Positions 1-64,000 of a stretch of DNA of 64,000 nt are shown here, one piece after another. The translations under genes were made by a program, and so were the position numbers. The DNA is from Umezawaea endophytica (GTDB lineage Bacteria > Actinomycetota > Actinomycetes > Mycobacteriales > Pseudonocardiaceae). Below the pieces are notes generated by a model. The model was given only the letters and a program-made list of their open reading frames with translations. It was not told the origin of the DNA and ran no database searches. Within the stretch, counting starts at the first letter, position 1. Each line of letters opens with the position of its first letter. The DNA lies in NCBI RefSeq assembly GCF_025061645.1, contig NZ_JANYMP010000021.1:80494-144493 (forward strand), read 5' to 3'.

Positions 1-25
1 TGGTGTTCCCGGCGCGGGAACACCA
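1..25 (-). terminator. hairpin terminator after the DUF4387 gene
   Basis: A perfect inverted repeat has an 11-base-pair stem (TGGTGTTCCCG with CGGGAACACCA) and a 3-base loop. It begins ten bases beyond the stop codon of the minus-strand DUF4387 gene. There is no visible U-tract, which is common for actinobacterial terminators. It probably ends the atuA/DUF4387 transcript; sequence left of the window could give it a second role for a converging gene. Confidence 0.75.
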
Positions 26-34
26 CCACGACGG

Positions 35-355
35 TCAGGGAACGAGCACCGCGAGCGGGACGTGGTGCTGGCCCGCGTGGATGTCGCGGTCGAGCAGGCT
101 GCCCTGGCTGATCGGCCGGGGGTAGGAGATCTTCACGACGTGCAGCGAGGGGATGCGGAAGATCTGCACGCCGTCGGCGGGGACGTCGTAGAGCCGCGCG
201 ACGACGGACTCGTTGAGGAACTCCTCGTCGGCGACGATCGCGTACCCCGCGTCGTCGCGCATGAACAGCTCGACGGTGACCCAGAACGGGCCCGCGTTCT
301 TCGACCGGACCTCCAGCGCCAGGTCGCCGAGGGTCGGACGGGCGGTGTCAGACAT
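35..355 (-). CDS. DUF4387 family protein
   Basis: This 106-residue soluble protein belongs to the DUF4387 family by its overall pattern: a GDLALEVRSKNAGPFW start, a central FLNESVVARLY segment and a KISYPRP segment near the end. DUF4387 proteins are typically encoded directly after an AtuA/DUF1446 protein and are thought to act as its small partner; no reaction is established. The ATG at 355 overlaps the atuA stop codon by eight bases, so the two are probably translationally coupled and made in similar amounts. The full domain is present and a strong hairpin follows the stop codon. The catabolic role is inferred from context only. Confidence 0.85.
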   Translation of the reverse strand: MSDTARPTLGDLALEVRSKNAGPFWVTVELFMRDDAGYAIVADEEFLNESVVARLYDVPADGVQIFRIPSLHVVKISYPRPISQGSLLDRDIHAGQHHVPLAVLVP

Positions 356-1739
356 GGGCGGCGGCCTTTCGGATGCTGGTGCGGAACATGCTGGTGGGGG
401 TGTCGGTGTCGACCACGTGGTTCAGGACGAACTCGTAGGCCGCGCCGCGCTCGGTCTCCGCGGGGGACGTGGCGAACGCCAGGCTGGGCAGGTAGGCCAT
501 GTCCACCGCGGGCAGGTGCAGCATCAGCGGGTTGGCGACCTTCGCGATGGCCGTCGCGGTCTCCTGGTCGGCGGCCTGGACGAGCAGCATCACGCCGACC
601 TCGCGCGCGGGCGTGGTCGCCGGGTCGAGGTGACCGAGGACGGCGTTGTGGCCGTAGAGCCGGATGTCGAACGCGTAGTCGGCCGGCTCGAGGCCGAGCG
701 TCTGGGTCACCCGGCCGGTGAGGACCTGCCGCAGGAACTCGGCCCAGCCCTCGATGTCCTTGAGGATCAGCGGATCGCGGATAGCGGTGAAGGACATGGT
801 CTCGTAGCCGGTGATCCGCGAGCCTTCGAGCTTCACGGTGTGCTGGTCGGCGATCTCGAACCGCGACCCCTCGACGCGGACCCTCCGGTCGTCCAGCGCG
901 GTGTAGACGGCGTCGGTGACGTCGAGCGTGCCCGCCGGTTCGCGCATCCGGAACGGGTTCGCCGTCTCGTAGAGCATGTGCGCCGCGACGGAGTGCGGGG
1001 TGCAGGAGACGGACTCGTCGAGCGATTCGATGACGAAGCCGGTCCGGTCGATCGTGGCGAACACGCTGCCGGAGCGGGGGTTCGTCGTGCACTGCCCGCC
1101 GCACTCGACGATCTTCGAGGCGTGCCAGGTAGGTCCGGCGGGCATGCCCATCATCAACGGGTACGCCGCGGCGACGGCGGTGTCGGTCGCGCGGCCGGCG
1201 AGGACGACGTCCGCCCCGCCCTGGAGCGCGGCGACGATGGGTTCGTGGCCCATCATCGCGACGATGTGGGTGCAGCTCTCCAACGTCTCGGCGCGCAGCT
1301 CCCCCATGGGCGCCAACGGGTGCACGCGGCCCGCGTCGAGGTGTTCCACGAGGCTCGCGGCCGTCTGCTCCGCGTGGATCGTCGCGACCGCGAGGTCGAG
1401 GCCGTCCTCGGCGATGATGTCGTCGACCATCTTCGCGACCCAGTCGACGCCCGAGTCCGTCCCGCTCGTGCCGCAGGAGCCGACGATCAGCGGGATGCGG
1501 GCCGTCGCGGCGGCGCCGAGCAGGATCCGCAGGTCGCGGGACACCGCGGCGGCGGCCGTCTTCGGCTTCCCCGAGCCCAGGTAGTACGGGCCCGAGTCGG
1601 TGGAGCCGCCGTCGACGGCGATGACGTCGGCGCCCAGTGCGAGGCCGCGTTCGACGGCGGCCACGTCGAACCCGGCGCCCAGCATCCCCGAGGGCACCAG
1701 GATCCGCACTTCGTCGACTACCTCGTCCGGCTTGCTCAT
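348..1739 (-). CDS. AtuA-like (DUF1446) acyclic terpene utilisation family protein
   Basis: The 463-residue product matches the AtuA/DUF1446 family, named after a protein of acyclic terpene catabolism in Pseudomonas. Visible family traits are the glycine-rich N-terminal segment with DVIAVDGGSTDSGP (about residues 38-51), the GSCGTSGTDSGVDW segment, and ADVVLAGRATDTAV near the middle. The ATG at 1739 is chosen because an AGGGGAG ribosome site lies five bases upstream; a GTG two codons earlier overlaps that site. The gene overlaps the DUF4387 gene by eight bases. An operator candidate sits about 40 bases upstream. The family's reaction is not settled (hydration or CoA-linked steps have been proposed), and the hydroxyacid dehydrogenase neighbour suggests a carboxylic-acid substrate rather than a terpene. 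Family assignment is firm; the pathway is not. Confidence 0.85.
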   Translation of the reverse strand: MSKPDEVVDEVRILVPSGMLGAGFDVAAVERGLALGADVIAVDGGSTDSGPYYLGSGKPKTAAAAVSRDLRILLGAAATARIPLIVGSCGTSGTDSGVDWVAKMVDDIIAEDGLDLAVATIHAEQTAASLVEHLDAGRVHPLAPMGELRAETLESCTHIVAMMGHEPIVAALQGGADVVLAGRATDTAVAAAYPLMMGMPAGPTWHASKIVECGGQCTTNPRSGSVFATIDRTGFVIESLDESVSCTPHSVAAHMLYETANPFRMREPAGTLDVTDAVYTALDDRRVRVEGSRFEIADQHTVKLEGSRITGYETMSFTAIRDPLILKDIEGWAEFLRQVLTGRVTQTLGLEPADYAFDIRLYGHNAVLGHLDPATTPAREVGVMLLVQAADQETATAIAKVANPLMLHLPAVDMAYLPSLAFATSPAETERGAAYEFVLNHVVDTDTPTSMFRTSIRKAAAHV

Positions 1740-1778
1740 CCGCACTCCCCTGAACCCTTGATGAGTTGCTTTTGACTT

Positions 1779-1790
1779 TTGCTATAGCAT
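1779..1790 (-). promoter_or_regulatory. candidate GntR operator before atuA
   Basis: On the minus strand this reads ATGCTATAGCAA and contains the perfect palindrome TGCTATAGCA (1780-1789). It is followed two bases later by GTCAAAAG. The same 12-mer and the same GTCAAAAG, four bases later, lie before the GntR gene at 4149-4160. The shared sequence in an otherwise GC-rich background, about 40 bases before the atuA start, supports an operator for the adjacent GntR regulator. Confidence 0.7.
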
Positions 1791-1828
1791 AACACGATCA
1801 CCAGTGGCCCTGCCCCGATCGGGGTGGC

Positions 1829-2791
1829 CTACCGGCCGATCAGGTGGGCGTTGACCGAGGACCGCGGCTTTCCATCCAGCGCGGCGATGACCTCGTGGGC
1901 GGCGCCGACCCCGGCGGCCAGCCGGGCTTCGACGGTCTGGCCGGCCAGGTGCGAGTAGACGGTGATGCCGTCGACACCGCGCAGCGGGCTCTCGGCGGGC
2001 AGCGGTTCGACGTCCACGACGTCGAGCTGGGCCCCCGCGATCCGCCCGGACGCCACGGCCCGCACCAGCGCCGCCTCGTCCACGAGCGGGCCGCGCGCGG
2101 TGTTGACCAGCACGGCGGTCGGCTTCATCAGCGCGAACGCGTCCGCGTCGATGAGGTGCCTCGTGCGCGGGGTCAGCGCGGTGTGCAGGGAGACGTAGTC
2201 GGACTCGCGCAGCAGCGTGTCGAGGTCGACGAACCGCACGTCGGGGTGCTCGTCGGGAACGCTCGTGGTGCACAGCACCGTCATCCCGAACGCGCGGGCG
2301 AGCGGCAGCACCCCGCGCGCCGACGCGCCGTAGCCGACCAGGCCGAGGGTCGCGCCGCGCAGTTCACGACCGCCCTCGCGCGGCCAGCGGCCCTCCGCGA
2401 CGCCGACCGCGACGGGCACCAGGCGGCGGGCGGCGCCGAGCAGCAGGCCGAGGGTGTACTCGGCGACGGCGTTGGCGTTCACGCCGGGCAGGTTGCTGAC
2501 CGAGATGCCCAGGCGGGTGGCGGCCTCGACGTCGACCGAGTCGTAGCCGACGCCGGAGCGGACGACGGCGCGCAACGAGGTCGCCTTGCCCAGGACGTCG
2601 GCGGTCATCGGCTCGTTGCCGATGACCGCGCCCTCGACGCCGTCCAGCGCTTCCACGAGGTCGTCGACGACCCGCACGCCCGTTCGCCGGAGGTGGCGGG
2701 TCCGGTGCCCGGCCGCGGTGAGCAGCGCGTCGACCTCGTCGCCGGGACGCAGGTGGTCGGTGGTGATCAGGACCAGGGACATGCCTTTCAC
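1829..2791 (-). CDS. D-2-hydroxyacid dehydrogenase (NAD-binding)
   Basis: The 320-residue protein is a D-isomer-specific 2-hydroxyacid dehydrogenase (C-terminal-binding-protein type), interconverting a 2-oxo acid and a D-2-hydroxy acid with NAD(P)H. The Rossmann segment GLVGYGASARG lies near residue 150. The catalytic Arg is in NTARGPLVDE, the Glu in DVEPLPAESPL, and the His in YSHLAGQ, where most relatives have TPHxxG. The GTG start overlaps the stop codon of the upstream MFS gene as GTGA, and GGAAGG lies five bases before it; an ATG three codons later is the alternative. Overlap with the transporter implies an import-then-oxidise or import-then-reduce pathway. The substrate is unknown; phosphoglycerate dehydrogenase is less likely because the C-terminal ACT domain is absent. 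Confidence 0.85.
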   Translation of the reverse strand: MKGMSLVLITTDHLRPGDEVDALLTAAGHRTRHLRRTGVRVVDDLVEALDGVEGAVIGNEPMTADVLGKATSLRAVVRSGVGYDSVDVEAATRLGISVSNLPGVNANAVAEYTLGLLLGAARRLVPVAVGVAEGRWPREGGRELRGATLGLVGYGASARGVLPLARAFGMTVLCTTSVPDEHPDVRFVDLDTLLRESDYVSLHTALTPRTRHLIDADAFALMKPTAVLVNTARGPLVDEAALVRAVASGRIAGAQLDVVDVEPLPAESPLRGVDGITVYSHLAGQTVEARLAAGVGAAHEVIAALDGKPRSSVNAHLIGR

Positions 2792-4092
2792 AGCACCCTT
2801 CCGACGCCCGAGGTCCGGCGGCGCGCCAGTACCTGGATCCGCAGCACGGCGACCACCGCGAACGCGGCCAGCAGCCCCGCGTCGAGCAGCATGAACCGCC
2901 AGCCGGTGACGTCGACCATGCCGCCGACGACGGTGGGGCCGACCAGCCCTCCCAACTGCCAGGTCACCGTGTACAGGCCGGTGTAGGTGCCGATCACGCG
3001 CATCGAGGGCGCGAGGTTCCACAGCACCACGGCGGCGTTGATGATGAACCCGGCGGCGCCGACCCCGGCCAGGCCCAGCGCGACCATGGTCGCGGTCGAG
3101 GTCTGCACGACGGTGCCCAGGACCATCGCGGCGGCGAAGATCGCCATGCCGATCGCCATCGTGCGCAGGCGGCCGATCCGTTCCGCCAGCAGCGCGGCGG
3201 GGTAGGCGACGACCAGGAACGCCACGCCCGCGGGCAGCGTGAGCCCGCCGGCGTCACCGCGGGACAGGCCGACGGCCTCCATGGCGTACGGCGTCATGAG
3301 CGACCGCGACGCCGCGTAAGCCCCGCCGAAGAGCAGCACGGAGACCAGCAGGAGCAACTGGCTGCGGTCGACGTCGCGGAAGATGCCCACCACGACCTGG
3401 CGCATGCGCACCCCGGTGACCACGGCGGCCTCGGGGTTCTTCGCGGCGTGCTCGACGTCGGCGGCGTCCTCGACGAGCGCGGCCTGGTACGCCCTGGACC
3501 GGTTGTCGCGCACCCTCCACACCAGCACGGCCACGACGAGGAACGCGATCCCGGACGGGACGACGAACGCGAGCGTCGGGTGGTCGTCGACCAGCAGGAC
3601 GCTGATGACCGCCGTCGTGATGGTGGTGAGGCCGGAGGCGATCTTGACCGCCGCGTTGCCGCGGCTGCGGCGTTCGGGCTCGACGAAGTCCGGCATCAGC
3701 GATTCGACGACGGGCTTGAAGCTGTTGCCCACCAACGCGAAGAGGAACATCACGACGACCAGCGACGCGAACGACCAGGAGAGCGGGATGAGCAGGAAGA
3801 GCAGTGCCGAGAGGGGCATGACCACGGCGATGTAGGGCATCCGGCGCCCCCACCTGGTCCGGGTGTTGTCGGACCGGTTGCCCATCCACGGCTGGATGAA
3901 GATGCCGAGCAGGTTGTCCATGCCCATCAGCAGGCCCACGACCGCGGCGCTGCCGACGTGCTCGCGCAGCAGCGGCGGGACCTGCGCGTCGTAGAAGGTC
4001 CACATCGACTCCTGGGCGAACACCGCCAAGGCGCAGAAGAACGTGATCCCGCGTGCGGCCGCACGGTCCACGGGGGTGGTTACCGACGTCAT
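2788..4092 (-). CDS. MFS transporter, GPH-like cation symporter type
   Basis: This 434-residue membrane protein has about twelve hydrophobic segments and a loop SDNTRTRWGRRMPY after the second helix, which resembles the SDRTRTRWGRRRPY signature of GPH/SLC45-type sugar-cation symporters. The ATG at 4092 follows GAAGGA by six bases; an upstream in-frame ATG at 4140 lacks such a site and would run into the operator region. It is the first gene of a two-gene unit with the hydroxyacid dehydrogenase (GTGA overlap) and is divergent from the GntR gene. It probably imports the compound degraded by this cluster. The substrate cannot be read from the sequence. Confidence 0.8.
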   Translation of the reverse strand: MTSVTTPVDRAAARGITFFCALAVFAQESMWTFYDAQVPPLLREHVGSAAVVGLLMGMDNLLGIFIQPWMGNRSDNTRTRWGRRMPYIAVVMPLSALLFLLIPLSWSFASLVVVMFLFALVGNSFKPVVESLMPDFVEPERRSRGNAAVKIASGLTTITTAVISVLLVDDHPTLAFVVPSGIAFLVVAVLVWRVRDNRSRAYQAALVEDAADVEHAAKNPEAAVVTGVRMRQVVVGIFRDVDRSQLLLLVSVLLFGGAYAASRSLMTPYAMEAVGLSRGDAGGLTLPAGVAFLVVAYPAALLAERIGRLRTMAIGMAIFAAAMVLGTVVQTSTATMVALGLAGVGAAGFIINAAVVLWNLAPSMRVIGTYTGLYTVTWQLGGLVGPTVVGGMVDVTGWRFMLLDAGLLAAFAVVAVLRIQVLARRRTSGVGRVL

Positions 4093-4148
4093 TCGTGGTC
4101 CTTCGCTGGAGTCGGATGAGTCAGGAGTGGCGTGCGGCACACCGTAAG

Positions 4149-4160
4149 ATGCTATAGCAA
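4149..4160 (+). promoter_or_regulatory. candidate GntR operator between MFS and gntR genes
   Basis: ATGCTATAGCAA, containing the palindrome TGCTATAGCA (4150-4159), is followed by GTCAAAAG and matches the site before atuA. It lies in the 123-base divergent region, about 55 bases from each start, so one bound regulator could control both the transporter operon and its own gene. A TTGTCA at 4163-4168 could be a -35 element reading toward gntR, but no good -10 element is obvious. Confidence 0.7.
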
Positions 4161-4215
4161 GGTTGTCAAAAGTTTCTTAAGACTTAACCAATCGCACGTG
4201 CACTATCGTGGTGGC

Positions 4216-4944
4216 ATGTCCCGCGACACCTTGAGCACGCTGACCACCGACACGCTGGCCGACCGCTCGTACCGGGCGGTCCGGGACGCCATCGGCTCCG
4301 GCGAGCTGCGCCCCGGCGAGAAGATCACCGAACGCGGTCTGGCCGAACGCCTGTCGGTCAGCCCCACCCCGGTGCGCGAGGCCATCCGGCGGCTGGAGCA
4401 GGACGGGCTCATCGAACGCACCGGCCCGCGCACGGTCGTCGTCGCCACGATCGGCGACACCGCGCGCCAGGACCTCGCCGAGGTCGAGATCGGCCTGCGC
4501 GGCCTGGTCGCGCGGTTCGCCGCCCGGCACGCCACCCCGGACCAGCTCGACCGGCTCGACGCGATCCTCGACGAGGCCGACGACCTGCACATCGTCATCC
4601 GCAAGCGGTACGACGACGGCAAGCCGATCGACAAGCACCTGGACACGCTGCTCGACACCATGCAGCGGTTCAACGAGGGCGTGAACGCGTGCGCCGCCAA
4701 CTCGGTCCTGGTCCGGCTGCTGGAGCAGACCAGGGTGTTCTCCCCGTCGGAACGCCGCACGCGCCTGCTGGAACGGGTCGCCGTCGACAAGGAGTTCGGC
4801 CTCGACCGCTACGCCAGCCACCGCGCGCTGGTCCACGCCCTGCGCGCGGGCGACTCGGTGGAGGCGGAGCAGATCGTCCTCGAAGACGCGCGCGGCGGCC
4901 TCAACGCGCTGCGCGGCGAGCCGCGTCGGGGCGAGACGGGCTGA
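4216..4944 (+). CDS. GntR family transcriptional regulator (FadR/FCD type)
   Basis: The 242-residue protein has an N-terminal GntR winged helix (about residues 10-80, with RPGEKITERGLAERLSVSPT and REAIRRLEQDGLIERT) and an all-helical C-terminal effector domain of the FCD type ending in HRALVHALRAGDSVEAE. FCD domains bind carboxylic acids, often through a metal site. The ATG at 4216 places the fold at the expected position; longer reading would include the operator region. It is divergent from the transporter operon, and the repeated TGCTATAGCA palindrome makes it the likely local repressor, relieved by the cluster's substrate or an intermediate. Confidence 0.85.
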   Translation: MSRDTLSTLTTDTLADRSYRAVRDAIGSGELRPGEKITERGLAERLSVSPTPVREAIRRLEQDGLIERTGPRTVVVATIGDTARQDLAEVEIGLRGLVARFAARHATPDQLDRLDAILDEADDLHIVIRKRYDDGKPIDKHLDTLLDTMQRFNEGVNACAANSVLVRLLEQTRVFSPSERRTRLLERVAVDKEFGLDRYASHRALVHALRAGDSVEAEQIVLEDARGGLNALRGEPRRGETG

Positions 4945-5035
4945 GGCACCGCTCCGTCGCACAAGGCGATCACGATCGACACGACGTGATCAGGCCACGC
5001 GACGCGCACCTGGTCCGAGGGGGACGATGTCGGGT

Positions 5036-6325
5036 CTACTCCCGTCGGAGGGGTGCGACGCCCGGTGCCCCGCCTTCCTGACCGATCTCCGGCACCCGCC
5101 GCACGGCCAGCGCGCCCGCGATCCCCAGTAGCGCGAGGAAACCGAAGAACGCGGTGTACCCACCGAGGCCGAGCAGCAGCGGCGCGGACAGCGGGACGAG
5201 CGACTGCGGCAACATGTTCGCGATGTTGACGATGCCGAGGTCCTTGCCCGCGTTCGCACCGTCCGGCAGCACTCGCACGCACATCGCCAGGTCCACGGCG
5301 AGGAACATGCCCATCCCGAGGCCCATGACGCCCGCCGCCACGAACACGACCGCGAGCGACGGCGCGAACGCCAGCAGCGCCATCGCCGCCACGCCGATGA
5401 ACGCCGACACCACCACGAACGGCTTCTGCCTTCGCACCACGTCGGACAGGTGCCCCGCACCGAGGCTCGCGAGGATCGCGGTGGGCACGAGGATCATCGA
5501 CCACACCAGCACGAGCCCGCCGACGTCGGCCCGACTCACCCCGAACCGCTGGATCAGGTACAGCGAGACGTAGCTGCCCGCGGCGTAGGTGGCGGTGATG
5601 AGGAACCGCACCAGCCACGCCCAGCCGAAAGCGGGGTACCGGCGCGGATCGAGCAGGAACGTCCGCAGCGCCGAGCGGATCCCGCCGCGCTCGTTCGTGC
5701 GCGGTTCGGGCCTGCCCTCGCGGATCAGCAGCACCGACACCACGCCCGCGACGGCGGCGATGGCGGCGACGACCTGCCACTGGAGAGCCGATCCGGCGGG
5801 CAGCGCGGTGACGACCGCCAGTCCCAGCAGCGGCGCGAGCGGGATGACCAGGCCGAGGAGCCCGGAGGCCAGGCCACGCCGCCGCGGGGGCACCTGGTCG
5901 GCGAGCACGGCCACCGTGGCGGACTGCTGGAAGCTGAACAGGGCCTTGGCCACGCACCACAGCAGGACCACCTCCCACACCGCCGACGTCTCACCGAGGA
6001 CGACCACCACGGCCGCGCCGGCGAGCGCCCCGAAGAGGATCCACGTTCGCCTGCGGCCCAGCGCGAACGTCGTGCGGTCGCTGATCCGACCCGCGACCGG
6101 GGTGAACACCAGCACGACGACCGCGCCGAGACCGGTGGCCAGACCGAACGCGTCCGTCGCCGCCCCGGTGTCGTCGGTCAGGTCGGTCAGGCGCAGCGTC
6201 AGCAGCAGTTGCAGAGGGGTGATGATCGCGATGTACACCCCGAACTGCGACGTCAGCAGCGCGGCGGCCAGCCTGCCGAACCGAGTGGTCCCGGTCGGTC
6301 CGGTCGTGGGGGCGTCGACGCTCAT
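5036..6325 (-). CDS. MFS transporter
   Basis: This 429-residue major facilitator protein has about twelve hydrophobic segments and a loop GRISDRTTFALGRRRTWI between helices 2 and 3, close to the GPH/SLC45 pattern. The ATG at 6325 has a GGAGA ribosome site; the reading frame continues upstream without one. It is tail-to-tail with gntR and head-to-head with the aminotransferase gene at 6610, sharing a 284-base AT-richer region. It could be the exporter of the terpenoid cluster or a second uptake system; its similarity to the transporter at 2788-4092 in loop type fits uptake as well as export. Confidence 0.75.
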   Translation of the reverse strand: MSVDAPTTGPTGTTRFGRLAAALLTSQFGVYIAIITPLQLLLTLRLTDLTDDTGAATDAFGLATGLGAVVVLVFTPVAGRISDRTTFALGRRRTWILFGALAGAAVVVVLGETSAVWEVVLLWCVAKALFSFQQSATVAVLADQVPPRRRGLASGLLGLVIPLAPLLGLAVVTALPAGSALQWQVVAAIAAVAGVVSVLLIREGRPEPRTNERGGIRSALRTFLLDPRRYPAFGWAWLVRFLITATYAAGSYVSLYLIQRFGVSRADVGGLVLVWSMILVPTAILASLGAGHLSDVVRRQKPFVVVSAFIGVAAMALLAFAPSLAVVFVAAGVMGLGMGMFLAVDLAMCVRVLPDGANAGKDLGIVNIANMLPQSLVPLSAPLLLGLGGYTAFFGFLALLGIAGALAVRRVPEIGQEGGAPGVAPLRRE

Positions 6326-6609
6326 TCCGTTTCTCCTTCGCGGGCGCTTGGAAGAGGTGGGACTCGCGGTCACGGTTGACGCAAAGGGGATGGCGGCAGG
6401 CCACCAGCCGGGAATCTTCCAGAGGTAATCCGATGTCGGTCAACCGCTGAAATGGTGAATATCGGTTACCGTCCGGTTAAGGGGGAACGATTTCCTGGTT
6501 GAGACGGAGACCTTGACGTGATCAGCGCGTAATCGTTAACGTTTTCCTCGATTTGATCGGCGCAAAGTCTGACCGAATGCGGTTCGCCTCACCGGGAAAG
6601 GCTGGTCAC
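6326..6609. promoter_or_regulatory. divergent promoter region at the left edge of the terpenoid cluster
   Basis: This non-coding stretch is clearly richer in A and T than its surroundings. It holds CCGCTGAAA (6444-6452) and CCGGTTAA (6473-6480). Both words also occur in the region before the aminotransferase-prenyl synthase fusion at the other end of the cluster. No confident -35/-10 pair was chosen. Confidence 0.4.
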
Positions 6610-7653
6610 GTGACCCGGATCGTCCATCAGCTATCCCTCAACGAGAACCACTCGCCGCCCTTGCCGGGTGTGCACGAGGCATTGGCGAGTTCGTTGGACC
6701 ACGTCCACCTCACCCTTGACGCGCTGGCCGACGGCCTCACGTCGGAGCTGGCCGGGCGCTTGGACCTCGACGTGGAGCGGGTGGTGGCCGGAGCCGGGTC
6801 AGGGGCACTGCTCCAGCAGTTCCTCACGGCGCACGCCGGGGCGGGCTCGACGGTCGTCCACACCTGGCCGTCGTTCGAGATGTACCCCCTGCTGATCCGC
6901 AACGCCCTGGCCGAGCCCGTCTCCGTGTCCGGCCCCGACGACCGGCAGGACCTGAACGCCGTGGTCGCCGCCGTCACCCCGGACACCAGGATCGTCCTGC
7001 TGTGCAACCCGAACAACCCCACCGGCGAGGTCCTCGACGCCGCCCGGCTCCGCGACCTGCTCGACGCCCTGCCGCCGCACGTGCTCGTGCTCGTCGACGA
7101 GGCCTACCGGGAGTTCGCCGACCCGGAGGTGATCGCCGACGCCGTCGAACTGGCCAGGACCGACGACCGGGTGGCGGTCGTCCGGACGTTCTCCAAGTCC
7201 CACGGACTGCTGGGCCTGCGCGTGGGGTACCTGGTGGGGGCGGTGGAGGTCGTCGCGCCGCTGCGCCTCACCACGCCGTTCTACCGGGTCCCGACCGTCG
7301 CCCAGACCGCGGCCCTGGCCGCGCTCAAGGCCGAGCCCGAGATGCGGGAGCAGTGCGAACGGGTGGCCGCCGAGCGCGACCGCGTCCGGTCGGGGCTGCT
7401 GGACCTGGGCCTCGACGTGCTTCCCAGCGGCGGCAACTTCCTGTGGCTGCGACTCGGTGCGCGCAACCAGCGGTTCGTCGCGCACCTGGCCGCCGCGGGC
7501 ATCGCGGTCCGCGTGCTGGCGAACGGCGCCGGGGTCAGGGTCAGCACAGGTACCCCCGAGGCCAACGACGCCGTCCTGCGGGCGGCGGGTCGGTTCGCCA
7601 CCGAGCCCCGCACGGGATCGCGGACGGTGTCGGCCGGGACGAACGACGGGTGA
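6610..7653 (+). CDS. PLP-dependent aminotransferase, HisC-like (fold type I)
   Basis: The 347-residue protein is a class I/II aminotransferase closest in pattern to histidinol-phosphate aminotransferases. NPNNPTG and DEAYREF mark the cofactor pocket, and FSKSHGLLGLRVG carries the lysine that forms the Schiff base. The GTG at 6610 is chosen because GGGAAAGG lies eight bases upstream and because it aligns with the start of the related domain in the fusion protein (shared HQLSLNEN near the N-terminus); an earlier in-frame start at 6553 would add a non-matching stretch. It has a close relative in residues 1-345 of the protein at 15333-17333. A hairpin follows the stop. A general histidine-pathway role is unlikely in this setting; it probably supplies or consumes an amino acid used by the terpenoid pathway. 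Confidence 0.85.
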   Translation: MTRIVHQLSLNENHSPPLPGVHEALASSLDHVHLTLDALADGLTSELAGRLDLDVERVVAGAGSGALLQQFLTAHAGAGSTVVHTWPSFEMYPLLIRNALAEPVSVSGPDDRQDLNAVVAAVTPDTRIVLLCNPNNPTGEVLDAARLRDLLDALPPHVLVLVDEAYREFADPEVIADAVELARTDDRVAVVRTFSKSHGLLGLRVGYLVGAVEVVAPLRLTTPFYRVPTVAQTAALAALKAEPEMREQCERVAAERDRVRSGLLDLGLDVLPSGGNFLWLRLGARNQRFVAHLAAAGIAVRVLANGAGVRVSTGTPEANDAVLRAAGRFATEPRTGSRTVSAGTNDG

Positions 7654-7657
7654 TCGG

Positions 7658-7685
7658 GGCACCCCGACCGGTTGTCGGGGGTGCC
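7658..7685 (+). terminator. hairpin after the aminotransferase gene
   Basis: GGCACCCCGAC and GTCGGGGGTGCC can form an 11-base-pair stem with one bulged base around a 5-base loop, beginning five bases after the stop codon. It could end or attenuate the aminotransferase transcript before the cyclase-like gene, which has its own ribosome site 66 bases further on. Confidence 0.6.
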
Positions 7686-7751
7686 GCGCCCGGTCCGCGA
7701 TCTCCACCCGTGATCAGTTCCCGGTCCTCCTGCCGGGTGAGAGGAACGCGC

Positions 7752-9443
7752 ATGACTTCGGTGCACATCAATCCCGATCCCTTCACCGACGTGCTGGGGA
7801 ACGCGATCACCGAGGGGGCCGAAGCCCTGTTCCGGGCCCAGCGACCCGACGGCGTGTTCGACTACGGCGAAGACAGCCTGACCTCGACCCTGGGCACGGT
7901 CGGCGCGGTGTCCGCGCTGCACTTCGCCGACCCCGCCGGCAGCGCCGACCTGATCGCCGCGGGCGCCGGGTGGCTCGGGCGCACCCAGAACGACGACGGT
8001 GGCTGGGCGATGGTCCCCGGCCTGTCGAGCGAGGCGGGGCCGACGGCGGTCGCCTCCGCCGTCCTCCACCTCGTCGACCCGGAGAGCAGCGCGACACGGG
8101 TGGCCGCCGGGCAGCGCTGGATGGACGACCACGGTGGCCTGGACGCGATCCCCCATCCCGAGGTCGTCTCCTGGTGCCGCCAGTACTACGGCTTCGCGGG
8201 CTGGCTCGCGCAGGAGGACATGCGCCGCTTCCCGCTGGAACTGGCGCTGGTGCCGAGCCTGTACCGCAAGCTGTTCGACCTGCGCCTGCCGATGGCTTCG
8301 GCGCTCGGTCTCGCCCAGGCCAGGCACAAGCCGCTCACCAGGGTGCAGCGGGTGCTGGCCCGCTGGGCGGAGCCGAACGCGCTGAAGGTGATCCGGCAGG
8401 TCTACGAGCACGAGGGCTCGACCGGGGCCTGGTGCGAGAACGCGTGGGTCACCGGACTGGTCTGCACCGGGCTGGCCCGTGCCGGCCTGGCACCGGACAT
8501 GGTCGCCGCCGCCGTGGGGTGGTTCCACCGGTCCATGGCGGCTGACGGCTCGTGGGAGACCGGCCCGCTCGACGCGGCCTGGACGATGTACGCCGCACGC
8601 GGTCTCGCCGAGGCGGGTTACGCCGACGACCCGCGGCTGACCGCCTCGGTCCGGTTATTCGTGCGCCTCCAGCAGCACCGCCCGTTCCTCGCGTTCGGAT
8701 GTCCACCGGGCTACTGGGGGTGGGCGGGCACCGAGGGCTGGCCCTCGACGCTGGAGACGGGGGAGATCCTTTCCGTGCTGTGCAGGCTGCCGGGGGACGA
8801 GCAGGCGAACGCGGTCGAACGGGGCGTCGACTGGCTCACCCGCGTGCAGGACACCCGCGGGTCGTGGGGGCTCTGCGTGCGCAACACCAGGGTGGCCAAC
8901 AGCGGGCCCTGCCCGATGACGACGGTGCAGGCCGTCGACGCCCTGCTCGACGCGGGCGTCCCGGCCGACGATCGCCGGGTGCGTCGTGCGCTGGGCTGGC
9001 TCGCCAAGGTCCAGAGCCCGGAGGGCACCTTCGAGTCGGTGTGGTATCGGCACCACACCATGGCCACCGCGGCCGTGCTGGAGACCTTCTCCAGGGTCGG
9101 ACGCGCCGGTGACGAGCCCGCCCGCAAGGCGGTGGCGTGGCTGGAGGCCACCCGGCTGCCCGACGGGTCGTGGGGCGACGGGGCCGGTGCTCCGGGCACG
9201 GTCGAGGAGACCGGATGGGCGGTGTCGGCCCTGGTGGCCGCGGGCGCCGACCCGGCCACCGTGCGCTCCGGCGTGGACTGGTTGCTGGAGCGCAGGCACC
9301 AGCCCGGCGGCGGGTGGCCCGCGGAGAACGTGCACGAGTACGTGCGCTTCGTGAGCCGGTACACCAACCCCGCGTTCGCCAACGGGATGGCGCTGCGCGC
9401 ACTCGGCCGCTACCGGACGGCGATCCGGCGCTCGACGTCGTGA
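7752..9443 (+). CDS. squalene-cyclase-fold protein lacking the DxDD acid
   Basis: The 563-residue protein has the repeated alpha-alpha barrel pattern of the squalene-hopene cyclase/prenyltransferase superfamily, with QW-like repeats such as TQNDDGGW, RVQDTRGSWG, LPDGSWGDG and HQPGGGWP. In hopene cyclases the general acid sits in a central DxDDTA motif. The matching stretch here reads GWPSTLETGEIL, so the key aspartates are replaced by S, L and E. I found no DxDD elsewhere. The ATG at 7752 follows GAGAGGAA. It lies 43 bases before the P450 gene on the same strand. It may cyclise an epoxide made by the FAD enzyme using a different acid, or it may bind rather than protonate the polyene. The fold call is strong, the reaction unknown. 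Confidence 0.8.
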   Translation: MTSVHINPDPFTDVLGNAITEGAEALFRAQRPDGVFDYGEDSLTSTLGTVGAVSALHFADPAGSADLIAAGAGWLGRTQNDDGGWAMVPGLSSEAGPTAVASAVLHLVDPESSATRVAAGQRWMDDHGGLDAIPHPEVVSWCRQYYGFAGWLAQEDMRRFPLELALVPSLYRKLFDLRLPMASALGLAQARHKPLTRVQRVLARWAEPNALKVIRQVYEHEGSTGAWCENAWVTGLVCTGLARAGLAPDMVAAAVGWFHRSMAADGSWETGPLDAAWTMYAARGLAEAGYADDPRLTASVRLFVRLQQHRPFLAFGCPPGYWGWAGTEGWPSTLETGEILSVLCRLPGDEQANAVERGVDWLTRVQDTRGSWGLCVRNTRVANSGPCPMTTVQAVDALLDAGVPADDRRVRRALGWLAKVQSPEGTFESVWYRHHTMATAAVLETFSRVGRAGDEPARKAVAWLEATRLPDGSWGDGAGAPGTVEETGWAVSALVAAGADPATVRSGVDWLLERRHQPGGGWPAENVHEYVRFVSRYTNPAFANGMALRALGRYRTAIRRSTS

Positions 9444-9486
9444 CCAGGCACTCCCACCAGGACGCTCCAGGAAGCGGAGAACCCCG

Positions 9487-10713
9487 ATGACCCGTGCGAC
9501 GGACGAAGGCTCCTTCACCGAGGACTACTGGCGCGACCCGCACGAGACCCTCGCCAGGACGCGGGAGAGCAGCCCTGTCCGCGAGGTCGTGTTCGAGACG
9601 GGGCCGACCTGGCTGGTCACCCGCTACGCCGACGTGCGTGCCGGGCTCACCGACGCACGGCTCGCCAAGGACTGGCGGTCGAGCCTGCCCGAGGACGAAC
9701 GGGCCTCGGCGCCTCCGGGACTGCCCGCTCCGATGTCGCACATGCTGACCTCCCTCGACCCACCGGAGCACACCCGACTGCGGAACCTGGTCGTCCAGGC
9801 GTTCACCGCCCGCCGGATCGCCGAACTGCGCCCACGGGTCGAGGCCGTCGCCGCCGAACTGCTCGACGCGTTGCCCGAGGACGAGCCGGTCGACCTCGTC
9901 GCCCGGTACGCGATCATCCTGCCGATGGTGGTGATCTGCGAACTGCTCGGCGTTCCCGAGATCGACCGCGAGGAGTTCGCCCGGCTGTCGACCGTCCTCA
10001 TCGACGAGTGCCCCGAACCGGAACTGGTCCTCGCCTCCACCCAGATGGCCGACTACCTGGAGGGCCTGGTCGCGGCCAAGCGCGCGAACCCCGACCAGGC
10101 GCTGCTGTCCGCGCTGATCACGGCATCGGACGAGGGCGACCGGCTCTCCGACCTGGAGATCGTGGCGATGGCCATGCTGCTGCTCATGGCGGGCCACGAG
10201 ACGACCGCCGTGTTCATCACCAACAGCGTCCGCGCCCTGCTGGCCGACCCGACCGGACTGGACCGCCTGGCCTCGCCTTCGTCGGCCCCGTCCCTGATCG
10301 AGGAGCTGCTGCGCTGGCTCTCGCCCGCGATCAACGCCTCGCTGCGCTTCGCCACCGAGGACCTGGAGATCGGCGGGGTCCCGATCCCCAGGGGAGCGTC
10401 GGTGATGCTGTCCACAGGCGGTGCCAACCGTGACCCGGCACAGTTCCCGGCGCCTGCGAGGTTCGACCCGGACCGCGACACCGCGGGTCACCTGGCCTTC
10501 GGCCACGGCATCCACCGCTGCCTGGGCGCGGCCCTGGTCCGCCTGGAGGGTGAGGTGGGCCTGTCCGCCCTGTTCACCCGCTTCCCGCGGCTGCGCGTGG
10601 CAGCCGACCCCGCCGACCTGACGTTCCGCCGCAGCGTCCACGTGCACGCCCCACGCACGTTCCCGGTCGTGCTCGGCCCACGTGCCTTCCCGATCGGGCG
10701 GGCACACCACTGA
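9487..10713 (+). CDS. cytochrome P450
   Basis: This 408-residue soluble bacterial P450 shows the I-helix oxygen motif AGHETT, the K-helix ExxR in EELLR, and the haem loop FGHGIHRCLGA with the cysteine ligand. All key residues are intact and length is normal. It follows the cyclase-like gene after 43 bases with GGAAGCGGAG upstream of the ATG, so both are likely co-transcribed. By context it hydroxylates or otherwise oxidises the terpenoid scaffold late in the pathway. It needs separate ferredoxin and reductase partners, none of which are encoded in this window. Confidence 0.9.
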   Translation: MTRATDEGSFTEDYWRDPHETLARTRESSPVREVVFETGPTWLVTRYADVRAGLTDARLAKDWRSSLPEDERASAPPGLPAPMSHMLTSLDPPEHTRLRNLVVQAFTARRIAELRPRVEAVAAELLDALPEDEPVDLVARYAIILPMVVICELLGVPEIDREEFARLSTVLIDECPEPELVLASTQMADYLEGLVAAKRANPDQALLSALITASDEGDRLSDLEIVAMAMLLLMAGHETTAVFITNSVRALLADPTGLDRLASPSSAPSLIEELLRWLSPAINASLRFATEDLEIGGVPIPRGASVMLSTGGANRDPAQFPAPARFDPDRDTAGHLAFGHGIHRCLGAALVRLEGEVGLSALFTRFPRLRVAADPADLTFRRSVHVHAPRTFPVVLGPRAFPIGRAHH

Positions 10714-10843
10714 TCCGGTCCTACCCGACGACGCGCCTCCCCCGTGACCGGCCACGGTCCGCCGCGACGAACCTGTCGTCTCGACGTTCTGCGGCCGGTC
10801 GCCGGGCCTGGCAGCGGGTACTCCTCCGCGGCCCCGCCCCGTG

Positions 10844-11677
10844 TCACTCCTTCACCGTCGTCGCCGACATCCCCGCCTCCTGGAACTTGCCCCAGCGCGG
10901 CTCCGCCCCGCGCGGCTCGTCACCCATCACGGTCACGCGCCGCCCCACGCGGCGCCCCGCGTAGTCGTTCACCGCGTAGTGCTGGGTGGCCCTGTTGTCC
11001 CACAGGGCCACCGCACCCTCCACCCAGCGGTAGCGGCAGGTGCGCTGTGGGCTCTCCGACACCGCGAACAGGTGCTCCAGCAGCGCGTCGCTCTCGCCCT
11101 TGGCGAGTTGGAGGACGCGACGGGTGAACATGCGGTTCACGTAGAGGCTCTTGCGGCCGGTCACCGGGTGCGTCCGGACCACCGGGTGCTCCGCCTCACT
11201 GCGGAACGTGCCGTTCGGGTGGACGAACAGGTGCGCTGCCGTGGTCCCCTCCAGCAATTCCCGCATCGGTTCCGACAGTGCCTCGTAGGCGAGGTACTGA
11301 TTGCTCCACATCGTGTCACCGCCTGATTCCGGCGTCAGCGTGAGTTGCAGGACCGAAGCGATGGGCGGACTTTGGGAGAATGTCACATCGGTGTGCCACA
11401 CATCGGCACGCGCGCCCTGGTCGGAGTCCAGCACGACGATTTTCTCGTGCCCTGCCAGCTTGGGCAGGAAGGGGTGCACCTCCAGTTCCCCGAACCGGCT
11501 GCCGAACGCCTCGTGGGCCTGCGGGGTCAGGCCGCCCGCGTCCGGGAAGACGAGCACCAGATGGCGCATGAGCAGGTCATGGACCTCCTTGAACTGCTCG
11601 TCGTCGACTGACCCCAGATCGACGCCGTACACCTCGGCTCCGAGCGAACCGGAAATCGGGCGAACCTGCAATGGCAT
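10844..11677 (-). CDS. TauD/TfdA family Fe(II)/2-oxoglutarate dioxygenase
   Basis: The 277-residue protein is a TauD-type iron and 2-oxoglutarate-dependent oxygenase. The iron-binding HxD is in VWHTDVTFS; the distal histidine and the 2-oxoglutarate-binding arginine lie in the C-terminal DNRATQHYAVNDYAGRR region. The N-terminal PISGSLGAEVYGVDL is typical. The ATG at 11677 follows GAGGAGAAAGG by nine bases and matches the family start. It converges on the P450 gene and is divergent from the methyltransferase gene. A tailoring hydroxylation, desaturation or oxidative cleavage on the cluster product is inferred; taurine use is unlikely here. Confidence 0.85.
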   Translation of the reverse strand: MPLQVRPISGSLGAEVYGVDLGSVDDEQFKEVHDLLMRHLVLVFPDAGGLTPQAHEAFGSRFGELEVHPFLPKLAGHEKIVVLDSDQGARADVWHTDVTFSQSPPIASVLQLTLTPESGGDTMWSNQYLAYEALSEPMRELLEGTTAAHLFVHPNGTFRSEAEHPVVRTHPVTGRKSLYVNRMFTRRVLQLAKGESDALLEHLFAVSESPQRTCRYRWVEGAVALWDNRATQHYAVNDYAGRRVGRRVTVMGDEPRGAEPRWGKFQEAGMSATTVKE

Positions 11678-11847
11678 GTCGTACACCTTTCTCCTCACGC
11701 GCATGGCGGAATTCCGCACACGCATTGTGCGATACGGTCGACACGAATAGAGGAACGCTTCGAGCCACTCTTGACCACACTCGTCGAACGATGTCAGGAT
11801 CTTCGTGGACAAATTGTTTCTCGCGCTACCGAGGGGAATCCATCGGA

Positions 11848-12840
11848 ATGACCGCACAGGACGAGTTGGCGAAGATGATCGACCTCGCGACGCCGTTCGC
11901 GGTCCGGGTGGCCGTCACCCTGCACCTGCCCGAGCTGATCGACAGCGGTACCACCGGGCTCGCCGACCTCGCCACCGCCGCGGGAGCCGACCCCGACGCG
12001 TTGCGCAGGCTGCTGCACCACCTCGCCTCCATCGGGTTCCTGGCCGAGCCGGGGCCCGGCACCTACGCGTTGACCGACGTGTCGCGCGTGCTCCTCGGCG
12101 AGGACCACCGCGCGGCGCGGCGGTGGCTCGACAGCGAGGGGCCGGGAGCGAGGATGGACCTCGCCTTCGCGGGCATGGCGCACTCGGTGCGCACGGGCGA
12201 GTCCGCCTACGGCGCGGTGCACGGCGTCCCGTTCTGGGACGACTACGGCGCCGACGAGGAGCTGCGGATCTTCTTCGGCGAGGTCATGGCCGTCCACGCC
12301 TGGCAGACCGGTCCGGTCCTGGCCACCGAGTGCGACTGGGCGTCCAGCAGGCGGGTGCTGGACGTCGGCGGTGGCGTGGGCGCGCTGCTGGCCGAGGTGT
12401 TGAAGGGCAACCAGCACCTGACCGGCGCCGTTCTCGACCTGCCTCCGGTCGAACCGGACGCCACCACCGCGCTGGAGGAGGCCGGGCTGTCCGACCGGGC
12501 CACGTTCGTGCCCGGCAGCTTCTTCGACCCGCTGCCCACCGGCTACGACACCTACGTGATCTCGCGGGTCATCACCGACTGGGACGACGAGGACGCGCTG
12601 CGGATCATGACCCGCGCCGCCGAGGCCGTCGGCACCGGTCGGGTGCTGGTCGTGGAGGTGCTGGCCGGACCGGAGCACGCCAAGAACAACTCGTCGTTCG
12701 ACCTCCAGTCGCTCGCCCTGCTCGGCGGCCGGGAGCGCACGGAGGACGACTTCACGGCCCTCGCCGAGCGCGCCGGGTTCGCCACCGCCACCGCCCGCCG
12801 CTGGGACAGCGGCCTGCTCGTCGTGGAGTGCAGGCTCTGA
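11848..12840 (+). CDS. SAM-dependent methyltransferase, O-methyltransferase fold, catalytic His replaced
   Basis: The 330-residue protein has the two-domain layout of COMT-like methyltransferases: an N-terminal winged-helix dimerisation domain (about residues 10-95) and a C-terminal Rossmann domain with the SAM motif VLDVGGGVG. In most relatives the base is a histidine in a LHDWxDE segment. Here the stretch reads VITDWDDE, so threonine stands in its place. This may mean C- or N-methylation, a different base, or a non-methylating role as known for some members of this fold. The ATG at 11848 is preceded by only a weak GGGGAA site. The gene is divergent from the TauD gene, with its upstream region shared. 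Confidence 0.8.
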   Translation: MTAQDELAKMIDLATPFAVRVAVTLHLPELIDSGTTGLADLATAAGADPDALRRLLHHLASIGFLAEPGPGTYALTDVSRVLLGEDHRAARRWLDSEGPGARMDLAFAGMAHSVRTGESAYGAVHGVPFWDDYGADEELRIFFGEVMAVHAWQTGPVLATECDWASSRRVLDVGGGVGALLAEVLKGNQHLTGAVLDLPPVEPDATTALEEAGLSDRATFVPGSFFDPLPTGYDTYVISRVITDWDDEDALRIMTRAAEAVGTGRVLVVEVLAGPEHAKNNSSFDLQSLALLGGRERTEDDFTALAERAGFATATARRWDSGLLVVECRL

Positions 12841-13031
12841 GCCGGGAGCCCCACGGGTGTGCCCGGCCGGGCGACTCCACCCGTCCGGGCCCTCCGCGAT
12901 CACGTGCTCGGCAAGACCGGGTGAAGGCGTCCGCGGGGGCGCGAACGCGGTCGGCCGCCGCCTGCCGGGCGGCTCCCCCGGAGCGGACGGGCACGCGACC
13001 CGCGGCGCGGATCCCCGAGACCGGTGCGCGG

Positions 13032-14297
13032 TCACCGCGACCGCGCCCAACCCGGCAGCCGACCGCCCCTCGGGTCGGGCAGCACGCCGAGTTGGTGCAG
13101 CCGGTCCAGCGGGCTCAGCGAGTGCTGTCCCAGGCCCGCCATGTTGTGCATGATCGTGTACCGCAGCCGCTGGTTGCCGCCGGTCTTGCGCAGTGCGCGG
13201 CGGCCCAGCACCCGGACGAGCGGCGACAGGTCGCTGATCATGCGGGTGGCGTTGTGGCTGGTCGTCCCGACGTGCGCCAGCGCTTGCCTGCGCTCGGTGC
13301 TCCACTCGCGCAGCGGCGGTGCCAGCAGGTCCGGTGACAGGTCGCCGTCGAGCGCGCGCAACCGCGCGGCGAGGCCCGCCGCGTCCAGGATCGAGCTGTT
13401 CATGCCCTGACCCGCCGCCGGGTGCACGGCGTGCGCGCTCTCCCCGATCAGGACGAGCCCGTCGGCGGTCAGCGACGTGGCCAGCGCCCGGCCCACCGGC
13501 AGCACCTGCCGCGTCGACCACGCCCGTGCGACGTCCTCGCGCAGCGGGGCGAACGCCGGGACGTCGCGCACCAGACCGTCGATCCACCCACCCGCCCCAC
13601 CCGCGCCCACACCCCGCAGCTCGTCGGGTCCGACCTGCACGTACAGCCGTGCCCGGTCACCGGGGAGCGAGTACCTCATCGCCAGGCCCCGCGGGGTCGC
13701 GTAGGTGGACACGTGGTCGCCGAACGCCTGGTCGGTCAACTCGAACGCCGCCAGCCGGTGCGCGTAGTCGACGCGCGCGACCTCGATCCCCGCGCCGCGG
13801 CGCAACCGCGAGGACACCCCGTCGGCCGCCACGACCAGCGCTGCCGTCAGGTCTCCGCCGTCGGTGCGCACACCCGTCGTGCGACCGCGTTCGTCGCGCA
13901 CGAGCTCCCGCACCAGCACCCCGCGCCGCAACTCGACCGAGACCGGCAGGGTGCGGATCAGCGCACCCAGGATCACGTGGTAGTCGTGCACGAGCAGCCA
14001 CGGCCGCTCGGTGGGCAGCGCCCCGTAGTCCATGGTCATCAACACCGCGCCGTGCGGGTCTCGCGCCACCAAGCCCGACAGGCGCAGCGCGCCGTCGGTG
14101 TCCAGCGCGTCGGCGACCCCCCACTCCGCGAGCACCCCCGTCGCGCCGGGTTGCAGCAGCTCGCCCTTCGGCACGGACCTGATCTCGCGCTGCTTGTCCA
14201 GCACCAGCACGCGAAGGCCGAGTCCGCCCAGCGCGTGCGCCGCCGCGAGCCCGGCGACCCCGGCCCCGCACACCACCACGTCCACGTCGGTGCTCAC
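13032..14297 (-). CDS. FAD-dependent monooxygenase, epoxidase-like
   Basis: This 421-residue protein is a group A flavin monooxygenase. It has the dinucleotide motif GAGVAGLAAA at residues 11-20, a DG segment (VVAADGVSSRLRR), and the second FAD motif LIGESAHAVHPAAGQGMN, in which GE replaces the usual GD. Related enzymes epoxidise the terminal double bond of prenyl chains in squalene and bacterial or fungal meroterpenoid pathways; others hydroxylate aromatics. Next to a UbiA prenyltransferase and a prenyl synthase, epoxidation ahead of cyclisation is the most likely role. The start is GTG. The UbiA gene ends 49 bases upstream on the same strand, so the three minus-strand genes form one unit. 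Confidence 0.85.
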   Translation of the reverse strand: MSTDVDVVVCGAGVAGLAAAHALGGLGLRVLVLDKQREIRSVPKGELLQPGATGVLAEWGVADALDTDGALRLSGLVARDPHGAVLMTMDYGALPTERPWLLVHDYHVILGALIRTLPVSVELRRGVLVRELVRDERGRTTGVRTDGGDLTAALVVAADGVSSRLRRGAGIEVARVDYAHRLAAFELTDQAFGDHVSTYATPRGLAMRYSLPGDRARLYVQVGPDELRGVGAGGAGGWIDGLVRDVPAFAPLREDVARAWSTRQVLPVGRALATSLTADGLVLIGESAHAVHPAAGQGMNSSILDAAGLAARLRALDGDLSPDLLAPPLREWSTERRQALAHVGTTSHNATRMISDLSPLVRVLGRRALRKTGGNQRLRYTIMHNMAGLGQHSLSPLDRLHQLGVLPDPRGGRLPGWARSR

Positions 14298-14346
14298 GCA
14301 CCACCCCGTTCCCGGTCGGGACGGCCCGCACAGGAGGACACGCGCG

Positions 14347-15330
14347 TCATGGGGCGATCACCTTCCGAAGTCCGGACGGGGGGATCTCGTACCTGGTCCG
14401 CATGGTGTTCTGGGTGATCACGCTGAACGCGACGATCGGCACCAGCACCGCCACCGCGAGTGACACGCCCACACCGGCCGCGGCCACCGCGCACGCCAGC
14501 ACGAGCCGTTCGACCACCAGGACCTCGTGGGCGCGCAACGCCGACTCGCGGGTGATGCCGTCCCCCTGGGTCAGCAGCCCCCCGAACACCCACGCGCCGA
14601 TCGCGGTGGCCACCACCAACAGCGCCAGGTAGGAGGTGTGGTCCGGCAACGGCACCAGCACGGACGCCACGGCCGCGGCCAGCGCCAGGCCGTAGAGGGA
14701 CTGCGCCAGACGCGCGCCGTGGGCGACACCTCGGAGCACCGGCACGGACCGGTACCCGCCCGCCTCGTCGCCCTCCACGTCGCGTACCGCGCCGACCAGG
14801 TTGGACGCGGCGTCGTGCAGCAGGAACACGACCGCGAACGGCACCGCCGTCCACAGGTGGCCGCCGGGCACGCAGGTGGCACCCGCGAGCACGGCCAGCG
14901 AGGTCAGCGCACCGCGCACCAGGTTGCCGGAGATGCCGCGCCCCTTGCACACGCGGCTGTAGACGACGATCCCGACGACACCGACCACCAGGAGCACCAG
15001 CAGCCGCCAGCCCACGGCCACCGCCACCACCGCCGCGCACACCTCGCACACCACCGCCGAGATCAGCGCGGTGCGCGGACTGAGCCGCCCCGACGGTATG
15101 GGCCGCTGCGGCTTGTCGATCGCGTCCAGGTGGCGGTCGAGCCAGTCACCCAGGTAGTGGCCGCCCAGCCAGACCAGCACCGGGATCACCACCGCCGCGA
15201 CGAGGTGCCCTGCCCCTGGTGCGCCGCCCACCACTGACGCGCCCGCCCATCCGACGGCGCCGGGGTAGAGCAGCGTGTAAGGGCGCCACGTCTGAACGTG
15301 CGCCTCGACGATTCCCCGCCAGGTCGCCAC
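14347..15330 (-). CDS. UbiA family membrane prenyltransferase
   Basis: The 327-residue protein has eight to nine hydrophobic segments and both UbiA metal-binding motifs. The first appears as GDWLDRHLD followed by KPQRPIPSG, where the usual leading asparagine is glycine. The second is VRDVEGDEAGG (DxxxD). Such enzymes transfer a prenyl chain from its diphosphate to an acceptor, and a few relatives are membrane terpene cyclases. The GTG start lies two bases after the stop codon of the upstream fusion gene, so translation is very likely coupled and prenyl diphosphate may be handed over directly. The acceptor is not identifiable; no aromatic-ring biosynthesis gene is nearby. Confidence 0.85.
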   Translation of the reverse strand: MATWRGIVEAHVQTWRPYTLLYPGAVGWAGASVVGGAPGAGHLVAAVVIPVLVWLGGHYLGDWLDRHLDAIDKPQRPIPSGRLSPRTALISAVVCEVCAAVVAVAVGWRLLVLLVVGVVGIVVYSRVCKGRGISGNLVRGALTSLAVLAGATCVPGGHLWTAVPFAVVFLLHDAASNLVGAVRDVEGDEAGGYRSVPVLRGVAHGARLAQSLYGLALAAAVASVLVPLPDHTSYLALLVVATAIGAWVFGGLLTQGDGITRESALRAHEVLVVERLVLACAVAAAGVGVSLAVAVLVPIVAFSVITQNTMRTRYEIPPSGLRKVIAP

Positions 15331-15332
15331 GG

Positions 15333-17333
15333 CTACCGCCTCCGGTCGACCGACATGTCCGCGACCTCCGCGAGCATCGCGGTGTACTCGTTGGGGAGCA
15401 GGTCGACCAGGTAGGACTTCGCGAGTGCGATCTCGGCCTCGGCGTGTTCCAGCCCCCGTTTCAGCACTCCCGCCTCGTCGAACACGTCCCGAAGCGTCGC
15501 GAACGCCTCATCCGGCGCCAGTTCGCCGCTCAACGCGCTGACCACCCTCGCGCGCTGCTCCGCCGTGCCCGTCTCGTGGGCGAGCAGCACCGGGTAGGTG
15601 GGCCGCTGGTTGCGCAGGTCGCTCAACCCGGACTTGCCGGTGACGGCGGGGTCGGCCAGGTAGGGCAGCAGGTCGTCGTACATCTGGAACGCGAGGCCGA
15701 GGTGCTCGGCGAACTGGCCGAGCGCGTCGACCGCGGCCGGCTCCGCGCCACCGAGGACCGCGCCCGCCCGGCACGCGCCGCGGAACAGCGCCCCGGTCTT
15801 GAGCGCCATCACCTCCAGGTGCTCCGACAGCGGACGCGAGGGGTCGGCGGTCATCACACCCTCCAACGCCTGGCCGCGACACACGTCCACCCCGGCGTCG
15901 GAGATCGCGCGCACCGCCTCCAACGCGGCCGCCTCCGGCACACCGCGTTCCACGCTCTCCGCCACCGAGCCGAACGTCCGCAGCATCAACGCGTCACCGG
16001 TGACGATGGCGTCGGACACACCGAAGCGGTGCTGCACCGAAGGCCTGCCCCGACGGGTCTCGTCGTCGTCGATCACGTCGTCGTGAACCAGCGATCCGAC
16101 GTGCAGGTATTCCACGGCGAGCGCGGCGGGCACGACCCGTTCCACGTCCCCGCCCACCGCGCCCGCCGCGGCGGTGAGCAGCAGTGGCCGCAGCATCTTG
16201 CCCGGCGCGAGCAGCGCGTAGCGGGCGATGTCGAGCACCGGGTCGTGCCGCGCGGGCCACTCGCCGTGCAGCGCCTCGCGCAGCCGGGCCACGACCGCCT
16301 CCGCGGCGGCGGAGAAGCCCTTGCGGGTGTACTGCGCGACCAGGGCGATCACCGCGTCGTTGGCCTCCCGCGTCCCCACGGTCACCCGGATGCCGAGGCC
16401 GTCCACCTCGCTGACCGCGATCCCGTGCCCGGACAGGAACTCCACCAGCGGGCGGCCTTCGGTACCCAGCGGAAGCCACAGGTAGTTGCCCGCGCTCGGC
16501 GGCACCGACAACCCGTGGTCCACCAGTGCGGCCCGCAGCCTCTCCCGCTCAGCGCACACCGCCGCGCACCGCGCGCGCATCTCCTCCTCGGCGGCCAGCG
16601 CGGCGATGGCCGCGGCCTGCGCGACCGTGCTGACGCGGAAGAACGGCGCGGTGCCGCGCAGCGGCGTGACGACCTGCTCCGCCGCCACGAGGTAGCCCAC
16701 GCGCAGGCCCAGCAGCCCGTGCGACTTGGAGAACGTGCGGACCACCACGACGCGGGGGTCCTCCCGGTACAGCGCCAGCGCGTCGGCGATCTCGCCGGGG
16801 TCGCAGAACTCGCGGTACGCCTCGTCCACGATCAGCAGCACGTCCGGTGGCAGCGCGTCGAGCAGCCGCCGCACCTCGGAGTGGCCGAGCACGGCGCCGG
16901 TGGGGTTGTTCGGGTTGCACAACAGGACGGCCTTGGTGCGCGACGTCACCGCGGCGGCCATCGCGTCGACGTCCGTGCCGTAGCCGTCTTCCAGCGGCAG
17001 CTCGATCGGCGTGGCACCGGTGTTGCGCACGAGCGGCCCGTACCCCCAGAACGAGGGCGAGGCGTGCACGACCTCGGCGCCCGGCCCGGCTATCCCGGTG
17101 AGCAACTGCTGGAGCACCGCACCGGAGCCCGCTCCTACCATCACGTCGGAGGCGGGTACTCCGAGGTGGACCGCGAGCGCGGCGGTGAGTCCACCGGCGA
17201 GCGCGTCCAGGGTCAAGTGGGGGTGATCGGCGGCGTCGATCACGGCTTCCCTGACTCCGGGCAGTGGAGGGGCGAAGTTTTCATTGAGCGAAAGCTGGTG
17301 GATGATCTTCGGCACGCTGAGGTCCCCGTTCAC
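15333..17333 (-). CDS. aminotransferase-polyprenyl diphosphate synthase fusion
   Basis: The 666-residue product joins two enzymes in one frame. Residues 1 to about 345 form a HisC-like aminotransferase with NPNNPTG, DEAYREF and the lysine motif FSKSHGLLGLRVG, closely related to the protein at 6610-7653. From about residue 350 to the end is an all-helical polyprenyl synthase with KMLRPLLL, first Asp-rich motif DDVIDDDETRRGRP, KTGALFRGACRAG and second motif YDDLLPYLADPAVTGKSGLSDL. The fifth position of the second motif is not Asp, which is tolerated in many actinobacterial GGPP synthases. The junction is in-frame with no stop or start signal visible inside. The product probably makes a C20 or longer diphosphate for the adjacent UbiA enzyme. 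Start is GTG with a weak AGG upstream. Confidence 0.9.
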   Translation of the reverse strand: MNGDLSVPKIIHQLSLNENFAPPLPGVREAVIDAADHPHLTLDALAGGLTAALAVHLGVPASDVMVGAGSGAVLQQLLTGIAGPGAEVVHASPSFWGYGPLVRNTGATPIELPLEDGYGTDVDAMAAAVTSRTKAVLLCNPNNPTGAVLGHSEVRRLLDALPPDVLLIVDEAYREFCDPGEIADALALYREDPRVVVVRTFSKSHGLLGLRVGYLVAAEQVVTPLRGTAPFFRVSTVAQAAAIAALAAEEEMRARCAAVCAERERLRAALVDHGLSVPPSAGNYLWLPLGTEGRPLVEFLSGHGIAVSEVDGLGIRVTVGTREANDAVIALVAQYTRKGFSAAAEAVVARLREALHGEWPARHDPVLDIARYALLAPGKMLRPLLLTAAAGAVGGDVERVVPAALAVEYLHVGSLVHDDVIDDDETRRGRPSVQHRFGVSDAIVTGDALMLRTFGSVAESVERGVPEAAALEAVRAISDAGVDVCRGQALEGVMTADPSRPLSEHLEVMALKTGALFRGACRAGAVLGGAEPAAVDALGQFAEHLGLAFQMYDDLLPYLADPAVTGKSGLSDLRNQRPTYPVLLAHETGTAEQRARVVSALSGELAPDEAFATLRDVFDEAGVLKRGLEHAEAEIALAKSYLVDLLPNEYTAMLAEVADMSVDRRR

Positions 17334-17779
17334 CCGTCGAACCTGTCAGGGATTCACCAAAGCTGTTCCGGTCAACCTCTACCGAATTAACGGCCTACTG
17401 GGAAGGGGATTACAATCGGTATATCACCCGCTGACCGACCACCTGATAGGCGTAGAAGTTTCAGCGGCTCCGGTTAACATATAGTCAAATCGACGAATCA
17501 TAATCGCAACAGAACCCGTGATATAGCGCTCAAGGGCGACTGAGCCGTCCAGAGCAGCACTCGACTGAATGGTTCGAGGCTGTTCGTGTGACGTCGTTGT
17601 GAGACGGGACCGGGGCGGGAGCCGATATCGCGAACAACTCCGACGCGTGGTGCCGGGGATCCGGCGGGAACATGCCACCGGCAGACAGGGCAACCACTCG
17701 AACGGGCTAGGCGCCGGTCTCACGTGGCGGGTCGATCGGTGGCACACCTCGCCCGCGCACGCCCGTGACACCCCTCGAC
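17334..17779. promoter_or_regulatory. intergenic region before the fusion gene
   Basis: No gene is supported in these 446 bases. The part at about 17340-17540 is AT-rich for this genome and is the likely promoter of the fusion-UbiA-monooxygenase operon. It contains TTTCAGCGG (17459-17467) and CCGGTTAAC (17470-17478), matching on one or the other strand words upstream of the first aminotransferase gene. Nothing recognisable was seen in 17540-17779, which lies after the TetR stop codon. Confidence 0.4.
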
Positions 17780-18370
17780 TCACGCGGTGGGCGCCACCGC
17801 GCGGCGAACGCTGTCGTGCAGCAGTGCCCGGCGGCGGTCGTGGACCTCGGCGGGTTCGTCTGCGGTGGCCGCGTAGACGTTGCTGACCGGGGACCAGGCC
17901 ATCGACAGGGCGATGACCACGGCCATCAGGTCGAACGGGTCGCCGTCGCGGATCACGCCCGCGGCCTGGGCCTCGGCGATGGCCCGCAGCTTGCCGTCGT
18001 CGAGGCGGTCGGCGTCCTCGACGAGGTGACCGCTGGACCGCCGCTCCAGGCGGGCCCACGTCGCGAGCCGGATGAGGTCGGGGCGCTGGAGGTACTCGTC
18101 GTAGAGCCGCACGGCCCAGTCCGCCAGGTCGGTGGCGTCGATCGGGACGACGTTCACGATCCGCTCCAGGGAGCCGAAGAAGATCGCGTCGAACAGCCCT
18201 TCCTTGTTGCCGAAGTAGGCGTAGAGCTGGGCCTTGTTCGTGTTCGCCGCGGCGACGACCCGCTCGACGCGGGCCCCGGCGATGCCGTGCTCGGCGAACT
18301 CGCGGGTGGCGACGTCGATGATGCGCTGCCGCGTGGCCGCTCCGCGAGCGGTCAACTGCTGGTCGGACAT
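17780..18370 (-). CDS. TetR family transcriptional regulator
   Basis: The 196-residue protein has a TetR DNA-binding domain at residues 10-60, with RIIDVATREFAEHGIAGARVERV and NKAQLYAYFGNKEGLF, followed by a helical ligand domain. It is divergent from the zinc alcohol dehydrogenase gene across 92 bases that hold two related palindromes. It therefore probably represses itself and that dehydrogenase. The inducer is likely an alcohol or aldehyde but is not visible from sequence. Confidence 0.85.
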   Translation of the reverse strand: MSDQQLTARGAATRQRIIDVATREFAEHGIAGARVERVVAAANTNKAQLYAYFGNKEGLFDAIFFGSLERIVNVVPIDATDLADWAVRLYDEYLQRPDLIRLATWARLERRSSGHLVEDADRLDDGKLRAIAEAQAAGVIRDGDPFDLMAVVIALSMAWSPVSNVYAATADEPAEVHDRRRALLHDSVRRAVAPTA

Positions 18371-18383
18371 GGTCCAAGCCTAC

Positions 18384-18401
18384 AGACAGAACAGTCGGTT
18401 T
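18384..18401. promoter_or_regulatory. TetR operator candidate, site 1
   Basis: AGACAGAACAGTCGGTTT is an imperfect palindrome 13 bases from the TetR start codon. It shares GAACAGTC followed by GGTTT or TGTTT with site 2 at 18435-18452, in the same divergent region. Confidence 0.6.
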
Positions 18402-18434
18402 GCTTTATCGGGGACACCGGCCTAGCCTCGAAAC

Positions 18435-18452
18435 AAACCGAACAGTCTGTTT
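18435..18452. promoter_or_regulatory. TetR operator candidate, site 2
   Basis: AAACCGAACAGTCTGTTT is an imperfect palindrome of the AAACNG...CNGTTT form. It abuts the AAGGAG ribosome site of the alcohol dehydrogenase gene, so a bound repressor would cover the transcription start or leader. Confidence 0.6.
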
Positions 18453-18462
18453 AAGGAGCGTC

Positions 18463-19497
18463 ATGAGGAGCACCACCGGCTGGCAGGCCCACGGCACGAC
18501 CGAGTTGCGGCGGGTGTCGATCCCCCGCCGCGACCTGCGTCGCGACGACATCGCGGTGCGCGTGGACTTCTGCGGCGTCTGCCACACCGACCTGCACGCC
18601 GTCCGCGCGCACGACGGCGACGACGTGCTCGTACCGGGCCACGAGTTCACCGGCGTGGTCACCGAGACCGGCCCGGACGTGACCCGTTTCCGCGTCGGCG
18701 ATCCCGTCGCCGTCGGCAACATCGTCGACTCTTGCGGCGTGTGCGTGATGTGCGCGGCGGGGCAGGAGAACTTCTGCCGCGAGTTCCCGACCCTGACCTA
18801 CGGCGGCACCGACCGCCACGACGGGACCACGACGCTGGGCGGCTTCTCCCGCGAGCACGTCGTCCGGGAGGGGTTCGCCTACCCCCTGCCCGCCGGGCTG
18901 GACCCGGCCGCAGCCGCGTCCCTGATGTGCGCCGGGATCACCGTGTGGGAGCCGCTGCGCGCGCTCGGCGTCGGACCGGGCAGCCGCGTCGCGGTGAGCG
19001 GCCTCGGCGGGTTGGGCCACCTCGCGGTGAAGTTCGCCAACGCTCTCGGGGCTGAGGTCACGGTCGTCAGCCGGTCGGCGGACCGCGCGGGCGAGGCGGT
19101 CAAGCTCGGCGCCTACGACCTCGTCGACTCCGGCGACCCCGACGCGATGGCCGCCGCCCGCGACCGGTTCGACGTCCTGATCGACACCATCCCGGTCCCC
19201 CACGACGTCGGCCCGTACCTGCGGCTGGTCGCCGTGGACGGCACGCTCAGCCACCTGGGTCACCTCGGCACCATCACCGTCGAGGCGATGGACCTGCTCG
19301 TCGGCCGCAAGAAGCTCAGCTCGGCGGGCAGCGGGGGCCGTCCCGCGACCGCCGCCATGCTCGACTTCTGCGCCGCACACGGCATCACCGCCGACGTCGA
19401 GGTCCTGCCGTCCGCCCGCGTGGTGGAGGCCCTCGACCGCCTCGAACGGGGAGACGTCCGCTACCGCTTCGTCCTCGACCTGTCCGACCTGTCCTGA
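18463..19497 (+). CDS. zinc-dependent alcohol dehydrogenase (YahK/cinnamyl-alcohol dehydrogenase type)
   Basis: The 344-residue protein is a medium-chain zinc dehydrogenase. The catalytic zinc site begins with CGVCHTDLH and GHEFTG; the structural zinc cysteines are spaced in CGVCVMCAAGQENFC; the Rossmann motif is GLGGLGHLAVKFA. This arrangement is typical of the YahK/CAD group, which reduces a broad set of aldehydes with NADPH. The ATG at 18463 follows AAGGAG by four bases. It is divergent from, and probably repressed by, the TetR protein. A degraded mannonate dehydratase gene lies ten bases beyond its stop on the opposite strand, but no functional link is needed. Confidence 0.88.
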   Translation: MRSTTGWQAHGTTELRRVSIPRRDLRRDDIAVRVDFCGVCHTDLHAVRAHDGDDVLVPGHEFTGVVTETGPDVTRFRVGDPVAVGNIVDSCGVCVMCAAGQENFCREFPTLTYGGTDRHDGTTTLGGFSREHVVREGFAYPLPAGLDPAAAASLMCAGITVWEPLRALGVGPGSRVAVSGLGGLGHLAVKFANALGAEVTVVSRSADRAGEAVKLGAYDLVDSGDPDAMAAARDRFDVLIDTIPVPHDVGPYLRLVAVDGTLSHLGHLGTITVEAMDLLVGRKKLSSAGSGGRPATAAMLDFCAAHGITADVEVLPSARVVEALDRLERGDVRYRFVLDLSDLS

Positions 19498-19507
19498 CCG
19501 GCGGAGC

Positions 19508-19810
19508 TCACCAGTCGTGCGGGGTCCGATCGGCCAGGCGGTTCACCGGCAGGTAGGCGGCGCGGTACGGGAACCGCGCCGCCACCCCCTGGTCGACCTC
19601 CACGCCGAGCCCCGGCGCGTCGGACGGGTGCAGCAGCGGCAGTTCCGGCCCGAACTCGGCGCGCACCGCCGCAGGCTCGCGCCCGTTCACGGTGGCGTCG
19701 CCCCACCCGGTGAGACCGTCGTCGGTGGTGATCCTCAGGGTGACGAAGTTGCGCCCTGGGCAAGTCATCACGACCTCGGCCGATTCCCCGCTCCTCCGCG
19801 GTCCGACCAC
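19508..19810 (-). pseudogene. mannonate dehydratase-like (enolase superfamily) remnant, internally deleted
   Basis: One short open frame carries both ends of a mannonate dehydratase/RspA-type protein but not its middle. The first part, [19 protein letters not shown] onward to DATVNGRE (about 19676-19780), is the N-terminal capping segment. It is followed after about 15 residues by [15 protein letters not shown] and [16 protein letters not shown] (19508-19630), the usual C-terminal end. Family members are about 400 residues, so roughly 320 residues including the whole metal-binding barrel are missing. The frame is intact across the junction, which points to one in-frame deletion. The original start is not clear. 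It cannot be catalytic; a stable residual peptide is possible but unlikely. Confidence 0.8.
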
Positions 19811-20031
19811 CACCACGCCGCGCGGAACCGCCGCCACCGACCAAGTGTCCCGCTGCCGCCCTGCCCCGTCGAGCATCCGCGAGCCGGGACCGCCATGCGT
19901 CACGCGCATGGCCCGCATGCCCGATCCGCGTTGGCGGACCGGGTCGCCGATCGGCACGCTCGACCACGTGCTCCCGCCCGCAGGCGGACGGACACCACCG
20001 TCACGGAGCACCTCATCCGAAAGGCTCCACC

Positions 20032-20976
20032 TTGACCACACCGCTCCGCCGCGCCGCCCTCGGTGCCGCCGCCATCACCACGGCCGCCGTGCTCGCGGCC
20101 TCCTCCCTCTCCCCTGCCTCGGCCGGGGCCGGGCGTGGTCACCACGGCGGCGAGGTCTCCACCCACGTCGACCTGCCCGACGGCTTCCCGCCCGAGTCCA
20201 TCGCGATCGACGGCGGGACCGCCTACCTCGGCTCCCGCGCCAACGGCGACATCTACGCGCTCGACCTCGCCACCGGCGAGGGCCGGGTGATCAGCCGAGG
20301 TCCGGGGACGCAGTCGCTCGGGCTGGCGATCGACAGCCGCACCCATTGGCTGTACGTCGCGGGCGGAGTGTCCGGCGACGCGCGCGTGGTCGACCTGCGC
20401 ACCGGCGCGGTGGTGGCCTCCTACCAACTGGTCCCGAAGGGCACACCGGCGTTCGTCAACGACGTGCTCCTGACCGAGCGCGGGGCGGTGTTCACCGACT
20501 CGGTCCACGACACCCTCCACCGGGTCCGGGACGGCCAGGTCGAGCACGTCCCGCTGCGCGGCGAGTGGGTGGAGACGACGGAGTACAACGCCAACGGCAT
20601 CACGACCACCCCCGACGGCCGGGCCCTGCTGGTCGTGAACTCCACCACCGGCGACCTCTACCGCGTCGAGGAGAACGGCCAGGCGACCAAGGTCGACCTC
20701 GGAGGCCGGTCCTTCACCCACCCCGACGGCCTGCTCCGCGAGGGCCGCACCCTGTACGCCGTGCAGAACGCCATCAACGCGATCGCCGCCGTCCACCTCG
20801 ACCGGACCGGCACCAGCGGCGCGGTCGTGAACACGCTGACCTCGGGCGACTTCGACGTGCCGACCGCGGTCGCCCGCCACGGCGACCGGCTCTACGTGCC
20901 GAACGCCCGGTTCGCGGTGGAGGAGGCCCCCGGCACCGAGTACTGGCTCACCGCGCTCGAGGTCGGCCGCTCGTAG
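20032..20976 (+). CDS. secreted SMP-30/gluconolactonase-like beta-propeller protein
   Basis: The 314-residue protein starts at TTG, with AAAGG about eight bases upstream, and has a signal peptide ([20 protein letters not shown], cleavage near ASA-GA at about residue 32). The rest is a six-bladed propeller pattern of SMP-30/NHL type, with blades at [53 protein letters not shown] and [19 protein letters not shown]. Metal and substrate residues of true gluconolactonases lie in similar Asn-Asp positions, but a lactonase activity is not proven. The opening codons overlap no neighbour. It is an orphan gene in this window. Confidence 0.75.
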
Positions 20977-21057
20977 CGGATCACCCGGTGCCGGGCGGGC
21001 CGATCGCGGTCGGCACCGTCGCACGACGGCGAGCGGCGCCCGTCCCCACCGGTGCGG

Positions 21058-21612
21058 TCAGGCCGGTTGCAGCGACGCCGGGTAGAGCCAGCTACCGGGT
21101 GTGTCCTGCGACGAGTTGGTGTAGTAGTCCTTCACCGCCGCGACGTACTCCCGCACGCTGACCGCGCCGTCGCCGTCGGTGTCGAGGTGCGTGAACGCCA
21201 GCCCGCACTCGGCCTCGCTCAGCCCGCGCGCCTTCAGCAGCACGCCGAACTCCGCCGCGTCGACCCGGCCATCGCCGTTGGTGTCCGCGATGGCCAGCAG
21301 CGACGCCACGACCTCGGGGAACACCACGTCGAACGCGCCGCCGTCGGCGAACGCCACGACCATCGCCTCCTGGTACTCCCGCGGCGAGATCAGGCCGTCG
21401 CGGTCGGCGTCGCAGTGCTCGACCAGGGTGTCCCAGAACCCGTCGTAGGCCTCGACCAGTTCTCGCCCGCGCTCCGAGGAGGCGGGTTCGCCGAAGGCCT
21501 TGAGCAGGCGGTTGGCGAGCGCGTAGAAGTCGGCGAGTTCGATCACGCCGTTGCCGTCGACGTCGTAGTGGGCGAACGTCGCGTCGATCCGGTGTCGCAG
21601 AAGCGGCTTCAT
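21058..21612 (-). CDS. four-EF-hand calcium-binding protein (calerythrin-like)
   Basis: The 184-residue acidic protein contains four canonical EF-hand loops: DVDGNGVIELAD (residues 17-28), DADRDGLISPRE (68-79), DTNGDGRVDAAE (110-121) and DTDGDGAVSVRE (144-155). All four have acidic ligands at positions 1, 3 and 5, whereas calerythrin of Saccharopolyspora, the best-known bacterial relative of similar length, has one inactive site. Loop 1 ends in Asp instead of Glu. It lacks a signal peptide, so it is a cytoplasmic calcium buffer or sensor. No Shine-Dalgarno site is evident before the ATG at 21612. It lies 94 bases after the LacI gene on the same strand. Confidence 0.88.
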   Translation of the reverse strand: MKPLLRHRIDATFAHYDVDGNGVIELADFYALANRLLKAFGEPASSERGRELVEAYDGFWDTLVEHCDADRDGLISPREYQEAMVVAFADGGAFDVVFPEVVASLLAIADTNGDGRVDAAEFGVLLKARGLSEAECGLAFTHLDTDGDGAVSVREYVAAVKDYYTNSSQDTPGSWLYPASLQPA

Positions 21613-21706
21613 GGTCAGGCACTGTGGTTCGACCCGCCGGTGAACGCAACGCACGTCGCCCACCCGAGTGGTGTTGTTCAGCCGGTCCAGCCCCTCCTGC
21701 CGCCGG

Positions 21707-22735
21707 TCACGCCGACTGGCGGACCACCAGCGTCGGTTCGAACACCACGGACGTGACGCGGCGGTCCTGCCTGCCGATGCGGTCGAGCAGCAGGCTCGCC
21801 ATCTCGGCCGCCATGTCCTCCACGGGCTGGCGGACGGTGGTGAGGGCGGGGCGGCTGGCGGTGGCGGCACTGCTGTCGTCGAAGCCGATGACGGCGACGT
21901 CGTCGGGCACGCGGCGGCCGTGGTCGCGCAGCACGTGCAGGGCGCCCGAGGCCATCAGGTCGTTGGCGGCGAACACGCCGTCGACGTCGGGGTGCTCGGC
22001 GAGCAGGCGTTCCATGGCGCGCTCGCCGCTGTCCAGGGTGAAGTTGCCCTCCACGAACGGCGCCTCGGGATTCCCGTGGCCCACCCAGGCCTCGCGGAAC
22101 CCGGCCAGGCGCTCCTGGCTGGCGGGCACGTCGAGCGGGCCGGAGATGGTCGCGACGCGGCGGCAGCCGCGGGCGACGAGGTGGTCGACGGCGAGCCGCC
22201 CGCCTTCGCGGTGGGCCAGGTCGACGAAGCTGATCGGCAGCGGCCTGGTCGGGCGGGCGAACAGGACCGAGGGCACGTTGGCGGCGACGAGCATCGCGGG
22301 CAGCGGGTCGGCGGAGTGGATGGCGACGACGAGCGCGCCGTCGGCGTTGCCCTGCCGCAGGTGGTCGACCACGTGCGCGCGGGTCTCGGGCGTGTCGGCG
22401 AACATCAGCAGCGGGTAGATGCCGCGCGGTCGCAGCGCGCTGATGATGCCGCTGGCGACCCGGCCGAAGAACGGGTCGACCAGGATGTCGCCGCCGAAGT
22501 CGCCCGCGCCGGAGACGACCAGCGCGATCGTGCCGGTGCGGCGGGTGACCAGTGAGCGCGCCGCCGTGTTGGGCGTGTAGCCGGTCTTGGCGATGGCCCG
22601 CCGCACGGTCTCCTGGATGACCGGGTCGACGTTGCGGGTCGTGTTGATCACGCGCGACACCGTCGCCCGTGACACCCCTGCCACCCGTGCCACGTCCTCC
22701 AACGTGGGAGGACGTGCCTGGGACGCTGCGCTCAT
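21707..22735 (-). CDS. LacI family transcriptional regulator
   Basis: The 342-residue protein has a LacI helix-turn-helix at residues 10-30 (TLEDVARVAGVSRATVSRVIN), a hinge helix ending in NTAARSLVTRRTG, and a periplasmic-binding-protein-like sugar domain ending in TTVRQPVEDM. It is divergent from the GH3 glycosidase gene, and the region between holds three copies of GGAGAGCGCTCTCC. Regulators of this type are released by a sugar, so this one probably derepresses the glycosidase when a plant- or cell-wall-derived oligosaccharide is present, and controls itself. Confidence 0.9.
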   Translation of the reverse strand: MSAASQARPPTLEDVARVAGVSRATVSRVINTTRNVDPVIQETVRRAIAKTGYTPNTAARSLVTRRTGTIALVVSGAGDFGGDILVDPFFGRVASGIISALRPRGIYPLLMFADTPETRAHVVDHLRQGNADGALVVAIHSADPLPAMLVAANVPSVLFARPTRPLPISFVDLAHREGGRLAVDHLVARGCRRVATISGPLDVPASQERLAGFREAWVGHGNPEAPFVEGNFTLDSGERAMERLLAEHPDVDGVFAANDLMASGALHVLRDHGRRVPDDVAVIGFDDSSAATASRPALTTVRQPVEDMAAEMASLLLDRIGRQDRRVTSVVFEPTLVVRQSA

Positions 22736-22754
22736 GAACGCTTTATAACACAGC

Positions 22755-22768
22755 GGAGAGCGCTCTCC
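22755..22768. promoter_or_regulatory. LacI operator candidate 1 (near lacI-type gene)
   Basis: GGAGAGCGCTCTCC is a perfect 14-base palindrome 19 bases before the regulator start. The same 14-mer recurs at 22854-22867 and 22998-23011. Confidence 0.8.
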
Positions 22769-22846
22769 AGGTCACGAACCGGTCGAGCCGGCGCCCGAAC
22801 GCCGACACCCGGTGCTCCCACCGGTAGCACCGGCACGGCTTTCCCG

Positions 22847-22874
22847 ACGCCTTGGAGAGCGCTCTCCAAGGCGT
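22847..22874. promoter_or_regulatory. LacI operator candidate 2 (28-base perfect palindrome)
   Basis: The central GGAGAGCGCTCTCC is extended on both sides (ACGCCTT and AAGGCGT) to a 28-base perfect inverted repeat midway between the two divergent genes. It is the most symmetric of the three sites and may be the strongest. Confidence 0.8.
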
Positions 22875-22997
22875 TTCCCCCGGCCGTCGTCATTCCTGTC
22901 CGGGAAGGGTGGAATTCGTTCCCGCACCCACCGTGAAGACCAGGTAGTGGGCATCACTTGACACGCCCGACACCGACACGCGAGGGTGTCCCCAGTC

Positions 22998-23011
22998 GGA
23001 GAGCGCTCTCC
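22998..23011. promoter_or_regulatory. LacI operator candidate 3 (near GH3 gene)
   Basis: GGAGAGCGCTCTCC lies 24 bases before the GH3 start codon and just upstream of its AGGAG ribosome site, where binding would block transcription of the glycosidase. Confidence 0.8.
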
Positions 23012-23035
23012 AATGACTCCAGGAGTGATCGCCCC

Positions 23036-25453
23036 ATGACGACCACGCAGAGACCCGGCACCGACCTCGACGTGCTCCTCGCGCGGCTCACGCTGGCGGA
23101 GAAGATCCGCCTGCTGTCCGGCGGCGGCACGTTCCGCGGCCAGGCCGAGGAGTCCATCGGGCTGCGCGCGATCGTGTTCTCCGACGGCCCGGTCGGCGTG
23201 CGCGGCGAGCGCTGGGACGAGCGCGACACGGCGCTGACCCTGCCGTCGCCGACGGCCATGGCGGCGACCTGGGACGTCGACGTGGTGAGCGGGCTGGGCA
23301 GGCTGCTGGCGGCCGAGGCCCGGCGCAAGGGCGTGGACGTGCTGCTCGCGCCGAACCTCAACCTGCACCGCTCCCCGTTGGGCGGCAGGCACTTCGAGTG
23401 CTTCTCCGAGGACCCGCTGCTGACCTCGCGGATCGGCGCCGCCTACGTCCGCGGCGTGCAGTCCGGCGGTGTCGCGGCGACCCCGAAGCACTACGTGGCC
23501 AACGAGTCCGAGACCGAACGGCTGACGCTGGACGCCCGCGTCGACGAGGCCACGCTGCGCGAGGTGTACCTGGCGCCGTTCGAGGCCGCCGTGCGCGCGG
23601 GCGCGTGGGTCGTCATGTCGGCCTACAACGGCGTGAACGGCACGTCGATGTCGGACAGCCCGCTGCTGGACGAGCCGCTGCGCGGCGAGTGGGGCTTCGA
23701 CGGCGTCGTGGTGTCGGACTGGGGCGCGGTGCGCTCGGTCGAGTCGACCACGGACCTCGCCATGCCCGGCCCGCACGAGCTGCGCGCCGAGCCGCTGGAG
23801 GAGGCCGTGCGCCGGGGCCGGGTGCGCGAGTCGGAGATCGACGACCGGCTGCGGCGGATCCTGCTGCTGGCCCAGCGGGTCGGGGCTCTCTCCCCTGCTG
23901 CGTCGATTCCCCCGCCGCGCATCACCCCGGACGAGGCGCGCGGCAGGCTGCGGCGGGCCGTGGCGGCGGGATCGGTGTTGCTGCGCAACAGCTCCTCTCT
24001 GCTGCCGCTGGACCCCGCGGCGCTGACCCGCGTGGCCGTGCTCGGCCCGAACGCCGTGGACGCGCGGGTGCAGGGCGGCGGCAGCGCCGGGGTGTTCCCG
24101 GCGGCCGTGGTGTCCCCCGTCGACGGCATCCGGTCCGCGCTCGCGGGCAGGGCCGAGGTGGTGCACCGCGCGGGCGCGGTCCTGCACACCCGCCCGACGC
24201 CCCTCAAGCCCGAGCACACCAGCGACCCGGTCACCGGCGAACCCGGCGTGCTCGTGCGGTACCTGGACGCCGACGGCGAGGTGATCCACGCCGAGCACCG
24301 GCTCAGCGGCCGGATCCTGGACCCGTCCATCGACGTCGAGGCCGACTCCGTGGAGGTCAGCGCGCTGCTGCGCCCGCCGTCGTCCGGTGACTGGCGGTTC
24401 GCCGTGGTCGGTCTCGGCCGGGTGCTGCTGGAGGTCGACGGTCACGTGCTCGTGGACGAGCTGGTGGTGCCAGAGTCGGACGACCCGACCTACGTGCACG
24501 TCGCGCCGTCGTTCCGCGAGGCCGTGCGGCCCGTGCGGGAGGGCCGCGAGGTGCTGGTGCGCGCCCGGCGGTGGCTGACGCCCGGCGAGGGCAACGCGGT
24601 GGCGCTGGCCGCCGACCCGCCGAGGGTGGACGAGGACGCCGAGCTGGCGGCGGCCGTGGCCCTCGCGCGGACGTCGGACGTGGCGGTCGTCGTGGTCGGC
24701 ACGACGGACGAGATCGAGAGCGAGGGCTTCGACCGCACGACGCTGGCGCTGCCCGGCAGGCAGGACGAGCTGGTGCGCGCGGTCGCCGCGGTGAACCCAC
24801 GCACGGTCGTGGTCGTCAACGCGGGCGGTCCGGTGGAGCTGCCGTGGCGCCACGAGGTGGCCGCCGTGCTGGTCACGTGGTTCCCCGGCCAGGAGGCGGG
24901 TGACGGACTGGCCGACGTGCTGTTCGGCGCGGCGGAACCCGGCGGGCGGCTGCCGACGACGTGGGCGGCGCGCACGGCGGACGTGCCGGTGCTGGACACG
25001 ACCCCGGTCGACGGCGTGCTGCCCTACACCGAGGGTCCGCTCATCGGCTACCGGGCGTGGGCGGTCCACCCGGTGGCGCCCGCGTACTGGTTCGGCCACG
25101 GCCTGGGCTACACGACGTGGACGTACGAGGGGCTCTCCGCGCGGGACAACGTGGACGCCGGGTCCGGGTTCGACGTGCGGGTGCGGGTCCGCAACACCGG
25201 GACGCGCGAGGGCCGCGAGGTCGTGCAGGTCTACCAGGCCGAGGGCGAGGACCGGCGGCTCGTCGGCTACACCACCGTGCACGCCGCTCCCGGCGAGGCC
25301 GTGTGGGTGCGGGTGCCGATCGAGGCGGAGGCGCTGCGGCGGTGGTCGGTGCCCGACCGCGCGTGGCGGCGGGCGAGCGGCACGATCACGCTGCTGGCGG
25401 GTCCGTCGGCGGGTGACCTGCCGCTGGCCGGGAAGCTCAACACGGCGCCGTAG
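23036..25453 (+). CDS. glycoside hydrolase family 3 beta-glucosidase-like protein with PA14 domain
   Basis: The 805-residue protein has the GH3 layout: an N-terminal barrel domain with APNLNLHRSPLGGRHFEC and TPKHYVANESE, the nucleophile aspartate in GVVVSDWGAV, a sandwich domain with AVLGPNAVDARVQGGGSAGV and ETFDR-like DEIESEGFDRTTLALP, an inserted PA14 segment (about residues 385-530), and a C-terminal fibronectin-like domain ending after GREVVQVYQA. No signal peptide is present, so it acts inside the cell on imported oligosaccharides. The ATG at 23036 follows AGGAG. Exact linkage (beta-glucoside, beta-xyloside) is not clear. Three LacI operator candidates precede it. Confidence 0.9.
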   Translation: MTTTQRPGTDLDVLLARLTLAEKIRLLSGGGTFRGQAEESIGLRAIVFSDGPVGVRGERWDERDTALTLPSPTAMAATWDVDVVSGLGRLLAAEARRKGVDVLLAPNLNLHRSPLGGRHFECFSEDPLLTSRIGAAYVRGVQSGGVAATPKHYVANESETERLTLDARVDEATLREVYLAPFEAAVRAGAWVVMSAYNGVNGTSMSDSPLLDEPLRGEWGFDGVVVSDWGAVRSVESTTDLAMPGPHELRAEPLEEAVRRGRVRESEIDDRLRRILLLAQRVGALSPAASIPPPRITPDEARGRLRRAVAAGSVLLRNSSSLLPLDPAALTRVAVLGPNAVDARVQGGGSAGVFPAAVVSPVDGIRSALAGRAEVVHRAGAVLHTRPTPLKPEHTSDPVTGEPGVLVRYLDADGEVIHAEHRLSGRILDPSIDVEADSVEVSALLRPPSSGDWRFAVVGLGRVLLEVDGHVLVDELVVPESDDPTYVHVAPSFREAVRPVREGREVLVRARRWLTPGEGNAVALAADPPRVDEDAELAAAVALARTSDVAVVVVGTTDEIESEGFDRTTLALPGRQDELVRAVAAVNPRTVVVVNAGGPVELPWRHEVAAVLVTWFPGQEAGDGLADVLFGAAEPGGRLPTTWAARTADVPVLDTTPVDGVLPYTEGPLIGYRAWAVHPVAPAYWFGHGLGYTTWTYEGLSARDNVDAGSGFDVRVRVRNTGTREGREVVQVYQAEGEDRRLVGYTTVHAAPGEAVWVRVPIEAEALRRWSVPDRAWRRASGTITLLAGPSAGDLPLAGKLNTAP

Positions 25454-25474
25454 ACCGGTCACCGCACCAGCCGA

Positions 25475-26065
25475 TCAGCCCGCGGGACCCGCTGTCCGGG
25501 TGACGCGGGCGATCAGCGTCCCGAGCAGCTCGTCGGCCGTCGTGTGCCACTTCTCGGCGGTGAGGTGACCGCTGTTGGCCATGGTGATGATGCCGTGCAC
25601 GCTCGTCATCAGCAGCGCGCCGATCGGCCGGGCGTCGCCGCCGTCGCCGAGGACGTCCGCGACGATGGCCAGGAACTGGTCGTGCGTGCGCGACACAGCG
25701 GCCACGGCGTCGGCGTGCTCGGCGGTCGGCGCCGTGAACATCAGCGCGTAGGCGTGCGGGTGTCCCCGGCCGACCGCCATGAGTTCCGCCAGCGCCCGTT
25801 CCAGGCGCTCCGACGGCGACCTGCGCCCGTCCGCGATCAGCTCGTCGAGCCGCTCGCCGACCGCGTCCCAGTTCTGGGCCGCGACCGCGGCGAGCAGGTG
25901 GTCCTTGTCCGGGAAGTGGCCGTAGGGCGCGCTGCGCGACACGCCCGCGCGAGCGCCCACCGCGCGCAGCGTCACGGCGTCGGGGCCGCCCTCGTCGAGC
26001 AGTTCGGCCGCGGCGTCGACCAACGCGCGCCGCGTCGCCGCGGCGCTCTCCACCCTGCTGACCAT
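25475..26065 (-). CDS. TetR family regulator with WHG-type C-terminal domain
   Basis: The 196-residue protein has a TetR helix-turn-helix at residues 10-55 (ALVDAAAELLDEGGPDAVTLRAVGARAGVSRSAPYGHF is the region; key SRSAPYGHF) and a helical ligand domain of the WHG type. A GTG two codons upstream of the ATG at 26065 is possible. It is divergent from the SDR gene across 70 bases containing two matching palindromes, with a third on the SDR start codon. It most likely represses both genes. Ligand unknown, probably a small lipophilic compound. Confidence 0.82.
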   Translation of the reverse strand: MVSRVESAAATRRALVDAAAELLDEGGPDAVTLRAVGARAGVSRSAPYGHFPDKDHLLAAVAAQNWDAVGERLDELIADGRRSPSERLERALAELMAVGRGHPHAYALMFTAPTAEHADAVAAVSRTHDQFLAIVADVLGDGGDARPIGALLMTSVHGIITMANSGHLTAEKWHTTADELLGTLIARVTRTAGPAG

Positions 26066-26076
26066 GCGCACAACCT

Positions 26077-26090
26077 ACCTGACATTGTCA
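26077..26090. promoter_or_regulatory. TetR operator candidate 1
   Basis: ACCTGACATTGTCA contains the perfect palindrome TGACATTGTCA (26080-26090) and lies just before the TetR start. It matches two further sites at 26102-26112 and 26137-26147 with consensus TGACA-N2-GTCA. Confidence 0.65.
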
Positions 26091-26100
26091 TCCCACTCAC

Positions 26101-26115
26101 TTGACGCTGTCAGGT
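26101..26115. promoter_or_regulatory. TetR operator candidate 2
   Basis: TTGACGCTGTCAGGT is the reverse complement of ACCTGACAGCGTCAA and so matches site 1 on the opposite strand (ACCTGACA then GTCA). It sits in the middle of the divergent region. Confidence 0.65.
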
Positions 26116-26135
26116 GAAGTGCTAGCCTCGTTCAT

Positions 26136-27020
26136 ATGACAACGTCACATGAAGAGCTGGTCCTCATCAGCGGCGCCTCCACCGGGATGGGCGCCGCCAC
26201 CGCCCGCGAGCTGGCCCGCCGCGGGTTCCACGTGCTCGCGGGCGTCCGGCGGGAGACCGACGCCGACGCGCTGCGCGCCCCGAACGTGGAGCCGGTCCTC
26301 CTCGACATCACCGATCCGGGACAGGTCGAGGCCGTCGGCCGCCGCGTCGCCGACGACCCGGCGCGGCGACCGCTGCGCGCCGTGGTCAACAACGCGGGCA
26401 TCGCCATCAACGCGCCGGTCGAGGTGCTGTCGATGGCCGAGTGGCGGCACCAGTTCGAGGTGAACTTCTTCGGGCACGTCGCGGTCACCAAGGCCGTCCT
26501 GCCCGCGCTGCACGCCAGTTCCGGCCGGGTGGTGAACATCAGCTCCGTCGGCGGCAAGGTGGCGATGCCGACCTACGGGGCGTACGCGGGCGCCAAGTTC
26601 GCGATGGAGGCGATGAGCGACGCCCTGCGCCGGGAACTCGCACCGCACGGCGTGCAGGTGGTGGTCGTCGAACCCGGCGGTGTCCGCACCGAGATGACCG
26701 GCCACGGCATCGAGCGGGCGAACGACACCATCGCCGCGCTGTCGCCGACCGAGCGCGGGCGCTACGGCGGGCTGATGCGAGCCATCATCAACCAGGCCAC
26801 TGGGTTCACCGCCTCGGGACTGCCCGCCGACGCCGCGGGCCTCGTCATCGCCGACGCCGTGACGGCGCGCAGGCCCCGCGCCCGCTACACCATCGGCCGG
26901 GACGCGGCCGTGCTCACCCGCCTGTCGCGCGTCCTCCCGGACCGGGTGCTCGACCGCGTCCTGGCGAACTCGCTGCGCCCGCACTTCCCGGAGGAGCGGC
27001 CCACCACCTCGGCCGCCTAG
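26136..27020 (+). CDS. short-chain dehydrogenase/reductase
   Basis: The 294-residue protein is a classical SDR: cofactor motif SGASTGMGAA at residues 12-21, NNAG at the usual place, and the catalytic Ser, Tyr and Lys in NISSVGG and YGAYAGAKFA. The C-terminal extension resembles retinol-dehydrogenase-like actinobacterial SDRs. The start codon itself lies within a copy of the TetR palindrome (TGACAACGTCA, 26137-26147), and there is no clear ribosome site, so the mRNA may be leaderless. The last bases overlap the converging LacI stop codon. Substrate unknown. Confidence 0.88.
   Translation: MTTSHEELVLISGASTGMGAATARELARRGFHVLAGVRRETDADALRAPNVEPVLLDITDPGQVEAVGRRVADDPARRPLRAVVNNAGIAINAPVEVLSMAEWRHQFEVNFFGHVAVTKAVLPALHASSGRVVNISSVGGKVAMPTYGAYAGAKFAMEAMSDALRRELAPHGVQVVVVEPGGVRTEMTGHGIERANDTIAALSPTERGRYGGLMRAIINQATGFTASGLPADAAGLVIADAVTARRPRARYTIGRDAAVLTRLSRVLPDRVLDRVLANSLRPHFPEERPTTSAA
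26137..26147. promoter_or_regulatory. TetR operator candidate 3 overlapping the SDR start codon
   Basis: TGACAACGTCA begins at the second base of the SDR start codon and matches TGACA-N2-GTCA of the other two sites. A repressor bound here would occupy the initiation region itself. Confidence 0.5.
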
Positions 27021-28015
27021 GCGACCCTGGTCGACTCGCGGACGACCAACTCCGGTCGGAACATGATCTGCTGGTGGGAGTGCGACTCGGGGTGGTCGCA
27101 CTCCTCCACGAGCAGCCGCGCCGCCGTCCGTCCGATGTGGAGGGTCGGCTGGCGGACCGACGACAGCGGCACGGCCGCGTCGGCGGCGAACTCGATGTCG
27201 TCGTAGCCCAGCAGCGCGATGTCCTCCGGCACCCGGCGGCCGGTGCTCACGGCCGCGCGCAGCACGCCCAGCGCCAGCAGGTCGTTGGCGCAGAACACCG
27301 CCGTCGGCCGCCCGCCGCCGTCGAACAGCTCGCGCGCGGCCTCGTACCCGTGGCGCGCCTTGAGCGCGGGCACCTCGATCACGTCGATCGTCACGTCGAG
27401 GCCCGCCACCGCGCGGCGCAGCCCGGTGAGCCGGTCCTTGCACTGCCGCAACGACAACGGCCCGGTGACGTAGGCGATCCGGCGGTGCCCCGCGCCGACC
27501 AGGTGCTCCCCCGCCAGCTCACCGCCCGCCACGTCGTCCACGGCGACCGAGCAGCAGTCCACCCGCGGGTCGTGCCGGTCGACCAGCACGGTCGGCGTGC
27601 CGCGGCGGCGCAGCGCGTCGAGCCGTTCGGACATCGGCCCGACCGGGGTGATCAGCATGCCCCTGACCCGCTGCTCCTCCAGCAGTTGCAGGTACCGGTC
27701 CTCGCGGGCGGCCTGCTCGTCGGAGTTGCACAGCACCAGCGCGTAGCCCAGTTCGGTGGCCACGTCCTCTATGCCCCTGGCGATGTCGTGGAAGAACGGG
27801 TTGGCCAGGTCGAGCACGATCAGGCCCAGCGACCGGCTGGTGCCCGCGCGCAACTGCGCGGCCTGGGAGTTGCGCACGAAACCCAGTTCCGCGATCGCCG
27901 CGAGGACGACCTCCCTGGTGGCCTCGGAGACCTTGTCCGGCCGGTTGAGCACGTTGGAGACCGTGCCGAGGGAGACCCCGGCACGTTCCGCCACGTCCTT
28001 GATGCTCGGCGCCAT
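27017..28015 (-). CDS. LacI family regulator of the rhamnose operon
   Basis: The 332-residue protein has a LacI helix-turn-helix (SIKDVAERAGVSLGTVSNVLN, residues 4-24), hinge ending in NSQAAQLRAGTSR and a sugar-binding core with LDLANPFFHDIARGI. It is the last gene of a minus-strand row of rhamnose genes, 42 bases after the GH78 gene. TCGTCGGACGA just upstream resembles a site before the GH78 gene. It overlaps the converging SDR stop codon by four bases. Control of rhamnose uptake and degradation is inferred from the neighbours; the inducer would be rhamnose or a derivative. Confidence 0.85.
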   Translation of the reverse strand: MAPSIKDVAERAGVSLGTVSNVLNRPDKVSEATREVVLAAIAELGFVRNSQAAQLRAGTSRSLGLIVLDLANPFFHDIARGIEDVATELGYALVLCNSDEQAAREDRYLQLLEEQRVRGMLITPVGPMSERLDALRRRGTPTVLVDRHDPRVDCCSVAVDDVAGGELAGEHLVGAGHRRIAYVTGPLSLRQCKDRLTGLRRAVAGLDVTIDVIEVPALKARHGYEAARELFDGGGRPTAVFCANDLLALGVLRAAVSTGRRVPEDIALLGYDDIEFAADAAVPLSSVRQPTLHIGRTAARLLVEECDHPESHSHQQIMFRPELVVRESTRVA

Positions 28016-28028
28016 CGCGCGATCCTAT

Positions 28029-28039
28029 TCGTCGGACGA
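28029..28039. promoter_or_regulatory. possible operator before the LacI gene
   Basis: TCGTCGGACGA lies 14 bases before the regulator start and differs by one base from TCGTCGTACGA at 31229-31239, before the GH78 gene. This may be an autoregulatory site. Confidence 0.4.
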
Positions 28040-28057
28040 CGATTCTGCTGGAACGAT

Positions 28058-31000
28058 TCACTGCCGTCCGGCGAACCTCCAGGTCCCGAACGGCACGCGG
28101 TGCACCACGTACCCCGGCTCGGCGCGCACGAACTCCGCGCCGGTCGGGGCGGTGACGGCCTCGCGCGACGCGGCCGGGACGTGCACCTCCGCGGTCGACC
28201 CGACGGGGACCTCCACGGTGAGCTGCACCGCCGTGCCGACCAGCGACCAGCCGACCGAGGCGGTGCCGCGCACGGTGCGGATCGACGTCTGCGCCCAGGT
28301 CACGCCGACCCGCGCGTCGGGCCGCACGACGAACGTCTTGTACCCGGCGTCACCGGGACGCAGGCCTGCCACGTTCTCGTACAGCCACTGCACGACCGTG
28401 CCCTGGAAGTAGTGGTCGCGCGACCGCGAGTCCGCGGGCCACATCTCCCACATCGTGTCGGCGCCGTTGTCGAACCAGTAACCCCAGCTCGGGAAGCTGC
28501 GCTGCACCGCGAGCGCGTGCGCCACGTCGGGGAAACCCTGCTGCGTCAACACCCTGAGCAGCACGCTGGTGCCCAGCGCCCCGGTGTTCAGGTGGTCGCC
28601 GCGCCGCCGGACGTCCGCGACCAGCGCCGCCACGACCGACGACACCTGACCGGCCGGGACGAGGCCGAACATCAGCGGGATCGCCTGCGACGTCTGGCGG
28701 AAGTCCGGGTCCTGCGGGCTGCGGTAGTGCCCGTCGACCAGGAACTTCGCGTTCAGCGCGTCGCGGCAGGCGTTCGCCGTCGTGCGGTAGCGGGCCGAGA
28801 CGTCGGCGTGCCCCAGCAGGTCGCCGAGTTCCGCCGTGGCGATCAGGGCCCGGTGCAGGTACGCGGTCGCGGTGAGCCGCGTGTCCTCCGGCGGGTTGCC
28901 GCCGTAGCCCGGCGGCAGGTAGTCGCCGAGCGCGGTGGAGGCCAGACCTCCTTGCAGGCGGCCGATCTCCCAGTCCAGGTACTTCGTCAACGTCGACCAG
29001 TGGTCGGCCGCCAGGCGTTCGTCGCCGTAGACCCGGTACATCTCGCGGACCAGGAACGGGTACACCGTCGTCCACTCCGGCGCGGGCGCGGCCTCCTGGT
29101 AGCCCCAGCCGCCGCTGGGCACGATCACCGGCAGCGCGCCCGGACCGGTCTGGCTGTCGGCGAGGTCGCCGATCCACTTGCTCAGGAACCGCTGCACGCC
29201 GAACGCGTACGCCATCACCGGGGCGCCGAGCTGCGCGTCACCGGTCCAGCCGTTCTTCTCGTACATCGGGGTGTCGGTGGGGATGCCGTGCAGGTTGTTG
29301 AGCAGGGTCCGCTTCATCGCGCGGTCGAGCTGCTCGAAGAACGGCTTGGAGCAGCGGAACGTCCCGGTCTCCGGGACGTCGCTGTGCACGACCCGGCCGA
29401 CCACGTCGTCCAGTCCCGGCTTCGCCGGGAACCCGGTGACCTGGACGTAGCGGAAACCCTTGTAGGAGAAGCGGGGTTCCCACGTCTCGGCGCCCTGGCC
29501 CGAGCAGGTGTACTCGTCGACCTGGTGGCGTCCCGGCACGTGGCCGTTGGTGTTGAGGACGCTGCCGTCGGCGTTGAGGCGTTCACCGTGGGCCAGCCGG
29601 ACCACCGTGCCCGCTGGCGCGGTGACGGTGATCCGCGACCAGCCCGCCATCGTCCGACCGAGGTCCACCACGTAGACGCCGGCCCGCAGTTCGGTGACGG
29701 CGGTGGCGCGCACGGTCTCCACCACGCGGATCGGCTCGTGCTGCTGGGCCCGCAGGGTCCCGGTCGGGGCGGCGACCAGCGTCGGCTCGCTCCAGCCCTC
29801 GACGGCCCGGCGGGCGTCGTAGGACTCCCCCGCGTACAGGGAGTTCGTGACGGTCCGGCTTTCCGCGACCCGCCAGCCCGCGTCGGTGGCCACGGTGGTG
29901 CGCGAGCCGTCGGTGTGCGTGACCTCGAGCTGTGCCAGCAGCTTCGGCTCGGCGTGCCAGTACGCCTGTTCCCAGCGCCACACGTTCGGCGTGGTCATGC
30001 CGTAGAAACCGCGGCCCAGCACCACGTCCAGGGTGTTCGCGCCCTTCGCGAGCTGCGCGGTGACGTCGTGGGTGGCGTAGAGGACGGTCTCCTCGTAGTC
30101 GGTGAAGCCGGGGTCCAGCACCCGGTCGCCGACCTTGCCGCCGTTGAGCTGGGCGTCGTAGTAGGCCAGACCGGCGATGTGCAGCCGGGCGCTCTTGACC
30201 GGCTTGGCGAGGGTGAACTCCTTGCGCAGCACCGGTGCCGGGGGTTCCACGACCAGGCTGACGCCACGTCCCCACGGGCCCTGGCCGTACGGCGCGAGCA
30301 CGGTCGCCGCGACCCACGCCGAGTCGTCGAACCCCTTCTGCTGCCAGCCGTCCTGCTCGGTCTCGGCGACCTTCCACCCGGTCCCGGTGACCAGTTCCCG
30401 TTGTCCTGAGCCGGATTCGACCACCAGCCGCACGAGCAGGCCGCCGGGGTTGACCGAGACGTTGCCGCGGTTGGTGGCGAGCGCCGCGAGCACGACCCGG
30501 CCACCGGCGGCGCGCACCCGGGCGGTGACGTCGGCGGACTTGCCGAGCTTCCAGCCGTCGACCTGCTCCGGCGAGGACAGCACCTGCTGCCCGTTCAGGA
30601 ACAGGGTGAAGTCGTCGTCGGCCGTGGCGATCACCCGTGCCCGCGTGACGTCCGACGGCACGTCCAGGCCCGCGCGGAACCAGCGCGGACCGGGCACGGC
30701 CCCGGACGGGGTGCCGCCGGGTGACCAGATCCACGACGCCGGGTCGAACGACAACCCGGCGACCGGCGGCGCGGCGCCGATCCACTTCGCGGTCCACGCC
30801 GTCCCGAGGAACGCCGTCTCCCACCACTTCGCCGCGCTCCAGGCCGACGCCCGCCCCCGCTGGTCCCACACCCGGACCCGCCAGGTGTACCGGGTGTGGG
30901 GGCTCAGCGCGGGACCGTCGTAGACGATCCCGACGCTCCGGTCGGACACCACCTTGCCGGTGTCCCACACCCCTTCCACCTTCACCTGGTACGCGGTCTG

Positions 31001-31219
31001 CGCGCCTCCCTCACCGTCCGCCGCCAGCACCCACGACAGCCGCGGCTTCGCGACGTCCGTGCCCAGCAGCGTCTCCGCGTACTCGACCGTCGTCGACTCG
31101 ACCCGCAGTCCGCCCGCCGGTTCGACGTCGGCCGTCGCCGTGCCCGTCGGAAGTGCCAACGCTCCCGCCCCCACCGCCGTGCCCACCAGGAAGTCCCGCC
31201 GCTTGACCCCGCCGCTCAT
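28058..31219 (-). CDS. secreted GH78 alpha-L-rhamnosidase
   Basis: The 1053-residue protein begins with a Tat-type signal (RRDFLVGTAVGAGALALP) and continues as a multi-domain GH78 enzyme that removes terminal alpha-L-rhamnose from plant glycosides and polysaccharides. Beta-sandwich domains occupy about residues 35-500; the alpha/alpha catalytic barrel has the conserved GIPTDTPMYEKNGWTGDAQ (about residue 650) with the catalytic glutamate; the C-terminal sandwich follows GWSLVGTAVQLTVEVP. Most relatives have R before EK at this motif, here Y. The gene is third from last in the rhamnose row, 39 bases after rhamnose isomerase, with an operator candidate between. Twin-arginine export fits a large folded secreted enzyme. 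Confidence 0.92.
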   Translation of the reverse strand: MSGGVKRRDFLVGTAVGAGALALPTGTATADVEPAGGLRVESTTVEYAETLLGTDVAKPRLSWVLAADGEGGAQTAYQVKVEGVWDTGKVVSDRSVGIVYDGPALSPHTRYTWRVRVWDQRGRASAWSAAKWWETAFLGTAWTAKWIGAAPPVAGLSFDPASWIWSPGGTPSGAVPGPRWFRAGLDVPSDVTRARVIATADDDFTLFLNGQQVLSSPEQVDGWKLGKSADVTARVRAAGGRVVLAALATNRGNVSVNPGGLLVRLVVESGSGQRELVTGTGWKVAETEQDGWQQKGFDDSAWVAATVLAPYGQGPWGRGVSLVVEPPAPVLRKEFTLAKPVKSARLHIAGLAYYDAQLNGGKVGDRVLDPGFTDYEETVLYATHDVTAQLAKGANTLDVVLGRGFYGMTTPNVWRWEQAYWHAEPKLLAQLEVTHTDGSRTTVATDAGWRVAESRTVTNSLYAGESYDARRAVEGWSEPTLVAAPTGTLRAQQHEPIRVVETVRATAVTELRAGVYVVDLGRTMAGWSRITVTAPAGTVVRLAHGERLNADGSVLNTNGHVPGRHQVDEYTCSGQGAETWEPRFSYKGFRYVQVTGFPAKPGLDDVVGRVVHSDVPETGTFRCSKPFFEQLDRAMKRTLLNNLHGIPTDTPMYEKNGWTGDAQLGAPVMAYAFGVQRFLSKWIGDLADSQTGPGALPVIVPSGGWGYQEAAPAPEWTTVYPFLVREMYRVYGDERLAADHWSTLTKYLDWEIGRLQGGLASTALGDYLPPGYGGNPPEDTRLTATAYLHRALIATAELGDLLGHADVSARYRTTANACRDALNAKFLVDGHYRSPQDPDFRQTSQAIPLMFGLVPAGQVSSVVAALVADVRRRGDHLNTGALGTSVLLRVLTQQGFPDVAHALAVQRSFPSWGYWFDNGADTMWEMWPADSRSRDHYFQGTVVQWLYENVAGLRPGDAGYKTFVVRPDARVGVTWAQTSIRTVRGTASVGWSLVGTAVQLTVEVPVGSTAEVHVPAASREAVTAPTGAEFVRAEPGYVVHRVPFGTWRFAGRQ

Positions 31220-31228
31220 CGTTTCCCC

Positions 31229-31239
31229 TCGTCGTACGA
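31229..31239. promoter_or_regulatory. possible operator before the GH78 gene
   Basis: TCGTCGTACGA includes the perfect palindrome GTCGTACGAC (31231-31240) in the 39-base gap between the rhamnose isomerase and rhamnosidase genes. It may give the rhamnosidase-regulator pair its own promoter. It differs by one base from the site at 28029-28039. Confidence 0.45.
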
Positions 31240-31258
31240 CTCGTCTGGGAGAATCTGG

Positions 31259-32428
31259 TCAGGCGCCCCACCCGGCCTGGTCGCCGCCAACGCGGTCCGC
31301 GCTGATCCGATCGCCGTAACCGGACCGGCGGTAGGCCCGGACGGGATCGGGGTCGAGCCCCATGTCGGTCCGCAGCTCGGCGAGCAGCGGACGGACGTCG
31401 GTGTTGTAGGCGTCCATCAGCACCTCGTTGGACTCCAGCACGTCACCGGCGTCCTGAGCCGCTTCGAGCGCGTCCACGTCGACCAGCAGCGCTTTCGCCG
31501 TGGCCTCCTGGACGTTGAGCACCGAGCGGATGATCGCGGGGATCTTCGCCTCGATGTTGTGGCACTGGTCGAGCATGAAGGCGATGCCCGCCTCCGGCTT
31601 CAGCGCGTCGCCCCGGACGATCTCGTGCATGATCCGGAAGAGCTGGAACGGGTCGGCGGCCCCCACCATCAGGTCGTCGTCGGCGTAGAAGCGGGAGTTG
31701 AAGTCGAACGCCCCCAACCTCTTCTGCCGCACCAGGAACGCCACGATGAACTCGATGTTCGTGCCGGGCGCGTGGTGACCGGTGTCGATCACCACCTGCG
31801 CCTTGGGGCCGAGTTCGACGCAGTGCGCGAACGCGGTGCCCCAGTCGGGGATGTCGGTGGCGTAGAACGCGGGCTCGAAGAGCTTGTACTCCACCAGCAT
31901 CCGCTGGTCGTCGCCCAGCCGGTCGTAGACCTCCCGCAGCGCCTCGGCCAGCCGGTCCTGCCGCCGGGCCAGGTTGTCCTGGCCGGGGTAGTTCAGCCCG
32001 TCGGAGAACCACAGCTTGAGGTCGCGCGACCCCGTCTTGTCCATGATGGACACGCAGTCCAGCAGGTGGTCCGTCGCCTTCCGCCGCACGCGCGGATCGG
32101 GGTTCGTGACGCTGCCGAGCTTGTAGTCGTCGTCCTGGAACACGTTGGAGTTGATGGCCCCCAGCGCCACGCCGCGTTCCGCGGCGTGGTCGGCCAGGGC
32201 CCGGTAGTCGTCGACGGTGTCCCACGGGATGTGCAGCGCCACCGTCGGCGCGACGCCGGTGAAGGCGTGCACCTGCGCGGCGTCGTCGATCTTCTCGAAC
32301 GGCGTGCGCGGCACACCGGGCTGGGTGAACACCTTGAACCGGGTGCCGGAGTTGCCGTACGCCCACGACGGCGTCTCGATCCGCTGTGCGCGCAGGGCGG
32401 CCTTCACCCGGTCCGTGGTCTCCGTCAT
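31259..32428 (-). CDS. rhaI: L-rhamnose isomerase (RhaI type)
   Basis: The 389-residue barrel enzyme converts L-rhamnose to L-rhamnulose. It matches the Pseudomonas/Bacillus RhaI group rather than E. coli RhaA, with GAINSNVFQDDDYKLGS, VVIDTGHHAPGTNIEF, FDFNSRFYADDDLMVG and FRIMHEIVRG holding the metal-binding histidine, aspartate and glutamate residues. It starts 13 bases after the binding-protein stop, so it is part of the ABC transporter operon. Rhamnulokinase, aldolase and lactaldehyde dehydrogenase genes do not occur in this window. Confidence 0.92.
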   Translation of the reverse strand: MTETTDRVKAALRAQRIETPSWAYGNSGTRFKVFTQPGVPRTPFEKIDDAAQVHAFTGVAPTVALHIPWDTVDDYRALADHAAERGVALGAINSNVFQDDDYKLGSVTNPDPRVRRKATDHLLDCVSIMDKTGSRDLKLWFSDGLNYPGQDNLARRQDRLAEALREVYDRLGDDQRMLVEYKLFEPAFYATDIPDWGTAFAHCVELGPKAQVVIDTGHHAPGTNIEFIVAFLVRQKRLGAFDFNSRFYADDDLMVGAADPFQLFRIMHEIVRGDALKPEAGIAFMLDQCHNIEAKIPAIIRSVLNVQEATAKALLVDVDALEAAQDAGDVLESNEVLMDAYNTDVRPLLAELRTDMGLDPDPVRAYRRSGYGDRISADRVGGDQAGWGA

Positions 32429-32441
32429 CGTGCCCCCAGGG

Positions 32442-33512
32442 CTAGAAGTTGAACTGGTCGATGTTGCTCGCGGTGAACTCCGTCGGCGGGCCGAGCACCA
32501 GCTCGCCCTTGGCCCCGAGGGTGTAGTCGCCGAGGTCGCCCGCCTTGAACTTCTCGCCCTCGGCGCCGGTGATCTGGCCGGACGCGAGCGCGCCCGCGGC
32601 GTAGACGGCCAGGTAGCCGAGCTTGCTCGGGTCCCACAGCGCGAACGACTTGACGGTGCCGTCCTTGACGTAGTCGCGCATCTGGTTCGGCGTGCCCAGA
32701 CCGGTCAGCGCGACCTTGCCCTTGTACTCGGAGGAGCTGAGGTAGCGGGCCGCGGCGGCGACACCGACGGTGGTCGGCGAGATGATGCCCTTGAGGTTCG
32801 GGTGCGCCTGGAGCAGGCCCTGCGTCTTCTGGAACGAGGTCTGGTCGTCGTCGTTGCCGTAGGCCGTCTCCACGAGCTTGAGGCCCGCGTTGGCGGGCTT
32901 GGCCAACTCGGTCTTCATGATCTCGATCCAGGCGTTCTGGTTGGTGGCGTTGGGGGTCGCCGACAGGATCGCGATCTCCCCCTGGCCACCGGTCGCGTCG
33001 GCGATCATCTTCACCTGGATGGTGGCGATCTCCTGCGTGGTGGCCTGGTTGACGAACACGTCGCGCGCGTCGGGCGCGGCGTCGGAGTCGAACGTGACGA
33101 CCTTGACCCCCTGCGACCGCGCGGTCTTCAACGCGGGCGCGACGGCGTTGGCGTCGTTGGCCGACAGCACGAGCGCGTTCTGCTTCTGCTGCGCGGCGGT
33201 GTTGATGTAGGTGACCTGGGAGGAGGCGCTGGCCTCCGACGGGCCGGTCGCCTTCAGCTCGGCCTTGATCGCCGACGCGGCCTCGTCCGATCCCTTCTGC
33301 GCCACGGTGAAGTACGGGTTGTTCACCGCCTTGGGCAGGAAGGTGATCTTCAAGCCCTCCTTGATCTTCGCGTTCGGGTCGGCGGCGCCGGTGCTGCCCG
33401 CCGCCGGGGCGTTGGACTGGGCGCTGTTCTTGCTGGTGCCGCTGCACCCGGCCAGCGCGACCGCGCCGGACAGCAGCAGCACCAGCGTGGTGACCGCGGG
33501 GCGTGGGGTCAT
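32442..33512 (-). CDS. rhaS: rhamnose ABC transporter substrate-binding lipoprotein
   Basis: The 356-residue protein has a lipoprotein signal with lipobox LAGC at about residue 23 and a type I periplasmic-binding fold with ITFLPKAVNNPYFTVAQKG and VALTGLGTPNQMRDYVKDG, as in rhamnose and autoinducer-2-type binding proteins. The ATG overlaps the stop codon of the upstream permease gene (ATGA). It lies next to the rhamnose isomerase gene, supporting rhamnose as ligand; AI-2-like sugars are the alternative. Confidence 0.88.
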   Translation of the reverse strand: MTPRPAVTTLVLLLSGAVALAGCSGTSKNSAQSNAPAAGSTGAADPNAKIKEGLKITFLPKAVNNPYFTVAQKGSDEAASAIKAELKATGPSEASASSQVTYINTAAQQKQNALVLSANDANAVAPALKTARSQGVKVVTFDSDAAPDARDVFVNQATTQEIATIQVKMIADATGGQGEIAILSATPNATNQNAWIEIMKTELAKPANAGLKLVETAYGNDDDQTSFQKTQGLLQAHPNLKGIISPTTVGVAAAARYLSSSEYKGKVALTGLGTPNQMRDYVKDGTVKSFALWDPSKLGYLAVYAAGALASGQITGAEGEKFKAGDLGDYTLGAKGELVLGPPTEFTASNIDQFNF

Positions 33513-34477
33513 GGTGATCGCCTTCCTGTGCTTGACGTTCGAACGCGGGCCGTCAGCGCCGGCGCGAGCACGCTCACCAGGAGCAGCAGGCCGGTCACGA
33601 CGGTGAGGATCTCGGTGGAGACGTCGTCGAGGATGAGGACGTTGCGCAGCCCGCCGAGCAGGAGCACTCCGGCGAGCACACCGCCCAGCGTTCCGCGTCC
33701 GCCGAAGATGGAGACGCCGCCGAGGAGGACGGCGGCGACGACCGCGAGTTCCAGGCCGACTCCGTTGTCGGCGCGGGCACTGGAGAAGCGGAACGTGTAG
33801 ACGATCCCGGCCAGCGCGGACATCGCGCCGGTCAGGACGAACAGCGTGAGCTTGACCCGCTTGACCCGGATGCCGGAGAAGCGGGCGCCTTCCTCGTTGG
33901 AGCCGATCGCGTAGACGGAGCGGCCGAACGAGCTGCTGTGCAGGATGACCGCGAACGCGACGGCGAGCACCGCGCACAGCAGGATCGGCCACGGCAGCCA
34001 GGTGCCGGGGACGGGGGTGGTGCCGAAATCGGTGAAGCTGCTGGGGAAGTCGGCCACGGCCCGGTCGCCGAGCACGACGAGCGCCAGGCCGCGGTACAGC
34101 GCCAGGGTGCCGATCGTGACGGCCAGCGACGGCAGGCCGAGCCGGGTGACCAGCAGGCCGTTGACCGCGCCGCACACCGCTCCGAGCACGATCACCGTCG
34201 GCAGGATCGCCTCCAGCGTCCAGCCCGCGTCCCACAGCTCGCCGATGACCGCGCTGGACAGGCCCAGCACCGACGCGACGGACAGGTCGATCTCGCCGGA
34301 CACCACGACGAGCGTGAGCGGCAGCGCGATCAGCGCGACCTCGCCGATGTCCAGGCCGAGGTAGAACAGGTTGCCGCCGTCGAGGAACGCACCACCGGTG
34401 CGGATCTGGCCGACGACCGCCACGAGGACCAGGAGAGCGACCAGCGCGGTCTCCCAGCGGGCGAACCGCTCAAGCAT
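33509..34477 (-). CDS. rhamnose ABC transporter permease 2
   Basis: The 322-residue protein has about eight to ten hydrophobic segments and the BPD_transp_2 pattern (GEIDLSVASVLGLSSAVIGE, YAIGSNEEGARFSGI, GGVSIFGGRGTLGGV) of ribose/rhamnose-type permeases. ATG at 34477 is chosen because GGAAGGAG lies eight bases upstream; a GTG at 34486 would overlap that site. It overlaps both neighbours by a few bases, as expected for stoichiometric complex subunits. Which of the two permeases equals RhaP or RhaQ is uncertain. Confidence 0.88.
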   Translation of the reverse strand: MLERFARWETALVALLVLVAVVGQIRTGGAFLDGGNLFYLGLDIGEVALIALPLTLVVVSGEIDLSVASVLGLSSAVIGELWDAGWTLEAILPTVIVLGAVCGAVNGLLVTRLGLPSLAVTIGTLALYRGLALVVLGDRAVADFPSSFTDFGTTPVPGTWLPWPILLCAVLAVAFAVILHSSSFGRSVYAIGSNEEGARFSGIRVKRVKLTLFVLTGAMSALAGIVYTFRFSSARADNGVGLELAVVAAVLLGGVSIFGGRGTLGGVLAGVLLLGGLRNVLILDDVSTEILTVVTGLLLLVSVLAPALTARVRTSSTGRRSP

Positions 34478-35486
34478 CGTGGTCACTCCTTCCGCGCAGC
34501 TCCCTGGCGAGCCTCAGCGCCAGAAGCCGGTCGACGGTGATGGCGCCGATGAGCAGGGCGCCGCTGATGGCCTGCTGCCAGAACGCCGGGATGCGCAGCA
34601 CGACCAGGCAGCTCGCGATCGTGCCGAGCAGCAGCGCGCCCAGCGCCGCGCCGACGACCGTGCCGGAGCCGCCGAAGATCGCCACGCCGCCGACGACGAC
34701 CGCCGCGACCACCTGGAGTTCCAGGCCGGTGCCCGCCGCCGCGTCGACCGTGCCGTAGCGGGCGACCCACAGCGCGCCCGCCAGGCCCGCGACGGCGCCG
34801 GACAGCAGGAACGCGGTGAACACCCGGCGCGGCACCGGGATGCCCGCCAGCACGGCGGCCTCCGGGTTGGAGCCGATCGCGTAGAGGTCGCGGCCGGAGC
34901 GGTAGGAGCGCAGGTACAGCGCGGCGGCCGCGACCACCGCGAGGGTGATCAGGACGAGCACCGGGACGCCGAACAGCCTGCCGTTGCCCAGGTCCAGCAG
35001 CTCGTCCGGCAGGTTGGACGCGTTGATCTGCGTGCCCTGCGCCAGCGCGAAGTCGACGCCGCGGAAGACGTAGAGCGTGCCGAGCGTGACGACGAGGCTG
35101 GGCACCCTGCCGACCGCGACCAGCAGGCCGTTGACGACCCCGCACACCAGGCCGACTCCGACGCCGACGAGCAGGCCGAGCACGATCGGGGTGTCCGGGT
35201 GGTCGGCGAACGTCTGCGCCGTCAGGAACGCCGAGAGCCCCAGCGTGGAGCCGACGGACAGGTCGACGTTGCGGGTCACCACCACGAGCGTCTGGCCCGC
35301 CGCGAGGACGGCCACGACGGAGGCGTTGAGCAGCAGGTCGCGGATGCCCTGCGCCTCCACGAACCGCGGGTTGACGAAGGCGGTCGGGATGATCACCAGC
35401 GCGAGCGCCACGACGATGCCCAGTTCACGGGCCCGGCCGACCAGGTCGGCGATCCGGCGGGCGCGCGAGGGCGCGACGGTGGTCAC
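34470..35486 (-). CDS. rhamnose ABC transporter permease 1
   Basis: The 338-residue membrane protein has the same sugar-permease pattern ([47 protein letters not shown]). The GTG start overlaps the ATPase stop as GTGA, and its own stop overlaps the next permease start by eight bases. It forms the channel with permease 2. Confidence 0.88.
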
Positions 35487-36997
35487 GAGACCACCCCCGG
35501 CCTGCCCGCGGCGGCCAGCGCGACCCGTTCCTCGGTCGCGTCCGCACGGGGGATGTCGTCCACGAGTCTGCCCTCGTGCATGACGAGCACCCGGTCGGCC
35601 ATGCCTAGCACCTCGGGCAGCTCCGAGGAGATCATCAGCACCGCCACGCCCTCCCCGGCCAGTTCGGACAGCAGCCGGTGCACCTCGGCCTTGGTGCCGA
35701 CGTCGATGCCGCGGGTGGGCTCGTCGACGATCAGCACGGACGGCCGCCGGGACAGCCACTTGGCGAGCACGACCTTCTGCTGGTTGCCGCCGGACAGCGT
35801 GGCGGCGGGCGCGCCGAGGCGCGCGGTCTTGATGCTCAGCTTGATCGCCCAGTCCTGCGCGAGCCGCCGTTCGGCGCCGCGCGAGAGCAGGCCGAAGCGG
35901 GACAGGCGGCCGAGCGAGGCGAGTGCGACGTTGCGCTCCACCGAGGCGTCCACGACCAGGCCCTGCTGGCGGCGGTCCTCGGGGACGAAGCCGATGCCGG
36001 AGGCCATCGCGGCGGTCGGCGAGCCGAGCTTGAGCGCCTTGCCGTTCACGCGCACCTCGCCCGCGTCGACGGAGTCGATGCCGAACACCGCGCGGGCGAC
36101 CTCGCTGCGGCCCGCGCCGACCAGCCCGGACAGCCCGACGATCTCGCCTGCGCGGACCTGGAACGACACATCGGTGAACACGCCCTCCCTGGTGAGCCTG
36201 CGGACGTCGAGCAGCACCTCGCCCGCCGTGGTGTCCTGCTTGGGGAACAGCGCGGACAGCTCGCGGCCGACCATGCGGCGCACCAGCCCGTCCGGCGTCT
36301 CGCCCTCCAGGGCCCCGTCCCACACGTGCTTGCCGTCGCGCAGCACGGTCGCCCGCTGGCAGAGCGCGAACACCTCGTCGAGCCGGTGGGACACGAACAG
36401 CACGGCGGTGCCCTGGGCGCGCAGCACCTTGACGACATCGAAGAGCCGGTCGACCTCGCGGGCCGACAGCGCGGCGGTCGGCTCGTCCATCACGACCACC
36501 CGCGCGTCGAACGACAGCGCCTTGGCGATCTCGACGACCTGCTGGTCGGCGATGGACAGGCCGCGTGCCGGGCGGACCGGGTCGAGCGCCACGCCGAGCC
36601 GGTCGAACAGGGCGGCGGTGTGCGCGTGCATGGCCTTGGTGTCGATGCGCCGCCCGGTCTTGAGGGGCTGGCGGCCGGTGTAGACGTTCTCCGCGATCGA
36701 CAGGTCCCCGAAGAGCATCGGCTCCTGGTAGATCACCGCGATCCCGGCGGCCCTGGCGTCGGCCGGTCCGGAGAACCGCGTCTCCGCGCCGTCGACCAGC
36801 ACCCGTCCGCTGTCGGGGCGGTGCACGCCCGCGAGGGTCTTGATGAGGGTGGACTTGCCCGCGCCGTTCTCGCCCAGCAGCGCGTGCGCCTCGCCGGGGG
36901 CTAGGGCGAGGGTGACATCGGTCAGGGCCGCGACCGCGCCGAAGGACTTCGAGACGCGGTCGAGCACGACGAGCGGCTGCTCCTGGGGCAGGTCCAC
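35483..36997 (-). CDS. rhaT: rhamnose ABC transporter double ATPase
   Basis: The 504-residue protein has two nucleotide-binding domains as in ribose/rhamnose importers. The first has Walker [10 protein letters not shown], signature LSIADQQ (degenerate, common in this family) and Walker [13 protein letters not shown]. The second lacks a canonical Walker A (GLVGAGRSE) but has LSGGNQQK and [12 protein letters not shown]. The GTG start at 36997 has GGAG six bases upstream; an ATG at 37030 overlaps the palindrome TGAAACGTTTCA and is less likely. It is the first gene of the operon. The symbol follows Rhizobium usage and is tentative. Confidence 0.88.
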
Positions 36998-37017
36998 ACA
37001 CGACTCCCGGTACGTGA

Positions 37018-37029
37018 TGAAACGTTTCA
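37018..37029. promoter_or_regulatory. LacI-type operator candidate before the rhamnose operon
   Basis: TGAAACGTTTCA is a perfect 12-base palindrome centred 27 bases before the ATPase start codon, of the form typical for LacI-family operators with a central CG. It probably binds the rhamnose LacI protein. Confidence 0.65.
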
Positions 37030-37093
37030 ATCATCAGGCGTAAGGGAGTGTGCTACGCGTCACATGCGCTGTCAATGGTGCGAACGGACCAGC

Positions 37094-37246
37094 CTAAGCG
37101 CGGCGTTCGGCTCTCTCGGATCTCGACCGCGGCGACTCCTGGTGCTCGGGACGGCGGTCGGCGGGCTCGTGCGGCTCCTGAACGGCGGGGTCGCCGTGCT
37201 TGGCGACGAGCGAGGTGTAGATCGGGTGCGGGTCCGGCTGCGTCAA
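37094..37246 (-). CDS. small conserved-looking protein of 50 residues
   Basis: This 50-residue hydrophilic protein begins at TTG with a perfect AGGAGG ribosome site seven bases upstream. It opens with TQPDPHPIYTSLVAKHGDPA and ends in a basic, Arg-rich tail (SRSERAERRA). The N-terminal half looks like a folded or conserved segment, the rest disordered. No domain is recognised. It stands alone between the rhamnose operon and the LysR gene, transcribed toward the operon start. Support comes from the ribosome site and protein-like composition. Confidence 0.5.
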   Translation of the reverse strand: MTQPDPHPIYTSLVAKHGDPAVQEPHEPADRRPEHQESPRSRSERAERRA

Positions 37247-37709
37247 GGGGAAACCTCCTGGCACTCGTGGTCGGGATCGCCGCAGGTGGGTACCTGTCCA
37301 CAGGCGACACCGCACATCCTGCGCCGCGATACCGTCATCCGCAGGCCATCCGGCCGAAACAGGGGTGGGCCGGATGATCGAGGTCAACCGGTTCAGCCAG
37401 TCGGCCGCCCAGGTGAGTCATCGTGGGCCGTTTGCCCCATTCGGCGGCGTGGTTAAGGGCTTAACCCAGCGCCCGTCAACGTCTTTCACACCTGGACGAA
37501 TAGGGTTTACCGACCTCCTGCCCGCCAGAGGGCCCCGCGTGGCCTGGTCTTCCGGCTCCTCTCGCTGCTCGACGGCGGTATTCACCGAACTGATGGGGAT
37601 CTCACTAGCTTCCTGCTGGTGATCACGATTCGGGCAAGGAGCCGGTGTCGGCTCGGACGACCGTCGTGGACGGGCTGCGCCACGCTGTCCCGACACCGGC
37701 GGGCACCGT
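37247..37709. other. non-coding region with one short palindrome
   Basis: No gene is supported in these 463 bases. A small perfect inverted repeat, GGTTAAGGGCTTAACC, lies at 37451-37466 and may be a regulator site; no other structure stood out. Confidence 0.4.
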
Positions 37710-38675
37710 TCACCTAGCGGTGGGCGGCTGGCCGGTGCCCGCCCCTCCGGACGGCCGGAGCACCCGACGCACGGCGCCCCGCAGCCACTGGTGGGCCCCG
37801 TCGGCGGTGTGGCGCGGGTGCCAGGCCATCCCGATCACCAGCGGGGGCAGCGGCAGCGGGATGTCCAGCAGGCTCAGTCCCAGCGAGCGCGCCGCGTCGC
37901 CCAGCGGCGAGGGCGGCTCGCCCGGCAGCGCGGTCGGCACCAGGCAGACCACGTCCTCCACCGCGGCCAGCGCCATCGCCGCCAGGTGCCCGGACAGGAC
38001 GACGCCGACCCGCCTGCTGAGCCCCTGCTCGGCCAGTGCCGCGTCCAGCGGGCCGGTGAAGCGGCCCCGGCGGCTGACCGCCACGTGCTCGGCCGCGGCC
38101 AGGTCGGCGGGTGTCGGGGTGCGCCCGGCGAGCGGGTGCGCGGCCCGGACGCCCGCCGCCATCCGCAGCGTGACCAGCTCCTCGACCCTGGTCTCCGGGT
38201 CGACGTGGTCGATGACGCCGATCTCCAGGTCGACCCGGCCCTCGCGCAGCGCGGGACCCGCCTCCCACTCCTCGGCCAGCACCCGCAGCGAGACGCCCGG
38301 CGCCTGACGCCTGGCCAGCGCGAGCAGGCCCGGTGCCAGCGCCGCGCCGACCACGTCCGCCGCCTGCACGGTGAACGTGCGCCGCAGTGCGGCGGGGTCG
38401 ATCCCCCCGCTCGGGGCGAGCAGCGCCCCCAGCGCGCGCACCACCGCGGCGGCCTCGTCCCGGAGTTCCTCGGCGCGGGGCGTGGGCACCATCTCCTGCC
38501 CCGCCCGCACCAGCAGCGGGTCCTGGAGCACCCGGCGCAGCCTGGCCAGGACGCGGCTCATCGCGGCGGGGGACGTGTGCAGCCGCGCGGCGGCACGGGT
38601 GACGCTCTGCTCGGTCAGCAGGGCGTCCAGCGCGACGGCGAGGTTGGCGTCGAGCCTCGGAGAAGAGCTGCTCAT
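37710..38675 (-). CDS. LysR family transcriptional regulator
   Basis: The 321-residue protein has a LysR winged helix at residues 10-65 (LDALLTEQSVTRAAARLHTSPAAMSRVLARLR) and a periplasmic-binding-like effector domain. The region with key turn SPAAMSRVL is normal. It is divergent from the NmrA-type reductase gene with 114 bases between starts, the usual arrangement in which a LysR protein controls its neighbour. The effector is unknown. Confidence 0.88.
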   Translation of the reverse strand: MSSSSPRLDANLAVALDALLTEQSVTRAAARLHTSPAAMSRVLARLRRVLQDPLLVRAGQEMVPTPRAEELRDEAAAVVRALGALLAPSGGIDPAALRRTFTVQAADVVGAALAPGLLALARRQAPGVSLRVLAEEWEAGPALREGRVDLEIGVIDHVDPETRVEELVTLRMAAGVRAAHPLAGRTPTPADLAAAEHVAVSRRGRFTGPLDAALAEQGLSRRVGVVLSGHLAAMALAAVEDVVCLVPTALPGEPPSPLGDAARSLGLSLLDIPLPLPPLVIGMAWHPRHTADGAHQWLRGAVRRVLRPSGGAGTGQPPTAR

Positions 38676-38789
38676 CGAAGTTATTCCGTTCCAGGCAATG
38701 ATCTGATGCTGAAGTTCCCATTGTGGCAACACGGGCCGGGTCCACACGATGGAGGAGTCACACCGATCCGACACAGACCGCGAGGTTCC

Positions 38790-39707
38790 ATGATCGTCAT
38801 CACCGCTCCCACCGGGAACATCGGCGGGCGACTGCTGTCCCTGCTGGTCGAGGCCGCGCCCGCACGCGGAGAGGAGCTGCGCGTCGTGGTCCGCGATCCC
38901 GCCCGGCTCCCCGAGGCCGTGCGCGGGCAGGTCGAGGTGGTCACCGGCTCGCACGGCGACGCCGCGACCGTCGAGCGCGCCTTCGACGGGGCCGACGCCG
39001 TGTTCTGGCTGGTGCCGCCGGACGGCTCGGTCACGCCGGACGAGGGGTTCAGCGGCTTCACCCGCCCGGCCGCGAAGGCGTTCGCCACCCACGGCGTCGG
39101 CCACGTGGTCGGCGTCTCGGCGCTCGGCCGCGGCACCCCGCAGGCCGCCCACGCCGGGCTGGTCACCGCCTCGCTGGCCGTGGACGACCTCATCGCGGGT
39201 TCCGGCGTCGCCTACCGGGCGCTGGCCAACCCGTCCTTCTACGAGAACCTGCTGGAGGAGGCCGACTCGATCCGCGAGCACGGCGTCTTCACCGACACCG
39301 TCGCGGCGGACCGCCCGGCCCCGCTGGTGGCCGTCGCCGACATCGCCGCGACGGCGGCCGGGCTGCTGCTCGACCGCTCCTGGACCGGCGTCGGCAGCGT
39401 CCCGGTGCTCGGCCCGCAGGACCTGTCGCCGGACGACCTGGCCCGCATCATGACCGAGGAGCTGGGCCGTTCGGTCCGCTACCGGCGCCAGACGCTCGAC
39501 GAGCTGCGGTCCGACCTGCTCGGCCACGGGCTCGACGAGGCGTTCGTCGAGGGCGTGGTCGACATGAAGCGCGCCAAGGACCAGGGCCTGGACTCGGGCG
39601 TCGACCGCTCGACGCAGGCGGGCCCGGCCACCGGGTTCGCCCAGTGGTGCGCCCAGACCCTCAAGCCCGCCATCCTCACCGCACCGGAGGCAACCCATGC
39701 CCGCTGA
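38790..39707 (+). CDS. NmrA-type NAD(P)-binding protein
   Basis: The 305-residue protein is an atypical SDR of the NmrA group. The nucleotide motif [11 protein letters not shown] lies at residues 5-15 and no catalytic Tyr-x3-Lys is obvious. [16 protein letters not shown] is typical of the family, which includes azoreductase-like enzymes and redox sensors. The ATG at 38790 follows GAGG. Its end overlaps the darcynin-family gene by 11 bases. LysR control is likely. Confidence 0.85.
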
Positions 39708-40062
39708 GCGAACCGAGTCGCCGATCACCGCGTTCATCCTGGTCAAGACCACGCCCGAGTGGCTGGCGATGACCGTGGCCGACCGCGTCCAGGCCTTCAC
39801 CACTCAGGTCGTCCCGGTGGTCGAGGCCCGCACCCGCGGCGTCCGCTCCCGCTTCTACGACACGGAGTTCTACTCGGCGCGGGTCACCGACGTCTGGGTC
39901 TGGGAGGCGGACGACCACGACGCCTACCGGCTGCTGATCGACGCGCTGCGCGAGACCCCGTTCTGGGACCGCTACTTCACCGTCGTGGACCTGCTCGTGG
40001 GCATCGAGAACGGCTACGCCCGCACGTACGACCTGGAGCCGGTGGCGACCCTCGCCACCTGA
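39697..40062 (+). CDS. darcynin family protein
   Basis: This 121-residue protein matches the small darcynin family, with [16 protein letters not shown] near the start, [20 protein letters not shown] in the middle and [19 protein letters not shown] toward the end. The pattern suggests a ferredoxin-like alpha/beta barrel monooxygenase fold, but the family has no proven function. It overlaps the NmrA-type gene by 11 bases, so the two are translated together. A joint role in detoxifying a quinone-like compound is a guess. Confidence 0.7.
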
Positions 40063-40235
40063 CGCCCCCGCCGACCGGCCGGTGCCACCACCCCGGTGGG
40101 ACACCGGCCGTCGGGTCGCGGATCCCCTGACGACGTCGGCGTTCCCGACCAGTGGACGCGGAGCGCCGCGTCACCGGACCTCCGACCGTCCGCCTGCGAC
40201 AATCACGACGTTCGCCGGACGACGAAGGAGCTTCC

Positions 40236-41255
40236 GTGCCACCCATCTCGGAACCGCTGCGGAAGCTGGGCTTCCTGACCATCGGCCTGTTCGACGAGGC
40301 CGATCCGCGCAAGGGCCACGAGTCGACACTGGAGATCATCGAACTCGGTGAGCGGCTGGGGTTCGACAGCGCCTGGGTGCGGCACCGCCACCTCCAGTAC
40401 GGCGTCTCCTCCCCCGTCGCCGTGCTCGCGGCGGCCACCCAGCGCACGTCGCGCATCGCGCTGGGCACGGCCGTCACGCCGGTCGGCTGGGAGAACCCGC
40501 TGCGGCTGGCCGAGGACCTCGCGACGGTCGACGTGCTGTCCGGCGGCAGGCTCAACCCCGGCGTCAGCGTCGGGCCGCCGATGCACTACGAGCAGGTCAA
40601 GCACGCGCTGTACCCGGACACCGCCGACGTCGAGGACTTCAGCTACGAGCGCGTCCGGCGGCTGCTGGACCTCGTCCGCGGCGAGCCCGCCACCGACTTC
40701 GGCGGTGTCGAGGGGTTCGAGGTGTTCTCCCACCGCGTGCAGCCGCACTCCGAGGGTCTGGGGCGCCGCATGTGGTACGGCGGCGCCAGCCTGCGCTCGG
40801 CGCGGTGGGCGGGCGAGAACGGGATGAACTTCCTGACCAGCAGCGTGGTCAAGGCGGAGGAGTCCGAGGACTTCGCCGAGATCCAGCGCTCGCACGTGCG
40901 GGCGTTCCGCTCCCACCACCCGGACGGCGACCGGGCCCGCGTCTCGCAGGGGCTCGTGGTGATCCCGACCGACAGCGCGACATCGGATCAGCGCGCCAGG
41001 TACGAGGAGTACGCCGCCAAGCGCCTGCCCCGCACCGCCTCCCCGCTGGGCCCGGCGCGGATGCTGTTCGCCCCCGACCTGGTGGGCACGTCGGAGGAGA
41101 TCGCCGAACGCCTCCACGCGCACGCCGGGTTCCAGGAGGTCGACGAGGTCGCGTTCGCCCTGCCGTTCACCTTCGAGCACGACGACTACGTGCAGATCCT
41201 CACCGACATCGCCGAGAAGCTGGGTCCGGCGCTCGGCTGGAAGCCCGAGGCCTAG
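40236..41255 (+). CDS. luciferase-like (LLM class) flavin-dependent oxidoreductase
   Basis: The 339-residue protein is a bacterial-luciferase-fold enzyme (TIM barrel, FMN or F420). LGFLTIGLFDEADPRKG at the start, FDSAWVRHRHLQYG, RIALGTAVTPVGWENPLRLAEDLATVDVLSGGR in segments, and PLGPARMLFAPDLVGTSEEIAERL near the end are all typical. GAAGGAG lies five bases before the GTG start. No flavin reductase partner is nearby and 173 bases separate it from the darcynin gene, so it may be independent. Substrate is not predictable. Confidence 0.85.
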   Translation: MPPISEPLRKLGFLTIGLFDEADPRKGHESTLEIIELGERLGFDSAWVRHRHLQYGVSSPVAVLAAATQRTSRIALGTAVTPVGWENPLRLAEDLATVDVLSGGRLNPGVSVGPPMHYEQVKHALYPDTADVEDFSYERVRRLLDLVRGEPATDFGGVEGFEVFSHRVQPHSEGLGRRMWYGGASLRSARWAGENGMNFLTSSVVKAEESEDFAEIQRSHVRAFRSHHPDGDRARVSQGLVVIPTDSATSDQRARYEEYAAKRLPRTASPLGPARMLFAPDLVGTSEEIAERLHAHAGFQEVDEVAFALPFTFEHDDYVQILTDIAEKLGPALGWKPEA

Positions 41256-41338
41256 CACTCACCCGATCGAGGCTTTCGCGTGTCGTCCACGGCGGGTACC
41301 CGCCCGGTGGGGCAGGCTTCTGCCGTGGGAGGTGCGCC

Positions 41339-41752
41339 GTGGACGTGCGACTGCCTGAGGGACGGCCGGTGGGGTCCCGTTCGCCGTGGGAACTGCGGAT
41401 AGCCGACCAGGACACCGCGCGGGCCGTGCGCCGCGCCGTCCGCGAGTTCTGCCGCCCGTCGGTGTTCGGCGGCCTCCTCGACGACCTGCTGCTCGTGGTG
41501 AGCGAATTGGTCGCGAACACCTACGCGCACACCGAGGGGCCGAGGGTGCTGCGGCTGTCGTTCGTCCGGGGAGGGGTGCTCGTGGAGGTCGGCCAGGCGG
41601 ATTCCGCGCCCGCCCTGCTGTGCTCGCCGCTGCCCTGCCCCAGCCGGGCGTGCGCGCTGCTCGACGGCTTGAGCTCCGGCTGGGGCGTGCTCCCCGACCC
41701 GGACGGCGGCGCGTCCGCGTGGGCGCTGGTGACGCGGTCAGGCCGTCGGTAG
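41339..41752 (+). CDS. HATPase-type anti-sigma/serine kinase (RsbW/SpoIIAB-like)
   Basis: The 137-residue protein has a single GHKL ATP-binding domain: the N-box is DDLLLVVSELVANTYAHTEG with the metal-binding Asn, followed by the short G-box region (SSGWGVLPDPDGGASAWALV). Actinomycetes have many such kinases that bind sigma factors or phosphorylate STAS partners. The GTG start follows GGAGG. The end overlaps the converging STAS gene by 15 bases. With two STAS genes adjacent, it forms a probable partner-switching set; no sigma factor is next to it. Confidence 0.8.
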   Translation: MDVRLPEGRPVGSRSPWELRIADQDTARAVRRAVREFCRPSVFGGLLDDLLLVVSELVANTYAHTEGPRVLRLSFVRGGVLVEVGQADSAPALLCSPLPCPSRACALLDGLSSGWGVLPDPDGGASAWALVTRSGRR

Positions 41753-42121
41753 GACCAGCGCTTCGGCGGTGGTCGGGTAGAGGTCGAGCACGCGTTCCAG
41801 GCTCGTGGCCGCGATCGGCCGCAGGACCCTGCGGTCGGACGCCGCGACCCGCAGGCCGAGCCCGTGCCGCAGGGCGAGTTCGTGGCAGCGCACCAGCATG
41901 TTCAGCCCGGAAGAGTCCACATAGGACACCAGTGTCAGGTCCACCACGACGACGGCGGTCGAGGTGCACGCGGTGGCGGCCTCGACGGCCGCGACGACGT
42001 GGCGTTCGAGGTCCGGAACGGTGTCGAGGTCGAGTTCACCCGAGGCCGCGACCACCACGGCACCCGCGTGGAAGTCGCACCGGACGGTCAGCGGCGGCGA
42101 TTCCTCCGGGCCGCCGTCCAC
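41738..42121 (-). CDS. STAS domain anti-sigma factor antagonist
   Basis: The 127-residue protein is a single STAS domain. The strand-loop LTLVSYVDSSGLNMLVR holds the phosphorylatable serine (DSSG) seen in SpoIIAA/RsbV-type antagonists. It overlaps the kinase gene tail-to-tail and lies 12 bases after a second STAS gene on its own strand. Confidence 0.85.
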   Translation of the reverse strand: MDGGPEESPPLTVRCDFHAGAVVVAASGELDLDTVPDLERHVVAAVEAATACTSTAVVVVDLTLVSYVDSSGLNMLVRCHELALRHGLGLRVAASDRRVLRPIAATSLERVLDLYPTTAEALVLPTA

Positions 42122-42133
42122 GGTGACGGCGAT

Positions 42134-42538
42134 CTACCCCACCCCTTGCGTGAAGCGGATCCGCGCGCCGTCACGGGGTTCCGGGACGGACGACGCCACC
42201 GCCTGCTCCGGGCTGGCGACCACGGCCACCAGGTCGGCCGCCCCGGTGATCTCCAGCGCGCGGAGCACCCCGCGCCTGGTGGTGGCGACCACGAGGCGGA
42301 CGCCGAGCCGGTCGGCCCGGTGCGCCGCGCCGACGAGGGCGGAGATCCCGCTGGACCCGAAGAAGGCCACCCGCCGGAGGTCGAGCACCAGCGTGTCAGG
42401 ACGCTCGTCCAGGAGGTCGTGCAGCGCTCTGCGCACCGCGCCCGCCGTGGCCATGTCGACCTCCTCGACGACGCTCAGCACCACGACACCGCCGTTGCGA
42501 ACGGTCAGCGAACACCCTGTCGACATCGCGTCGCCCAT
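42134..42538 (-). CDS. second STAS domain anti-sigma factor antagonist
   Basis: This 134-residue STAS protein has the serine motif RRVAFFGSSGISALVGA. The ATG at 42538 follows GGAGGT by six bases; the longer upstream frame lacks a ribosome site. It is followed by the other STAS gene after 12 bases, so both antagonists are co-transcribed. The two proteins are only loosely alike, suggesting different partners or signals. Confidence 0.85.
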   Translation of the reverse strand: MGDAMSTGCSLTVRNGGVVVLSVVEEVDMATAGAVRRALHDLLDERPDTLVLDLRRVAFFGSSGISALVGAAHRADRLGVRLVVATTRRGVLRALEITGAADLVAVVASPEQAVASSVPEPRDGARIRFTQGVG

Positions 42539-42763
42539 CCCGGACCTCCCCTGTGAAACATTCCGCGAACCAGCCGAATAAATCCTCGCCGTCTCCTTAT
42601 TACGCCGTGGTCGATCTGCTGACATTAAGCGCGGACTACCCCCACCACAAGGTTCCTACCGCCGACTTCGACGATTTCACCGAGTTGTGTGACTCGTTGA
42701 CCGGCGGTGACCACCGGTCGACTTCCACTATTCCGCACGAATCGCGTCGGCGCGAAACACACC

Positions 42764-42769
42764 TAATAT
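42764..42769 (+). promoter_or_regulatory. -10 element for a leaderless transcript
   Basis: TAATAT ends seven bases before the ATG at 42777, so transcription should start at or within a base or two of the start codon. No Shine-Dalgarno site is present, which supports leaderless translation. Confidence 0.5.
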
Positions 42770-42776
42770 TGACCAC

Positions 42777-43154
42777 ATGAACCGTGAAACCACGCAGTGC
42801 GCCACCAAAACCGAAAATCCCGTCGAGGTGCTGGGGGCCGCGCTGGACGCGGCGGTCTCGCCGCTGCGGCACCTCGACGACCCGACCGGTCCGCGACCGG
42901 TTCCGGGAGAGGCGGTGAACCGGGTGCTGCGGGTCTTCGTCGGCACCACGAAGCCCGTGCAGGCCCAGCTCGCCGCGCTGGCCCACGCCGACCCGCACGG
43001 CGCCGTGGCGAAAGCGCTGCTGCACGTGCGGCGCGCGTTCGGGCACTTCTGCGCCGACGACGGGCTCGCGGAGGGGCGCGCGGAGCTGCTGGCCGCCCGA
43101 GCGTGCCTGGAGGCCCCGTCGCCGATCCCCCAGCCCCGCGACCAGCGCCGCTGA
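42777..43154 (+). CDS. hypothetical 125-residue protein
   Basis: This soluble protein of about 13 kDa is mostly helical by composition (GAALDAAVSPLRHLDD, AVAKALLHVRRAFGHF) and has no recognised domain. It starts directly behind a TAATAT element without a ribosome site. The start is at the edge of a divergent region shared with the STAS operon, and the gene may be under stress or sigma-factor control. Codon usage is normal for the window, arguing for a real gene. Confidence 0.6.
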   Translation: MNRETTQCATKTENPVEVLGAALDAAVSPLRHLDDPTGPRPVPGEAVNRVLRVFVGTTKPVQAQLAALAHADPHGAVAKALLHVRRAFGHFCADDGLAEGRAELLAARACLEAPSPIPQPRDQRR

Positions 43155-43402
43155 AACCGTTCCGACGCCCGCTCCGACGATCGACGGCTCACCGGTCCCC
43201 ACCGCGAAACGACCCGCGCCGCGACCGAATGCCGGGACATCGATGTTTATCCCGCCGCCGTTCACCCGTTCGGGAATTCTCCTGGCGTGAGTCGCACCGC
43301 TTCGAAATCCGATCCGGGATCGCGCCGCGCTTCATCCGACAGTGGCCACCGGGAAACCCGAATCGGAATTCGACCCCCCGCTCCCGCCGTGCGCGATTCC
43401 CG

Positions 43403-45883
43403 TCAGCCCGTCGTCGCGAGTTCCGGCGGGGCGGCCGAGGACGTCGGCTCCGCAGGGGGCTGGGCGGTCGTGGGCGTGGTCTGGGCCGGTGGCGGGGCCG
43501 TCGTCGCCACCTCGCTCGGCTCGCTGGGCTCGGCGGTCGGCGGTGGCGGCACGTACCCGGAGCTGACGGACAGCGTGACCAGCGTGCCGGGGAACCCGGT
43601 GCCGCGCGGGGTCTGGCTGACCACGATCCCCCTGGCCTGCCCGGAGTTCACCGTGTGCGTCGCGACCTCGTACCCGGCCTTCTTCAGCGCGTCGGTCGCG
43701 CCGTCGACGCCCTGGCCGACGACGTCGGGGATCCGGATCTCCGGCCCGCCCTTGACGTAGCGCTCCTCCGCCTGCGGCATCGGCTTGACCGGCAGGCCCG
43801 CGTGCACCTGCGTCATCGTGGCGTACCAGGTGCGGGCGGGGATGGTGCCGCCGTAGATGTTGCCCTCGTCGCACAGCCGGGGCGCCCCGCTCACGCAGAT
43901 GCCCCGCGGCGCGGGCCCGTCGTTGAACGTCTGCACCGCGCCCGCGAAGTCCGGGGTGGCGCCGACGAACGCGGCCGACTTGTAGTCCTCGGTGGTCCCG
44001 GTCTTGCCGAGCATCGGCCGGTTCCACTCGACCTGCCGCGCCGCCGCGGCGGAGGTGCCGCTGGCCTGGTCGTCCTTGCTCATGCCCACCGCGAGCGCGT
44101 TCGCCAGCGGCTCGGCGACGACCTGCTCGCACGGCGCGGTGGTGAGCGCGACGGGCTTCCCGTTGCGGTCCACCACCTTCCCGACCGGGGACGGCGGGCA
44201 CCACGTGCCGCCGCTCATGATCGTCGCGGCGACGTTGGCCAGTTCGAGGGTGCTGACCGGGGCCGGTCCCAGGGTGAACGACGCGTTGGCGTTCGACTTG
44301 TAGTGCTCGGCCTGGCTGACGCGGAGTTCCCTCTCGGAGGAAGTCGGGTCGGGTCGGACGCCCGAGATCGAGGTGGCCATGGTCTCGCGCATCCCCAGCC
44401 GTCCGGCCATGTCCACCACGGCGTCCAGGCCGACCTGCTCCTCCAGCATGACGAACCCGGTGTTCGGGGAGGTGGCGAGCGCCTCCTGGAGGGTCATCTG
44501 CGGCGGGTAGCGGTCGGTGTTGTTGCTCAGGCAGTACCAGCGGGTGTCGGGCTCGCCGGTGGGCGGGCACCCCCCGGCGCCGCCCTTGAACACCTTGGAC
44601 ACGTGGGAGTTGGGCGTGGGGATGACGTTCTCGATCCCGAGCCCCTTCTCCAGCGCCGCGGCCGCGGTGAAGATCTTGTAGACGGACCCCGCGCCGAACT
44701 TGTTCTCCACCCCGCTCGGCAGGTCGAACTGGGTCTGGTGCTGGTCGGCCTTCAGGCCGTAGTCGCGGTTCGCGACGAGCGCGACGACCTCGTGCTTGTC
44801 CTTGCCCGGCCGCACGACGGCCATCGTGTTCGCGACGCCCTCGGTGTCCTTGGCGACCTCCGCCTCGGCGGCGGCCTTGGCCTGACCGGTGATCGTGCGG
44901 TCCAGCGTGGTCTGGACGGTGTACCCGCCGGTCTTGAGCTGTTCGAGGTTGAACCCGGCGGTGACGAGGTGGTTCACGACGTAGGAGCAGAAGAAGCCGT
45001 ACTCCGGCCCGGCGCCGACGCAGCCGTTGGCGAGCGTGCGCACCGGCTGCTGGAGGACGATCGGCTGCTTCTTCATCTCCTCGGCCTCGCCGCCGTCCAG
45101 CTTGCCGGTCTCCACCATCTTGTCCATGACCTCGTTGCGGCGCTTGAAGGCCTTCTCCGGGTAGGCCTCCGGGTCCAGCGCGGACGGGCTGTTCACCATG
45201 CCCGCCAGCACCGCGGCCTGCGGGACGGTCAGCTTGTCCGGTGTGGTCTCGAAGTACGCCTGTGACGCGGCGGCGATCCCGTAGATCGTCGAGCCGAACG
45301 GCACGACGTTGAGGTAGCGGGCCAGGATCTCGTCCTTGGTGAACGCTCGCTCCAACTGCATGGCGATGCGCGCTTCCCGCATCTTGCGGGCGATGGTCTG
45401 CTCCTGCGCCGCCTGCTGGTCGGCCTTGTTGTTGCGCCCCAGCACGTGCACGAGGTAGTTCTTCACGTACTGCTGGGTCAGCGTCGAGGCCCCCTGCGAC
45501 ACGCTGCCGCTCGCCTGGTTCGTCACCGCGGCCCGCACGGTGCCCAGCCAGTCGACGCCCGCGTGCTCGTAGAACCGGCGGTCCTCCACCGCGACGAGCG
45601 CGTCCTTGACGTTCTGGGAGATCTTGTCCGCGGGCGTCAGCACCCGGTACTGGTCGTACAGGTACGCGATCGGCGCGCCGTCGCGGTCGGTGATCGTGGT
45701 CATCAGGGGCGGGTCGGTGTTGACCAGCTCGGCCGAGATGCTGTCCACCTGTTCGGTCATGCGGTTGGAGATCGTGCCCACCGCGCCCACCGCGGGGAAC
45801 ATGATCCCGGCCAGCACCAGCCCGCCCAGCACGGACAGGACGGCCAACTTCCCCACGCATTCCCAGGTTCGCACCTTTTCCAC
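43403..45883 (-). CDS. class A penicillin-binding protein with PASTA domain
   Basis: The 826-residue bifunctional peptidoglycan synthase has one N-terminal membrane anchor, a GT51 glycosyltransferase domain (EDRRFYEHAGVDW with the catalytic Glu; QGASTLTQQYVKNYL), a transpeptidase domain with SVYK (SxxK), SPN (SxN) and KTG motifs, then one PASTA domain (IPDVVGQGVDGATDALKKAG) and a Pro/Thr/Ser-rich tail. It builds and crosslinks the cell wall; PASTA probably reads wall fragments. The GTG at 45883 is chosen with weak support, GTG at 45874 being an alternative. It is divergent from the GH25 muramidase gene, pairing wall synthesis with cleavage. Confidence 0.9.
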   Translation of the reverse strand: MEKVRTWECVGKLAVLSVLGGLVLAGIMFPAVGAVGTISNRMTEQVDSISAELVNTDPPLMTTITDRDGAPIAYLYDQYRVLTPADKISQNVKDALVAVEDRRFYEHAGVDWLGTVRAAVTNQASGSVSQGASTLTQQYVKNYLVHVLGRNNKADQQAAQEQTIARKMREARIAMQLERAFTKDEILARYLNVVPFGSTIYGIAAASQAYFETTPDKLTVPQAAVLAGMVNSPSALDPEAYPEKAFKRRNEVMDKMVETGKLDGGEAEEMKKQPIVLQQPVRTLANGCVGAGPEYGFFCSYVVNHLVTAGFNLEQLKTGGYTVQTTLDRTITGQAKAAAEAEVAKDTEGVANTMAVVRPGKDKHEVVALVANRDYGLKADQHQTQFDLPSGVENKFGAGSVYKIFTAAAALEKGLGIENVIPTPNSHVSKVFKGGAGGCPPTGEPDTRWYCLSNNTDRYPPQMTLQEALATSPNTGFVMLEEQVGLDAVVDMAGRLGMRETMATSISGVRPDPTSSERELRVSQAEHYKSNANASFTLGPAPVSTLELANVAATIMSGGTWCPPSPVGKVVDRNGKPVALTTAPCEQVVAEPLANALAVGMSKDDQASGTSAAAARQVEWNRPMLGKTGTTEDYKSAAFVGATPDFAGAVQTFNDGPAPRGICVSGAPRLCDEGNIYGGTIPARTWYATMTQVHAGLPVKPMPQAEERYVKGGPEIRIPDVVGQGVDGATDALKKAGYEVATHTVNSGQARGIVVSQTPRGTGFPGTLVTLSVSSGYVPPPPTAEPSEPSEVATTAPPPAQTTPTTAQPPAEPTSSAAPPELATTG

Positions 45884-46196
45884 GGTAGGTCCGATCAGGA
45901 CCGGGCAGAGCCGGGGCGCACGGGGATTCACCTCTTGAGCGGGGAAAGCGGCCGATGAGGTTTGAGCCTGCCTACTTCGCACTAGGTGACCACGGCACCC
46001 GTTCGCGACCGTCCTCTTCGGTCGGACCCCGCGCGTCGGCAGCTCACGGTGACCGGGTGTGAAGGCTCTTCGGCATTTGTTCCCCGCACGGGTTGCACGG
46101 CCGAACCCGCGTTTTCCCCGTGGCAGGACAGGGGTAGCCGTTGCTCGGAAGCAATCGCCGCAACGCCTTGGCGGGACGCACGAGGGCAGGGGAAGC
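45884..46196. promoter_or_regulatory. divergent region and possible structured leader of the muramidase gene
   Basis: This 313-base non-coding region separates the penicillin-binding protein and muramidase genes. On the plus strand it contains a CGACCG/CGGTCG hairpin (around 46007-46025), GGCAGCTCAC, GGCCGAACCCG, and a TTGCT/AGCAA hairpin near 46140-46155. A folded mRNA leader is plausible. Cell-wall hydrolase genes in actinomycetes often carry c-di-AMP riboswitches, but I could not match that consensus well. Confidence 0.3.
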
Positions 46197-47030
46197 ATGT
46201 CGACACGACGCGGACGGAACAGGTGGGCAGAACGCACCACGGTCATGGCGGTGGTGCTCGGGTGGCTCGTCTCGACCCAGGTCCAGGCGACCGCCGAGGC
46301 GCGGCTGCCGGAGGGATCGGCGGACCACTACGCGGGCTCGCAGATCGCCAAGCACGAGGGGACCGGCGGTTCTGAGCGGTCCGCGCCGTCCGGGGAGGGC
46401 GGGGTCGAGGGCATCGACGTCAGCAGCCACCAGGGCGAGATCGACTGGGCCGCGCACTGGGCCGAGGGCAAGCGGTTCGCCTACGTCAAGGCGAGCGAGG
46501 GCACCGACTACCTCAACCCGCACTTCGAGCAGCAGTACGACGGTTCCTTCCAGGTGGGCATGATCCGCGGCTCCTACCACTTCGCGCTGCCGGACCGGTC
46601 GGACGGCGCGACACAGGCGCAGTACTTCGTCGCCAACGGCGGCGGCTGGTCGGCCGACGGCCAAACCCTCCCCGGCGTGCTGGACATCGAGTACAACCCC
46701 TACGGCAGCACCTGCTACGGGATGTCCGGCACCGCGATGGTCGACTGGATCCTGTCCTTCAGCGACACCTACGCCGAGCTCACCGGTCGGTGGCCGGTCA
46801 TCTACACCTCGACGCGCTGGTGGGCCCAGTGCACCGGCAACACCGGGGACTTCAGCGCCACGAACCCGCTGTGGGTGGCGAGGTACTCCGACTCGGTCGG
46901 TGAACTGCCGCACGCGTGGACGGTGCACACGATCTGGCAGCACACGTCGACCCCGTTGGACCAGAACCTGTTCAACGGCTCGTACGACCGGCTCGTCGCA
47001 CTGAGCACGGGCGTCCCGGCCCTTCAGTAG
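46197..47030 (+). CDS. secreted GH25 muramidase (lysozyme)
   Basis: The 277-residue protein has a signal peptide (TTVMAVVLGWLVSTQVQATAEA) and one GH25 domain from about residue 72: GIDVSSHQGEIDW at the first strand, the DxE catalytic pair in VLDIEYN, and a C-terminal IWQHTSTPLDQNLFNG. It cleaves the MurNAc-GlcNAc bond. The ATG at 46197 follows GGGGAA. It is divergent from the PBP gene and its end overlaps the converging deacetylase gene by seven bases. Role in wall remodelling or in attacking other bacteria is inferred. Confidence 0.92.
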   Translation: MSTRRGRNRWAERTTVMAVVLGWLVSTQVQATAEARLPEGSADHYAGSQIAKHEGTGGSERSAPSGEGGVEGIDVSSHQGEIDWAAHWAEGKRFAYVKASEGTDYLNPHFEQQYDGSFQVGMIRGSYHFALPDRSDGATQAQYFVANGGGWSADGQTLPGVLDIEYNPYGSTCYGMSGTAMVDWILSFSDTYAELTGRWPVIYTSTRWWAQCTGNTGDFSATNPLWVARYSDSVGELPHAWTVHTIWQHTSTPLDQNLFNGSYDRLVALSTGVPALQ

Positions 47031-48052
47031 CCGACCGCCCGCCCGGCGAACCGCGCCGACGGGACGACCCCGCTCGACCGCGGGTAGGAGATCCGGTCGG
47101 CCCGTCCGTCGGAGGTGTAGCGGCGGCCGGGGTCGGACGCGAGTTCGTCGAGCCGGACCGAGGAACCGTAGGCCGCGTCCTCACCGGTCGGCCCCTGCGA
47201 CCGGACGCGCGGCACGGCCGACGGGTCGAAGGTCTGCGCGTACGGCGACGGCGACGGTTCCGCACCGACCAGGAAGACGCAGCGGTGGTCGTAGGAAACG
47301 CCTTCCGAGGCACCGCGCAGGGCCAGCGCCGGGTCCTGCGGCGCGGACCCGAACGGCAGGGCCAGGCTGGACACCCGGTACCCCGGCACCGCCCGTTCGA
47401 TCGCGGCCTGCCCCCGAGCGATCTCCCGCTGCACCCCCGCGCCGTCGAGCCCGGAGAGGTCCGCGTGGTCGTGGGTGTGGTTGCCGATCTCGAAACCGTT
47501 GTCCCGCAACCACGTCATGGACGTGCCGCCGAACGGTTCGGCGTTGACGTAGAGGCTCGCCACGGGCCGGAAACCGGGGTGCTCGGCCGCCACCCGGAGC
47601 AGGATGCCGACGGCGGTGTCCGGGTCGGGGGCGCCGTCGCGGCCGAGCGCGAACTGGCTGGGGTCGCCGTCGTCGAAGGTGAGCACGACGGGGTGCGCGC
47701 CCGCCGGGATGTCGATCTCCCCCGCGGCGAAGTCGGCGGCGGTGACGGGCACGTACCCCTCGGTCGCCAGTCGGCGGAGTTCGGCGCGGAACTCCGTCGG
47801 GTCGCGGTCGTACACCGACGCGGGGTTCCGCACGACGCGGTGGTACATCAGCACCGGCACCTCCCCGAGTTCGTTCGCGCCCACCTCGGCGGGTTCGGGT
47901 GCCCGCGAGCTGGACGTCGCGCTCGGGCCGGGGAGGGCGCTGGACCCGACGGCCTCGACCACCGGCGACCCACCCGTGCCGCAACCTGGAGCGGAGAACA
48001 GGACGGCCGTGGTGATCACGGCCCACCGGCGTCGTCGGGGTGACCTCCGCAT
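47024..48052 (-). CDS. polysaccharide deacetylase lipoprotein (NodB type)
   Basis: The 342-residue protein has a Tat-like arginine-rich start followed by a lipobox (SAPGC at about residue 24) and a NodB domain: VPVLMYHRV, the metal motif LTFDDGDPSQF, and NHTHDHADLS with the second and third metal ligands. It probably removes N- or O-acetyl groups from peptidoglycan or an extracellular polysaccharide at the cell surface. It overlaps the muramidase stop codon by seven bases; deacetylation changes lysozyme sensitivity, so adjacency is meaningful. Confidence 0.88.
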   Translation of the reverse strand: MRRSPRRRRWAVITTAVLFSAPGCGTGGSPVVEAVGSSALPGPSATSSSRAPEPAEVGANELGEVPVLMYHRVVRNPASVYDRDPTEFRAELRRLATEGYVPVTAADFAAGEIDIPAGAHPVVLTFDDGDPSQFALGRDGAPDPDTAVGILLRVAAEHPGFRPVASLYVNAEPFGGTSMTWLRDNGFEIGNHTHDHADLSGLDGAGVQREIARGQAAIERAVPGYRVSSLALPFGSAPQDPALALRGASEGVSYDHRCVFLVGAEPSPSPYAQTFDPSAVPRVRSQGPTGEDAAYGSSVRLDELASDPGRRYTSDGRADRISYPRSSGVVPSARFAGRAVGY

Positions 48053-48086
48053 GGCGTACTCCTCGGTTTCCGCGCGCCGCACGGCG

Positions 48087-48389
48087 TCACACCAGGTGCT
48101 CGCCGTTCAGCGCGGTTCGGCAGTTCTCGACGAACGGGAGCGGCAGCACCACCCGGACGACCGGTGCTCGCTCGCCGTCCTCGTCCCTGGTGATCCCGGT
48201 CTCGTCCGTGACGAGCACGACGGGCAGGAGGTGGAAGTTGATCACGAAGGTGAACCCGTCGCCGACGGTGAACGCGACCGGTTCGGCCCGGTGGCTCCAC
48301 ACCCGGACCGCGTCCGCCAGTTCCGCGACCGTCACACCCTCGCACTCGACGAGGAAAGGGACTTCGTAGACCCTGAGGTACGCGACCAT
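48087..48389 (-). CDS. hypothetical 100-residue protein
   Basis: This small protein is mainly beta-strand in pattern (FTVGDGFTFVINFHLLPVVLV, VVRVVLPLPFVENC in parts) and has no recognised domain. It lies 34 bases upstream of the deacetylase gene on the same strand, so the two may be co-transcribed. No strong ribosome site precedes the ATG. Composition and neighbour spacing support it moderately. Confidence 0.55.
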   Translation of the reverse strand: MVAYLRVYEVPFLVECEGVTVAELADAVRVWSHRAEPVAFTVGDGFTFVINFHLLPVVLVTDETGITRDEDGERAPVVRVVLPLPFVENCRTALNGEHLV

Positions 48390-48638
48390 GCTGAAACCGT
48401 ACTTCGCGGGAGGGCGCGCGGCCCGCCCATTCGGCCGGTCTCGCCCGGAAAGGCGTTCCCGTCGGGGAAAACCACCGTTTCGGGTCTCACTTCCGGGCGT
48501 TCACCCTCCTGACGACCACCTTCCGCGTTCGGGAATTCCCTTACAGGTGAACAAGTCCCGAGAATCGCCCATTCACCTCCCCGCCTCGGGAGAATGAGTG
48601 GACAGAACGAATGCGTTGCTGCCCTGGGGAGTTCATTC

Positions 48639-49469
48639 ATGGTGTTCGGCAAGTCACGGGTCCGGACCATCGCGGGCACGGCAGCGGCCTGCGCGGTTTC
48701 CCTGGTCGCGATCACCACCGTGCGGCTGGCGGGGACCACCGCGGAGGCGAAGCCGTGGTCGTTACCGGAGAACGCGCTGATCACGGTCAGGGCGAACCCC
48801 GCGCCGACGTCGGCCACCGGCCCTGATCGGCTGACGGGAGCGCGCGGTTCCACCGCGGACCTGCCCGACGGGCCGCCGGTCCCCAGGCTCGGCTACGGCA
48901 CGTGGCACGTGGTCCCCGGCAGCGGTGAGGCGGTCGGGGACGGGCTCGTCCAGACCTTCTCGGTGGAGGTCGAGGACGGGGTGCGGCCCGCGGACGGCGA
49001 TCCGGCCTTCGGCCGCGCCGTGGAGCAGGCGCTGGGCGATCCGCGCGGCTGGACGGCGGACGGCGAGGTGGCGCTGCGCCGGGTCGACGTCGAGGAGCCC
49101 GCCCTGCGGATCAGGCTCACCTCGCAGGAGACGGCCCGCGCGCTGTGCGGGTTCGAGCTGCCGTACGACACGTCGTGCCGGATCGACGACGCCGTCTACC
49201 TCAGCGCGGCCCGCTGGGTGCGCGGCGCCAAGGCGTTCGACGACCTCGGCGAGTACCGCCGGTACCTGGTCAACCACGAGGTCGGCCACTTCCTCGGCCA
49301 CTCGCACGAGCCGTGCGACGTCGACGGCGGACCCGCGCCGGTGATGATGCAGCAGACGTTCAGCACCGCGAACGACGAACTCGCGCGCCTCACGCGGGAG
49401 AACCCGCAGCAGGCCGTGGTGCCGACCGACGGCAAGGTGTGCGAGCCCAATCCCTGGCCCCACCCCTGA
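48639..49469 (+). CDS. DUF3152 secreted zincin-like protein
   Basis: The 276-residue protein has an N-terminal signal or anchor (TIAGTAAACAVSLVAITTVRLAG) and a DUF3152 domain with the zinc motif NHEVGHFLGHSHEPC (HExxHxxGxxH), suggesting a metallopeptidase of the metzincin type. FELPYDTSCRIDDAVYLS with a cysteine pair and CEPNPWPHP at the end are typical of the family. ATG at 48639 follows GGGGAG. It is widespread in actinobacteria and its substrate is unknown. Confidence 0.85.
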   Translation: MVFGKSRVRTIAGTAAACAVSLVAITTVRLAGTTAEAKPWSLPENALITVRANPAPTSATGPDRLTGARGSTADLPDGPPVPRLGYGTWHVVPGSGEAVGDGLVQTFSVEVEDGVRPADGDPAFGRAVEQALGDPRGWTADGEVALRRVDVEEPALRIRLTSQETARALCGFELPYDTSCRIDDAVYLSAARWVRGAKAFDDLGEYRRYLVNHEVGHFLGHSHEPCDVDGGPAPVMMQQTFSTANDELARLTRENPQQAVVPTDGKVCEPNPWPHP

Positions 49470-49505
49470 CGTTCACGGGGCGGCGGTTTTCACCGCTGTC
49501 GCCGA

Positions 49506-49535
49506 TTTCCACCGGACCCACGAAATCCGGTGAAA
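49506..49535. terminator. hairpin between converging genes
   Basis: TTTCCACCGGA and TCCGGTGAAA form a stem with one bulged C and a 9-base loop in the 80-base gap between the DUF3152 gene and the rodlin-like gene. A bidirectional terminator is the likely role. Confidence 0.5.
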
Positions 49536-49549
49536 ACCAACCGGCGGAA

Positions 49550-49921
49550 TTACTGGTGGATGATCCCCGACATGGAGCAGAAGTCGGGAGAAGCGCTGAT
49601 CGCCTCGGTGTGGCCCGGCGACCCGACGGGAACGGTGATCCCGTTCGCGACGTCCTCGATGGGCACCTGCACGCCGAGCACGCTGATGTTGTTGTCGCAG
49701 ACGGCGCCGACGACGTTGACGTTCTCCGCGACGCTCGTGTCGTTCACGTTGACCAGGCCCACCTGTCGGTGTTTGCCCTGGTGAACGCTGTCGCCTTGGC
49801 CAATGGCGTCATCGGCGCGGCAGGTGGCGCCGCAGCCTGCCTCCGAGGCGGAGGCCATTCCACCCAGCACGACCAAACCCGTGGCGGTGGCGGCGACGAC
49901 GGTACCGATCTTCTTCAGCAA
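49550..49921 (-). CDS. small secreted rodlin-like protein
   Basis: The 123-residue protein has a signal peptide (KKIGTVVAATATGLVVLGGMASAS) and a mature part of about 95 residues with the segment NNISVLGVQVPIEDV, which resembles the SVIGLVPIQDL stretch of Streptomyces rodlins, and Asn/Val-rich VNVNDTSVAENVNVVGAVC. Four cysteines could pair. The TTG start at 49921 follows GAAGGA by six bases and places the signal peptide at the N-terminus. Rodlins arrange amyloid-like rods on aerial hyphae; a surface-layer role is plausible. The rodlin link is from short segments and needs profile comparison. Confidence 0.6.
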   Translation of the reverse strand: MLKKIGTVVAATATGLVVLGGMASASEAGCGATCRADDAIGQGDSVHQGKHRQVGLVNVNDTSVAENVNVVGAVCDNNISVLGVQVPIEDVANGITVPVGSPGHTEAISASPDFCSMSGIIHQ

Positions 49922-50115
49922 CGGAATTCCTTCGATAGTATTCCAGGCGACGTGGCCAGCCGGAATCACGGCAGCGGATATCCCGAGTCCTCGCCCACCG
50001 GTGGCCGCGAGCGAAATTACCGCCCTCCGCTATCGACCTCCAAGCCGGCTACACGATCGTGTACTCCTCGAACAGGAATCCGTCGAACTCGCCGAGAAGG
50101 GCGAATACCGGTTCG

Positions 50116-50841
50116 TCACATGATCATTTCCGCGGCACCGCCGTCACCTGCGGCGCTCACCCCGGTCTCGACCGCGGTCGGGGTGGTCTCGGCGGCACGC
50201 GGCCGCGGTACGCCGACCTCCTCCGGCCTCCTGCTCCGCGGCACCTCGACGGTCCCGTGGAACGACGGCAGGACGTCGAGGAGGTCCGCGAACTCGCGGG
50301 TCCACTCCTCGATCACCCGCTCCCGACCGACGAGGCGGGCGAGCAGTTCCTCGCAGCCGCTCCTGGCGTCCCGGACGACGTCGAGCGCCGCGGTGGTCGA
50401 CAGGGCCAACCGCCGCCGGTCCTCCCGCCCCGCGTCCTCCAGCGCCGCCATCCCCGACTCGATGGTCCGTTCCTGCCGGTCGAGGGCGAGGCGGGCTTGG
50501 CCGCGGGCGTCCGCGACGACGGTGGCCGCGTCGTGCCGCGCCCGCGTGACCACGTCGCGGATCGCCGGGTCCTCCTCGCGGCAAACCTCGTCACCGGAGT
50601 GGAGCCGGTCGTACTCGTCCAGGAGCGACCGCATCACCAGGACCTGCTCGTCCAGGACGGCCGCCAGTTCGACGTAGGCGTCGGCGTCCTCGACGGCCGC
50701 CGCCAACCGCCCGGTGGCCTCCCGGAGCACCTCGTCGACCTCCCGGCGGCCATAACCGCGGAACCGCGACGGGAGGACCCGCCGCGCCGCCGTGAACACC
50801 TCCTGCAACGCCGTCGGCCACTCGCCGCGCGTCCCGTTCAC
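50116..50841 (-). CDS. DivIVA-like coiled-coil protein B
   Basis: The 241-residue protein starts with SRFRGYGRREVDEVLREATG, which resembles the N-terminal membrane-binding motif of DivIVA-like proteins (F/RGY...EVD.FL), followed by long heptad-type coiled coil rich in Ala, Arg and Glu (ARHDAATVVADARGQARLALDRQERTIE in parts) and a disordered Pro/Thr tail. The GTG start overlaps the upstream coiled-coil gene as GTGA, so both are made together and may form a hetero-oligomer. A role in polar growth, scaffold or vesicle-like structures is possible; the true DivIVA/Wag31 of the genome must be elsewhere. Confidence 0.65.
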   Translation of the reverse strand: MNGTRGEWPTALQEVFTAARRVLPSRFRGYGRREVDEVLREATGRLAAAVEDADAYVELAAVLDEQVLVMRSLLDEYDRLHSGDEVCREEDPAIRDVVTRARHDAATVVADARGQARLALDRQERTIESGMAALEDAGREDRRRLALSTTAALDVVRDARSGCEELLARLVGRERVIEEWTREFADLLDVLPSFHGTVEVPRSRRPEEVGVPRPRAAETTPTAVETGVSAAGDGGAAEMIM

Positions 50842-51368
50842 GACCCCGTCCTCGCGATCCGCGCCTGGAGCGCGTCCCGCTGGTCGGCGAGGTCGTCGGC
50901 CAGCCCCTCCGCCTCCCGCACGATCGCGTCCACCAGCCGACCCGCCTGCACCGCGGCGCCTTCCAGCCTGCGCACGCTTTCCCGGTGGGCCTCCGACAGC
51001 TCCTCGCGCCGTGCGCCGAGCAGCCGTTCGCCCTCCTCGGCGAGCGCGCGTGCCCTGGCTCGCGCGTCCGCCTCGATGGCACGGGCCTCGTTCATCGCCG
51101 TGAAGAGGAGGTGGCGCACGAAGCACGCGAGCGGGTCGCGGGTCGGGTTCTCGGCGTGCAGCCATTCGTACTCGTGCAACGTCCCGTAGCCGCGCCCCAG
51201 TTCGGCGGCCGCGCGCTTGACGCGGACCAGCGCGTCGTCGTGCCTCGCGCGTGCGGCGGCGGTCTCGGAGTCGATCGCGGCGAGTTCCGCATGGACCGAA
51301 CGCCGGTCGTACCCGCGCAGGCGAACGCGGAATCGGGGTGGCGGAGGATCCGCCTGCTCCTGGGTCAT
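50838..51368 (-). CDS. DivIVA-like coiled-coil protein A
   Basis: The 176-residue protein begins with a short disordered segment and FRVRLRGYDRRSVHAELAAI, again like a DivIVA N-terminal region, then about 120 residues of coiled coil (EARAIEADARARARALAEEGE in part). It carries a conserved-looking GRGYGTLHEYEWLHAENP insert between the two. It is the first of a two-gene unit with protein B and lies just after a large hairpin. It has no signal or membrane helix. Confidence 0.65.
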   Translation of the reverse strand: MTQEQADPPPPRFRVRLRGYDRRSVHAELAAIDSETAAARARHDDALVRVKRAAAELGRGYGTLHEYEWLHAENPTRDPLACFVRHLLFTAMNEARAIEADARARARALAEEGERLLGARREELSEAHRESVRRLEGAAVQAGRLVDAIVREAEGLADDLADQRDALQARIARTGS

Positions 51369-51396
51369 GCCCACCTCTTCCCGGTCGTTCGGAGAC

Positions 51397-51465
51397 GGAG
51401 CCGCACACAGCTCCTGGCGGCGGTGCGAAAACCCACGCCGCCAGGAACCTCGCGTGTGCGGCTCC
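51397..51465. repeat. 69-base two-part stem-loop
   Basis: An outer stem of 12 perfect pairs (GGAGCCGCACAC at 51397-51408 with GTGTGCGGCTCC at 51454-51465) encloses an inner stem of 11 perfect pairs (TCCTGGCGGCG at 51412-51422 with CGCCGCCAGGA at 51436-51446) around a 13-base loop containing GAAAA. It lies 76 bases after the Gly-Asp repeat gene and 29 bases before the coiled-coil operon, all on the minus strand. It can act as terminator for the first or as a leader structure for the second. Confidence 0.85.
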
Positions 51466-51540
51466 CCCTTTCCCCTACGCGGCGGACCGGGCGTTCCCCG
51501 TCACCGACGGGGCGGGCGCCCCGGTCCGCGCACGATTTCC

Positions 51541-52491
51541 TCAGACCTCGACGGTGTCCATGAACGAGCTCCACACCTCGGCGTCGCCGCCGTGGCCGCC
51601 ATCGCCGGAGTCGCCACCGGAGGTGTCGCTGGTGATGGACGCGTCGCCGGTGTCGCCGGTCGTGGTGTCGCCGGAGTCACCCGTGGTCACCACGGTGGAC
51701 GAGTCGTCGTCCCAGTCCCACGAGCCCCACCAGTCGTCGTTGACCGCGCCGTGCTCCCAAACGCCGTCGTTCCAGTCGTCGTTCCAGTCGCTGTCGTTGT
51801 CGTCGTTCCAGTTGTTGTTGTTGTCGCTCCAGTCGTTGTTGTTCCACTCGTCGTGGTTCCACTCGTCCTCGGCGGTGGTCAGGGTCGCGTTGTAGCCGGT
51901 GTCACCGGAGTCGCCCGAGGCGCCCGAGTCACCGCTGACCGCGACGTTCACGCTCTCGGCGTCGCCACCGGCGCCCGAGTCGCCACCGTCACCCGCGACC
52001 GCCACCGATTCCTCGGAGTCGTCGGCCGCGAACGAGTGGACCGCCGGAGTGGCCTCCACCTCGGCGTCACCGCCGCCGCCACCCGCGCCGGTGTCACCGG
52101 CGGTGGTGTCGCTGGCGATGGTCGCGTCGCCGGTGTCACCCGTGGTGGTGTCACCGGAGTCGCCCGTCATCACGTACGTGTTGCACCCGCCCAGCGGGCA
52201 GTAGACGTAGGTGAAGTTGCCACCCGTCGAACCCGAGTCGCCCGAGTCACCGGAGTCGCCCGACACCGCGACGTTGGTGCTCTCGGCGTCACCGCCGTGC
52301 CCGGAGTCGCCACCGTCGCCGCCGACCGCGACCTGGGGGCCGCTGTCGTGCGACGGCCCTCCCCAGTCGCCCATGTCGGACCCGGAGTGGGTCGGGTGGG
52401 CGACGCCTGCGCTCGCGCTCCACGTGCCGGGCACGATGAGCGCGCCGGACATCACCGCGGCCAAGAGGCCGCGCTGGATGTTCTTGTGCAT
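51541..52491 (-). CDS. secreted acidic Gly-Asp-Ser-Thr repeat protein
   Basis: The 316-residue protein has a signal peptide (RGLLAAVMSGALIVPGTWSASA, cleavage near residue 29) and a mature chain built from two copies of one module. Copy 1 (about 55-148) and copy 2 (163-307) both run GDGGDSG, GGDAES, NVAVSGDSG, then TGDSGDTTTGDTGDA, SDT and GGDAEV. Copy 1 has a spacer with CPLGGC; copy 2 has a spacer (209-263) very rich in Trp, Asn and Asp (NNNDWSDNNNNWNDDNDSDW). The chain is strongly acidic, with almost no Lys or Arg. Calcium binding, cell-surface assembly or adhesion are possible. It does not match RTX exactly. GGAAGGA precedes the ATG at 52491. Confidence 0.8.
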   Translation of the reverse strand: MHKNIQRGLLAAVMSGALIVPGTWSASAGVAHPTHSGSDMGDWGGPSHDSGPQVAVGGDGGDSGHGGDAESTNVAVSGDSGDSGDSGSTGGNFTYVYCPLGGCNTYVMTGDSGDTTTGDTGDATIASDTTAGDTGAGGGGGDAEVEATPAVHSFAADDSEESVAVAGDGGDSGAGGDAESVNVAVSGDSGASGDSGDTGYNATLTTAEDEWNHDEWNNNDWSDNNNNWNDDNDSDWNDDWNDGVWEHGAVNDDWWGSWDWDDDSSTVVTTGDSGDTTTGDTGDASITSDTSGGDSGDGGHGGDAEVWSSFMDTVEV

Positions 52492-53083
52492 GGTCTTCCT
52501 TCCGTGACAACGAACTTCGAACACGGTGGTCAACTAGCGGTGGTGCCGGATCGGGTCGGGCGGTTCAAGGTGTCGGCGCGGAACCGAGGTCCGCGCGACT
52601 CGCCACCGGGGCGGGAGAACCGCGCACGGTCACCTGCCACGTCGAGCTGATCTCCTTCACGGGTCATCCCCTCCGCGGTAGGCCGCCATCCGTTCCCGAT
52701 GAGGAATAACCTGCGAACGTGGAAGGCAATCCCGGAAAATGGCCCGCCACCCTTTTCGGTGCCGCCGCCACGACTGGAAAAGCGGTTTTCGGCACCTGGT
52801 CGGTGGGTGGTCGGGAGCATTTCGACTCCGCGACTACCCAGCGTGTAGATTCGTACCGGCGCAACGGCTTCGCGATGGTTCACGAGTCGTTGGGCCGGTC
52901 GTGGACGATCACCCGTTGGAACAATTTCGGCGGGGCCGTTTTATACCGACGGTGAACACTTTTCCCGGCTCCGTCACCCGGCACGGTTGATCGCGGGTGC
53001 CAGGGTTTCCCGTTGGAGAAAATCGGGGTAATCCCCGACGAATGACGACAGGTCCGGTTTTCTCGGAGCACCCGGAGACAACG
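52492..53083. other. non-coding region before the DUF4015-type gene
   Basis: No gene is supported in these 592 bases between two divergently transcribed secreted-protein genes. Parts near 52680-52760 and 52930-53060 are less GC-rich and could hold promoters, but no clear operator repeat was seen. Confidence 0.4.
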
Positions 53084-54664
53084 ATGACCGTTTCACCGTC
53101 CGTCAGCACTCGGGGCATGGTCATCGTCGCGGTGGCCATGGCCGCCACCGCCGTGGCCGCCACGTCCATCAGCGTCGCCCACTCGCGCGGGACGGCGCTC
53201 GTGGTCCAGGGGATCGAGGACGGGGCGGTCGTGCGGTCCGTGGACGTCAACAGGCTCGCGATCAGCTCGGCCGACGCCGGTTCGCTGGACTCGGTCGAGG
53301 TGGTGATCGACGGCGTGGTCGTGCCGACGCGGCGGGACGGCGACCGGCTGACCGCGGAGCCGGTGGACCTGGCCGACGGCGCGCACGAACTGGTCGTGCG
53401 CGTGGACAACAGCGTGCCGTTCCTGCCCGGCACGTCGACCGAGCGCGTGTTCACCATCGACGACACGGCTCCGACGGTGCTGGCCGACGCCGTCGACGCG
53501 GTGTCGTTGCGCGATCCGGTGACCGTCGAGGGGACGGTGGCGGGAGCCGAGTCGGTGCTGATCGGCGAGCAGCGCTTCCCCGTCGACACCAACGGTTCCT
53601 TCAGCGCGTCACTGGCCGCCGTGCCCGGCCGCGTGCGCGTCGAGGCGACGGACGCGGCGGGCAACTCCGGCCACCAGGACCTGGAGGTGCGCGCCCACCA
53701 CCCCGGTATGCGGGCGGTGCACATGAGCGCGCAGGCGTGGGCGTCCGAGGCGCTGCGCGAGCCGGTGCTGCGGCTGATCCGGGAGAAGCGGATCGACACC
53801 GTGCAGCTCGACATCAAGGACGAGAGCGGTGAGATCGGCTACGACTCGCAGGTGCCGATGGCGAAGAAGCTCGGCGCGGGCACGGACAACTACGACGCGC
53901 GGGCCGTGATCGACCAGCTCCACGGCGCGGGCGTACGGGTCGTCGGCAGGCTGGTCGCGTTCCGGGACCCCGTCCTCGCCGAGGCCGCGTGGCGGAGCGG
54001 CGCGAAGGACCTGGTGGTGCAGGACGAGAGCGGGTCGCCGTGGTCGGGCGGGTACGGCGGCTTCGCGTTCACCAACTTCGCCAACCCCGAGGTGCGCGCC
54101 TACAACGTCGAACTCGCGGTCGAGGCCGCGTCGCTCGGCTTCGACGACATCCTCTACGACTACATCCGCCGCCCGGACGGCCCGCTCGCGCGGATGACGT
54201 TCCCCGGCCTGACCACGTCCCCCGAGCAGTCCATCGCGGACTTCCTCGGGGACTCCCGCGAAGCGGTGCGGCCACGGGGGGCGTTCGTCGGGGCGTCGGT
54301 GTTCGGGATCGCCGCGCGCAGCGGGTCGGACGTGGCGCAGGACATCCCGGCGATGGCCGCGCAGGTCGACTACATCGCCCCCATGGTGTACCCGTCCCAC
54401 TGGGGGCCGGGCGAGTACGGCGTCGCCGATCCGGAGGGGCAGCCGCACGACATCGTCAAGGCCTCGGTCGCCGACTTCGTCGCGGTGACCGAGAACTCCG
54501 GCGCGGCGGTCATCCCGTGGCTCCAGTCGTTCTCGCTGGCGAAGTCGTACGGCCCCACTGAGGTCCAGGCGCAGATCGCGGGCTCGACCGAGGCGGGCGC
54601 GAAGTCGTTCCTGCTGTGGAACGCGGCCTGCGACTACGAGTCCGCCGGGCTCCAGCCGGGCTGA
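53084..54664 (+). CDS. DUF4015-type putative glycoside hydrolase, secreted or anchored
   Basis: The 526-residue protein has an N-terminal hydrophobic helix (GMVIVAVAMAATAVAATSIS), two immunoglobulin-like sandwich regions (about 45-215), and a TIM-barrel domain of the DUF4015 type: LDIKDESGEIGYDS, LVAFRDPVLAEA, FANPEVRAYNVELAVEAA, DDILYDYIRRPDG and YIAPMVYPSHWGPGEYG. The aspartates in these strands suggest glycosidase chemistry. ATG at 53084 follows GGAGA by six bases; an earlier ATG at 53042 lacks one. Substrate unknown, probably an extracellular polysaccharide. It ends directly against the converging MDR gene. Confidence 0.82.
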   Translation: MTVSPSVSTRGMVIVAVAMAATAVAATSISVAHSRGTALVVQGIEDGAVVRSVDVNRLAISSADAGSLDSVEVVIDGVVVPTRRDGDRLTAEPVDLADGAHELVVRVDNSVPFLPGTSTERVFTIDDTAPTVLADAVDAVSLRDPVTVEGTVAGAESVLIGEQRFPVDTNGSFSASLAAVPGRVRVEATDAAGNSGHQDLEVRAHHPGMRAVHMSAQAWASEALREPVLRLIREKRIDTVQLDIKDESGEIGYDSQVPMAKKLGAGTDNYDARAVIDQLHGAGVRVVGRLVAFRDPVLAEAAWRSGAKDLVVQDESGSPWSGGYGGFAFTNFANPEVRAYNVELAVEAASLGFDDILYDYIRRPDGPLARMTFPGLTTSPEQSIADFLGDSREAVRPRGAFVGASVFGIAARSGSDVAQDIPAMAAQVDYIAPMVYPSHWGPGEYGVADPEGQPHDIVKASVADFVAVTENSGAAVIPWLQSFSLAKSYGPTEVQAQIAGSTEAGAKSFLLWNAACDYESAGLQPG

Positions 54665-55639
54665 TCACACCGTGATGACGACCTTGGCCCGCGCGTGCTC
54701 GACCTCGACGTACCGGATCGCCTCGGCCGCCTCCTCCAGCGTGAACCCGCGGTCGATGACCGGGGTGACCTGGCCGGACTCGACGAGTTCGCCGAGCACG
54801 GCCAGGTTCTCCGCGCTGTTCACCGCGGTGAGCGGGCAGACGCGCTGGCTCATGAACGGCCGCACCACCAGGGCCTTGAGCAGCAGCGCGATGGGCCCCA
54901 GGAAGGACCCGCCCTCCGACACGCCGCCGCCCGCGAGGACCAGCGTGCCGCCGGGGGTGAGCACGCGGCGGTGGTCGGCCAGCGACCGGTTCGCGACGAA
55001 GTCGAGGACGACGTCGTACCGCTTCCCGGAGCGGGCGAAGTCCTCCGACCGGTAGTCGACGACGTGGTCGGCGCCCAGTTCGCGGACCAGGTCGACGTTC
55101 CGGGTGCTGCACACGCCCGTCACCTCGGCGCCGTGGGCCTTGGCGATCTGCACGGCGAACGTGCCCACCCCGCCGGACGCGCCGTTCACGAGCACCCGCT
55201 GCCCCGCCGTGACCCGGCCGAGGTCGCGCACGCCGATGAGCGCGGTGTTGCCCGCCAGCGGCACGGCGGCGGCTTGCTCGAACGTCAGGCCCGCGGGCTT
55301 CACCCCCACGGCCAGCTCGGACACGCGCACGTACTCGGCGAACGTCCCGTCCACCTCGCCGTACACCTCGTCCCCGACCGCGAACCGCACCGCGCCGTCC
55401 CCGACCGCCTCGACCACCCCGGCGAAGTCCCGCCCCCGAACCCGCTCCTTCGGCCCGCGCAACCCCATCGACAGCCGGGCGAGGTACGGGTCGCCGCGCA
55501 TGAAGTGCCAGTCGTAGGCGTTGACCGCCGCCGCGCGCACCCGTACGAGCAGCTCACCGGGGCCCGGAACCGGCTGGGGAACGTCCTTGAGCTCCAGGAC
55601 GTCCGGGGAGCCGTACCTGTGCTGAACGATCGCCTTCAC
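54665..55639 (-). CDS. MDR-family NADP-dependent oxidoreductase (quinone-reductase like)
   Basis: The 324-residue protein is a zinc-independent medium-chain reductase: KAIVQHRYGSPDVLELKDVP at the start, the AGVVEAVGDGAVRFAVGDEV segment, the nucleotide motif VNGASGGVGTFAVQIAKA, and no zinc-binding cysteines. NADPH-dependent reduction of quinones or enones is likely. It is a single gene converging with the DUF4015-type gene without spacing. Common in actinobacteria. Confidence 0.88.
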   Translation of the reverse strand: MKAIVQHRYGSPDVLELKDVPQPVPGPGELLVRVRAAAVNAYDWHFMRGDPYLARLSMGLRGPKERVRGRDFAGVVEAVGDGAVRFAVGDEVYGEVDGTFAEYVRVSELAVGVKPAGLTFEQAAAVPLAGNTALIGVRDLGRVTAGQRVLVNGASGGVGTFAVQIAKAHGAEVTGVCSTRNVDLVRELGADHVVDYRSEDFARSGKRYDVVLDFVANRSLADHRRVLTPGGTLVLAGGGVSEGGSFLGPIALLLKALVVRPFMSQRVCPLTAVNSAENLAVLGELVESGQVTPVIDRGFTLEEAAEAIRYVEVEHARAKVVITV

Positions 55640-55948
55640 GGGGACCTCCTCGGCGCGGGTCGCTGCCCACGACGGTGGCAGGCGGGGCGGACGCGCACAT
55701 CGGGGATGACCCCCGGGGGCTTGCGGATGGGGGTTGATCGACCTGGTCTAAAAAATCTTGAAAAAATTCTTCGCCAGGGCTTGCGCGACAAAACCGCAGC
55801 TCAGAAGGTCAGATCGGGACCTTCGACCCGCGTGTCGAGCTTGACAAGGGCTCGCGGGCCGTTCGCCGGTCCCGTTTTTGTCGGTGCTCACCGGCACCAT
55901 CTCGAACAGGTGTTCGTTTTGGGTGTTGCGAGCCGAGAGGAGCGTGCG
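55640..55948. other. intergenic region with an AT-rich patch and a small inverted repeat
   Basis: No gene is supported. A run rich in A and T (AAAAAATCTTGAAAAAATTC, 55751-55770) stands out in this genome, and GAAGGTC/GACCTTC (55804-55824) form a 7-base inverted repeat. A TTGACA follows at 55850-55855. These may form the promoter of the gene at 55949. Confidence 0.4.
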
Positions 55949-56593
55949 ATGCGGGTGAGGCTGGATCCGAGGCAGTGGCCCGGTCGTGTCATCCCCGAGA
56001 CCGATTCCGAGATCGACACGGCTGTCGAAGCCGTGTGCTTGCGCGCGAGTTGGGCGGACGCGGACCGCCAGTCCATCCGCGCGGTGCTGGTGCCGTGGTT
56101 CGCCGAGGAGTGGTCGGTGGACGCGGTGCTCAAGGCCGTCGACCACCGGCCGGACGGGTCGTGGCAGGGCAGGCCGCGCGGGCGTGACCAGGAGGCGCAC
56201 GAGTTCCTGAGAGCGCGGCTGCGCGCGTGGTCCGGCAGTGGGGGGCAGCGGGCGAAGCCGCCGGTGCCGGGCGTGCCGTTCGGGCAGTGGTGGCGGGTGA
56301 ACCGGCGCAACGCCCGGCTGTACGAGCCGCGGGAGACGGCGCCGCTGGGGCAGGCGGGCCGGGAGGCGCGCGAGGAGTCGCTGGCGCGGGCTCGGGCCCA
56401 CCTCAGCGATCCGGTGGAGCGGTCGCGGGCGAAGGCCGAGCGCTGGCGCGAGGCGTTGGACTCGCTGCTCGTGCCGGGCAAGGCGGTGCCGACGTTCGAG
56501 GACTCGCGGCGGCTGCTGGTCGACCGGGTCGTGCCGCGCACGGTGTGCGCGCACTGCGGGTCGGGGCAGGTGATGATCCGGCGTGCGGCGTGA
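55949..56593 (+). CDS. orphan 214-residue protein with C-terminal CxxC
   Basis: The protein is soluble, basic and Trp-rich in its first half (ASWADADRQSIRAVLVPWFA, EEWSVDAVLKAVDHRP) and ends with CAHCGSGQVMIRRAA, a possible half zinc ribbon. The first half suggests helical DNA- or RNA-binding, and HRPDGSWQGRPRGRDQEA recalls proteins from actinobacterial integrative elements, but no domain is certain. GAGAGG precedes the ATG. No integrase, relaxase or tRNA target is adjacent, so an element is not demonstrated. Confidence 0.6.
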   Translation: MRVRLDPRQWPGRVIPETDSEIDTAVEAVCLRASWADADRQSIRAVLVPWFAEEWSVDAVLKAVDHRPDGSWQGRPRGRDQEAHEFLRARLRAWSGSGGQRAKPPVPGVPFGQWWRVNRRNARLYEPRETAPLGQAGREAREESLARARAHLSDPVERSRAKAERWREALDSLLVPGKAVPTFEDSRRLLVDRVVPRTVCAHCGSGQVMIRRAA

Positions 56594-56612
56594 TGAGACC
56601 GGGGAGGGTGAG

Positions 56613-56800
56613 GTGAGGTGGCGCCACGGTGTTGGCCGGTGGGGATTTGGTCAGTGGCGAGAGCGGTGAGGTAGCGCCGGCACAGTCGGCGGTGACCGGT
56701 GGCGAGTCAGGTGAGATAGCGCCGGCACAGTCGCCGGTGGTCAGCGGTGAGTGAGGTTCAGTGGTGAGTGAGGTGAGGTAGAGCCGGCACGGTGGCCGGT
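56613..56800. repeat. four imperfect direct repeats in a G-rich stretch
   Basis: Copies beginning at 56613, 56666, 56711 and 56773 share GTGAGGTAGCGCCGGCAC with one or several changes; the two central copies are almost identical over 24 bases. Spacing varies (53, 45, 62 bases). The stretch from 56594 to about 56900 is strongly G-skewed on the plus strand. No gene is supported between 56594 and 57239. Confidence 0.7.
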
Positions 56801-57239
56801 GGTGAGAGCGGTGGACTTGGTGCTCGTCGGCCGACTGGTCGGTGAGGACGGTCGTGGTCCTGGTGCTGGTCGCCTGGGTGGTCTGCGGACTGGGTACGCC
56901 GGAAGTTGAACGGCGCCTTGTCAGTGGGTCTTCGCGGGCCGAGGCTTTCTTTGGCATGCCCGGAATCCGGCTGCTACGGCAGGCTCGACCTTGCGCCTAC
57001 TGCCCAGCGGGGCGGTGATTCGTGCTGCCCTGCGCGGAAAGCGCTCGCGGTCGGCCACGAGACCACGGCTGCCCGGTGGGACGAGTCTGCCATCCCGTTC
57101 GGGCTGAAGCATCTCGGGGGGTGGGTGGATGCCTGGCGGCTCACCGGGTCGATGGTCTTCCGGTCCCTGCTCGGGGGGTTGAGGACTGGCCGCGCGTGGT
57201 ACCCGACCAGCGTCTTTCGGCGATCTGGAGGGTGTGGCG

Positions 57240-58145
57240 ATGGCTCGGGCGATCTGGAGTGGAGCGGTCAGCTTCGGGCTGGTCACGATTCCGGTGGCGC
57301 TGTACGGCGCGACCCACGACCACACCGTGCACTTCAACCAGTTCGAGCGCGGTACGTCCGACCGGATCCGCTACCAGCGGGTCAACGAGCGGACCGGTGA
57401 CGAGGTCGAGTACTCCGACATCGTGAAGGGCCATGACGTCGGTGGCGGCGAGTACGTCGTCGTCGAGCAGGAGGAGTTGGACGACATCGCGCCCGGACGG
57501 TCGCGCACGATCGACATCGACACCTTCGTGGACCTCGACGAGATCGATCCCGTCTACTTCCAGAAGAGCTACTGGCTGGGTCCGGCGAAGTCCGAGTACG
57601 CCCGCCCGTACCGCCTCCTGGTGCGCGCCATGGCGAAGACCGGGAAGGCGGGCATCGCCACGTTCGTCATGCGCGGCAAGCAGTACCTGACCGCCATCCG
57701 CGCCGACGGCGACCTGCTGGCGCTGGAGACCCTGTACTTCGCCGACGAGATCCGCGACCCGGCGGACGTCCTCGACGAACTCCCGACCGGCGACCGCGCC
57801 AAGCCGAAGGAGGTCGCCATGGCGACCTCGCTGATCGAGTCCATGAGCGGCCCGTGGAAGCCCGAGGACTACCGCGACACCTACACCACCAAGGTCGAGA
57901 AGCTGATGCGAGCCAAGAAGGCGGGCAAGAAGACGGTCAGCGCCGAGGAACCGCCGGAGGCGACCGAGGTCGTCAACCTGATGGAAGCGTTGCGCCGCAG
58001 TGTGGAGGGCACCCGCAAGAAGACCGCCGACCTCTCCGACCTGTCCAAGGCGGACCTGGACAAGCAGGCCAAGGCACTGGGCATCACCGGCCGCTCCAAG
58101 ATGAAGCGCGCGGACCTGGAGAAGGCAGTCCGCAAGGCGTCCTGA
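57240..58145 (+). CDS. ku: Ku DNA end-binding protein
   Basis: The 301-residue protein is a bacterial Ku homodimer subunit for non-homologous end joining. The start MARAIWSGAVSFGLVTIPV and segments RIRYQRVNERTGDEVEYSDIVKG, FVMRGKQYLTAIRADGDLLALETL and YRDTYTTKVEKLM are typical. The C-terminal DLSKADLDKQAKALGI and KADLEKAVRKAS-like stretch resembles a SAP/Rho-N helix pair that adds DNA binding, with a Lys-rich linker. ATG at 57240 follows GGAGGG by eight bases; a GTG two codons earlier is possible. Ligase LigD is not in this window, as in genomes with several Ku copies. Confidence 0.93.
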   Translation: MARAIWSGAVSFGLVTIPVALYGATHDHTVHFNQFERGTSDRIRYQRVNERTGDEVEYSDIVKGHDVGGGEYVVVEQEELDDIAPGRSRTIDIDTFVDLDEIDPVYFQKSYWLGPAKSEYARPYRLLVRAMAKTGKAGIATFVMRGKQYLTAIRADGDLLALETLYFADEIRDPADVLDELPTGDRAKPKEVAMATSLIESMSGPWKPEDYRDTYTTKVEKLMRAKKAGKKTVSAEEPPEATEVVNLMEALRRSVEGTRKKTADLSDLSKADLDKQAKALGITGRSKMKRADLEKAVRKAS

Positions 58146-59067
58146 ACCACCACAGCTCCACCCACCCCAACTCCACCCACCACAGCTTCGCACCACAGGG
58201 TGCCGAACGGTCCCTTGACCCACACCCACCACCCCACGACGATGAGAGCGCTTCCACACCCCGGTCGGGGGGTGACCAAGAACGTCAGGCGCACCACAGG
58301 TGGCCGTTCCCCACCGCGCCAGACCACCCGACCGAACCACGACAGCGCCGACCGCCATCGCACTGTCGCGTTGAGACACTCGCGCGGGTGTCCGCTGCCG
58401 CACCGGCGAACACCCGCGCGAGCCCCACGATCGCCGCGGACAAAGCCAGACAGGCGCGGATAGGGACCGGACAGCCGCGGACAGGCCCGGACCAGGGACC
58501 AGACAGCATCGAGCGGCGACAGCCGGCGAGGGCAGCCACAACACCCGATCTCCACCACCCGGCCTCATACCGCCCAGACTTGCACTACTCAGACTTGTAC
58601 CACCCAGCCTGGTATCCCCCTGGCTAGCACCACCTGGCCGCCTCGCCGAACGGCCGCCCACCAACCAACCTCCTCGCCACCCGGCCTTGCCCTACCCGAC
58701 CGCCAATCACCCCGGCTTCCTACCGACCGGCCTCACACCCCTGGCCACCCCGCAAATGGGCCGCCTCACCACCCGACCTCCCCCTGCCAGGCCGCGCTTC
58801 CTACCAGCCGTCCTCTCACCACCTGGCCGCCCAACAAACCAGCCGCCCCAAACAGACCACCTCACCACCCGACCAACCCTCCCCCGGCCTTCCCACTGCC
58901 CAGGGCCACCCACCACCCCGGCCTATCCACCCGGCCGCCCCGCCATTCGCCCCCAGCCACCCGACCTCCCCCAACCCGCCCTCCCCAACCCGACCTCCCG
59001 CCACGACCCGCACCCCCGACGGCTACCGTCCGCACCGACCTGGACACCAGCGAACGGAGCCGTGCCC
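58146..59067. other. C-skewed low-complexity non-coding region
   Basis: No gene is supported in these 922 bases. The plus strand is very rich in C and poor in G from about 58560 to 59050, with at least seven scattered variants of CCACCTGGCCGCC, CACCCGGCC or CACCACCCGACC. A pair CAGACTTGCAC/CAGACTTGTAC (58577-58600) and several GGACAG words (58440-58500) add to the repetitive look. Translations in all frames are low-complexity. Confidence 0.6.
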
Positions 59068-59511
59068 GTGCCGACCCCCGCCAGCTCCGCGCTGCACGAC
59101 TCCCTCCCCCACGTCGACTACGCCGACGCCCACTCCGCCCCCCTCCCCGAAGACGCCCCGACCGACCCCCACGCCTGGGTCACCCGCCTGTTCTCCAACC
59201 CACCCCGAACGTTCCGCCTGCTGATGGGCGCGCGGGACCGGCTGGTCGGCACGGCTGGGCTCAAGAAGGGGTCGTTCCCGGAGTTGTTGAGCACCGCGGA
59301 GGAGGTCGTGCTGGGGGTGGATGATCTCCACCTGGACTTCCGGGTCGGGGTGCGGGTCGATCCCGGTCGCGGGCTGGTGACGGTGGGTACCGTCGTGCGG
59401 TTCCACAACCTGTTCGGCAGGCTCTACTTCCTGCCCGTCCGGGCGGTGCACGCGGTCGTCGTGCGATCGATGCTGCGCCACGCGACCGAGCGCCGACCGG
59501 GGAACGCCTGA
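59068..59511 (+). CDS. DUF2867 domain protein
   Basis: The 147-residue protein matches DUF2867, a small START-like domain: DYADAHSAPLPEDAPTDPHA near the start, LLMGARDRLVGTAGLKKG, LGVDDLHLDFRVGVRVD and RFHNLFGRLYFLPVRAVHAVVV toward the end. Function is unknown, lipid or polyketide binding is often suggested. GTG at 59068 has GGAG eight bases upstream; GTG at 59062 is an alternative. A bidirectional terminator follows. Confidence 0.8.
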   Translation: MPTPASSALHDSLPHVDYADAHSAPLPEDAPTDPHAWVTRLFSNPPRTFRLLMGARDRLVGTAGLKKGSFPELLSTAEEVVLGVDDLHLDFRVGVRVDPGRGLVTVGTVVRFHNLFGRLYFLPVRAVHAVVVRSMLRHATERRPGNA

Positions 59512-59534
59512 GCGCTCCCCGGTCGGCGTGCCCT

Positions 59535-59559
59535 TGCCGGGTGGGGGGACCACCCGGCA
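59535..59559. terminator. bidirectional hairpin between DUF2867 and chitinase genes
   Basis: TGCCGGGTGG and CCACCCGGCA form a perfect 10-base-pair stem around GGGGA. It lies between the two stop codons of converging genes, 23 bases after one and 7 bases after the other. Confidence 0.75.
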
Positions 59560-59566
59560 GTGGCGG

Positions 59567-61069
59567 TCATCGGGGCAGGAACGCCCGGTTGGCCTTGGAG
59601 AACTCGAAACCGTTGAACCGGTCCCAGTTGATCGACCACGTCATCAGGCCGCGCAGGTTCGGGTACACGCCCCGCGGCTGGTACGAGCCGCAGTTCGTGC
59701 CCTTCATCAGGCAGTTCAACGCCGTGTGCGTGTCGGCGACGGAGGTGAAGCCGCCGCCGGCGTTGACGCTCGCGGGCAGGCCGATGGCGACCTGGTCCTG
59801 GCGGAGGCCGGGGAAGAACTTGGTCGTGTCGCCGCGGACGGGGAAGCCCGCGAGGACCATGTCGGTCATGGCGACGTGGAAGTCGGCGCCGCCCATGAAG
59901 TGGTACTGGTTGTCCAGGCCCGTGACGGGGCCCGAGTTGTAGTCCTGCACGTGCAGCAGGGTCAGCGAGTCGCGCAGGGCGTGGATGACGGGCAGGTACG
60001 CGCCGGTGCGGCTGTCGGCGCCGCCCTGGCCGCCGTAGAACTGGTAGCCGACCTGGACGAAGAACGTCTCGGGCGCCATGGTGAGCACGAACTTGCTGCC
60101 GTAGCGGGCCTTCAGCGTCTTCAGCGCGGAGATCAGGTTCACGATGACCGGCGTGGTCGGGCTGCGGAAGTCGGTGTCACCGGCGTTCAACGACAGCGAG
60201 TGGCCCTCGAAGTCGACGTCGAGGCCGTCCAGGCCGTACTTGTCGATGATGGCCGACGCGGAGCTGACGAACGCGTCGCGCGCGGCCGTCGTGGACAACT
60301 GGACCTGGCCGTTGGCGCCGCCGATGGAGATCAGCACCTTCTTGCCCGCCGCCTGCTTGGCGCGGATGCCCGCGATGAACTCGGCCTCGGACTCGACGTT
60401 CGGGCACTCGGCGACGGGGCACTGGGCGAACCGGAGCTGGCCGGACGTGGCGGACGTGGGCTCGGCGAAGGACAGGTTGATGATGTCCCAGTCGTCGGAG
60501 ACATCCTTCATCCGGATGTACCCGGAGCCGTTGGCGAAGCTCGCGTGCAGGTAGCCGACGAGCACCCGCTTCGGCAGGCCGGTCGCGGGCGTGGTGGTGG
60601 TGGTGGTGGTGGTCGTAGTCGTCGTCGTGGTCGTGGTGGTCGTCGTGCTGCTGGTCGTGGTCGGCGGCGTCGTACCGCCGGTGCACGCGGCACCGTTGAT
60701 CTTGCAGTTGGCCGGGCTCGCGGTGCCCGAGGCGTTGAAGCCGAACGTGACCGTGGCGCCGGGCGCGACGGTGCCGTTGTAGTCGCGGTTGGTGAACGTG
60801 TAGTGGCCTGAGCTGTTGGTCTGCAACGAGTCCCAGTACGCGCCGACGGTGGTGCCCGCGGGCAGGTCGAACTCGACCTTCCAGCTCGTCACCGTCGAGC
60901 TGGTGTCGTTCTTGACGGCGAACTGGGCGGTGTAGCCCGTCTCCCAGCTCGACGACTTGGTGAAGGTGGCCGTGACACCCGCGGCGTAGGCGGGCGCGAG
61001 GCTCACCAGCACCGCTCCGAGCATCAACGTCACCACCGCCGCCACCCTGGCGGCCAGCACTCGTGACAT
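59567..61069 (-). CDS. secreted GH18 chitinase with N-terminal CBM2
   Basis: The 500-residue protein has a signal peptide (LAARVAAVVTLMLGAVLVSLAPAYA), a cellulose/chitin-binding CBM2 module (about residues 31-130, with SSSWETGYTAQFAVKN and SWKVEFDLP), a Ser/Thr linker that is almost pure threonine for about 20 residues, and a GH18 barrel with SIGG and the catalytic DGLDVDFEG (DxxDxDxE), YxxN-type substrate residues and MTWSINWD at the end. It hydrolyses chitin. The ATG at 61069 follows AGGAGG. A DasR-like site lies upstream, as with Streptomyces chitinases. It converges on the DUF2867 gene. Confidence 0.93.
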   Translation of the reverse strand: MSRVLAARVAAVVTLMLGAVLVSLAPAYAAGVTATFTKSSSWETGYTAQFAVKNDTSSTVTSWKVEFDLPAGTTVGAYWDSLQTNSSGHYTFTNRDYNGTVAPGATVTFGFNASGTASPANCKINGAACTGGTTPPTTTSSTTTTTTTTTTTTTTTTTTTPATGLPKRVLVGYLHASFANGSGYIRMKDVSDDWDIINLSFAEPTSATSGQLRFAQCPVAECPNVESEAEFIAGIRAKQAAGKKVLISIGGANGQVQLSTTAARDAFVSSASAIIDKYGLDGLDVDFEGHSLSLNAGDTDFRSPTTPVIVNLISALKTLKARYGSKFVLTMAPETFFVQVGYQFYGGQGGADSRTGAYLPVIHALRDSLTLLHVQDYNSGPVTGLDNQYHFMGGADFHVAMTDMVLAGFPVRGDTTKFFPGLRQDQVAIGLPASVNAGGGFTSVADTHTALNCLMKGTNCGSYQPRGVYPNLRGLMTWSINWDRFNGFEFSKANRAFLPR

Positions 61070-61114
61070 TCGTCCTCCTAGTGGTGGCGGCCTCCAGGTG
61101 GTCCTTCCGGGAAT

Positions 61115-61126
61115 TGGACTAGACCA
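61115..61126 (-). promoter_or_regulatory. DasR-like dre site before the chitinase gene
   Basis: On the minus strand this reads TGGTCTAGTCCA, one base from the DasR core TGGTCTAGACCA known from Streptomyces chitin and GlcNAc genes. A TTGACA (61137-61142 on the minus strand) lies 17 bases before TCCAAT, so the site overlaps the predicted promoter, 46 bases from the start codon. Confidence 0.7.
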
Positions 61127-61180
61127 TCTACCCACTGTCAAGGTTCGAGGCGAAAACGTTCCCCGGCCGAACGTCCGACG

Positions 61181-61186
61181 TATAGC
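61181..61186 (+). promoter_or_regulatory. -10 element for the FtsX-type gene
   Basis: TATAGC lies eight bases before the GTG start at 61195, with GGAG directly between. The arrangement suggests a leaderless or very short-leader transcript. It is in the same 125-base region as the divergent chitinase promoter. Confidence 0.4.
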
Positions 61187-61194
61187 GTGCGGAG

Positions 61195-63687
61195 GTGCAG
61201 ATCCCGTGGCGCGCCGCCCCCAGAGCAGCGCTTTCCAGTCCGCTCACGCTGCTGGTGAGCGTCGTGACGGCGTTGCTGCTGAGCTTCGTCGTGGCCGCCG
61301 CCGTCCTGCACTCCTCGGCGTCCGGCAGCGCCGCCATCGCCTACCAGGAGGACCGGCTCTGCGACCAGTTGCTGCACCCCGGCCTGGACGCCAAGAAGGG
61401 CGTGCCGACGAAGTCGGTGAACGAGGTCGTCGACATCGCGACGAAGGCGGCGGGCGGCGGCGAGGTGCTGGCGGGCACGTACACCGAGGTGCGCAGGGCC
61501 GACTTCGGCGGCGCGGCGACGTTCGCGAAGTTCGGCTACCGCGAGGGCGCGGTCGACCGCCTGCGCGTCCTCGAAGGCGGGTCGCGCGACGGGCTGTGGG
61601 TGCCGCTGAGCCTGACGAAGACCGTGGAGGGCTTCCAGCTCGGGCAGCGCGGCATGGGCGGACGGCTGCCCCCGGTGACCGCGGTCTACGCCGACCTCAA
61701 CGACCCGCTCGACCAGTGGTGGTGCACCGAGCGGCAGTTCGTCATCCCGAACATCATCGACAAGAACACCGACGTGACCAGCGCCGTGGTGTGGATGCCC
61801 AGCAGGCAGTCGTTCCTCGACCTGCCGGAGAGCGTCACCGCGGGCGGCGTCGGCATGACCGTCCGCTTCCCCACCGAGGCCCCGGCCACCGCGGCCGAGG
61901 CGCAGGCCCTGCTGGAGCGCGGAACGGCGGTGCTGGACCGGGCGAACCTGGGGCTGCGCCGCAACGTCGTGCTGCCTCTGCCGGTCGAGAACGCGCGGGC
62001 GACCATCGGCAACGTCCGCTCGGCGATCCTGCCGCTGACCCTGATCAGCCTGCTGATCGGGCTCGCGGGCGTCGCCACGGTGACGTCGGGCTGGGTGCAG
62101 CGCTGCCACACCGAGCTGCGGATGCTGTGGTGCCGCGGCTCAGGGCCCGCGGCGCTGGGCGGCCGGGCCGTGCTCGAACTGGGGCTGCCGCTGCTGCTGG
62201 GCGGCATCGCCGGTCTGGGCGTGGCCTGGCTGCTGCTGCCCGTCTACGCCCCGTCGACCTCGCTGGAGCCCGGCACTGTGCCGACGGCCGCGGCTGCGGT
62301 CGGCGTCGTGGTGCTCGCGAGCCTGGTGGTGACGTGGCTGGTCGCCGCGTTCCGCACGCACCGCGCGTTCCAGGGCCGTCCGTCGAGCGGCCGGGCGCGG
62401 CGGGTGTTCGCCGCGGTCCCGTGGGAGCTGGCGACCGGTGTGCTGGCGGTCCTCGCCTGGCAGCGCCTGCGCGAGAGCGGCCTGTCCACGCCGGTGAAGA
62501 TCGGCGGGCTGCCGCGGATCGACGCCGCCGCGCTCGCGTTCCCGCTCCTGGTCGTGCTGACGACGGCGCTGCTCGCGGCGCGGGTGTTGCGCGTGCTGCT
62601 GCGGCTGTCGCACCGGATGTCGCTGTGGCACCTGCCCGCCGCGCAGATCGCCGTCCGCAGGCTGGCCGCGACCGCGGGTCCCGTCACGGGTGTGCTGCTC
62701 GTCGGTGTCCTGGCCATCGGCACGATCGCCGTCGGCAGCACCGTGGCGGGCGCGCAGAAGGCGTCGCTGGACGACAAGTCCGGCTTCTACACGGGCGCGA
62801 ACAGCGTGGTGCAGATCGGCACGGACCTGGTCACCGGCGCTCGGGAGCTGCCTGCGGAACTGCGCGGGTCCACCACGATCGTCGGCGTCAGCAGCCAGTA
62901 CGAGCGCACGGCGCTGGTGGTCGACCCCGCGACGTTCACCGACGGCGCCTACCTCGGCGCCGTGGACCCCGACGAGCTGCGCGCCCGGCTGACCGAGCCG
63001 CTGAGGATCGGCACGACGCCGAACCGCGCGGTCCAGCTACCGGGCCTGCCGCCGCTCAACCCCACCGCGGGCCTCCCGTCGTTCCCCAAGGTCGGCACCT
63101 CCGGGTACGTGGTGCCGATCGACCGGATCACGTCGGTCAAGGACGTCAACACCTGGTACCTGTGGTCCTCCAGGTCCGCGATCGACCTCGTCCGGCCGCT
63201 CCAGGCCGCCGAGATCGGCTACCGCAACGTCGAGGAGCGCTCCAAGGCGATCTCCGGGCTGCCGTTCCTGACGATCCAGTGGACGTTCACCTTCGTCACC
63301 GCGATCGGCGGGGTGCTGGCGATCGTGGCGGCCATCGCCCTGCTGCTCGCGATCGAGGTGCGCAGGCGGCAGAACGCCGTCGCGGGCGCGCTGAGCACCC
63401 GGATGGGCATGAGCCCGGCGACGCTGCTGTCCAGCCACCTGGTGGAACTCGGCGCGCTGACGGGGTTCGCGGTCGTCGTCGGCAGCGCGGCGGGCGCGAT
63501 CGGCACCGGGTTCGCCGTGCCGCGCCTGGATCCCGCGCCACGCCTCGCGCCGGGCCCGGTCCTGCCGAACCTGCTGCCGCTGCTCACCACCACGGTGCTC
63601 GGCAGCGCGCTGGTCGTCGTGGCGGCGGCGTGGATCGCGCTGCGCGCTTCCAGGTCCGCTCGAATCGGGGAGTTGATCCGTGGCTGA
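61195..63687 (+). CDS. FtsX-like ABC transporter permease
   Basis: The 830-residue membrane protein has the tandem FtsX layout: an N-terminal helix (LTLLVSVVTALLLSFVVAAAV), a large extracellular segment (about 40-265), three or four helices (ILPLTLISLLIGLAGVATV; LGLPLLLGGIAGLGVAWLLL), another middle helix pair, a second extracellular segment and C-terminal helices ending in ELIRG. It fits MacB/LolCDE-like exporters or mechanotransmission complexes, not importers. The stop overlaps the ATPase start by eight bases. Cargo is unknown; export of a lipoprotein or peptide is possible. Confidence 0.85.
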   Translation: MQIPWRAAPRAALSSPLTLLVSVVTALLLSFVVAAAVLHSSASGSAAIAYQEDRLCDQLLHPGLDAKKGVPTKSVNEVVDIATKAAGGGEVLAGTYTEVRRADFGGAATFAKFGYREGAVDRLRVLEGGSRDGLWVPLSLTKTVEGFQLGQRGMGGRLPPVTAVYADLNDPLDQWWCTERQFVIPNIIDKNTDVTSAVVWMPSRQSFLDLPESVTAGGVGMTVRFPTEAPATAAEAQALLERGTAVLDRANLGLRRNVVLPLPVENARATIGNVRSAILPLTLISLLIGLAGVATVTSGWVQRCHTELRMLWCRGSGPAALGGRAVLELGLPLLLGGIAGLGVAWLLLPVYAPSTSLEPGTVPTAAAAVGVVVLASLVVTWLVAAFRTHRAFQGRPSSGRARRVFAAVPWELATGVLAVLAWQRLRESGLSTPVKIGGLPRIDAAALAFPLLVVLTTALLAARVLRVLLRLSHRMSLWHLPAAQIAVRRLAATAGPVTGVLLVGVLAIGTIAVGSTVAGAQKASLDDKSGFYTGANSVVQIGTDLVTGARELPAELRGSTTIVGVSSQYERTALVVDPATFTDGAYLGAVDPDELRARLTEPLRIGTTPNRAVQLPGLPPLNPTAGLPSFPKVGTSGYVVPIDRITSVKDVNTWYLWSSRSAIDLVRPLQAAEIGYRNVEERSKAISGLPFLTIQWTFTFVTAIGGVLAIVAAIALLLAIEVRRRQNAVAGALSTRMGMSPATLLSSHLVELGALTGFAVVVGSAAGAIGTGFAVPRLDPAPRLAPGPVLPNLLPLLTTTVLGSALVVVAAAWIALRASRSARIGELIRG

Positions 63688-64000
63688 CCACGTCCTGCGG
63701 CTGGTGGAGGTCGGCGTCGACTACCGGACGCCCGGCGGCACGGTGACGGCCGTGTCCGACGTGAGCCTCGACGTCCCGGCGCGCGGCGTCACCGTGCTGG
63801 CCGGTCCCTCCGGGTCGGGCAAGTCGACGCTGCTGCGCGTGCTGAGCCTGGTCGAGCGGCCGACGCTGGGCAACGTCGAGCTGCGCGGCGCGGGCACGAC
63901 GAGGCTGCCGAACCGGGCTCGGCGGGCGTTGCGGCGCACCGACGTGGCGCTGGTGTTCCAGAACCCCGGCGACAACCTGATCGGCCACCTGTCGGTCGGC
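63680..64000 (+). CDS. ABC transporter ATP-binding protein, partial
   Basis: The visible 107 residues contain the Walker A GPSGSGKST and the Q-loop VFQNPGDNL; signature and Walker B lie beyond the right window edge. It is of the LolD/MacB type normally paired with FtsX-like permeases. GTG overlaps the permease stop by eight bases. TRLPNRARRALRRTDVALV is the expected insert before the Q-loop. Confidence 0.88.
   Translation, partial: MADHVLRLVEVGVDYRTPGGTVTAVSDVSLDVPARGVTVLAGPSGSGKSTLLRVLSLVERPTLGNVELRGAGTTRLPNRARRALRRTDVALVFQNPGDNLIGHLSVG

Follow-up and report, generated by a model that had tools for sequence, protein, structure and literature searches.

An aminotransferase-prenyl diphosphate synthase fusion in a terpenoid gene cluster of Umezawaea: a probable lineage-specific join of neighbouring genes

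The stretch of DNA analysed here (the window; 64,000 nucleotides of contig NZ_JANYMP010000021.1 of Umezawaea endophytica) contains, on the minus strand at 15333-17333, a single 666-codon frame with a GTG start that encodes a 666-aa protein in which a HisC-like aminotransferase (AT1) is joined to a prenyl diphosphate synthase (PPS). Pfam recognises both halves, Aminotran_1_2 (PF00155) at residues 13-328 (E 5e-48) and polyprenyl_synt (PF00348) at residues 367-602 (E 9.3e-56), which confirms the uninterrupted fused frame reported in a preliminary description of this DNA; a 723-aa frame on the opposite strand (15219-17390) fails the codon-position filter and is taken as a high-GC shadow. The fusion and the genes that accompany it are the following:

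5036..6373, minus strand: MFS transporter adjoining AT2, with a putative role in export (PF07690)
6553..7653, plus strand: AT2, a free-standing aminotransferase 59% identical to AT1 (PF00155), placed in the tree with the aminotransferases of P450-bearing clusters
7761..9443, plus strand: squalene-hopene-cyclase-like (SHC-type) terpene cyclase (PF13243/PF13249)
9487..10713, plus strand: cytochrome P450 (PF00067)
10844..11677, minus strand: TauD-family Fe(II)/2-oxoglutarate dioxygenase (PF02668), start set at a conserved Met
11848..12840, plus strand: O-methyltransferase, OMT (PF00891 and PF08100)
13032..14297, minus strand: FAD-dependent monooxygenase, FMO, a likely prenyl epoxidase (PF01494, E 1e-24)
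14347..15330, minus strand: UbiA-family prenyltransferase (PF01040, E 7e-33)
15333..16307, minus strand: PPS, the C-terminal trans-prenyl diphosphate synthase domain of the fusion, residues 343-666 plus stop (PF00348), with the motifs DDVID and DDLLP
16290..16325, minus strand: AT1-PPS junction, residues 337-348, with a possible internal GTG start at Val348, at the place where an ATGA/GTGA overlap is usual in unfused relatives
16326..17333, minus strand: AT1, the N-terminal PLP aminotransferase domain of the fusion, residues 1-336 (PF00155), with N140, N143, D170, Y173, K203, R211 and R316

The MFS gene adjoins AT2 also in U. tangerina, G002, G067 and Actinosynnema. Farther out in the window lie an AtuA-family protein (acyclic terpene utilisation) at 348-1745, about 5 kb before AT2, and, at 21058-21870, a protein with several EF-hand domain matches.

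Class I aminotransferases are distinguished by a Schiff-base lysine together with PLP-binding Asn, Asp, Tyr and Arg residues, and in AT1 of the window the entire set listed above is present. The best profile match of AT1, to the PRK03321/HisC-like aminotransferases (E 1.2e-99), shares this full catalytic set, but AT1 differs from that family in its fusion to PPS and in scoring under the curated cut-offs, so that an identification as HisC does not hold (TIGR01141/NF002878; hisC 217 against a cut-off of 276.55, and 333.5 against 374); the closest solved structure by sequence is 4r2n, a putative phenylalanine aminotransferase. The PPS half combines the polyprenyl_synt domain with the first Asp-rich motif of trans-isoprenyl diphosphate synthases (HDDVID). 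The motifs quoted in the preliminary description are all there; the second Asp-rich motif is DDLLP in the window rather than the canonical DDxxD, and of 23 aligned rows 22 have P as its fifth residue and one has S. The top profile matches of the PPS half are Family 2 encapsulin cargo polyprenyl transferase and IdsA-type synthases; it reaches, however, half the cut-off score (223.3 against 450), and no encapsulin was found among the window proteins scanned.

How widespread is the fusion? Within the family of the window, 45 of 390 genomes match the AT/PPS query. Five of these carry the full fusion, namely the window's own genome (G000), G001, G002, G033 and G067, the fused frames of the other four being 85%, 87%, 81% and 75% identical to that of the window, respectively; in three more, PPS sits in a long frame that turned out to be what is left of a fusion after erosion. 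The remaining 37 gave separate AT and/or PPS matches only. The preliminary description had proposed a search for the same domain order in other genomes, and the four further fusions answer it; because the same frame recurs in them, an assembly error as the source of the fusion is ruled out. When 84,980 species genomes were scanned by pattern, the best 80 of 564 relatives included full-length fused frames in L018 and L019, the eroded fusion L020 and unfused pairs in L021-L024, the other 73 being partial query matches only. Of 394 genomes sampled from the class, ten matched at E<=1e-82 and, beyond the window's own, only G609 has both halves, unfused. A literature search covering titles and abstract openings, with most subscription journals outside its coverage, did not turn up an AT-PPS fusion.

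The comparison of whole clusters covered 24 of the 45 family genomes with a match (the window, L018, L019, L022 and 20 further regions). Across 27 related loci, picked for matching the AT/PPS query and 26 of them distinct (L020 and L124 are the same locus), tblastn matched AT, PPS, UbiA, the SHC-type cyclase, the FAD monooxygenase and TauD in all 27, OMT in 26 (all but L137, which is G208), the P450 in 18 (some of the matches weak) and the MFS transporter in 11. The amino step and the prenyl chain, earlier surmised to belong to one pathway, thus share a conserved cluster that also encodes a UbiA prenyltransferase. Residues D62, D65, D69, D184 and D188 of UbiA are each conserved in at least 26 of the 27 rows. 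SHC-type class II cyclases carry a catalytic DXDD motif; in a weak alignment of the cluster's cyclase to 3sqc, CVRN occupies that position and no DXDD is visible, and N375 and N380 are near-invariant in the 27 rows. In L022 the cyclase was matched in two pieces (L022:5259-6906, as 5259-5777 and 5779-6906), a possible frameshift. P450s at least 70% identical to that of the window are confined to the Umezawaea/G067/Actinosynnema group plus G212, G278, G211, G331, G345 and G333. The same core is present in G049 (L153), with most genes at 45-60% identity and the P450 at 35-38%, and also in G609, although OMT was not detected in the G609 stretch.

AT stands directly before PPS in 20 of the 27 loci; L139 is cut by the contig end inside AT, and in L132, L135 and L136 AT lies away from PPS. 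Fifteen unfused pairs of adjacent AT and PPS genes were examined, and 13 of them have an ATGA/GTGA overlap in a fitting frame, L022 and L024 being the two without it; by eye, the fusion differs from the unfused arrangement in that about ten N-terminal PPS residues and the overlap are replaced by a short linker. In the PPS tree all eight members with a fused or eroded frame group together in a single clade (100/100), which makes one origin the simplest reading. The ancestor would thus have had AT and PPS head to tail, mostly with the overlap and hence translationally coupled, and a small change at the overlap would have fused them once, in the Umezawaea/G067/Actinosynnema lineage.

The presence of a second aminotransferase appears to have a different history. 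In the trees of AT2, the cyclase and TauD, this lineage groups with the P450-bearing clusters (G212, G278, G211, G331, G345, G333), and in those of PPS, UbiA, OMT and AT1 it does not. In topology tests for which the groups were picked after the trees had been seen, and from which, for UbiA, cyclase, PPS, OMT, FMO and TauD, G208 and G269 were left out, the cyclase-like topology is rejected by UbiA (p 0.0015) and the other one by the cyclase (p 6e-10). TauD gives p 0.038 (p 0.106 when its sequences were too long and two rows were lacking), PPS (p 0.067) and OMT (p 0.101) do no more than lean towards a mosaic, and FMO is indecisive (p 0.345, own support 41/38). The deep placement of AT1 is unsure because it sits on a long stem (0.4) in the AT tree. 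A recent duplication within the lineage as the source of AT1 and AT2 was discarded, the single-clade topology being rejected (p 0.001, G208 left out). The second block of the fusion lineage (AT2, cyclase, P450, TauD) resembles a sister version of the pathway, and two homologous versions may have merged, bringing in the second aminotransferase.

Both aminotransferases are retained in the window, U. tangerina and G002. In U. beigongshangensis, AT2 (L018:19518-19766) is a frameshifted fragment, recognisable at residues ~15-67 and 104-128 in different frames, and the fused AT1 is kept, the fusion being the only match in that genome at E<=1e-82. Conversely, AT1 of G067, compared with 25 reference aminotransferases that included G208 and G401, has lost the catalytic Lys203 (K203Q) and carries N143D, N19H and other changes; the lysine is kept in 29 of 30 aligned cluster aminotransferases, eroded copies and fragments left out. 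A D170G change is seen in the aminotransferase of G345 (L135:13874-14818). In the three Actinosynnema genomes the frame keeps its start, VNGDLSVPNIVH, and runs for 557-576 aa, with an AT part of 233-252 residues that is devoid of NPNNPTG, DEAYREF and FSKSHG; AT2 is intact. The dN/dS values of this AT1 remnant are 1.11, 1.00 and 0.77, against 0.15, 0.15 and 0.17 for PPS in the same frame. In a comparison of Umezawaea and G067, the values are 0.30-0.46 for AT1 (10 pairs), 0.26-0.37 for AT2 (6 pairs) and 0.25-0.62 for PPS. All eight genomes with fused or eroded frames have at least one aminotransferase with its catalytic residues, and AT1 and AT2 look interchangeable; either might be lost because both would serve one step. 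This impression derives from few events: those in a single genome each of U. beigongshangensis and G067, and an AT1 loss that the three Actinosynnema genomes probably have in common. One observation counts against redundancy: the U. beigongshangensis AT1 pairs (0.34-0.46) are not below the others, although this AT1 is the sole intact aminotransferase of its cluster.

Does the fused frame yield one protein or two? A GGAGG lies 5 nt ahead of the GTG at Val348 in the window, and GAGG with the GTG also occurs in L018, L019 and L120, as would be expected if a free PPS were made from an internal start alongside the fused protein. We consider such a pair of products very unlikely, given that the Val348 codon is GTC in G067 and that the three Actinosynnema copies, which keep the GTG, have no GGAGG, while their frame stays open across neutral indels. 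In a nucleotide alignment of these three species, every internal gap of the eroded fused frame is a multiple of three, and the sole other gaps, of 1 nt, fall upstream of its start; these gaps weigh more than the absence of stops as evidence of a single frame, since the chance that a shuffled remnant is free of stops is ~0.05 for each. The gap pattern thus supports translation of AT1-PPS as a single chain. In G002 (L120:6351) a one-base shift close to the usual GTG start gives GERGPSVP in place of VNGDLSVP, so the fused frame there would begin further upstream.

If AT1-PPS is one chain, is the joining required? The preliminary description attached importance to the physical coupling, and one might imagine that selection for channelling or a fixed stoichiometry has produced a genuinely bifunctional enzyme, with halves that the pathway needs joined, the more so as the catalytic residues of both domains are intact in four genomes and the dN/dS of AT1 is as low as that of PPS. 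The comparative record speaks otherwise: most related clusters examined have separate AT and PPS genes, AT1 is dead in G067 and largely gone in Actinosynnema, with AT2 kept and PPS constrained, U. beigongshangensis shows the reverse, and PPS, the substrates of which are DMAPP and IPP, has no intermediate in common with AT. Such an obligatory enzyme accordingly strikes us as improbable, and we favour, as the probable reading of these sequences, a lineage-specific join of coupled neighbours that is redundant through AT2 and not an obligatory channelling enzyme. The G067 pairs of AT1, at dN/dS 0.31-0.36 despite the absent lysine, also fit a loss that is very recent or a role other than catalysis. 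Since class I aminotransferases are dimeric, the fused domain could be a non-catalytic partner that pairs with AT2 and tethers it to PPS, but the loss of most of AT1 at neutral rates in Actinosynnema and the lack of an intact AT2 to tether in U. beigongshangensis make this highly doubtful. A bolder version, in which fused AT1 is shifting from enzyme to assembly part and mixed AT1-PPS/AT2 dimers gather the keto-acid and prenyl supply at the membrane prenyltransferase, is a long shot; if true, these dimers would be a new kind of terpenoid metabolon caught in the middle of its evolution.

What the aminotransferase would do in the pathway is a related question. On the preferred reading of a redundant join, AT would convert an amino acid, perhaps an aromatic one, to its 2-keto acid, PPS would make a prenyl diphosphate, perhaps C20, and UbiA would couple the two; the FAD enzyme would then epoxidise, the cyclase close the rings, and OMT, TauD and the P450 tailor the product. 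The fusion would hold the two supply enzymes at equal amounts, yet the pathway would not need it. UbiA, an FAD epoxidase and an SHC-type cyclase also serve in actinobacterial routes to terpenoid hybrids such as atolypene, phenalinolactone/tiancilactone and brasilicardin, which the Umezawaea cluster may resemble in gene content. In the zigralone (zig) cluster of Micromonospora zingiberis, an aminotransferase, proposed to act first, a polyprenyl synthase and a UbiA-like prenyltransferase are proposed to build, from L-tryptophan, DMAPP and IPP, an indole intermediate bearing a prenyl chain; the products were still made in a heterologous host after deletion of zigA, the aminotransferase gene (PMC13307353). 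Compared by description, both clusters have this trio; in zig, however, AT and PPS are encoded separately and are accompanied by a Pyr4-like cyclase, a TPP enzyme of two subunits and an epoxidase of the P450 type, whereas the Umezawaea cluster has an SHC-type cyclase, an FAD monooxygenase, TauD and the fusion. No TPP enzyme appears in the Pfam matches of the genes at 5036-17333 and, judged by Pfam assignments rather than a Pyr4 profile, no gene there is left over for a Pyr4-like cyclase. An Actinomadura locus, L027, was set aside as a zig-like relative, only PPS (43%) and P450s (27-28%) matching. An amino-acid-derived acceptor for UbiA is a guess to which the zigralone logic lends plausibility (PMC13307353), and supply of such a keto acid and of the prenyl chain for UbiA is the likely role of the fusion. 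The aminotransferase could instead act late, aminating a terpenoid keto acid to give an amino-acid-bearing terpenoid; brasilicardin A, which joins a diterpene skeleton to an amino acid component (PMC10301674), is a precedent, and the OMT, TauD and P450 genes would suit late steps. Against this stand the position of AT immediately before PPS in most loci and the early action proposed for the zigralone enzyme, and we regard a late role as rather unlikely.

The history outlined here amounts to a natural gene-fusion experiment, in which coupled neighbours were joined once and then either the fused domain or its free twin was lost in sister species. These reciprocal losses bear on the question whether the fusion is functional or merely tolerated. 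Beyond the fusion itself, the matches to the AT/PPS query in 45 of the 390 family genomes point to a family of such clusters.
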